From: a virus
Virus record (IMG/VR): IMGVR_UViG_3300024517_000116
Coordinates: 1-23,318 of that record
Length of the DNA stretch: 23,318 nucleotides
Reading direction: 5' to 3' (one strand)
In this document: positions 1-23,318 of the stretch, one piece after another
Layout of the letters: the number at the start of each line of letters is the position of its first letter
Position numbering within the stretch: the first letter of the stretch is position 1
Notes under the pieces: generated by a model
Seen by the model: the letters and a program-made list of their open reading frames with translations, nothing else
The model's database searches: none
Told to the model about the DNA's origin: nothing
Translations under genes and position numbers: made by a program

Positions 1-1
1 T

Positions 2-1300
2 TCTCCGACAATTGGTGCTAACACCATTGCAAACAGCCAACTTGCTCAAATCAATCAAAACATAATTAAAGGCCGTGTCTCTACTGGTCTTGGCGATGTT
101 GAAGATTTAACAGCGGTACAAGCTAAGACTGTTCTAAGTTTAGAGAATGTCGACAATACCGCCGATTCAGTTAAGCCAGTCTCAACGGCTCAAGCTGCGG
201 CAGATAATTTAAGAGTATTAGAAAGCACAGTTTCAGTTGCTAAGTTTAACGCAAGTGCTTTACAAGGTACTGATATTTCTACTGGAACGCCTTCAAATGG
301 TGATGTCTTATCTTACAATTCAGGAAATGACGAATATGAGCCTGTTGCGGCTGGCGGTGGTGGTGGTGTAAATGGCGGTATATCTTTCCAGACTAACTTT
401 GAAGTTGATGTTACAAGCTCAGAACCTGCAACCGGTGGCATTAAATTTAACTCTGCAACAATTGCAAGTGTCACAATTATAAGAGTTTCGGCAACTGATG
501 CAAATGGCGTTGATATTAATGACCGCCTTTCGACTATTGGCAATGGCGACTCTTTTTATTGTCGAGTTCTTAACGGAACTACAAAATGGCTTAAAGTTTC
601 TGTCACAAGCTCAACTTTAGTAACGACTTCATATGATATTGTTTGTGCTGTCGTTGGCGGAACTGGCGTTCTTCCTGCCGCAGCTGACATACTTGGCATT
701 GATCCAGAAATTATTACAACTGGCGGCACCGGTAATGTTGCAACATTTAACGGAAGAGCTGGTGCTGTTGTCTCGGCTAATACAGATTATCCAAGTTCAA
801 TTATACCTGACTCTTCTTCTGCCGGTGGCCCTTTTGTTTTTGACTCACTTGATACCTTAGTAACTTCCAAAGTCGCAACAACAAGAAATGTAAATACTGG
901 CACTACTTTGACTGGTGGCGGTGACTTAAGCGCTGACAGAACTTTAGATATTGATTTAACTAATTCAAATACCTACACGGCTCAGCAAGTATTTAGCAAT
1001 GGCAATTTAACTGATGCACCAAGTATTGTTTGGGATGTAGAAGATAAGCAGTCAACAGCGGTGACACTTACAGCAAATAGAGCCTTAGCAAATCCCACAA
1101 ACCAGATAGACAAAGGCACTTATGTTTTGCGTGTAGTCCAAGATGGCACCGGTTCGAGGACTTTAACTTTCGGGGCCAATTACAAATGGCCAGGAGGCAC
1201 CGCACCGACTTTAACGACTACAGCGGGTGCCGTGGATATAATCAGTTTCGTTTCAGATGGAACTAACATGTATGGAGTCTTCCAAGGAGACTTTAGCTAA
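2..1300 (+). CDS. Tail fibre protein, C-terminal part (5' end outside window)
   Basis: One frame is open from base 2 to the TAA at 1298-1300, giving about 432 residues with no N-terminus in the window. The protein is rich in Gly, Thr, Ser, Asn and Val and has a glycine run (about residues 117-121). The last ~60 residues (YVLRVVQDGTGSRTLTFG ... AVDIISFVSDGTNMYGVF) look like the C-terminal beta domain common in phage tail fibres, often the receptor-binding tip; TYTAQQVFS just before it is also typical of fibres. It is followed, with overlapping TAATG, by another likely distal-tail protein. Role in host recognition is inferred from family resemblance. Confidence 0.8.
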   Translation, partial: SPTIGANTIANSQLAQINQNIIKGRVSTGLGDVEDLTAVQAKTVLSLENVDNTADSVKPVSTAQAAADNLRVLESTVSVAKFNASALQGTDISTGTPSNGDVLSYNSGNDEYEPVAAGGGGGVNGGISFQTNFEVDVTSSEPATGGIKFNSATIASVTIIRVSATDANGVDINDRLSTIGNGDSFYCRVLNGTTKWLKVSVTSSTLVTTSYDIVCAVVGGTGVLPAAADILGIDPEIITTGGTGNVATFNGRAGAVVSANTDYPSSIIPDSSSAGGPFVFDSLDTLVTSKVATTRNVNTGTTLTGGGDLSADRTLDIDLTNSNTYTAQQVFSNGNLTDAPSIVWDVEDKQSTAVTLTANRALANPTNQIDKGTYVLRVVQDGTGSRTLTFGANYKWPGGTAPTLTTTAGAVDIISFVSDGTNMYGVFQGDFS

Positions 1301-2874
1301 TGTTTACGCATCCTGTTTGCTTTCTAGGGGCTGCGGGTACATCTACCCCAACTCTTTATAATACTTTAGGTTTAGACATTGCCGAGTCTCAATATCTAAG
1401 CTTAACAGATTCCACAGATTTTAATTTTGGAACAGCATATACATTTTGTTGCTGGGTTTATCCTACTGATTTATCCGTTGAGAATGGAATTTACAATCAG
1501 CCTGGCAGCTCTTTAAACTTTGCTCAAATGTCAATACTTCCAACTGGTAAGATGAGTTTTAAGGCAACTTATGGCGGCACAATTTCAATTGATATTGAAT
1601 CAGATGTAACCCTTCTTGAAAATAATCTTTATATGATCGGCTTTCAGGTAATTGGAAGTACACTTTCTTTTATTATTAATGGCGTTCACGATACTAATTC
1701 AGGCTCTTTTGCTGTCGCTCCGAATGATTTGGCAACTAACCTTCAGTTGGCCCGGGTTCATGAGGGGGTAAACTTCTTTTACTTTTCCGGTGCCTTTTCT
1801 TTACCGATGGCCTTTCAAGCAGCTTTAGGTCCACAGGCTTTATTAGATATCTATAATGGCGGCACAGCTAAACAACCTGAATGCTACGATGCAACGACAA
1901 TCACAGATAATTACGCTTTTGCTATTCCCTTAAATGATGGCGTTGATTCTGGGCAAGAGCTTGTTGACGTTTCAGGAAATGGAAATAATGCTTTTTTATT
2001 CGGATCACCTACACCGGTTTATGATGGAGAGCAGCAAGGGATTCTTACTTGCCCAGGTGGTGGCGATCCTACTATATTCGCAGTCAATAGTGCTTCTTAT
2101 AATGGTGTTTCTAATTATTTCAATGGCGGCGATATACTCGATGTTGGCACAGGCGATGCTTCTGTCTCTTTTTGGTTTAAGACAACCAATGGCGGCACCA
2201 CTGCAAGAGCCTTAGTGACTAAACAAAATGGAGCTTTCCCACAGTGGGGTATTCGTACAAACTCTAGTGGTACTATAAATGCAGCGGTAGAGGTTAGTGG
2301 CGGCCATTCATATTATTATGACACCACTAGCACAGTAAATGATGGCATGTATCACCATGTTGTGTGGATCTTCAACCGAGCAAGTAATATTCCTATTGTA
2401 TATATTGATGGATCTTTAGAAGCTATGGTTGATGCTGGATCTGTTGGCGATGTCTCAACAGGTAGCTTATCGAATTCAGCTAATTTATTTATTGGCGCAA
2501 GAGACCTAGTAAGTAAGTTACTTATGATTGGATCAATGGCGTTTATTAGGATGGCGGCTGAAGATTTAGACTCAACTGATGTGGCAAATTTGTATAACTC
2601 TGGGAACCCCCGCTGTTTCGATGGTATAGCCGCAACAACAAAAGCAAAATTAACAGCTGCCTGGGAGCTTGGAAACTGGACAGATTCAACCGGCACAGAG
2701 ATTGAGGACAGGGTTGGAGCTAACGACCTAACCAATGTTGGTTCGACGCCGTTCACTGAATCAGGCTTAGATGTTTCATGTGGCGGCACACCACCAGCCG
2801 AAACTTTCAATATCCTTACCGAATCAGGCGACTCTTTAACAACCGAATCAAGCGATAATTTAATACTGGAGTAA
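1300..2874 (+). CDS. LamG/concanavalin-like (two-domain) tail protein
   Basis: A 524-residue protein whose ATG overlaps the fibre gene stop (TAATG). Two regions look like LamG/jelly-roll domains. Domain 1 (about 20-190) contains SQYLSLTDSTDFNFG then YTFCCWVYPTD. Domain 2 (about 255-430) contains NYFNGGDILDVGTGDASVSFWFKT and later YHHVVWIF...VYIDGSLEA. Such domains often bind carbohydrate in phage tail proteins. The C-terminus (NILTESGDSLTTESSDNLILE) is a short Glu/Ser/Leu pattern I associate with the ends of phage tail proteins. No catalytic motif is visible. Probable role is host-surface binding at the tail tip. Confidence 0.75.
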   Translation: MFTHPVCFLGAAGTSTPTLYNTLGLDIAESQYLSLTDSTDFNFGTAYTFCCWVYPTDLSVENGIYNQPGSSLNFAQMSILPTGKMSFKATYGGTISIDIESDVTLLENNLYMIGFQVIGSTLSFIINGVHDTNSGSFAVAPNDLATNLQLARVHEGVNFFYFSGAFSLPMAFQAALGPQALLDIYNGGTAKQPECYDATTITDNYAFAIPLNDGVDSGQELVDVSGNGNNAFLFGSPTPVYDGEQQGILTCPGGGDPTIFAVNSASYNGVSNYFNGGDILDVGTGDASVSFWFKTTNGGTTARALVTKQNGAFPQWGIRTNSSGTINAAVEVSGGHSYYYDTTSTVNDGMYHHVVWIFNRASNIPIVYIDGSLEAMVDAGSVGDVSTGSLSNSANLFIGARDLVSKLLMIGSMAFIRMAAEDLDSTDVANLYNSGNPRCFDGIAATTKAKLTAAWELGNWTDSTGTEIEDRVGANDLTNVGSTPFTESGLDVSCGGTPPAETFNILTESGDSLTTESSDNLILE

Positions 2875-2877
2875 AAA

Positions 2878-3882
2878 ATGGCAGATACAAAATTTAGTGA
2901 ATTACCCGTAAAAAGCACAGCTGTTGATTTAATAGCGGATATTTTCGCGGTTGTCTCGGGTGGAGTAACAGAGCAGGTTCCAGCGAATCTTATACCTTTT
3001 ACAAAGATATTGACCGCTTCGACAAGCGTTTATATTGCGACTACCGGCAATGATACTACAGGAGATGGTTCTGTTGGCCTTCCATACTTAACGCCACATA
3101 AGGCTTATGAGCATTTACAAGACTATTTTCTAGGTGCTGGAGTTATTGCAACTATCCAGTGTGCTGCCGGTACTTATACGCATGCTTCGACTCTTATTCC
3201 TTATCACCCTCAAGGCTCACAAATAATCTTAAGTGGTGCGACTATGTTGGGTACTGTCGTTGATGGGGATTTTGTTGCAAGTGCAGCCACGACCACGACT
3301 AATCTTGAGACTAGATATGCGACAATTTTTAGAGGCAACTTTGCTGGTGCAATGATATCCTCTGGAGATTTTGGCACTGAGTTATTATTTAGATGTGAAG
3401 ATATCTTATTTGATGGCAATGCGGTGTCAACTTATGGCCTATTGATGACGAATGGCTCAAACTTCAGATGTGTCGGGATAAGCTGCATAAGTATGGTTGT
3501 TCGGGGCGTGCATATTGAAGGCGGTGGTTTAGGCGATATTAATGGTGATTCTAGTCTTAGTCATGGTGCCATTGGTTTATGGTCAGACACTAATTCAACT
3601 ATTTTAATGATTGATTGTTTTACTCCTTATAATACTGACACCGGCATTTTCTGCACTGGAGGGTCTCAATTGACTGTTTTTAATACTGTCTCAAGAGCAA
3701 ATACAAATGATGATTATGTTTCGTCTGATGTATCTTATATGCGCATAGCAAGCGGATTGGCTACAGGCCAGTTTGTCAGATGCTCAAATCGATCCTCAAT
3801 AAATGCTGCCAGTGTTGGGGGTGTTACTTATTCACCTGCTCACGCTGTGAACGGTAATAATGATTCAATAATCTACGCTTAA
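2878..3882 (+). CDS. Tail spike-like protein with predicted right-handed beta-helix
   Basis: 334 residues, starting four bases after the LamG gene. The N-terminal ~45 residues (MADTKFSELPVKSTAVDLIAD...) resemble short tail-attachment modules of phage spikes. VYIATTGNDTTGDGSVGLPYLTPHKAYEHLQDYF is the usual entry to pectate-lyase-like beta-helix proteins. From about residue 80 to 310 the sequence alternates short hydrophobic strands with Gly/Asn/Asp turns, including rung-like phrases such as ILFDGNAVSTYGLLMTNGS. This fold is used by capsule- or LPS-degrading spikes, but I cannot identify catalytic residues, so enzymatic activity is unproven. Confidence 0.7.
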   Translation: MADTKFSELPVKSTAVDLIADIFAVVSGGVTEQVPANLIPFTKILTASTSVYIATTGNDTTGDGSVGLPYLTPHKAYEHLQDYFLGAGVIATIQCAAGTYTHASTLIPYHPQGSQIILSGATMLGTVVDGDFVASAATTTTNLETRYATIFRGNFAGAMISSGDFGTELLFRCEDILFDGNAVSTYGLLMTNGSNFRCVGISCISMVVRGVHIEGGGLGDINGDSSLSHGAIGLWSDTNSTILMIDCFTPYNTDTGIFCTGGSQLTVFNTVSRANTNDDYVSSDVSYMRIASGLATGQFVRCSNRSSINAASVGGVTYSPAHAVNGNNDSIIYA

Positions 3883-3892
3883 GAGGTTTATC

Positions 3893-4147
3893 ATGCAAAT
3901 AGTTATTAAAGAAGATAAAGTATTCGCTATCCACACTAATGACCAGGATTTAGATGGTCACTATGATGGCCTAGAAGTCTTGGAAATTGATGGCGTTAAG
4001 CCGCATAAAGAAGATGGAACGCCAAAGACTAAGACTGAATTAGTCTCCGAGTCTGACGGTATGTCAAAGAAGGCTACTAAGCTTCAGAAATTAGCCAAGA
4101 TGGTAATTAATTTAAAAGCCAGAGTTGATGCATTAGAAGGCAACTAA
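3893..4147 (+). CDS. Small tail-associated protein with C-terminal coiled coil
   Basis: 84 residues with an AAGAGGTT ribosome-binding site just before the ATG. The N-terminal half is beta-like (MQIVIKEDKVFAIHTNDQDLDG...LEVLEIDGV); the C-terminal third (TKLQKLAKMVINLKARVDALEGN) is a short heptad-patterned helix. It lies directly after the spike gene and its stop overlaps the next start (TAATG). A fibre/spike accessory or chaperone-like role is possible from position only; no family recognised. Confidence 0.6.
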   Translation: MQIVIKEDKVFAIHTNDQDLDGHYDGLEVLEIDGVKPHKEDGTPKTKTELVSESDGMSKKATKLQKLAKMVINLKARVDALEGN

Positions 4148-4548
4148 TGACAGATAAGCAAATAGAAAAGTGGTTTGTAGAGCTTCCAGAGTATGAATCT
4201 TATGTAATGGCTATTGGTCATTATAATAAAGATCTTGGATATGCCGGGCCGAATAACAGTAAGGTTTTAGAGTATATAATTCCGGAAACTTTATATGGTA
4301 TTAATCTAAATCCGGCTTTTTATCAACACGATGCGAATTATTCAATAGGTGGAAACAATAAAGACCGCTGGAAATCTGATGTCACCATGGTAGCAACTGG
4401 TTTATTCATTATAGAAAACACTCCAGATAGATGGTATTTGTGGGGAGTTAATACAGCCAGGCGTCACATGGCACGAAATAGATTAGTAAAATACTTTGAG
4501 GCTGTAAGGTCACAAGGCCATAAGAGCTTTAACTTTAGTGGTAATTGA
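4147..4548 (+). CDS. HDxxY-motif protein, phospholipase A2-like
   Basis: 133 residues. The central stretch LNPAFYQHDANYSIGGNNKDRWKSD has His61-Asp62 in an HDxxY context followed by GG and an acidic residue at 78, which matches the helix-with-His-Asp signature of small PLA2-like phage proteins. The Cys pairs of secreted PLA2s are absent, as is common in phage versions. The gene sits between the tail and the membrane/lipoprotein genes, so it could act on host membranes or be a virion component. The assignment rests on this motif alone. Confidence 0.5.
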   Translation: MTDKQIEKWFVELPEYESYVMAIGHYNKDLGYAGPNNSKVLEYIIPETLYGINLNPAFYQHDANYSIGGNNKDRWKSDVTMVATGLFIIENTPDRWYLWGVNTARRHMARNRLVKYFEAVRSQGHKSFNFSGN

Positions 4549-4619
4549 ATTACAAAATTAAGATATTATTGTAAAACACCAGACTTTAAGAACTATATTA
4601 TAATAAGGCAAGAAGAAAA

Positions 4620-4958
4620 ATGAGTATAACAAATGAAGACATTAGCTTTTGGGGAAGCGCTTTGGTTATTATGGGTGTGGTGTTTTCAATTATTAAGGGC
4701 ATTGTAGTCATGAAAGAAAAAATAAGGGTTCTGGATGGGAAAATTGACTCTCACAAAGACGACACTCATAAAAAATTTGATGATATTGAGAGCGCATTTA
4801 ATGAATATAAGACCGAAATTAAAGAGGTCATAGGCGAGCTTAAGAAAGAAGTAGATAAATTAAGGGACTCAAACCAACAAGCACAGAAAGAGCTCATAAA
4901 GATCATCAATAAAAATCATATTTCTTTGCTTGAGAAAATAAGCGAGGCCAAGAAATGA
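4620..4958 (+). CDS. Membrane-anchored coiled-coil protein (inner-membrane spanin or holin candidate)
   Basis: 112 residues: one hydrophobic segment (about 10-30, FWGSALVIMGVVFSIIKGIVV) followed by a long charged helix (32-112) with heptad-like spacing (KIDSHKDDTHKKFDDIESAFNEYKTEIKEVIGELKKEVDKL). Rz-type i-spanins and some holin-associated proteins share this plan. A lipoprotein candidate for the partner o-spanin lies two genes downstream. It overlaps the following receiver gene by 4 bases (ATGA). Which lysis function it has cannot be decided from sequence alone. Confidence 0.55.
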   Translation: MSITNEDISFWGSALVIMGVVFSIIKGIVVMKEKIRVLDGKIDSHKDDTHKKFDDIESAFNEYKTEIKEVIGELKKEVDKLRDSNQQAQKELIKIINKNHISLLEKISEAKK

Positions 4959-5338
4959 TAGCTGACAAAACCTTAAATGTACTGCACTTCGAAGATGAGA
5001 AAACAAACCAGATGATCGTTAGGCATAAGCTAAAGAATAAATTTGGTGCCACAACTCAAACAGAATCTACTTTACAAAATCTCGACATCTACTTTAAGAC
5101 TCATTACATCGATCAATTTGACCTTGTTATCTGTGATTGGAATTTCCCTATTTTTAATATAGAACTTAAGCTCCCTACGCTTGCAAAGTCTGGCAAACCT
5201 ATTTTATTCTATAGTTGTATTGATGAATGCGAATGGCTAGAAAGAGTTAAAAAGGTTTTGGGAAAGATTCCCGATAACTTCACATTTAATCGAAAGGCTT
5301 GTGATGACATTATATCGACTATTAGAAATATCTTATAA
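4955..5338 (+). CDS. CheY-like response-regulator receiver domain protein
   Basis: 127 residues, the usual size of a stand-alone receiver domain. The layout fits: strand VLHF followed by the acidic pair Glu13-Asp14 (FEDE), strand FDLVICDW with Asp61 in the phospho-acceptor position, PILFYSC with Ser87 in the switch Ser/Thr position, and FTFNRKACDD with Lys114 in the conserved-lysine position. No output domain is present. It is coupled to the upstream membrane coiled-coil gene (ATGA) and overlaps the next lipoprotein gene by 35 bases. Family assignment is by motif; partner kinase and function are unknown. It may be a degenerate domain used for protein binding rather than signalling. Confidence 0.65.
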   Translation: MIADKTLNVLHFEDEKTNQMIVRHKLKNKFGATTQTESTLQNLDIYFKTHYIDQFDLVICDWNFPIFNIELKLPTLAKSGKPILFYSCIDECEWLERVKKVLGKIPDNFTFNRKACDDIISTIRNIL

Positions 5339-5519
5339 ACTTTTGTTTATATCTTTTACACTTTTGTTTATATCTTGCTCTTCAGTATTTATTTATGCGC
5401 CTAAAAATATTTGTGTGCATGGCGATGCTAAAGAAATAAAAGTTACCGGTTCGGATTTAGACGGTAACAAGCTCGATCAAAAGAGCGATGGTAATTTAAA
5501 GATCCCACTTTCACCCTAG
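5304..5519 (+). CDS. Small lipoprotein (o-spanin candidate)
   Basis: 71 residues from ATG 5304; GTG 5301 is in frame, but AAAGG at 5293-5297 is well placed for 5304. A signal peptide with hydrophobic core KLLFISFTLLFIS ends in a lipobox (LFIS-Cys25), predicting a ~47-residue lipidated mature protein (APKNICVHGDAKEIKVTGSDLDG...). The start is embedded in the receiver gene. Two-gene spanin systems pair such a short lipoprotein with a membrane coiled-coil protein like that at 4620. The two halves of the hydrophobic core are encoded by a 21-bp tandem duplication (5339-5380). Spanin role is inferred. Confidence 0.6.
   Translation: MTLYRLLEISYKLLFISFTLLFISCSSVFIYAPKNICVHGDAKEIKVTGSDLDGNKLDQKSDGNLKIPLSP
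5339..5380 (+). repeat. 21-bp tandem duplication inside lipoprotein signal peptide
   Basis: ACTTTTGTTTATATCTT occurs at 5339-5355 and again at 5360-5376, an exact 17-bp match at a 21-bp period. It encodes the repeated LLFIS block (LLFISFT / LLFISCS), so the duplication is in frame. Confidence 0.85.
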
Positions 5520-5547
5520 GCAAGCTCATTCCTTGTCTTTTCCTTGG

Positions 5548-5582
5548 CCCCCGCAGTTCTCGTCCTTCTGCGGGGGTTTTTT
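5548..5582 (+). terminator. Strong intrinsic terminator ending the tail/lysis operon
   Basis: A 9-bp perfect stem, CCCCCGCAG (5548-5556) with CTGCGGGGG (5568-5576), is followed by a T run (5577-5582). It lies between the convergent lipoprotein gene and the minus-strand recombination operon. There is no A-run on the left, so it should act only on plus-strand transcripts. Confidence 0.92.
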
Positions 5583-5584
5583 AT

Positions 5585-5929
5585 TTAGATGAAGTTTTCA
5601 GGTGGTGCCAGAAATACCGGTGCTTGTTGTTGTTGTTGCTGCGGTGCCTGTTGATACACGGGAATATTCGGCATCTCAACTGGTCGGGTTGATTGTTGCA
5701 TCGGTTGACCTTGCGGCTGCTCCTCGAAGATACTTAGCCAAACTGAGTCTTTACCTTCATGAAGTGCCTTTTGTCCCATTGCGGCTAAACTGGCACACAA
5801 AGCGGCATCCAGGATAATTGATTCACCACCTTCCGGGTATTGGTGCACCTTGCCAACCTGAACACGTGCCTTTTTAGTTTCGCCTTGCTTGTTCTGGTAT
5901 TCTCTGAGTGTTAGTAAAATCTTTTTCAT
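5585..5929 (-). CDS. Hypothetical protein of recombination operon, Q/P-rich tail
   Basis: 114 residues. The N-terminal ~75 residues look like a small beta-rich domain (KKILLTLREYQNK...ARVQVGKVHQYPEGGESIILD...DSVWLSIFEEQP). The last ~40 residues are Pro/Gln-rich with a glutamine run encoded by repeated CAA/CAG. A folded domain plus P/Q-rich tail next to a recombination exonuclease is reminiscent of phage ssDNA-binding proteins, but the terminal residues ENFI are not a clear acidic SSB tip, so this remains a guess. Last gene of the operon; overlaps the exonuclease gene by 4 bases. Confidence 0.6.
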   Translation of the reverse strand: MKKILLTLREYQNKQGETKKARVQVGKVHQYPEGGESIILDAALCASLAAMGQKALHEGKDSVWLSIFEEQPQGQPMQQSTRPVEMPNIPVYQQAPQQQQQQAPVFLAPPENFI

Positions 5930-6591
5930 GCTATTCCTTCCATTAGTTCATTTACGTATTTCTGACAAAGTTCAACTCTGTCTTTTATTTGTTGGATCTT
6001 CTTATCATCTCGCTTAACCTCAAAGCGCTTATATCTTAATTTTGTCGGCACATCGTCATAAGTATGGTATGCCTTGACTTCTTCATAAACTTCATCGATA
6101 TCACAGTTTTTTTGATACGCTAATGACTTGACTTCTCTCTCAATTAAGAAATCAGGCAAATCCATCAAAGTATAAATAACCTCTGCATTCTCTTTTCCCC
6201 AAAGATTCATATATCCTTGTAACTGCCATTCATAATCCTTATTTTTTAATTCAGTATCAAATAACGGGAATGTCGAAAACTCGAAGCTATTCTTAATATC
6301 AATAATTTTATTGGTATCGTTAATGTCACAAGTTCCTTGCATCCAGTCGTCTTGTTTAAACTCCTCATTCTTTTTATAGTTGGTTAATAATTTGGCATTT
6401 AAAAACTTAATGCTCCAGTCTTCACAGATATTTCCCTTATCCATGTATTTAGTATTTATTTCCTTGCGTCTATTGTAGAGCTGTTCAGCAAGCCATTTCT
6501 TGCAGTAAGTTTCAGCACCTTTTGATAGCTTAGGTTTATCTGCATAGGCCATAATCGAACCTATTGCAGAGCAGCGAATTTTGAATTTCAT
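5926..6591 (-). CDS. YqaJ/lambda-exonuclease-like recombination nuclease
   Basis: 221 residues with a PD-(D/E)xK nuclease core: GTCDI with Asp89, then IIDIK with Asp98 and Lys100, followed by the QxxxY-type motif Gln123-Tyr127 (EWQLQGYMNLWG) characteristic of the lambda-exo/YqaJ/RecB nuclease group. An upstream Glu57 (NICEDW) could be the additional metal ligand. The enzyme would resect linear double-stranded DNA 5'-to-3', creating single strands for RecT, whose gene is in the same operon two genes upstream. Starts and stops overlap both neighbours by 4 bases. Confidence 0.85.
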   Translation of the reverse strand: MKFKIRCSAIGSIMAYADKPKLSKGAETYCKKWLAEQLYNRRKEINTKYMDKGNICEDWSIKFLNAKLLTNYKKNEEFKQDDWMQGTCDINDTNKIIDIKNSFEFSTFPLFDTELKNKDYEWQLQGYMNLWGKENAEVIYTLMDLPDFLIEREVKSLAYQKNCDIDEVYEEVKAYHTYDDVPTKLRYKRFEVKRDDKKIQQIKDRVELCQKYVNELMEGIA

Positions 6592-6770
6592 TTTACCCCC
6601 AATGATTTTTTGATTGCATTGTCTACAATCATATTGGCGGTTCCAATTGCTTCATCTTCGATGGTTCCATATGGGTGTTCAGGGATTATACACTTGCTCA
6701 TATATGCGGTATTCAGGATGCCACTCGCAATCGAAGCCCTCAATTTTATTTCATCAGATACGCTTATCAT
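6588..6770 (-). CDS. Small hypothetical protein between RecT and exonuclease
   Basis: 60 residues, translationally coupled (4-base overlaps) to RecT upstream and the exonuclease downstream. No membrane segment, Cys pair or recognised family; mixed helix pattern (SDEIKLRASIASGILNTAYMSK...EDEAIGTANMIVDNAIKKSL). Retained as real because it is exactly fitted between two overlapping genes. Confidence 0.65.
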   Translation of the reverse strand: MISVSDEIKLRASIASGILNTAYMSKCIIPEHPYGTIEDEAIGTANMIVDNAIKKSLGVK

Positions 6771-7633
6771 TTTAACTTCCCCATTTTATCAAGGTAAGCC
6801 TCTCTTACATCCTGGTGGTCTGAGAAGCCGCTTTCCTTTACAATCTCCCATTTACTTTCCAAGTCTGCTTTATCTGCTGCGGTGGCAAAGGCTGCAATGA
6901 CATCCTCTTTAGTTGTTTTGACTTCTGGGGCTTCTTGCTCCGGCATATCGAAGCTAGAAAATTCCTTCTCATCAACTTTTTGTATTACCTGGACATCTTC
7001 AGGCGATAAAGGAAGCCACTTAGATAGACGCTTGAATACCGTTTTTTTTGCCATCTCGTCAAAGTCAGTTTTCCAAGGGCCGAAATTTCCCGCTTTGGAT
7101 CTGGCTTTAATTTTATTCACTTCGTCAAGAGTCATTACTTCAGCTTTTCTGCTGCCGTCTTTAAACTCAACTTGAGCATAATAGGCATAAGCAACACCGC
7201 GATCTTCTTTAAAGTTTGGCCGGTGAGCTTCAACTTTTCCGGCATTGTAGACAAACTCATCATTATCACAAATTTTATCACTGTGAATATTCGCGATTTT
7301 TCCAGAACGCATTGCTAATTCAATCAAGCCTTTATAGTCAATAATCAACTGACAATCAACTCTGTTCTCTTTCCGGTTATTAAATGGCAAAAGGTGAGCC
7401 CGGCGGCCATCTGGTTCAATGCCAAGCTGTGCACAATCCAAAAGACAGGCAATAAAACTATCTCTATCACACTCTAAAAGCTTAGGTGTCTTGGTCATCG
7501 CAGTCATTGATATTCTCAAGAATCTATCAGGCGTGCAGATTGACGGCAAGGCTTTTGCTATCTGCTCTTTTACGGCATCACCAGAGATAAAAGTTCTTAG
7601 GTCGGTGCTATTCTTTTTAATTTCAGTGCTCAT
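6767..7633 (-). CDS. recT: RecT-family single-strand annealing recombinase
   Basis: 288 residues, close to the usual RecT length. Recognisable RecT blocks include LLDCAQLGIEPDGRRAHLLPF, CQLIIDYKGLIELAMRSGKIANIHSDKICDNDEF, and DEMAKKTVFKRLSKWLP. RecT binds the single strands made by its partner exonuclease and anneals complementary DNA; the partner (YqaJ-like) is in the same operon. The C-terminal ~60 residues are acidic and less conserved. Start overlaps the upstream membrane-peptide gene by ATGA. Confidence 0.93.
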   Translation of the reverse strand: MSTEIKKNSTDLRTFISGDAVKEQIAKALPSICTPDRFLRISMTAMTKTPKLLECDRDSFIACLLDCAQLGIEPDGRRAHLLPFNNRKENRVDCQLIIDYKGLIELAMRSGKIANIHSDKICDNDEFVYNAGKVEAHRPNFKEDRGVAYAYYAQVEFKDGSRKAEVMTLDEVNKIKARSKAGNFGPWKTDFDEMAKKTVFKRLSKWLPLSPEDVQVIQKVDEKEFSSFDMPEQEAPEVKTTKEDVIAAFATAADKADLESKWEIVKESGFSDHQDVREAYLDKMGKLK

Positions 7634-7797
7634 TTTTCTTCCTTTTTGGTAATTTTATTATTGGTGAAACTAAATAACCTTACGTTCATTATTGCTGCAA
7701 CTGCAGTTGCCATACATCCAAATACTATACCAGAAAGCATTAAAACTCCGATCCACTGCCAAAAGCCGAGCTTCAGTAAAAATTCAAATAGTGTCAT
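7630..7797 (-). CDS. Small single-span membrane protein
   Basis: 55 residues: MTLFEFLLKLGFWQWIGVLM followed by a hydrophobic stretch (about 9-38, ...SGIVFGCMATAVAAIM) and a basic C-terminus ending KKEEK. Fits by 4-base overlaps between the RHH gene and RecT. Function unknown; similar tiny membrane proteins occur in early operons of many phages. Confidence 0.65.
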   Translation of the reverse strand: MTLFEFLLKLGFWQWIGVLMLSGIVFGCMATAVAAIMNVRLFSFTNNKITKKEEK

Positions 7798-7946
7798 TTT
7801 TTCTCATCCTTATACATGTTTGGGTATTCTTTCTTCAGTAGGTCTGTAATCTGTCGGGAAATTGGAACACCTTTAAACTTCTTGGCATCCTTCATAACCT
7901 TATGATCATAAATTTTAATCTTTATTGTGGCATAGTCTTTGTTCAT
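7794..7946 (-). CDS. Ribbon-helix-helix-like DNA-binding protein, first gene of recombination operon
   Basis: 50 residues: a short basic strand (YATIKIKIYD) then two helices with the turn PISRQITDLLKKEYP, the layout of Arc/MetJ/CopG-type RHH proteins, which dimerise and insert the N-terminal strand into DNA. It is the promoter-proximal gene of the minus-strand operon, immediately downstream of the divergent control region carrying repeated AAGGTGTA elements. Autoregulation and control of the opposite early operon is the simplest reading. The RHH call is moderately sure; binding is inferred. Confidence 0.65.
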   Translation of the reverse strand: MNKDYATIKIKIYDHKVMKDAKKFKGVPISRQITDLLKKEYPNMYKDEKK

Positions 7947-7973
7947 CACTTTCCTTTATTTGTCATTAACTTC

Positions 7974-8000
7974 TACACCTTCAATATAACTAAAGGTGTA
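7974..8000. repeat. Operator-like inverted repeat TACACCTT / AAGGTGTA
   Basis: TACACCTT at 7974-7981 and its reverse complement AAGGTGTA at 7993-8000 flank and overlap the -10 region of the minus-strand promoter. A third copy, AAGGTGTA, lies at 8066-8073 in the plus-strand promoter. The extended element AAAGGTGTAAT is identical at 7992-8002 and 8065-8075. Confidence 0.75.
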
Positions 8001-8011
8001 ATCAAATACAA
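7983..8011 (-). promoter_or_regulatory. Promoter of recombination operon
   Basis: On the minus strand, TTGTAT (8006-8011) and TATATT (7983-7988) are separated by exactly 17 bp. The spacer contains the 11-bp element AAAGGTGTAAT (plus-strand reading, 7992-8002). The predicted transcript starts about 30 bases before the RHH start codon at 7946. Confidence 0.7.
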
Positions 8012-8061
8012 GGGTTTAGTATACGATTTAATTAAATTTGTGTATAAATGTGTAATTCATC

Positions 8062-8090
8062 TTGAAAGGTGTAATAAACGGTATTATCAT
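8062..8090 (+). promoter_or_regulatory. Promoter of early plus-strand operon
   Basis: TTGAAA (8062-8067), 17-bp spacer, TATCAT (8085-8090). The AAAGGTGTAAT element (8065-8075) overlaps the -35 end and spacer, so a protein bound there would block RNA polymerase. The first start codon is at 8123, preceded by AGGAAGGA. Confidence 0.65.
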
Positions 8091-8122
8091 AACTACATAA
8101 ACAACGCGAAAGGAAGGAAAAA

Positions 8123-8500
8123 ATGAAGATAGAGAGATTCTTAAAAGAGATTAACGGCAACATCAAAGATTTAGATGATGACCTAAAAGCTGAGTTTGCT
8201 TTAATTAAAGACACTAAAGATTTAAGGAAGTCCGATCTGGATATGAAAAAGGTTTTATGTAAGTCTTTTAGAGTTGGGCAGCAAAATGGATACAAGCATG
8301 TTATCCGTGAATATGAAGAGAATAATTGTCTGATAGAGCTTAAAGAGTCGTTAGAATTATCTGTAAAAAACAAGGAGTTTATCCTAAGCGCTGCTTTTAG
8401 ATTAGACAATGAAGATTCGCAATTTATCAAGATGCAAGAGCAGGGTATGAAATCGAGTTATGAATTTGTAATATATATGTTAGGGAATATCGAACAATGA
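8123..8500 (+). CDS. Hypothetical early protein
   Basis: 125 residues, first gene behind the plus-strand promoter, with a strong AGGAAGGA ribosome-binding site. Highly charged, mostly helical pattern (FLKEINGNIKDLDDDLKAEFALIKDTKDLRKSDLDMKKVL); no membrane segment or recognised motif. Stop overlaps the next start (ATGA). Confidence 0.65.
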   Translation: MKIERFLKEINGNIKDLDDDLKAEFALIKDTKDLRKSDLDMKKVLCKSFRVGQQNGYKHVIREYEENNCLIELKESLELSVKNKEFILSAAFRLDNEDSQFIKMQEQGMKSSYEFVIYMLGNIEQ

Positions 8501-8619
8501 AACAAGGCGAAAAAAGATCAGTAGCATGGGCCGAGTCATTCGCAATCGGCTTATTATTAGGAATCACATTATTATTCACAATGGGTACAATCAGCGCAAT
8601 CATAGGATTTTTCAAATGA
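8497..8619 (+). CDS. Small single-span membrane protein
   Basis: 40 residues: a basic N-terminus (MKQGEKRSVAWAE) then one hydrophobic helix (about 14-38, SFAIGLLLGITLLFTMGTISAIIGFF). Overlaps both neighbours by 4 bases. Function unknown. Confidence 0.6.
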   Translation: MKQGEKRSVAWAESFAIGLLLGITLLFTMGTISAIIGFFK

Positions 8620-8879
8620 CCTACCGCGAAACAATCACCTTTAGTGAAGACAATGACACTTGCATTGAGATTGACGTTGAAATGGCCGTCAACACCTTTC
8701 AGGATCACAACGGCAACCAATGCGTTGAGCTTGGCGAGTGTGTCGAAGTTCATGAAATTATGGTTAATGGCGAAAAATTAAATTGGAGTACTCCAGAGTC
8801 ACGCAAGAAATCAATTAAATTCGCCAACGAATACAATTTTGACTACGAAAAAGTTTACAAGCAACTAAAGGAAGCATGA
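8616..8879 (+). CDS. Hypothetical early protein
   Basis: 87 residues from ATG 8616, chosen because it overlaps the preceding stop (ATGA); an in-frame upstream start would lie inside the membrane-protein gene. N-terminal beta pattern (TYRETITFSEDNDTCIEIDVEMAVNTF), then a helical C-terminus (ESRKKSIKFANEYNFDYEKVYKQLKEA). No family recognised. Confidence 0.65.
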   Translation: MTYRETITFSEDNDTCIEIDVEMAVNTFQDHNGNQCVELGECVEVHEIMVNGEKLNWSTPESRKKSIKFANEYNFDYEKVYKQLKEA

Positions 8880-9067
8880 TGAGCAAAGTACTAATAACCT
8901 GCAAAAGAATACTGGAAATTGAGCCTATGTGTTATGGTGACTGCATAAGCCTTGAGCTGGAAGACATCCTAATCCCTCATGAGAGCCTTGACGCTCTTGC
9001 AAACCTAATCGCCGACATTGATATCGATGCGCTAAAAGAAGTCATCAAGGAGCGTGAGAATGGATAA
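8879..9067 (+). CDS. Small acidic hypothetical protein
   Basis: About 62 residues; the junction ATGATGA offers two adjacent start codons (8876 and 8879), and 8879 follows the better-spaced AAGGAAG. Acidic and helical in its second half (DALANLIADIDIDALKEVIKE). Overlaps the YopX-family gene. No family recognised. Confidence 0.6.
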   Translation: MSKVLITCKRILEIEPMCYGDCISLELEDILIPHESLDALANLIADIDIDALKEVIKERENG

Positions 9068-9509
9068 TATAAAATTTAGAGCAAGAGCAAAGACTATATT
9101 TAATTGTGGTGGCTATAATAAACGGTCGGGAGTAGAGGAGGGCCAATGGGTTTATGGGCATTACTTTGAAGAGCCGCAAGATGGTGATCGTTTATCCTTT
9201 GACTTTGTGCCGCACATAAGAATGCCGTATGGCGACAATTCAGCGGATATAGAAGTTGACCCCCAAACACTCGGCCAGTTCACCGGCCTCAAGGATAAGA
9301 ACGGCATTAAGATACATAAGGGAGATATAGTCAAAGACAAAAACGGCGTAATTTACGAATTAATATGGTCTTATTACTCTTGGATGTTGAATAATGGAGA
9401 TGTTGCGGGGTATTTGCATAATCGAGAGTCGGTGGTACCTAGATGCTCAGCTGTACTTGAAATAATCGGTAATATCTATGAGGATTTTCATTTGATTTCC
9501 AATGACTGA
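9060..9509 (+). CDS. YopX-family protein
   Basis: 149 residues from ATG 9060; GTG 9054 is in frame two codons earlier. Family hallmarks are in order: NIKFRARAK near the N-terminus, QWVYGHYF, the central DPQTLGQFTGLKDKNGIKIHKGDIVKDKNGVIYEL, and the ending VLEIIGNIYED. YopX proteins are common in phage early regions; their biochemical role is not established. The ATG overlaps the stop region of the preceding gene. Confidence 0.85.
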   Translation: MDNIKFRARAKTIFNCGGYNKRSGVEEGQWVYGHYFEEPQDGDRLSFDFVPHIRMPYGDNSADIEVDPQTLGQFTGLKDKNGIKIHKGDIVKDKNGVIYELIWSYYSWMLNNGDVAGYLHNRESVVPRCSAVLEIIGNIYEDFHLISND

Positions 9510-9520
9510 TGCATTATCGT
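9492..9520 (+). promoter_or_regulatory. Weak promoter candidate before HNH gene
   Basis: TTGATT (9492-9497), 17 bp, TATCGT (9515-9520). The -10 is poor and the -35 lies inside the YopX gene end. It would give the mobile HNH gene its own transcript. Confidence 0.25.
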
Positions 9521-9551
9521 GTATAAAACAAGGACAATAAAAGGATATTCT

Positions 9552-10088
9552 ATGGAACCGAAGAATCAAGAAAAATTAATATTCAACAATACTTGTGGGT
9601 GCTTATTTGAAGCAGCCGTTTTGGAGAGAGCCATGTTATGGTGGTCTAGTGGGCGTGTTCTTATGAAAAATAGGAAAATATACATGCATGGAAACTATCC
9701 AGCTGTAAGTATTTTCGATGAAAAGCTCCATATACATAGGTTGATATATTGCTATAAAAACAGAAAGAAATTATTAAGATCAATTCATGTCCATCATAAA
9801 GATGATAATAAACTAAATACCTTAACTGATAATCTTGAGGAGATTAAAGATTCTATTCATATGTCACATCATAACAAAGGAAAGGTTTTATCTAAAGATC
9901 ATAAGGATAAAATAAGTCTGGCGAATAGAAGAAGAAAAGGCATTAAAATGAAGAGTAAATACCCGATGCCAGATCTTGCTGATTATGTAAATCAAGGTTT
10001 ATCAATTAGTGCAATTTCTAAAATATATGGGTGTAGTTGGGACACTGTTAAAAATAGGATCCACGAAACTCCGGAGCTATTAAAATGA
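9552..10088 (+). CDS. HNH endonuclease (probable free-standing homing endonuclease)
   Basis: 178 residues from ATG 9552, chosen because AAGGAT lies 5-6 bases upstream; GTG 9519 is in frame. The HNH core is visible: IHRLIYCYKNRK (His62), then VHHKDDNKLNTLTDNLEEI (His81-His82, Asp84, Asn94) and HMSHHN (His103-His107). The C-terminal part (about 141-171, LADYVNQGLSISAISKIYGCSWDTVKNRI) looks like a helix-turn-helix DNA-recognition module. This is the plan of phage HNH homing enzymes. Unlike its neighbours it does not overlap the gene upstream, consistent with insertion into the operon. Confidence 0.85.
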   Translation: MEPKNQEKLIFNNTCGCLFEAAVLERAMLWWSSGRVLMKNRKIYMHGNYPAVSIFDEKLHIHRLIYCYKNRKKLLRSIHVHHKDDNKLNTLTDNLEEIKDSIHMSHHNKGKVLSKDHKDKISLANRRRKGIKMKSKYPMPDLADYVNQGLSISAISKIYGCSWDTVKNRIHETPELLK

Positions 10089-10339
10089 GCGATAAACTAA
10101 GACGTTCGGAACTTAAAGAAGGCATGCAAAGAGAGTTGCTAAACCTTAATACTAAACTGCTTAAATCAGAAAGTAGCAACAAAGATAAGGACTCAGAGAT
10201 AGAAAGGCTTAGATGCAATCTATGGGAAGTTGAAGCAGCACTAGACTTAAAGAATAGAACTGGCTTCATGGATGTATTTCTACCGGTAACAGTAGCCGCA
10301 CTATTCTTCTTTGTTGGAATGCATTATGGCTCTATATAG
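10085..10339 (+). CDS. Tail-anchored coiled-coil membrane protein
   Basis: 84 residues: a charged helix with heptad-like pattern (about 7-54, SELKEGMQRELLNLNTKLLKSES...DSEIERLRCNLWEVEAAL) followed by one C-terminal hydrophobic segment (61-79, FMDVFLPVTVAALFFFVGM). Start overlaps the HNH stop (ATGA). Function unknown. Confidence 0.65.
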   Translation: MSDKLRRSELKEGMQRELLNLNTKLLKSESSNKDKDSEIERLRCNLWEVEAALDLKNRTGFMDVFLPVTVAALFFFVGMHYGSI

Positions 10340-10523
10340 TAAGAGAATGGAGCTTATTTTTATAATGCCAGAAGACTGTTTATACTCTTTCAACTTTGGT
10401 TTAATAAACTTTGAGCCTATCGAAAATATAGACACTTCTGAATGGTCGAGCTTAGACAAGAAATTAATGTACAGAGCCTTTAAACGGCACAATGAGATAC
10501 ATAGAAAGAGGATGGAAAAATGA
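10326..10523 (+). CDS. Hypothetical early protein
   Basis: 65 residues from ATG 10326 (MALYSKRMELIF...); ATG 10347 just after the preceding stop is an alternative giving 58 residues. Aromatic-rich N-terminal half (DCLYSFNFGLINFEPIEN) and basic helical C-terminus (KKLMYRAFKRHNEIHRKRMEK). No family recognised. Confidence 0.55.
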   Translation: MALYSKRMELIFIMPEDCLYSFNFGLINFEPIENIDTSEWSSLDKKLMYRAFKRHNEIHRKRMEK

Positions 10524-10639
10524 GTAACCCAAAAATAGCGCAGTGCTGTATATGTGGGCATTCGTGGGAACGCGAAATGAATGGATTTCACAGCTGTTCA
10601 AAAATACTTCAACAGAAAGTCGAGCGTCTCGAAAAGGCT
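10505..10639 (+). repeat. Duplicated gene segment, copy A
   Basis: Two blocks are exactly shared with copy B (11439-11588): a 21-base block covering the ribosome-binding site and start codon (10505-10525 versus 11439-11459), and a 25-base block encoding KVERLEKA (10615-10639 versus 11564-11588). Confidence 0.85.
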
Positions 10640-10777
10640 TTGTGGGATGAAAGATATGGATGGTCTATGTGTACGCCTAAAGAGATGGAAAAATATTTGA
10701 ACGATCTTTACGCCGGAAAGTATGACGAATACTTAGACAAGGAACTCGCAGAATGTAAAAGGCAATGGGAAGGATGA
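10520..10777 (+). CDS. Small zinc-ribbon-like protein, paralogue of 11454-11723
   Basis: 85 residues. N-terminal Cys9-x2-Cys12 (QCCICGHSW) with His24-x-Cys26 could bind zinc. The C-terminal half (KVERLEKALWDERYG...YLNDLYAGKYDEYLDKELAECKRQWE) is clearly related to the protein at 11454-11723, and the DNA before both start codons and at the VERLEKA segment is identical. Function unknown; may be dimeric through the KVERLEKA helix. Confidence 0.7.
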   Translation: MSNPKIAQCCICGHSWEREMNGFHSCSKILQQKVERLEKALWDERYGWSMCTPKEMEKYLNDLYAGKYDEYLDKELAECKRQWEG

Positions 10778-10977
10778 AAATTGAAGAAGTAAATATCAAA
10801 TTGTCTCTTACTCCAAGAGAGGTTTATTTAATATCTTATTGCATAGATGAGCTACTAAATATCACTGATGAGTTAGATCTTAAAAGAGGCTTTGATGATG
10901 GCAAGCAAAAAGATTGTGAGAGACTTAGTCTGGAGATGGTAAAATTATTGACGACAATAAAAGGGGAAGAATCATGA
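10774..10977 (+). CDS. Hypothetical early protein
   Basis: 67 residues from ATG 10774, which overlaps the preceding stop by ATGA and has AAGG upstream. Predicted mostly helical (TPREVYLISYCIDELLNITDELDLKRGFDDGKQKDCERLSLEMVKLLTTI). No family recognised. Confidence 0.65.
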   Translation: MKIEEVNIKLSLTPREVYLISYCIDELLNITDELDLKRGFDDGKQKDCERLSLEMVKLLTTIKGEES

Positions 10978-11225
10978 GTGAAGAAATTAAGAAATGCGAA
11001 TGTGGGTACTTCCATATTTACAAAAAATCTTGGGTTCCTTTTGCTAATCCAAAGCCTCTACAATATTTATATAGAGATATATTTTGTGAGGCTTGGGTAA
11101 ATAGATCTTTTTTAGATGAAAGACATGCAAGATTATTTTCAACCAAGACAGTCGCAACAGGAAAGTTCTTTTGGGCAGGCGAATACTGCGATAAGATTGA
11201 GAACATATGCCAACTAAAGGATTAA
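10974..11225 (+). CDS. Hypothetical early protein with N-terminal Cys motif
   Basis: 83 residues. Cys8-x-Cys10 (KCECGYFHIY) near the N-terminus and Cys residues at the C-terminus (EYCDKIENIC) hint at metal binding. Rich in aromatic residues. Overlaps its upstream neighbour by ATGA. No family recognised. Confidence 0.65.
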   Translation: MSEEIKKCECGYFHIYKKSWVPFANPKPLQYLYRDIFCEAWVNRSFLDERHARLFSTKTVATGKFFWAGEYCDKIENICQLKD

Positions 11226-11239
11226 AAAAAGGAAGAGTC

Positions 11240-11425
11240 ATGAGCAAAGAAATTAAGAATATGGAAGACTACGAGTTTTTAGATATGGTCAAAGAGGAGA
11301 TTGAGAGAAGAATTCTAGAGCATGACACTTTCTGTATATCTAGTGATGATTTAGCGTGTCAAGACTATGAAACACGAGCGATAATAAACATTATATCTAT
11401 ACATAAAATATTACTTGAAAACTAG
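11240..11425 (+). CDS. Small hypothetical protein
   Basis: 61 residues from ATG 11240, preceded by AAAGGAAGAG; an in-frame ATG at 11207 would overlap the upstream gene without a good ribosome-binding site. Acidic, helical (NMEDYEFLDMVKEEIERRILEHD) with two cysteines. No family recognised. Confidence 0.6.
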   Translation: MSKEIKNMEDYEFLDMVKEEIERRILEHDTFCISSDDLACQDYETRAIINIISIHKILLEN

Positions 11426-11438
11426 CGATTAAAAATTA

Positions 11439-11588
11439 AAAGAGGATGGAAAAATGAGTGACTATAGTAAATCACATGATTGGAGACTTTTGTGCGAGGA
11501 AACTTTTGCCGGCTTAAATGATTGTCAGCATGAAGCGACAGAGATAATAAATTTCCTAGATAAGAAAGTCGAGCGTCTCGAAAAGGCT
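11439..11588 (+). repeat. Duplicated gene segment, copy B
   Basis: Shares a 21-base start region and a 25-base internal block exactly with 10505-10639. The two copies flank three unrelated small genes, so the duplication is dispersed, not tandem. Confidence 0.85.
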
Positions 11589-11723
11589 ATTTGGGAATAT
11601 GAGCACGAAGAGCACAGCAACTCTCCTAAAGCTATTCAGGAATATCTAGAATCTATCTACACTGGCGAGCATGACGAACGCTTTGACAAGATTATTGAGC
11701 AATGTAAAAAGGACTGGGAATAG
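11454..11723 (+). CDS. Paralogue of the zinc-ribbon-like protein at 10520-10777
   Basis: 89 residues. The C-terminal half matches the earlier protein (KVERLEKAIWEYEHEEHSNSPKAIQEYLESIYTGEHDERFDKIIEQCKKDWE), with the conserved KVERLEKA, YL..Y.G..DE.(F/L)DK and CK..WE positions. The N-terminus has diverged and lost the CxxC/HxC residues. Same ribosome-binding-site block as its paralogue. Last gene before the 11724-11876 control region. Confidence 0.7.
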   Translation: MSDYSKSHDWRLLCEETFAGLNDCQHEATEIINFLDKKVERLEKAIWEYEHEEHSNSPKAIQEYLESIYTGEHDERFDKIIEQCKKDWE

Positions 11724-11751
11724 TTGAAACCCGCCTGAATTAGGTTATATT
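11724..11751 (+). promoter_or_regulatory. Promoter upstream of replication module (distal)
   Basis: TTGAAA (11724-11729), 16-bp spacer, TATATT (11746-11751), beginning right at the stop of the preceding gene. Its spacer includes ACCCGCCT (11729-11736), which recurs as the 5' arm of the terminator at 11800. Confidence 0.6.
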
Positions 11752-11764
11752 TATATATGGCGCT

Positions 11765-11792
11765 TTGAACCGTCATTAAAACAAAGTATTAA
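11765..11792 (+). promoter_or_regulatory. Promoter upstream of replication module (proximal)
   Basis: TTGAAC (11765-11770), 16-bp spacer, TATTAA (11787-11792). Predicted start near 11799-11801, exactly at the beginning of the structured terminator. The region also holds CTTTG (11763-11767) / CAAAG (11782-11786), able to form a hairpin in transcripts from the distal promoter. Confidence 0.45.
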
Positions 11793-11799
11793 AAATTTT

Positions 11800-11863
11800 A
11801 CCCGCCTCTTCAGGGAGCCTTCTAATAGGGCTTGTTCAAAACTGAAGCAGAGCGGGTTTTTTT
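11800..11863 (+). terminator. Structured intrinsic terminator / attenuator before replication genes
   Basis: The outer stem ACCCG (11800-11804) pairs with CGGGT (11853-11857), extended by CTCT (11806-11809) with AGAG (11849-11852) and TCAG (11810-11813) with CTGA (11842-11845). An inner hairpin GAGCC (11815-11819) / GGCTT (11829-11833) sits inside. Seven T follow (11857-11863). It lies between two promoters and the replication genes, so full expression needs readthrough; it could alternatively be the end of a ~60-nt small RNA. Confidence 0.7.
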
Positions 11864-11876
11864 ATGGAGAAATTAC

Positions 11877-12089
11877 ATGTCTAATGCGACAAGAAAACTT
11901 ATGGCGCAAAGTAAGACTATTGGAAGAATCCAAGCAGCCATATGCATCAAAAACAACCTAATGGAAATATTAAACGAATCACCTGATATTGATAAGCCAG
12001 GTTTAGCCAGATCAGTAGCCTTTATACAAGAGCTTTTAGAGAATTGCTCATTCTGGCAAATGATAGAAGATGAGGAGCTTCCTAAATGA
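11877..12089 (+). CDS. Small hypothetical protein preceding the replication initiator
   Basis: 70 residues from ATG 11877, with GGAG 8-11 bases upstream; the in-frame TTG at 11832 lies inside the terminator hairpin and is unlikely. Mostly helical (TRKLMAQSKTIGRIQAAICIKNNLMEIL...ARSVAFIQELLENCSFWQMIEDEELPK). Overlaps the initiator gene by ATGA. No family recognised. Confidence 0.65.
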   Translation: MSNATRKLMAQSKTIGRIQAAICIKNNLMEILNESPDIDKPGLARSVAFIQELLENCSFWQMIEDEELPK

Positions 12090-12790
12090 ATGACGGATGG
12101 ATAAAGCTTCACCGGTCTTTTTTAGATTGGGAGTGGTATGAGTGCCCAAATACAGCAAGGCTATTTATTCATTGCTTATTAAAAGCCAACCACAAAGAAG
12201 GTAGACACAAAGGCGAATTAGTACCAAGAGGAACCTTTTTAACATCATTAGAATTACTATCACAACAGACCAAATTAAGTATTAAGTCTGTGAGGACAGC
12301 TTTAAAACATTTAGAAGAAACTGGCGAGATAGGCACGGAAAGGGCACGGAAGGGGACAAAGATAACTATCTGCAAATACAGCACTTACCAAAGTTCAGCA
12401 ACGGCAGGTGGCACGGAAGAGGGCACGGAAGGGGCAGACGAGGGGCAAGAAGAGGGCACGGAAGGGGCAACTAACAAGAATGAAAAGAAAGAAAAGAAGG
12501 AGAGAGATTTAGAGTTGTTTGAAAAAGCTTGGAAAGAATTTGGCAGATATGGAACAAAAAACAAAGCAAAAGTTTATTGGTTGAAACTTACAGATAATCA
12601 AAGAATTGAAATTGAGGAAGTTATACCAAACTATCTGGATCATATAAAAAGAACTAACTACAATAAGAAGTTTTTCGAAGGATGGATAAATCCAAAAAAT
12701 AAACTTTGGGAAAATACAGCATATAAAAATACAACAGATGGATTAGATAAAAAACCAATGACCGAATTAACTCTTAAGGACATAATGTAA
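12086..12790 (+). CDS. Replication initiator-like protein with winged-helix N-terminus
   Basis: 234 residues. The N-terminal ~100 residues (MNDGWIKLHRSFLDWEWYE...ANHKEGRHKGELVPRGTFLTSLELLSQQTKLSIKSVRTALKHLEETGEI) match the winged-helix replisome-organiser/initiator proteins of phages (typical phrases are WIKLHRS and the GTF-TS-LS-TKLS-VR-AL-L stretch). Residues 103-139 form a low-complexity Gly/Thr/Glu/Lys linker encoded by an iteron array. The C-terminal ~95 residues (FEKAWKEFGRYGTKNKAKVYWLKL...YLDHIKRTNYNKKFFEGWI) resemble helicase-loader-associated domains. It is followed by the DnaB-type helicase gene. It would bind the origin and recruit helicase. Confidence 0.82.
   Translation: MNDGWIKLHRSFLDWEWYECPNTARLFIHCLLKANHKEGRHKGELVPRGTFLTSLELLSQQTKLSIKSVRTALKHLEETGEIGTERARKGTKITICKYSTYQSSATAGGTEEGTEGADEGQEEGTEGATNKNEKKEKKERDLELFEKAWKEFGRYGTKNKAKVYWLKLTDNQRIEIEEVIPNYLDHIKRTNYNKKFFEGWINPKNKLWENTAYKNTTDGLDKKPMTELTLKDIM
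12332..12463 (+). repeat. Iteron array inside the initiator gene (candidate replication origin)
   Basis: Five exact copies of GGCACGGAA start at 12332, 12343, 12410, 12422 and 12455 (spacings 11, 67, 12, 33), with degenerate units at about 12433 and 12444. The array is G-rich against an AT-rich genome and is followed by an A-rich stretch (12472-12560). Lambdoid origins share this layout: iterons within the initiator gene next to an AT-rich unwinding region. Origin function is inferred. Confidence 0.65.
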
Positions 12791-14076
12791 TGGAACTTAC
12801 AGAAAATACAGATTTTTCCCTAATTGGCCTTTTGATTAAAAAGCCTGAAATGCTCGACCATTGCGAACTTATCAGTAATTTTGAAAATCCTTTCAGCGAT
12901 CATAGGCTCAATGCAATCTTCAAAGACATTAAAAAACTTTACACGATGACTGGGGCTTGTGACAGAAGAGAATTAATGAAAATGGGAATTGATAGCCAGA
13001 TAAACCAAGAGTTCTATTTAACTCTTATTAGCTCTTCTGGCTTTGATGTCAATATACAGGGATACATTTCAAACGTCTATAACTCGCATATAAAGCAAAA
13101 GCTCGAAGTTTTGGGACAAGAGCTCATAAATTGCTCTAAAGACGATTTAAACAGCGCTACAGAGTTTTTAACAAGATCCAGAAATATATTGGATGACTTA
13201 GAGAAAAGAAGCGCAGTAACATCAGGGGTAACTTTGCCTGAAGCTTGTAAGCAAGTATTAAACAAAGCCGTTAAAATGGCCGAGGGAGATAATAACGAAT
13301 ACATGGCAACGGGAATATTAGCCATTGATAGAATTATTCACGGCTTAACAACTAAGACGATGTCAGTTATTGGAGCAAGACCAAGTGTCGGCAAATCGGC
13401 TTTAGGTCTTTCGATGATGTCTAACATGTCATCAATGGGAATTGGCTGCGGCTTTATATCGGTTGAAATGTCAGAAGTCGAATGCGTCGAAAGAATTACT
13501 CAGGTTAGAAGCGGTGTTTCAATTTATGAATTTGGCGATGAAAGGCAAGCAAGAAGAATACTTCCAAAATTTACGACTGCTTTGGACGGCATTAAACATT
13601 CGACGAATATGCAGATTGTCAGAACCACCAACAGAAGAATTGGAAATATCAGAAGTATTGCCCGGAAGATGAAAAATCAAGATCCTAATTTAAAAATGAT
13701 CTTTGTCGATTATCTCCAGAAAATAAAAGGCGATGACGGAACCGTAAGCATTCGTGAACAGATAATCGACGTATCGGCAACCTTAACAGATATGGCCACA
13801 GATATGGATGTGCATATTTGCTGTATGGCTCAATTAAACCGAGAAGGTGACGAGCTGCCAAAGATGAAGCATTTGAAAGAATCAGGCTCTATCGAGCAAG
13901 ATGCCCACTATGTGTTTTTACTTCACAGAGAGCTAACAAATGATGAGCCGATTAGTGACGCGATGGTATTTATCGCCAAGAATCGAGGCGGCCAAACAGG
14001 AACAGCGCCGGTTGCTTTCAATAAGAAAACCACTCGTTTCTTCGATAGTTCACACGATTACGCAGAGGAGAGATAA
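12790..14076 (+). CDS. dnaB: DnaB-type replicative helicase
   Basis: 428 residues. The N-terminal part (DFSLIGLLIKKPEMLDHC...HRLNAIFKDIKKLY) matches the DnaB N-terminal domain; a linker leads to a RecA-like core. Walker A is GARPSVGKS (195-203, Lys202); Walker B is MIFVDYLQKI (Asp307). FISVEMS is helicase motif 1a, MAQLNRE motif 3 and FIAKNRGGQTG motif 4. It would unwind the phage replication fork, loaded by the initiator encoded just upstream (1-base overlap at 12790). Confidence 0.93.
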   Translation: MELTENTDFSLIGLLIKKPEMLDHCELISNFENPFSDHRLNAIFKDIKKLYTMTGACDRRELMKMGIDSQINQEFYLTLISSSGFDVNIQGYISNVYNSHIKQKLEVLGQELINCSKDDLNSATEFLTRSRNILDDLEKRSAVTSGVTLPEACKQVLNKAVKMAEGDNNEYMATGILAIDRIIHGLTTKTMSVIGARPSVGKSALGLSMMSNMSSMGIGCGFISVEMSEVECVERITQVRSGVSIYEFGDERQARRILPKFTTALDGIKHSTNMQIVRTTNRRIGNIRSIARKMKNQDPNLKMIFVDYLQKIKGDDGTVSIREQIIDVSATLTDMATDMDVHICCMAQLNREGDELPKMKHLKESGSIEQDAHYVFLLHRELTNDEPISDAMVFIAKNRGGQTGTAPVAFNKKTTRFFDSSHDYAEER

Positions 14077-14361
14077 ATGAGCGATGAGGAAATAGACTTG
14101 CAATTAAAAATTCTTGAGATTGAAGAGAGTACTCAAGAATCACTTAATAGTATTGATTATGATATGCGCCGAAAGCCGGAATGGTGGCAAATGGCCACAG
14201 GTTTCAAAGATGCCAGTGATAGGGAATACCAAGAAGCTCGAAAGATATTTAAAGAGTTCCTGGCATTCTCAGCGCCAAAAGACGGGAAGCATTATTCGGG
14301 GCATGACTTCGACAGCCTTGTCAAAAAGTTCACGATGGCGAAAATTCAGAATAAAATATAA
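14077..14361 (+). CDS. Hypothetical protein downstream of helicase
   Basis: 94 residues, starting immediately after the helicase stop. Acidic N-terminal helix (SDEEIDLQLKILEIEESTQESLNS), then a basic/aromatic middle (MRRKPEWWQMATGFKDASDREYQEARKIFKEFLAF). Last gene of the replication operon before the promoter at 14381. No family recognised. Confidence 0.65.
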   Translation: MSDEEIDLQLKILEIEESTQESLNSIDYDMRRKPEWWQMATGFKDASDREYQEARKIFKEFLAFSAPKDGKHYSGHDFDSLVKKFTMAKIQNKI

Positions 14362-14380
14362 AAACTTTCTATGTTTGGGG

Positions 14381-14409
14381 TTGACGGTACGTCAATGGCG
14401 TAGTATTAT
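14381..14409 (+). promoter_or_regulatory. Strong promoter with palindromic operator
   Basis: TTGACG (14381-14386), 17-bp spacer, TATTAT (14404-14409), close to sigma-70 consensus. A perfect 15-bp palindrome TTGACG-GTA-CGTCAA (14381-14395) covers the -35. The first start codon is at 14444 after AAGGAAG. The XRE protein encoded third in this operon is the natural candidate to bind here. Confidence 0.8.
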
Positions 14410-14443
14410 TGAGTATTGAAACAAACAACTAACAAGGAAGACC

Positions 14444-14590
14444 ATGACACTAACTGACCTAAAACTAAAATCAGCTTTCGAAGTACTCGCCAAGAAATTC
14501 AACACAACTGAGTTTGAAGTCGCAATGGCTTACGCAACTAAAAACGACAACGTTGTTTCAATGGTCAATGAAATGACTGGCCTTAAATGA
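14444..14590 (+). CDS. Small hypothetical protein
   Basis: 48 residues (MTLTDLKLKSAFEVLAKKFNTTEFEVAMAYATKNDNVVSMVNEMTGLK) with AAGGAAG upstream. Helical, one domain at most; first gene behind the palindrome-bearing promoter. Overlaps the next gene by ATGA. No family recognised. Confidence 0.65.
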   Translation: MTLTDLKLKSAFEVLAKKFNTTEFEVAMAYATKNDNVVSMVNEMTGLK

Positions 14591-14742
14591 CCGAGGGAGC
14601 GCGAAAACGCCTCATTACTTGGGGCGTTGATGGTTATGGGGTTAAGTGGTATTTGTGCCGCCAGTGCCTAAAAGAGTTCGGCAGCAGCAATAAAATAGAT
14701 TACTACGATATAGATCACAAATGTAAAAAGGATGGAGAATAA
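14587..14742 (+). CDS. Small zinc-knuckle-like protein
   Basis: 51 residues. Cys24-x2-Cys27 (LCRQC) and His44-x-Cys46 (DHKC) form a plausible single zinc site. Basic and aromatic-rich. Overlaps its upstream gene by ATGA. Function unknown. Confidence 0.6.
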   Translation: MTEGARKRLITWGVDGYGVKWYLCRQCLKEFGSSNKIDYYDIDHKCKKDGE

Positions 14743-14747
14743 AAACA

Positions 14748-14912
14748 TTGAAAACAATCCAACAAACCCGCAAGCAAATGAAACTCAAGACCGCCGAATT
14801 TGGCAAGCTAATAGGCGTTAGCGGTCGCACTGTTGAAAATTGGGAACAGGGAAGACGTAAGCCGAGTAAGAGCGCTTTGATGTTGATTAAGCAAATTCAG
14901 AATAAAATGTAA
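14748..14912 (+). CDS. XRE/HTH-type transcriptional regulator
   Basis: 54 residues from TTG 14748, with GGAG about 10 bases upstream; no ATG gives the complete domain. The sequence KTIQQTRKQMKLKTAEFGKLIGVSGRTVENWEQGRRKPSKSALMLIKQI is a compact Cro/XRE helix-turn-helix of the kind found in NadS/YiaG-like regulators and HigA-type antitoxins (AEFG-LIGVS-RTVENWEQGRRKP). No toxin-like gene is adjacent, so a plain autoregulator is preferred. The likely target is the palindrome at 14381-14395. Confidence 0.82.
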   Translation: MKTIQQTRKQMKLKTAEFGKLIGVSGRTVENWEQGRRKPSKSALMLIKQIQNKM

Positions 14913-14922
14913 GGAAGGAAGG

Positions 14923-15075
14923 ATGAGCTATTACGACAAAACCGTAACACCTCACGTATTTGTAACGAAATGTAAAAATTGTAACAAAGATGTAAGGCTT
15001 GTAAAAGATAGCTTAGAGAAGATGAAAGCTTATTGTTTTGATTATTCTCACTTAGCGTTGAAGGCGTTGAAATGA
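14923..15075 (+). CDS. Small CxxC protein
   Basis: 50 residues with a strong AAGGAAGGAAGG ribosome-binding site. Cys17-x2-Cys20 (KCKNC) plus Cys38 and His43 could bind zinc. Overlaps the next gene by ATGA. Function unknown. Confidence 0.6.
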   Translation: MSYYDKTVTPHVFVTKCKNCNKDVRLVKDSLEKMKAYCFDYSHLALKALK

Positions 15076-15227
15076 AAGGCCAAACACACGGAGGGAAAGG
15101 AAGCTCACAAAGAGCCAGAGATGAAAAGTCTTGGCAAAATAGCAAGCTATGGGCTTCAATTGACAAGAAAAAGCTAAAGAAATCTACGCAGAAAATAATA
15201 GAAGTAAAACAAAAGGATGAGAGATGA
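15072..15227 (+). CDS. Small basic hypothetical protein
   Basis: 51 residues, Lys/Gln-rich (MKGQTHGGKGSSQRARDEKSWQNSKLWASIDKKKLKKSTQKIIEVKQ). The Gly/Ser N-terminus suggests a flexible nucleic-acid-binding peptide, but no family is recognised. 4-base overlaps on both sides. Confidence 0.5.
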   Translation: MKGQTHGGKGSSQRARDEKSWQNSKLWASIDKKKLKKSTQKIIEVKQKDER

Positions 15228-15418
15228 GTAGGCAATTAAGCGCAATAAGTATTATAAACGAGAACGGTGAAATAAAATTTGCTGTGGATGGCGTTATTAC
15301 AGACATCAAAAATATAAATAATTTCTCACTAGTCGTGTGGGGAAGATACGAACCAGCTTTTGATATATGGCAGCAACTTTCTCCAAGTGAATATCATGAC
15401 CTAAAGGATAAATCATGA
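15224..15418 (+). CDS. Small hypothetical protein
   Basis: 64 residues, beta-like N-terminus (QLSAISIINENGEIKFAVDGVI) and tryptophan-containing C-terminus (VVWGRYEPAFDIWQQLSPSEYHDL). 4-base overlaps on both sides. No family recognised. Confidence 0.6.
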   Translation: MSRQLSAISIINENGEIKFAVDGVITDIKNINNFSLVVWGRYEPAFDIWQQLSPSEYHDLKDKS

Positions 15419-15684
15419 TTTATAGCATAGTAAAATTCGACGATGGCAAGTACGGTGCCAGAAATAATGAGACTGGTGAGTTCTTAGATCTTAATATTGT
15501 TTCTTCAAAAAGTATAAAGTCTGGGCTTACTTATGACTGGCCTATAGAAGAGTATTCTCTAGGGAATATCAAATCAAGATTCCTGTGGCTGGTGAGGTGG
15601 AGAATAAGGGTCGCGATAAAAAGGAATCTTAAACAACACAGAAATCACATTATTACTTACACTGTAATCGAGGATGAGAAATGA
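15415..15684 (+). CDS. Hypothetical protein
   Basis: 89 residues. N-terminus YSIVKFDDGKYGARNNETGEFLDLN is beta-like; the C-terminal half is basic and Trp-rich (KSRFLWLVRWRIRVAIKRNLKQHRNHI), possibly membrane-surface or nucleic-acid associated. 4-base overlaps on both sides. No family recognised. Confidence 0.6.
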   Translation: MIYSIVKFDDGKYGARNNETGEFLDLNIVSSKSIKSGLTYDWPIEEYSLGNIKSRFLWLVRWRIRVAIKRNLKQHRNHIITYTVIEDEK

Positions 15685-15800
15685 AACAAGTATGCAACCG
15701 GTGCCAAGGCGGTAATTTTATCAGAACGGATTGGGCTACAATTCTTAAATGCGCGAACTGCCAAAATATGCAGAAGAAGAAAGCGCCAGGTGAAGAATGA
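15681..15800 (+). CDS. Tiny zinc-ribbon protein
   Basis: 39 residues: Cys5-x2-Cys8 (VCNRC) and Cys24-x2-Cys27 (KCANC) with a 15-residue spacer, a complete four-cysteine zinc ribbon. 4-base overlaps on both sides. Such peptides often contact nucleic acid or polymerase; no specific role visible. Confidence 0.65.
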   Translation: MKQVCNRCQGGNFIRTDWATILKCANCQNMQKKKAPGEE

Positions 15801-15964
15801 AAGTTTATGAGTTCAAGGATTTTAAGGATTTAATTGATGTGGATGATCTAAAGGCTGACTGTTTAATTAAAACGCTTGTGGTGCTGGTTTCAGTTCACGG
15901 CGTTGATAAAGTAAGCGACATCTTTGATAAAATGCAGGAGCGGATGAATGCAACGAGCTGCTAG
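15797..15964 (+). CDS. Small hypothetical protein overlapping the nuclease gene
   Basis: 55 residues (MKVYEFKDFKDLIDVDDLKADCLIKTLVVLVSVHGVDKVSDIFDKMQERMNATSC). Predicted alpha-helical. Start overlaps the zinc-ribbon stop; its last 17 bases overlap the following nuclease gene in another frame. No family recognised. Confidence 0.55.
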   Translation: MKVYEFKDFKDLIDVDDLKADCLIKTLVVLVSVHGVDKVSDIFDKMQERMNATSC

Positions 15965-16235
15965 AAAAGACTCAAACCATAGAGAGATTGTCGAATATTG
16001 CAGAGGTAAAGGTTTTGCAGTACTGGACATTGCGCAACTAAAAAATGCTTGCGACATATTTATCTCTAAAGACGGCTTCACTGTCGCTTGTGAAATTAAA
16101 GATGGTGATAAGCCACCAAGTGCAAGAAAGCTGACAGAGGGTGAAGAGAAGTTTAGAGCAGGATGGAAAGGTGCTTACAGGCTTATAACTTGCACGGCAG
16201 ATATTGACAATTTAATGTTAAGTATGGGAAAATAA
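15948..16235 (+). CDS. VRR-NUC-like PD-(D/E)xK nuclease
   Basis: 95 residues, a typical minimal VRR-NUC length. The core is Glu14 in the first helix (REIVEYCRGKGF), Asp36 (ACDIFI), then Glu49-x-Lys51 (ACEIKDG), followed by the conserved L-T-EEKF-W helix (RKLTEGEEKFRAGW). Related phage proteins are predicted Holliday-junction or structure-specific nucleases. Last gene of the 14444 operon, closed by the terminator at 16248. Confidence 0.78.
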   Translation: MQRAARKDSNHREIVEYCRGKGFAVLDIAQLKNACDIFISKDGFTVACEIKDGDKPPSARKLTEGEEKFRAGWKGAYRLITCTADIDNLMLSMGK

Positions 16236-16247
16236 CCCAACAATGAG

Positions 16248-16272
16248 CCACTTAGTAAAATAAGTGGTTTTT
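16248..16272 (+). terminator. Intrinsic terminator after the nuclease gene
   Basis: Perfect 7-bp stem CCACTTA (16248-16254) / TAAGTGG (16261-16267), loop GTAAAA, then five T (16268-16272, extending from the stem's final bases). Confidence 0.85.
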
Positions 16273-16276
16273 CTTC

Positions 16277-16305
16277 TTGATTCTCTTAATAAATTCTGCT
16301 ATAGT
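16277..16305 (+). promoter_or_regulatory. Promoter of the 16333-18225 operon
   Basis: TTGATT (16277-16282), 17-bp spacer, TATAGT (16300-16305), immediately after the terminator at 16248. Start codon at 16333 follows AAAAGGAAC. Confidence 0.75.
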
Positions 16306-16332
16306 AATTATTAACCTAACAAAAGGAACAGC

Positions 16333-16485
16333 ATGAAAAGTAAACGCAGACCAATATCATTTAGCCTTAATCAAGAGGAAGTTGATTATATCGATAAGAG
16401 AGCCAGAAAAGAAGGAATGATCAGAAGTGAATATATGAGGTATGAGTTAATACTTAAGCATAAGATCTTAAAAGGAGAAAAATAA
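16333..16485 (+). CDS. CopG/RHH-like DNA-binding protein
   Basis: 50 residues: basic strand RRPISFSL, then helices NQEEVDYIDKRARKEGMIRSEYMRYELI, a good match to the ribbon-helix-helix plan (short strand, two helices, G-x-x-R-S/R-E turn). First gene of its operon, so autoregulation is likely. Probably a dimeric repressor; target unknown. Confidence 0.72.
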   Translation: MKSKRRPISFSLNQEEVDYIDKRARKEGMIRSEYMRYELILKHKILKGEK

Positions 16486-16487
16486 GG

Positions 16488-16646
16488 ATGACCAGGGAAA
16501 CGATAAAAAATAACCAGCTCGCAATTGAGATGCAAGTAAAACGAGGCTTCGAGGCTAGAAGAGATTCACGCAGAAACGCAGAAGGTAGACACAAGACCGG
16601 CGGCGAATCAGGGTATAAATTCACACAGAAAAAGGACGAGAAATGA
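16488..16646 (+). CDS. Small basic hypothetical protein
   Basis: 52 residues, very basic and disordered-looking in its second half (ARRDSRRNAEGRHKTGGESGYKFTQKKDEK). Starts two bases after the RHH gene with AAGG upstream. No family recognised. Confidence 0.5.
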   Translation: MTRETIKNNQLAIEMQVKRGFEARRDSRRNAEGRHKTGGESGYKFTQKKDEK

Positions 16647-16804
16647 CACCAGACGCAATAAGAACAGCACAGATTAAGATGGAGCAGGATATTAAAAACT
16701 CTTTCGTGCAGACTACCGATTCTAAACGGGCAATGAGAGGCAAGACGATAACACATGCAGCGAAAGGCTTTAAACGTGCAGGAAAGTCGGGAAAGAAGCT
16801 ATGA
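16643..16804 (+). CDS. Small basic hypothetical protein
   Basis: 53 residues, helical N-terminus (TPDAIRTAQIKMEQDIKNS) and basic tail (KRAMRGKTITHAAKGFKRAGKSGKKL). 4-base overlaps on both sides. No family recognised. Confidence 0.5.
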   Translation: MTPDAIRTAQIKMEQDIKNSFVQTTDSKRAMRGKTITHAAKGFKRAGKSGKKL

Positions 16805-16956
16805 CACGCGAAAATATTCTGAAAAGGCTTAACGATCTAAAGTCACTGGATGACAAAGGCATCGCAAGATCTGAGGCCGATTTTATGATCAGTCAGTTAT
16901 TGACCCGGCTTGGATGTGGTGAAATTGCAAAGGCATATGGAGAGGTGAAGGGATGA
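16801..16956 (+). CDS. Small helical hypothetical protein
   Basis: 51 residues (MTRENILKRLNDLKSLDDKGIARSEADFMISQLLTRLGCGEIAKAYGEVKG). Two predicted helices; 4-base overlaps on both sides. No family recognised. Confidence 0.55.
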   Translation: MTRENILKRLNDLKSLDDKGIARSEADFMISQLLTRLGCGEIAKAYGEVKG

Positions 16957-17330
16957 GTGATTCAATAGGTGGAGTAGTTGAAGGTAAAAGCATAGAGTTT
17001 ACAGGATTTGAAGCAATAGAGAGCTTAGATTTAAGTGAAAGTCACATTGCAGAAGAATTAACTTTTGAAGCTTCTTTTGACGCATTACCGCCGGAACCAG
17101 GATTCTTTAAGTTCCCAACCAGTGACTTATTTACAATATCGCTTCCAAGGTCAGTAAGAATACATAAGAAGCTTAAGAACTCAAGGTCAAACAAGACTAA
17201 GCCAAGCAAGCGCAAAAGAAAGCAGATGCACAAAAGAAGGACTATGCAATTTCAGGGAAGGATAAAGAGCCTTGAAGATGGTGCCGAGATCGAGCTTATG
17301 AGCGAAATTAAAAAAGGTGTAGAGGAATGA
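16953..17330 (+). CDS. Hypothetical protein with acidic N-terminus and basic C-terminal region
   Basis: 125 residues. Residues 1-45 are acidic (IEFTGFEAIESLDLSESHIAEELTFEA); residues 69-96 are strongly basic (RIHKKLKNSRSNKTKPSKRKRKQMHKRR), a likely nucleic-acid-binding tail; the C-terminus is acidic again. The charge-segmented layout recalls nucleic-acid-bound phage proteins but no family is recognised. Confidence 0.6.
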   Translation: MSDSIGGVVEGKSIEFTGFEAIESLDLSESHIAEELTFEASFDALPPEPGFFKFPTSDLFTISLPRSVRIHKKLKNSRSNKTKPSKRKRKQMHKRRTMQFQGRIKSLEDGAEIELMSEIKKGVEE

Positions 17331-17695
17331 TTAAACCAGGAACTTACAAAGGGGTTATGACGACTCATGACCCTTCTCAAGCTGCTAAAATGGTCAGTAA
17401 AATATACGATGGAAATATATTGACAGCTTATAGAGCCACAAATCAATATACCGAGGGCGATCACATTTACTGGAAGATTGAGCTAGAATTACGATCTCCT
17501 GACGATCCAAAAGACCTTAAGAAATATAAACAAGGCGATATAAAACAGCTTAAAGATATACTCAAATTTACCTCTGAAGTTAATGATGATCATGAGGTTA
17601 GAATAGGCGAGGAAGGTTATTTAGAGAAAGGGGATATTTTAGACTTGTTAAATTATATACCTTCAATATGGAGAGTAAGGAAACATGCTAACTAA
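17327..17695 (+). CDS. Hypothetical protein
   Basis: 122 residues with mixed alpha/beta pattern (KPGTYKGVMTTHDPSQAAKMVSKIYDGNILTAYRATNQYTEGDHIYWKIELELRS...). Charged C-terminal helix then EKGDILDLLNYIPSIWRVRKH. Overlaps its upstream gene by 4 bases and the next by 11. No family recognised. Confidence 0.6.
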   Translation: MIKPGTYKGVMTTHDPSQAAKMVSKIYDGNILTAYRATNQYTEGDHIYWKIELELRSPDDPKDLKKYKQGDIKQLKDILKFTSEVNDDHEVRIGEEGYLEKGDILDLLNYIPSIWRVRKHAN

Positions 17696-17837
17696 ACAAG
17701 AGTACATATGCTTCATGATGAAGAAAGAAAAAAGAAATATGCGCATGAAGCTTATGAAAGAGACACACGAAAAGCAGGAAGCACAGTTGAAAGAGATGGA
17801 CAAGAGAGTTGATGAACTGGTACGGAGGGAGTTATGA
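17685..17837 (+). CDS. Small Met/Lys-rich coiled-coil protein
   Basis: 50 residues, a single charged helix rich in Met (MLTKQEYICFMMKKEKRNMRMKLMKETHEKQEAQLKEMDKRVDELVRREL). Its last 11 residues (KRVDELVRREL) nearly match the end of the next gene product (KRVDALGRREL), with conserved DNA. Confidence 0.55.
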   Translation: MLTKQEYICFMMKKEKRNMRMKLMKETHEKQEAQLKEMDKRVDELVRREL

Positions 17838-17838
17838 G
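17802..17838 (+). repeat. 37-bp gene-junction repeat, copy 1 (copy 2 at 17984-18020)
   Basis: Both copies begin AAGAGAGTTGATG and end with the identical 16 bases CGGAGGGAGTTATGAG, which contains the last codons, stop, ribosome-binding site and next start codon. Only about six bases differ in the middle. It encodes KRVDxLxRREL plus the start of the next gene. Confidence 0.8.
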
Positions 17839-18019
17839 CGAAATTAAAAACTATCAAGGGACATGGGAAAGTATTTATAATAGTGGAATTCCTAAGAAAC
17901 TTAAAGATTTGGACTCTGTGGAATTGGATATGATAAATGAGCTATATCGCGATGATCTATATGATATTATTGAGAAGTTAGATAAGAGAGTTGATGCGTT
18001 AGGACGGAGGGAGTTATGA
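17834..18019 (+). CDS. Small hypothetical protein sharing a C-terminus with its upstream neighbour
   Basis: 61 residues (MSEIKNYQGTWESIYNSGIPKKLKDLDSVELDMINELYRDDLYDIIEKLDKRVDALGRREL). The final KRVDxLxRREL segment is duplicated from the gene before it. Strong CGGAGGGAG ribosome-binding site; the same bases precede the following gene. Confidence 0.55.
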   Translation: MSEIKNYQGTWESIYNSGIPKKLKDLDSVELDMINELYRDDLYDIIEKLDKRVDALGRREL

Positions 18020-18225
18020 GTATAGAATGGGAAGAGATAGGCGGCTCACTTGTAGGTAAATCTGGGAATGATGAGTACGCTATTTTAAATACCGGTGGAC
18101 TTTGGAAGTTAAAAACATACGGTGGGGTTAAAACAGAGGCTTATTTTTTTAGAATTGAAGATGCCAAGAAAAGAGCCGATGAAATGGCCGACTGGCAGGG
18201 TAACTTGACAGAAAACGATAAATAG
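18016..18225 (+). CDS. Small hypothetical protein
   Basis: 69 residues with beta-like N-terminal part (SIEWEEIGGSLVGKSGNDEYAILNTGGLWKLKTYGG) and a helical middle (FFRIEDAKKRADEMADWQ). Strong GGAGGGAG ribosome-binding site. Last gene before the small terminase. Confidence 0.6.
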   Translation: MSIEWEEIGGSLVGKSGNDEYAILNTGGLWKLKTYGGVKTEAYFFRIEDAKKRADEMADWQGNLTENDK

Positions 18226-18233
18226 AATAAATT
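18205..18233 (+). promoter_or_regulatory. Promoter candidate for the small terminase
   Basis: A perfect -35 TTGACA (18205-18210), inside the preceding gene, is followed after 17 bp by a weak -10 TAAATT (18228-18233). The next start is at 18261 after GAAGGA. No other convincing promoter lies in the 35-base gap. Confidence 0.4.
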
Positions 18234-18260
18234 ACAGTATTATAAATGAAGGAAAACATT

Positions 18261-18638
18261 ATGAGTCAAGGCGAAGGCGGAGGCAGGCCATCAGAGTTAG
18301 AAAACATTGACTTTGAACAGGTTGCATTGATGGGTAAGTTTAAAGCTACCTATGAAACTATGGCGGAATATTTCGATGTTTGCGTAAGAACTATTGAGCG
18401 ATACATGGCGGATGAAGATGGAAAGTTTTGTCGGGCATATAAGAAAGCGTTCTCTGATTGTAAGCTTAGATTGTCAGAAGCTCAGATGAAATCAGCACTA
18501 GAAGGTAACGCAACAATGCTGATCTGGATGGGTAAACAACACCTTAATCAAAGCGATAAGCAAGAGATCAAACAAGACCTCAATGTCACCGGCCAGCCGT
18601 TGATTGGTTTTGCCGATACCACCAAGAAGGAAGAATAG
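18261..18638 (+). CDS. terS: Terminase small subunit
   Basis: 125 residues from ATG 18261, preceded by GAAGGA; ATG 18246 is in frame but lies over that ribosome-binding site. Residues 28-50 (KATYETMAEYFDVCVRTIERYMADE) are a helix-turn-helix DNA-binding segment; residues 80-100 (LEGNATMLIWMGKQHLNQSDK) match the signature end of this small-terminase group. TerS recognises the packaging site on phage DNA and recruits the large subunit encoded at 19666. The two are separated by an opposite-strand insert. Confidence 0.85.
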   Translation: MSQGEGGGRPSELENIDFEQVALMGKFKATYETMAEYFDVCVRTIERYMADEDGKFCRAYKKAFSDCKLRLSEAQMKSALEGNATMLIWMGKQHLNQSDKQEIKQDLNVTGQPLIGFADTTKKEE

Positions 18639-18648
18639 AAGAATTTAT

Positions 18649-18738
18649 ATGTGGCTGGGTCTCATAGTGGGAGGCGAATATAATGAAGAGTTAATGGACG
18701 CATTAAAGTTCAATTATATTTATTTAGTTCAAATCTAA
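18649..18738 (+). CDS. Possible short ORF after the small terminase
   Basis: 29 codons (MWLGLIVGGEYNEELMDALKFNYIYLVQI) between TerS and its terminator. AAGGAAGA is about 15 bases upstream, rather far. Could be a real leader-type peptide or noise; listed so that the 150-base gap is accounted for. Confidence 0.2.
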   Translation: MWLGLIVGGEYNEELMDALKFNYIYLVQI

Positions 18739-18757
18739 GTCAGCTGCTACATTTTAG

Positions 18758-18784
18758 AGCCGCCCTTAATCAGGCGGCTTTTTT
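18758..18784 (+). terminator. Intrinsic terminator after the small terminase
   Basis: Perfect 7-bp GC-rich stem AGCCGCC (18758-18764) / GGCGGCT (18773-18779), 8-base loop, then six T (18779-18784). It separates TerS transcription from the convergent minus-strand RHH gene. Confidence 0.9.
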
Positions 18785-18788
18785 GTGG

Positions 18789-18914
18789 CTAAGGGTTATC
18801 TTTCAACTTCTTTATTAGTTCCCGAATATGTGCTGATCTTGTGCGTCCTTCTTCCTTTGCTTGGCGGTCAAGCTCTTTTAATGACTTGTCGTCGATGGTG
18901 ATGTTAATTCTCAT
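18789..18914 (-). CDS. CopG/RHH-like DNA-binding protein (terminase insert)
   Basis: 41 residues: strand RINITID, then DKSLKELDRQAKEEGRTRSAHIRELIKKLK, a textbook minimal ribbon-helix-helix with the EEGRTRSxxIRELI turn-helix. A strong AGGAGAAAGG ribosome-binding site precedes it. Second gene of the minus-strand pair between the terminase genes. Likely a dimeric repressor or antitoxin-type regulator; no toxin is evident. Confidence 0.75.
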   Translation of the reverse strand: MRINITIDDKSLKELDRQAKEEGRTRSAHIRELIKKLKDNP

Positions 18915-19001
18915 TTACCTTTCTCCTTATTATTCCTTTAGTCATGATATATACCCTCAACTTTTCTAAGATTATTTACATGTTTTGTTTTTGATTTATT
19001 A

Positions 19002-19304
19002 TTAATACTTGGCGATTTTTAATAAATTTTTGATAGACACCCTTTCAATTTTATTTCTTTCAGACCTTGCAAGATAATCAAAATTAGGGTGAAAATATAT
19101 TTCTGGTTTTAAGCCATCTTTTTTTAACCTCCCTAAAATGCCGTCTTTAACAGCTTTATTTAAGACCTTGCGAACACTTGCGGGCAGTTTAGTTGTGACT
19201 CTTATTCTTGTATCTAGTATTATCTGTATGTTTGCCTCGGATACACTCAATTCACCGCGCGCTACTCTATCCATTATACGTTCCATTATATTTTGGTGTG
19301 TCAT
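19002..19304 (-). CDS. Hypothetical wHTH-like protein (terminase insert)
   Basis: 100 residues (MTHQNIMERIMDRVARGELSVSEANIQIILDTRIRVTTKLPASVRKVLNKAVKDGILGRLKKDGLKPEIYFHPNFDYLARSERNKIERVSIKNLLKIAKY). The middle reads like the recognition helix and wing of a winged-helix domain (VRKVLNKAVKDGILGRLKKDGLKPEIYFHPNFDYLA). AAGGAC precedes the start, and a promoter with two 11-bp repeats lies just upstream. A DNA-binding role is inferred from this pattern only. Confidence 0.6.
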   Translation of the reverse strand: MTHQNIMERIMDRVARGELSVSEANIQIILDTRIRVTTKLPASVRKVLNKAVKDGILGRLKKDGLKPEIYFHPNFDYLARSERNKIERVSIKNLLKIAKY

Positions 19305-19341
19305 GTCATGTCCTTGTTTTGTTATTTACTTTCAATACTCT

Positions 19342-19369
19342 AATATACACACTTAATACACACTTACAA
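19342..19369 (-). promoter_or_regulatory. Promoter of minus-strand insert with tandem operator repeats
   Basis: On the minus strand TTGTAA (19364-19369) and TATATT (19342-19347) are 16 bp apart. The spacer and flanks contain two exact tandem copies of ATACACACTTA (plus-strand 19345-19355 and 19356-19366), an 11-bp period of about one helical turn. Confidence 0.65.
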
Positions 19370-19632
19370 ACAGGTTTAGAATATTTCTTTGAAGAAAGTT
19401 AACGTCGCATAATCTGTAATTTTATCACTATTACGTCACATATTTGGACAATTCCTTCAATCTTATCATTATTTTAAAAAATGGGTTTGGTGATGATTTA
19501 TTTCAAATGCTATACTACGGCACGGCTTTTTTCTCTTTGGTTTCTTTTACCCGGTTTTCTTTCCTTTCTCTTTTTTGTTTCAGTTTAATCGTTCTTATTC
19601 CCTTTAGCTCTTTATCCCTTAAATAGACATAA

Positions 19633-19660
19633 TTGATAAGTACGCAAGATAGAGTATAAT
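19633..19660 (+). promoter_or_regulatory. Large-terminase promoter abutting its start codon
   Basis: TTGATA (19633-19638), 16-bp spacer, perfect TATAAT (19655-19660). The ATG at 19666 lies only five bases after the -10, exactly where transcription should begin, and no ribosome-binding site is present; the transcript would be leaderless. Confidence 0.75.
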
Positions 19661-19665
19661 TAATA

Positions 19666-20958
19666 ATGATATTCAGCGATAAATATAAGCCATTCTTTGA
19701 GCTACTGTCAGACGATCCCGTATTAGTTAAGAAGCACAAGAAAATACGCTATGTAGTACTTACGGGGAGCCGCGGCAGTGGAAAAAGCTTTGCATTATCT
19801 GCCTGGGAAGATGCAGCAATGTATAAAGATGGCTGGGGCTTGTTGTCAACTAGATATACGATGAACTCAGCCAGCCTGTCAATCATTCCTGAATTTGAGT
19901 CTATGTGTGAGAATCTTGGCAACTCCAGCGACTTTACTTTTAATAAGACCGATGTGACAAACAATGTAACCGGGACCCGTATTGATTACCGGGGATTGAA
20001 AGCCCAGACCAAAACGGCTAACAGCGCTTTAAAATCAGTAGCTGGCAAGAATGTATTTATCCTGGAAGAGGCAGAAGAATGCGTGGAGCAGCCACTATTT
20101 GAAAAGGTTGATTTATCTATCCGTACTAAAGAGTATAAGAATATAATTATTATCGTCATGAATCCCACGAATTGTAATCACTTCATCTATAAAGAATTTG
20201 TTTCAGAGCCTCGTGATGATGTAATGTTGATCCACACAACTTATTTAGATAACTATGAGAACCTTGACCAGTCATTCATTAATATCGCCAATAGAGCCAA
20301 GGCACGGGACTTAAAGAAATACAATCACATATTCTTGGGCCATTGGGTTACAGATTCTGAAGGTGCCTTATGGAAAGATTGCGATATCAGCCCGAATCGT
20401 ATTACCTGGAATGAATTTAATAAGCTCCAGATGATTGAGACTATTATTAGTTATGACCCGGCAGTCACCGATACGGATAAGGCGGCTAAAGATAAAACAG
20501 CGACTACCGGCAATCTGCCAGACGAAGACGGTATTATCATCGCGGCTAAAGATTCAGATGGGCACATTTATATACTTCGAGATCGTACCAGAAGAGGAAC
20601 GCGATTGGAAATTGCAGAAGAATTATGCCGGCTTTACCATGAGTATGATGCTAATTGCATTGTCATTGAGAAGAATAATGGCGGTGACTTTATCCCGACT
20701 CTAATTAAGACAGTTGATAAATATGTCCGATGTCAGACAGTTACAGCCACAAAGGGCAAGCTTTTAAGAGCTCAGCCGGTTCAAGCTATGTACGAAAATG
20801 GAGAGGTTCATCACGTTGGAATGCTTGGCGAGCTTGAATTGGAGCAGACAACTTGGGTGCCTGACATGGGCATGGCTTCACCAAATAGGATGGATGCTTT
20901 AGTCTGGGCATGTACTCATTTACACACGAAAGTTGAATTTGCTTTCGGATTCGCTTAA
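19666..20958 (+). CDS. terL: Terminase large subunit
   Basis: 430 residues, normal for TerL. The packaging ATPase has Walker A TGSRGSGKS (33-41, Lys40), Walker B NVFILEEAEE (129-138, Glu134/Glu135) and the coupling motif IVMNPTN. The C-terminal RNase H-like nuclease has Asp264 (SYDPAVTD), Glu335 (CIVIEKNNGGD) and Asp410 (NRMDALVWA). It pumps DNA into the prohead through the portal encoded downstream and cuts it at the ends. ATG 19666 is the only start that leaves a complete N-terminus. The gene has no ribosome-binding site. Confidence 0.95.
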   Translation: MIFSDKYKPFFELLSDDPVLVKKHKKIRYVVLTGSRGSGKSFALSAWEDAAMYKDGWGLLSTRYTMNSASLSIIPEFESMCENLGNSSDFTFNKTDVTNNVTGTRIDYRGLKAQTKTANSALKSVAGKNVFILEEAEECVEQPLFEKVDLSIRTKEYKNIIIIVMNPTNCNHFIYKEFVSEPRDDVMLIHTTYLDNYENLDQSFINIANRAKARDLKKYNHIFLGHWVTDSEGALWKDCDISPNRITWNEFNKLQMIETIISYDPAVTDTDKAAKDKTATTGNLPDEDGIIIAAKDSDGHIYILRDRTRRGTRLEIAEELCRLYHEYDANCIVIEKNNGGDFIPTLIKTVDKYVRCQTVTATKGKLLRAQPVQAMYENGEVHHVGMLGELELEQTTWVPDMGMASPNRMDALVWACTHLHTKVEFAFGFA

Positions 20959-20976
20959 AATTCTTTCAATTCCCGC

Positions 20977-21014
20977 TTGATTAACATGTACTTATCATGT
21001 AATGTATACATGTA
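20977..21014 (+). promoter_or_regulatory. Promoter with CATGTA repeats before 21034 operon
   Basis: TTGATT (20977-20982), 17 bp, TAATGT (21000-21005). CATGTA occurs three times: 20985-20990, 20996-21001 and 21009-21014; the last is within the palindrome TACATGTA. The repeats overlay the promoter and suggest an operator. Start at 21034 follows AAAAAGGACGG. Confidence 0.5.
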
Positions 21015-21033
21015 ATCAAAAAGGACGGTAAGA

Positions 21034-21291
21034 ATGAAATACACAGAACTAGTAACTGTAATCAACAATGACAATTACTCACTTGAGATGGATATCACGA
21101 TTGACGTAACTTTCCACAGAGATGAATTTGTTTTTGCGTTCGATTCAGTCGGCAAAGTCTATGCAAACGGCGAAGAATCAGTATTTTTCAAGACTAAAGA
21201 AAGCTTAAGAACAATCAGTACTTTCATTGATAACTATCAATTCAACGAGTCCGCAATCTGGGCACAAGCTAAACTAGGAGAAGAAGGATGA
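21034..21291 (+). CDS. Hypothetical protein
   Basis: 85 residues, beta-rich (YTELVTVINNDNYSLEMDITIDVTFHRDEFVFAFDSVGKVYANGEESVFFKTKESL) ending in a helix. First gene of the operon between large terminase and portal; overlaps the next by ATGA. No family recognised. Confidence 0.65.
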   Translation: MKYTELVTVINNDNYSLEMDITIDVTFHRDEFVFAFDSVGKVYANGEESVFFKTKESLRTISTFIDNYQFNESAIWAQAKLGEEG

Positions 21292-21416
21292 ATAAACGAA
21301 AGGTAATAGAAGTAAACGAGGACACAAAGAAGAGATTCGACGAGCTCAGGGATAAGAAAGGCATGACAGTTAATGGTTTAATTAAGTGGCTGGTCGAGCT
21401 GGGAGAAAAGAAATGA
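21288..21416 (+). CDS. RHH-like small DNA-binding protein
   Basis: 42 residues (MNKRKVIEVNEDTKKRFDELRDKKGMTVNGLIKWLVELGEKK): short strand RKVIEV, then two helices with the DKKGMTVNGLIKWLV turn, the plan of CopG/Arc-like proteins. It could bind the CATGTA repeats upstream of the operon. 4-base overlaps on both sides. Confidence 0.65.
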   Translation: MNKRKVIEVNEDTKKRFDELRDKKGMTVNGLIKWLVELGEKK

Positions 21417-21622
21417 GCAACCAGATACAAGTAGGCGATGTTTGGCACGATGAAGAAGACGACATTAAATACACAGTGTCGAAGATTCACGGCAACCAAG
21501 TAGCATTCTGGTACTTAGAGAATGATGTCTTATGCGTTTACACTGATTATACAGAGCACATGCTTAAGTACATGACATTGATTGAACGAGATGGAAAAGA
21601 ATGGCCAGAGGTGCAGGGGTGA
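21413..21622 (+). CDS. VGDVW-domain protein, short form
   Basis: 69 residues from ATG 21413, which overlaps the preceding stop. QIQVGDVWHDEEDDIKYTVSKIHGNQVAFWYLENDV...LIERDGKEWPEVQG is clearly related to the N-terminal part of the 159-residue protein at 22002: both share IQVGDVW, a central VAxW, and (R/K)RDGK. Beta-rich, SH3-like in pattern; function unknown. Confidence 0.65.
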   Translation: MSNQIQVGDVWHDEEDDIKYTVSKIHGNQVAFWYLENDVLCVYTDYTEHMLKYMTLIERDGKEWPEVQG

Positions 21623-21750
21623 ATTCACTAGATTGTCTCTTGATGATATTCACGTGTTTTATGTTGGCGCTCATTGTAGGTGGATGTTTATATGAGGTTG
21701 CGATTATGATCTATCAATGCTTTATGTTCTTATTTAATTTAATATTTTAG
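21619..21750 (+). CDS. Small membrane protein, GTG start
   Basis: 43 residues from GTG 21619 (overlaps the preceding stop as GTGA, with AGAGGTGCAGGG upstream): MNSLDCLLMIFTCFMLALIVGGCLYEVAIMIYQCFMFLFNLIF. Almost entirely hydrophobic with four cysteines, room for one or two membrane spans. Function unknown. Confidence 0.6.
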   Translation: MNSLDCLLMIFTCFMLALIVGGCLYEVAIMIYQCFMFLFNLIF

Positions 21751-21759
21751 GAGGAAAGG

Positions 21760-22005
21760 ATGCTAAAGTTCTATAAAGGTCTAAGTAGTAAAGAGATAGT
21801 TTTGAAGGTGGCTAGTTATCACCTCTTTGAATTAAGAATGGATCTTGAAGAATATACAGAAAAATTAACTAAATATTCTAATCCCCACTATGACATGTTT
21901 CCCCACGACAGGGAAGAATTAATAGATTGTTATACTACTTGGATTAAAGATAAAAAGGATGAGTTAAAACTTATCCAAGATGCAATAAAAGAGGTTAAAG
22001 GATGA
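21760..22005 (+). CDS. Hypothetical helical protein
   Basis: 81 residues (KEIVLKVASYHLFELRMDLEEYTEKLTKYSNPHYDMFPHDREELIDCYTTWIKDKKDELKLIQDAIKEVKG), all-alpha pattern with heptad features. GGAGGAAAGG ribosome-binding site; overlaps the next gene by ATGA. No family recognised. Confidence 0.65.
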   Translation: MLKFYKGLSSKEIVLKVASYHLFELRMDLEEYTEKLTKYSNPHYDMFPHDREELIDCYTTWIKDKKDELKLIQDAIKEVKG

Positions 22006-22481
22006 GCGAAGATATGAAGCAAGATATTCAAGTGGGTGATGTGTGGGCTAATAATGATGTAGAGTTCAATATAGTAATGTTATTTAGTCGCAGGGTCGCT
22101 TATTGGTTTATTGATAGTGATGGTAAATTAGGCGGCTGTGATTCTCTTATTCCTATATTCACTAAACAGAACAGGCTGGTCAAGCGCGATGGTAAGCCGG
22201 TCAGGGAGTTTGAGGAAGGGGCATTTTATCCGGTGAAATTTGGCGAGCCAGCTAGAGACGTAGCTCGTTTTATGGGTGGCAGATTTTATGCTACTTTTCA
22301 TTATAACACTGGTGGCCCAGATATGTCTTATGAAGAGTCCGAGCTCTCCTATATCGGCCCAAGGATTGAAGTGGCGTGGCCAGCGGTTATTCCAGATCCA
22401 AACGGTAAGGATATACATACTTCGATGGGTGATAATTTATCAAAGGAAATAAACAGGGATGAAAGACTTCAAAGGAAATAA
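22002..22481 (+). CDS. VGDVW-domain protein, long form
   Basis: 159 residues. N-terminal ~65 residues (DIQVGDVWANNDVEFNIVMLFSRRVAYWFIDSDG...RLVKRDGKPVREFEEG) repeat the domain of the protein at 21413. The rest (AFYPVKFGEPARDVARFMGGRFYATFHYNTGGPDMSYEESELSYIGPRIEVAWPAVIPD) is new, beta-like and aromatic-rich. Function unknown; gene duplication with domain addition or loss is evident. Overlaps the next gene by 23 bases. Confidence 0.65.
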   Translation: MSEDMKQDIQVGDVWANNDVEFNIVMLFSRRVAYWFIDSDGKLGGCDSLIPIFTKQNRLVKRDGKPVREFEEGAFYPVKFGEPARDVARFMGGRFYATFHYNTGGPDMSYEESELSYIGPRIEVAWPAVIPDPNGKDIHTSMGDNLSKEINRDERLQRK

Positions 22482-22755
22482 ATACCAATTTGCTTACGGT
22501 AAATACTCAAGAGAATATACAAAGTGGCTAGAGAGTGAAATAGACTCCCACATGGTTTTTGCATTTGGTGACGATCAAACGAATCTACAAGCTGTAAGAT
22601 TATCCGATATCGCAAGATTTGACGATGAGGCACAGTTGCTTTATCTAAATGATGGTAGAGATATGTATTATTTTACCCGGTATTTAAATAGCCGTAGTCT
22701 TGAAGAGTGTCAAGAGTTGATAAAGATCATCTATCAAGGATGTGAGATAGGATGA
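22459..22755 (+). CDS. Hypothetical protein
   Basis: 98 residues (MKDFKGNKYQFAYGKYSREYTKWLESEIDSHMVFAFGDDQTNLQAVRLSDIARFDDEAQLLYLNDGRDMYYFTRYLNSRSLEECQELIKIIYQG). Aromatic-rich alpha/beta pattern. The start lies within the end of the preceding gene. No family recognised. Confidence 0.6.
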   Translation: MKDFKGNKYQFAYGKYSREYTKWLESEIDSHMVFAFGDDQTNLQAVRLSDIARFDDEAQLLYLNDGRDMYYFTRYLNSRSLEECQELIKIIYQGCEIG

Positions 22756-22853
22756 ACATAAAAAATCTGATATGGACTGTAAAAGTTATGCTGATCATCA
22801 ACATTATAGGTTTTTCAGCAGCTTATGTAATTGTTGAGTATTTAATTAAATAA
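22752..22853 (+). CDS. Small single-span membrane peptide
   Basis: 33 residues (MNIKNLIWTVKVMLIINIIGFSAAYVIVEYLIK), one hydrophobic helix from about 7 to 31. Overlaps the upstream gene by ATGA and is followed by a terminator. Function unknown. Confidence 0.55.
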   Translation: MNIKNLIWTVKVMLIINIIGFSAAYVIVEYLIK

Positions 22854-22864
22854 CCACCCATTTC

Positions 22865-22893
22865 AAGCCCTGATTAACTTCGGGGCTTTTTTT
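22865..22893 (+). terminator. Intrinsic terminator before the portal gene
   Basis: Stem AAGCCC (22865-22870) / GGGCTT (22883-22888) with a 12-base loop, followed by a T run reaching 22893. Separates the small-gene operon from the late operon. Confidence 0.85.
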
Positions 22894-22910
22894 ATGCCTA
22901 TATACTTGTA

Positions 22911-22939
22911 TTGAAAAAACTAATACTAACAACTATACT
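22911..22939 (+). promoter_or_regulatory. Promoter of the portal (head) operon
   Basis: TTGAAA (22911-22916), 17-bp spacer, TATACT (22934-22939), right after a terminator. Predicted start about 30 bases before ATG 22977; the ribosome-binding site is weak (TAGG). Confidence 0.75.
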
Positions 22940-22976
22940 ATTAAAATAATCAATACTAAACACTTATAGGCTGACT

Positions 22977-23318
22977 ATGGCATTCTGGAGCAAGTTATTC
23001 ACCAAGACAGAAACATTCAATTCTGACGCTTCTTTGTCAGTTCTTCACCAATTCACAAACCTGATGGAATTAACCAAGAATTATTCCAGCTTAGCCAAAA
23101 CAGGTTATACCGACAATGTAATTGCGAATACTTGCATAAAGCGAATATCTCAGGCGATTAACTCAATACCGATAGAGTTTTTCATTGATGGCGAAAAGGT
23201 CGAGCCTAATACGGGCGATAAATTAACTAAGTCTATTATCCAGGCGTTTAATGATCCTAATCCAGACTATGACATAAATCTATTCATGGAGTCAGTTTAT
23301 AGCCAGAGACAAATATCA
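22977..23318 (+). CDS. Portal protein, N-terminal part (3' end outside window)
   Basis: 114 codons to the window edge (MAFWSKLFTKTETFNSD...). The segment TGYTDNVIANTCIKRISQAINSIPIEFFIDG (about residues 42-73) is the conserved start of HK97-type portal proteins (pattern G-Y-N-I-C-I-R-A-SIP), and ALKSIIQAFNDPNPDYD-like text follows (LTKSIIQAFNDPNPDYDINLFME). The portal dodecamer forms the DNA channel of the head and is the docking point for TerL, encoded just upstream. Confidence 0.85.
   Translation, partial: MAFWSKLFTKTETFNSDASLSVLHQFTNLMELTKNYSSLAKTGYTDNVIANTCIKRISQAINSIPIEFFIDGEKVEPNTGDKLTKSIIQAFNDPNPDYDINLFMESVYSQRQIS

Follow-up and report, generated by a model that had tools for sequence, protein, structure and literature searches.

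A putative stand-alone receiver gene overlapping a membrane coiled-coil gene within a phage lysis-like region, and coil-receiver pairs in Alteromonas phages

The window analysed here, a 23.3-kb linear virus record (IMGVR_UViG_3300024517_000116, 23,318 nucleotides), encodes at 4955..5338 on the + strand a predicted 127-residue CheY-like receiver that has no output domain and lies among lysis-type genes. Judged on its sequence, the product is a very diverged stand-alone receiver, with a resemblance to known receivers that goes beyond chance. Stand-alone receivers coupled to membrane coil genes also recur in Alteromonas phages, and the coil-receiver pairing across unrelated marine phages suggests that some phages may tie lysis to host phosphorylation signalling.

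The features that singled out this open reading frame in the original prediction were all confirmed in the sequence. These are the acidic pair Glu13-Asp14 of the Mg2+ site (codons 4991..4996, +), the predicted phosphorylation site Asp61 (5135..5137, +; located in a CDWNFP motif that aligns with DWNMP of CheY), Ser87 (5213..5215, +) and Lys114 (5294..5296, +), the probable conserved lysine ending β5. The gene overlaps both of its neighbours: the upstream membrane coiled-coil ORF (4620-4958) by the 4 nt ATGA, and the downstream lipoprotein ORF (ATG 5304 or GTG 5301, to 5519) by 35-38 nt. A homologue, P0002 (140 aa, 43-44% identical), is encoded in IMGVR_UViG_3300023223_000553 (G002). It keeps E13, D14, D61, F64-P65, R113 and K114, with Thr replacing Ser87; its phospho-site motif reads CDYMFP, and the RKA around the lysine is kept. 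The homologue hence retains the active-site order, including the Asp14, Asp61 and Lys114 on which the receiver assignment had been made to depend, with the Lys alignment less sure than the rest.

The proposed search against receiver family models gave a divided answer. PF00072 matches the window protein with E=0.14 (12.8 bits) and P0002 with E=0.013 (16.1 bits), both under the Pfam curated cut-off of 30.2 bits, whereas the NCBIfam CheY model PRK10610 matches the window protein with E=1.7e-4. P0002 matches NCBIfam response regulators in its own right. The PDB CheY entry 2chy matches the window protein with E=0.0025, the similarity lying mainly in the N-terminal half (residues 3-78). Comparison by hhalign of a two-sequence profile with six cellular receivers yielded a probability of 96% and a score of 55.6, the highest score among 200 column shuffles being 20.4; the best PDB matches of this profile include hybrid-kinase receivers (SLN1). 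The best PHROG matches of the window receiver are families 731, 5982 and 20458 (E 0.008-0.015), and bona fide phage receivers match the same families strongly.

Structure prediction and fold search gave mixed results. The AlphaFold models were built from two sequences only and are of low confidence (pLDDT 53-54); their elements follow one another as in a receiver except for the early strands, since the first model leaves β1/β2 unresolved and the second β2. Foldseek searches with both low-confidence models nonetheless returned receivers for nearly all of the top 50 matches, with TM-scores of about 0.3. Given the poor models (pLDDT 54), the case for a receiver fold comes mainly from the sequence. 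A small Rossmann-like or other α/β protein with a chance resemblance to receiver motifs would also account for PF00072 scores below the cut-off in both homologues, as well as for the low-confidence models and TM-scores near 0.3. The shuffle-controlled hhalign result, the NCBIfam CheY match and the predominance of receivers in the Foldseek top 50 argue against such a protein, making this the least probable of the readings considered here.

The least certain active-site residue is Lys114. The hhalign alignment ends at residue 111 and sets the VVKPF motif of CheY against residues 105-109, a stretch in which the window protein has Asp. Predicted β5 spans 109-113 in the window protein and 117-121 in P0002, just ahead of the Lys, and this position together with its conservation makes Lys114 the probable counterpart of the conserved lysine. 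The window receiver is probably phosphorylatable at the Asp. It resembles E. coli CheY and other single-domain response regulators in the order and identity of the active-site residues, in length and in its best database matches. It differs from E. coli CheY in sequence (about 20-25% identity), a shorter α3, a longer α4-β5 linker, and in lacking both an Asp-Gly after the phospho-site motif and a Pro after the conserved Lys. Divergent receiver-like domains in phages also include the cRec (cyclic-phosphate-processing receiver) domains of jumbo phages, which have been linked to NAD/ADP-ribose enzymes (PMC7824862). This candidate was set aside, as no cRec Pfam match was reported and no NAD/ADPr genes were identified beside the receiver, whose neighbours are lysis and recombination genes.

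Using the whole receiver and its C-terminal half as queries, only two phage lineages were found in IMG/VR, one of them a near-identical copy of the window phage, and no homologue was found in 84,980 GTDB species. INPHARED likewise contained no match. When 50 phage records that share recT or terL were scanned using the A1 profile, a homologue was identified in G002 only; the PF00072 scan of phage contigs was insensitive and missed the G002 copy. When the coil gene (4620-4958) was used as query only its own phage was recovered, while a TerL search yielded two short contigs, both without the receiver region.

The near-identical sister record, IMGVR_UViG_3300024518_002971 (G001, 30 kb), is 100% identical in DNA across window positions 3801-6000 and reaches further, into lambda-like tail genes. 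This extension makes the receiver region the 3'-terminal part of a late operon. The gene order in the window runs from tail genes through the PLA2-like, membrane coil, receiver and lipoprotein genes to a hairpin and the convergent recombination genes. A LamG-domain tail protein is encoded upstream at 1300-2874, with further tail-type genes between it and the PLA2-like gene. The terminator-like hairpin (5555..5578, +) lies at the late-operon end between the convergent operons; it is a consensus match, of which 3 were found compared to 1.3 expected by chance. The convergent recombination operon (5926..7633, - strand) encodes a RecE/YqaJ-like exonuclease (5926-6591) and RecT (6767-7633). Elsewhere, the sister contains a GIY-YIG endonuclease ORF (L090:4803-5270) in a stretch of ~690 b that corresponds to ~250 b at window 7835-8085, probably reflecting presence or absence of a mobile endonuclease. 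The sister also carries, on the opposite strand between tail genes, a GspG-like pseudopilin ORF (N-terminal FTLIEVLFVILILITLIGIS; L089:9679-10152, - strand); such a gene is unexpected in phages and may hint at the host. Outside the lysis region, window 10085-10339 encodes another short coil protein, XhlA-like in having its transmembrane segment at the C terminus.

Upstream of the coil gene lies the gene for a 133-residue phospholipase A2-like (PLA2-like) protein (4147..4548, +), a probable lysis gene from its inferred function. Its YxGPxN and HDxxY motifs are kept in four homologues, and the distant G002 copy weakly matches PF09056 prokaryotic PLA2 (E=0.03). The membrane coiled-coil protein (4620..4958, +; 112 aa) has an N-terminal TM segment at residues 13-31 and appears to be a holin/XhlA-like lysis protein; its syntenic counterpart in the cassette relative L099 matches the PHROG holin family phrog_1296 (E 8e-6). 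Like the XhlA-type haemolysin of PBSX lysis it is a short coil with one TM helix in a lysis region; unlike that type, it carries the TM segment at the N terminus. The window coil itself matches a PHROG Rz-like spanin (E 6.5e-4), which is typical coiled-coil cross-matching. Downstream, the small lipoprotein (5304..5519, +; 71 aa, LLFISC lipobox) has an AAAGG preceding ATG 5304 and an alternative start at GTG 5301. Its possible relatives in L099 (40% identity) and G002 (20%) are weakly alike and share the Cys and a GSD...P..P motif. No endolysin was recognised within the window.

The description of the neighbours as lysis-like is supported by the PLA2-like gene, the coil with its holin-PHROG relative and the lipoprotein, while the suggestion that the receiver sits between spanin-like genes is doubtful. 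Hydropathy and the charge following the TM segment (positive-inside rule) predict that coils with an N-terminal TM segment are cytoplasmic. The cytoplasm is the compartment of the receiver, and the coil of an Rz i-spanin is periplasmic. A two-component spanin pair enclosing the receiver was therefore rejected, the 4620-4958 coil being predicted cytoplasmic; the lipoprotein alone could be a putative o-spanin.

The cassette relatives L099 and L100 have PLA2-like genes ~70% identical to that of the window at the same place, and neither cassette contains the receiver gene. The slot is occupied by an unrelated 64-aa ORF in L099 and by no gene in L100. The receiver is thus an accessory gene there, with lysis not needing it. 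Two unrelated features were seen in these relatives: the coiled-coil gene of L100 (L100:6482-6802) has ACG at the position of the ATG start in its L099 relative, and L099 encodes a repetitive NTGDRNTGY protein (10617-11363, - strand) whose repeats are also spanned by another long open frame. In G002, the P0002 gene follows that of a 1509-aa protein at ~16 kb, while the PLA2-lipoprotein set lies at ~42 kb, ~26 kb away. Hence the receiver is not conserved as a cassette part, and the same gene order was not recovered in L099, L100 or G002. What the window phage and G002 have in common is that the receiver gene closes a late operon opposite the recT operon, the neighbour common to both receiver-carrying phages.

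This distribution bears on the main rival explanation, according to which the receiver is a decoy or phosphate sink: late in infection, a free receiver would drain or block host histidine kinases or HPt proteins and thereby silence one of the host's stress, envelope or motility pathways, and its place beside lysis genes would be an accessory insertion site. The location of both family members at the late-operon 3' end facing the recT operon, the distance of the G002 copy from lysis genes and the variable content of the slot in L099 and L100 all fit this explanation. So do the lack of an output domain, the lack of any phage kinase or HPt found on the contigs and the hybrid-kinase receivers among the best PDB matches; furthermore, PIT4 is a precedent for a phage protein acting on host kinases (PMC10714779). 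A decoy leaves unexplained why receiver genes are paired by few-nucleotide overlaps with membrane coil genes in unrelated phages, and why a late rather than an early gene would be chosen. We regard it as possible but doubtful.

The pairing with coil genes was found in a set of Alteromonas phages, the first of which, R8W, was reached by a search with CheY. R8W encodes a class II holin, a 98-aa TM-coil, a stand-alone 153-aa receiver joined to the coil gene by an ATGA overlap, and an overlapping membrane protein gene; H4/4 has the same layout. In R9Y1-3, the genes for TM-coil, receiver and lysozyme are each joined by a 4-nt overlap (R9Y1 read whole). XX1924 and PB15 have an XhlA-like coil and a receiver, next in PB15 an endolysin (phrog_894, E 1.6e-31), and then a holin; the XX1924 coil matches PHROG hemolysin (E 1.2e-12) and its holin phrog_3427 (E 2.3e-39). 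In PT11-V19 and R22Y the TM-coil gene overlaps the receiver gene by 11 nt. V22 and A5 combine a weakly hydrophobic coil gene, a receiver and an overlapping Rz-like spanin gene (phrog_4297, E 7e-6 and 2.9e-8, respectively), with an annotated endolysin two genes further on in A5. That such a placement lacks precedent, as the original prediction implied, is not supported, given these receivers adjoining holin, XhlA-like, endolysin or Rz-spanin genes. Two further matches were not included: that in Pseudomonas phage Komp_PAO1_1 is antisense to an annotated gene, and Stenotrophomonas phage Bhz63 is a different case, in which a full-length PhoP-like regulator gene precedes one annotated as kinase-like. 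Receiver matches in the 'phages' collection came mostly from unannotated or metagenomic records and were left out, many of them probably being host DNA.

By a rule requiring 80-140 aa, one hydrophobic segment and a charged helix-like remainder, a TM-coil gene lies directly upstream of the receiver in 5/7 receiver-carrying phage lineages, compared to 3/694 adjacent gene pairs in 78 phage loci; V22/A5 and G002 fail the rule. The associated binomial value of about 3e-11 should not be taken literally, as the rule was fixed after seeing examples and the control loci surround recT, a setting in which lysis genes are under-represented. The window receiver displays no specific kinship to the Alteromonas phage receivers (hhalign 21%, compared to 96% for cellular receivers), and is apparently a new diverged variant acquired independently in an unrelated phage.

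The pseudo-receivers of PT11-V19 (L111:3998-4450) and R22Y (L114:3001-3465) no longer have the phospho-acceptor Asp or the conserved Lys, yet keep the coil partner. A phosphorylation-independent adaptor, with the receiver fold serving to bind the coil or a host protein, would explain these cases, and is in line with the strong divergence of the window protein and with its missing Asp-Gly and Pro. It is difficult to reconcile with the conservation of E13, D14, D61, S/T87 and K114 at 43-44% identity, and appears unlikely.

Several of these genes have published assignments. The passages concerned describe V22 gp30 and A5 gp11 as CheY-like class II auxiliary metabolic genes of a 'host recognition module' (PMC7289586, PMC10579305), and R8W g48 as 'PhoB', for adaptation to low phosphate (PMC8228385). 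Those passages of the three papers contain no link between the CheY-like or PhoB genes and lysis, and a literature search joining CheY, phage, holin and lysis timing found no paper. V22 gp31 (L115:5168-5578) and A5 gp12 (L116:6031-6507), presented there as unknown genes of the shared module (PMC7289586, PMC10579305), match Rz-like spanins, indicating that the host recognition module includes lysis genes. V22 and A5 resemble the window in having a stand-alone receiver after the tail-fibre region, preceded by a short hydrophobic or coil gene and followed by a lysis gene. They differ in that their receivers are canonical and strong in PF00072 (A5 E=4.8e-17), the window protein being far more diverged, and in having endolysin and Rz where the window cassette has the PLA2-like gene and lipoprotein. 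R8W shares with the window the TM-coil gene, ATGA overlap, stand-alone receiver and membrane-bound next gene, with a class II holin upstream in R8W; its receiver is canonical, and is labelled 'PhoB' despite having no DNA-binding domain.

The published annotations, and CheY as best sequence match, would suit an auxiliary role in regulating the motility, chemotaxis or phosphate response of the host. The similarity to CheY is confined mainly to the N-terminal half, and the window receiver, as with the 153-aa R8W g48, has no DNA-binding domain and so is not a PhoB-type transcription factor. We consider this role very unlikely.

Our tentatively preferred reading is a phosphorylatable adaptor on a membrane-anchored cytoplasmic coil that tunes lysis to host state. 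The receiver would be a late product, encoded on the transcript that also carries the lysis-type genes, with its translation coupled to that of the membrane-anchored coil protein facing the cytoplasm. Neither HATPase nor HPt was found on the available contigs, which are fragments; the phosphate would thus have to be supplied by the host or by acetyl phosphate, with host histidine kinases, HPt proteins or acetyl phosphate setting Asp61 phosphorylation. The phospho-state may then alter docking of the receiver on its holin/XhlA-like coil partner, such that the timing or extent of lysis would follow host state. The computed support consists of the receiver-type sequence, active-site residues kept in two phages, the ATGA coupling, the lysis-type neighbours and the recurrence of coil-receiver pairs. 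Points against this adaptor are the ~26 kb between P0002 and the G002 lysis genes, the absence of the receiver from L099 and L100, the lost phospho-Asp in PT11-V19 and R22Y, and the lack of specific kinship with the Alteromonas phage receivers. The sensing or hijacking of a host phosphorelay by the window receiver, as first proposed, is plausible. Somewhat less probable than the adaptor itself is its extension to a general phage module, in which a coupled receiver and membrane-anchored cytoplasmic coil, repeatedly acquired by unrelated marine phages, would make lysis timing respond to the host phosphorelay, the window version being diverged and independently acquired.

CheY-like phage proteins are already known; what is new and of more interest is the recurring coil-receiver unit inside lysis regions. 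The idea is testable in cultured Alteromonas phages, e.g. R8W, R9Y1, V22 and A5. The timing of lysis is commonly ascribed to a clock within the holin itself. If the proposal is true, the published 'CheY-like auxiliary genes' would acquire a function other than their assigned motility or phosphate roles, and the membrane coil and receiver unit would provide a direct route from host physiology to the moment of lysis.
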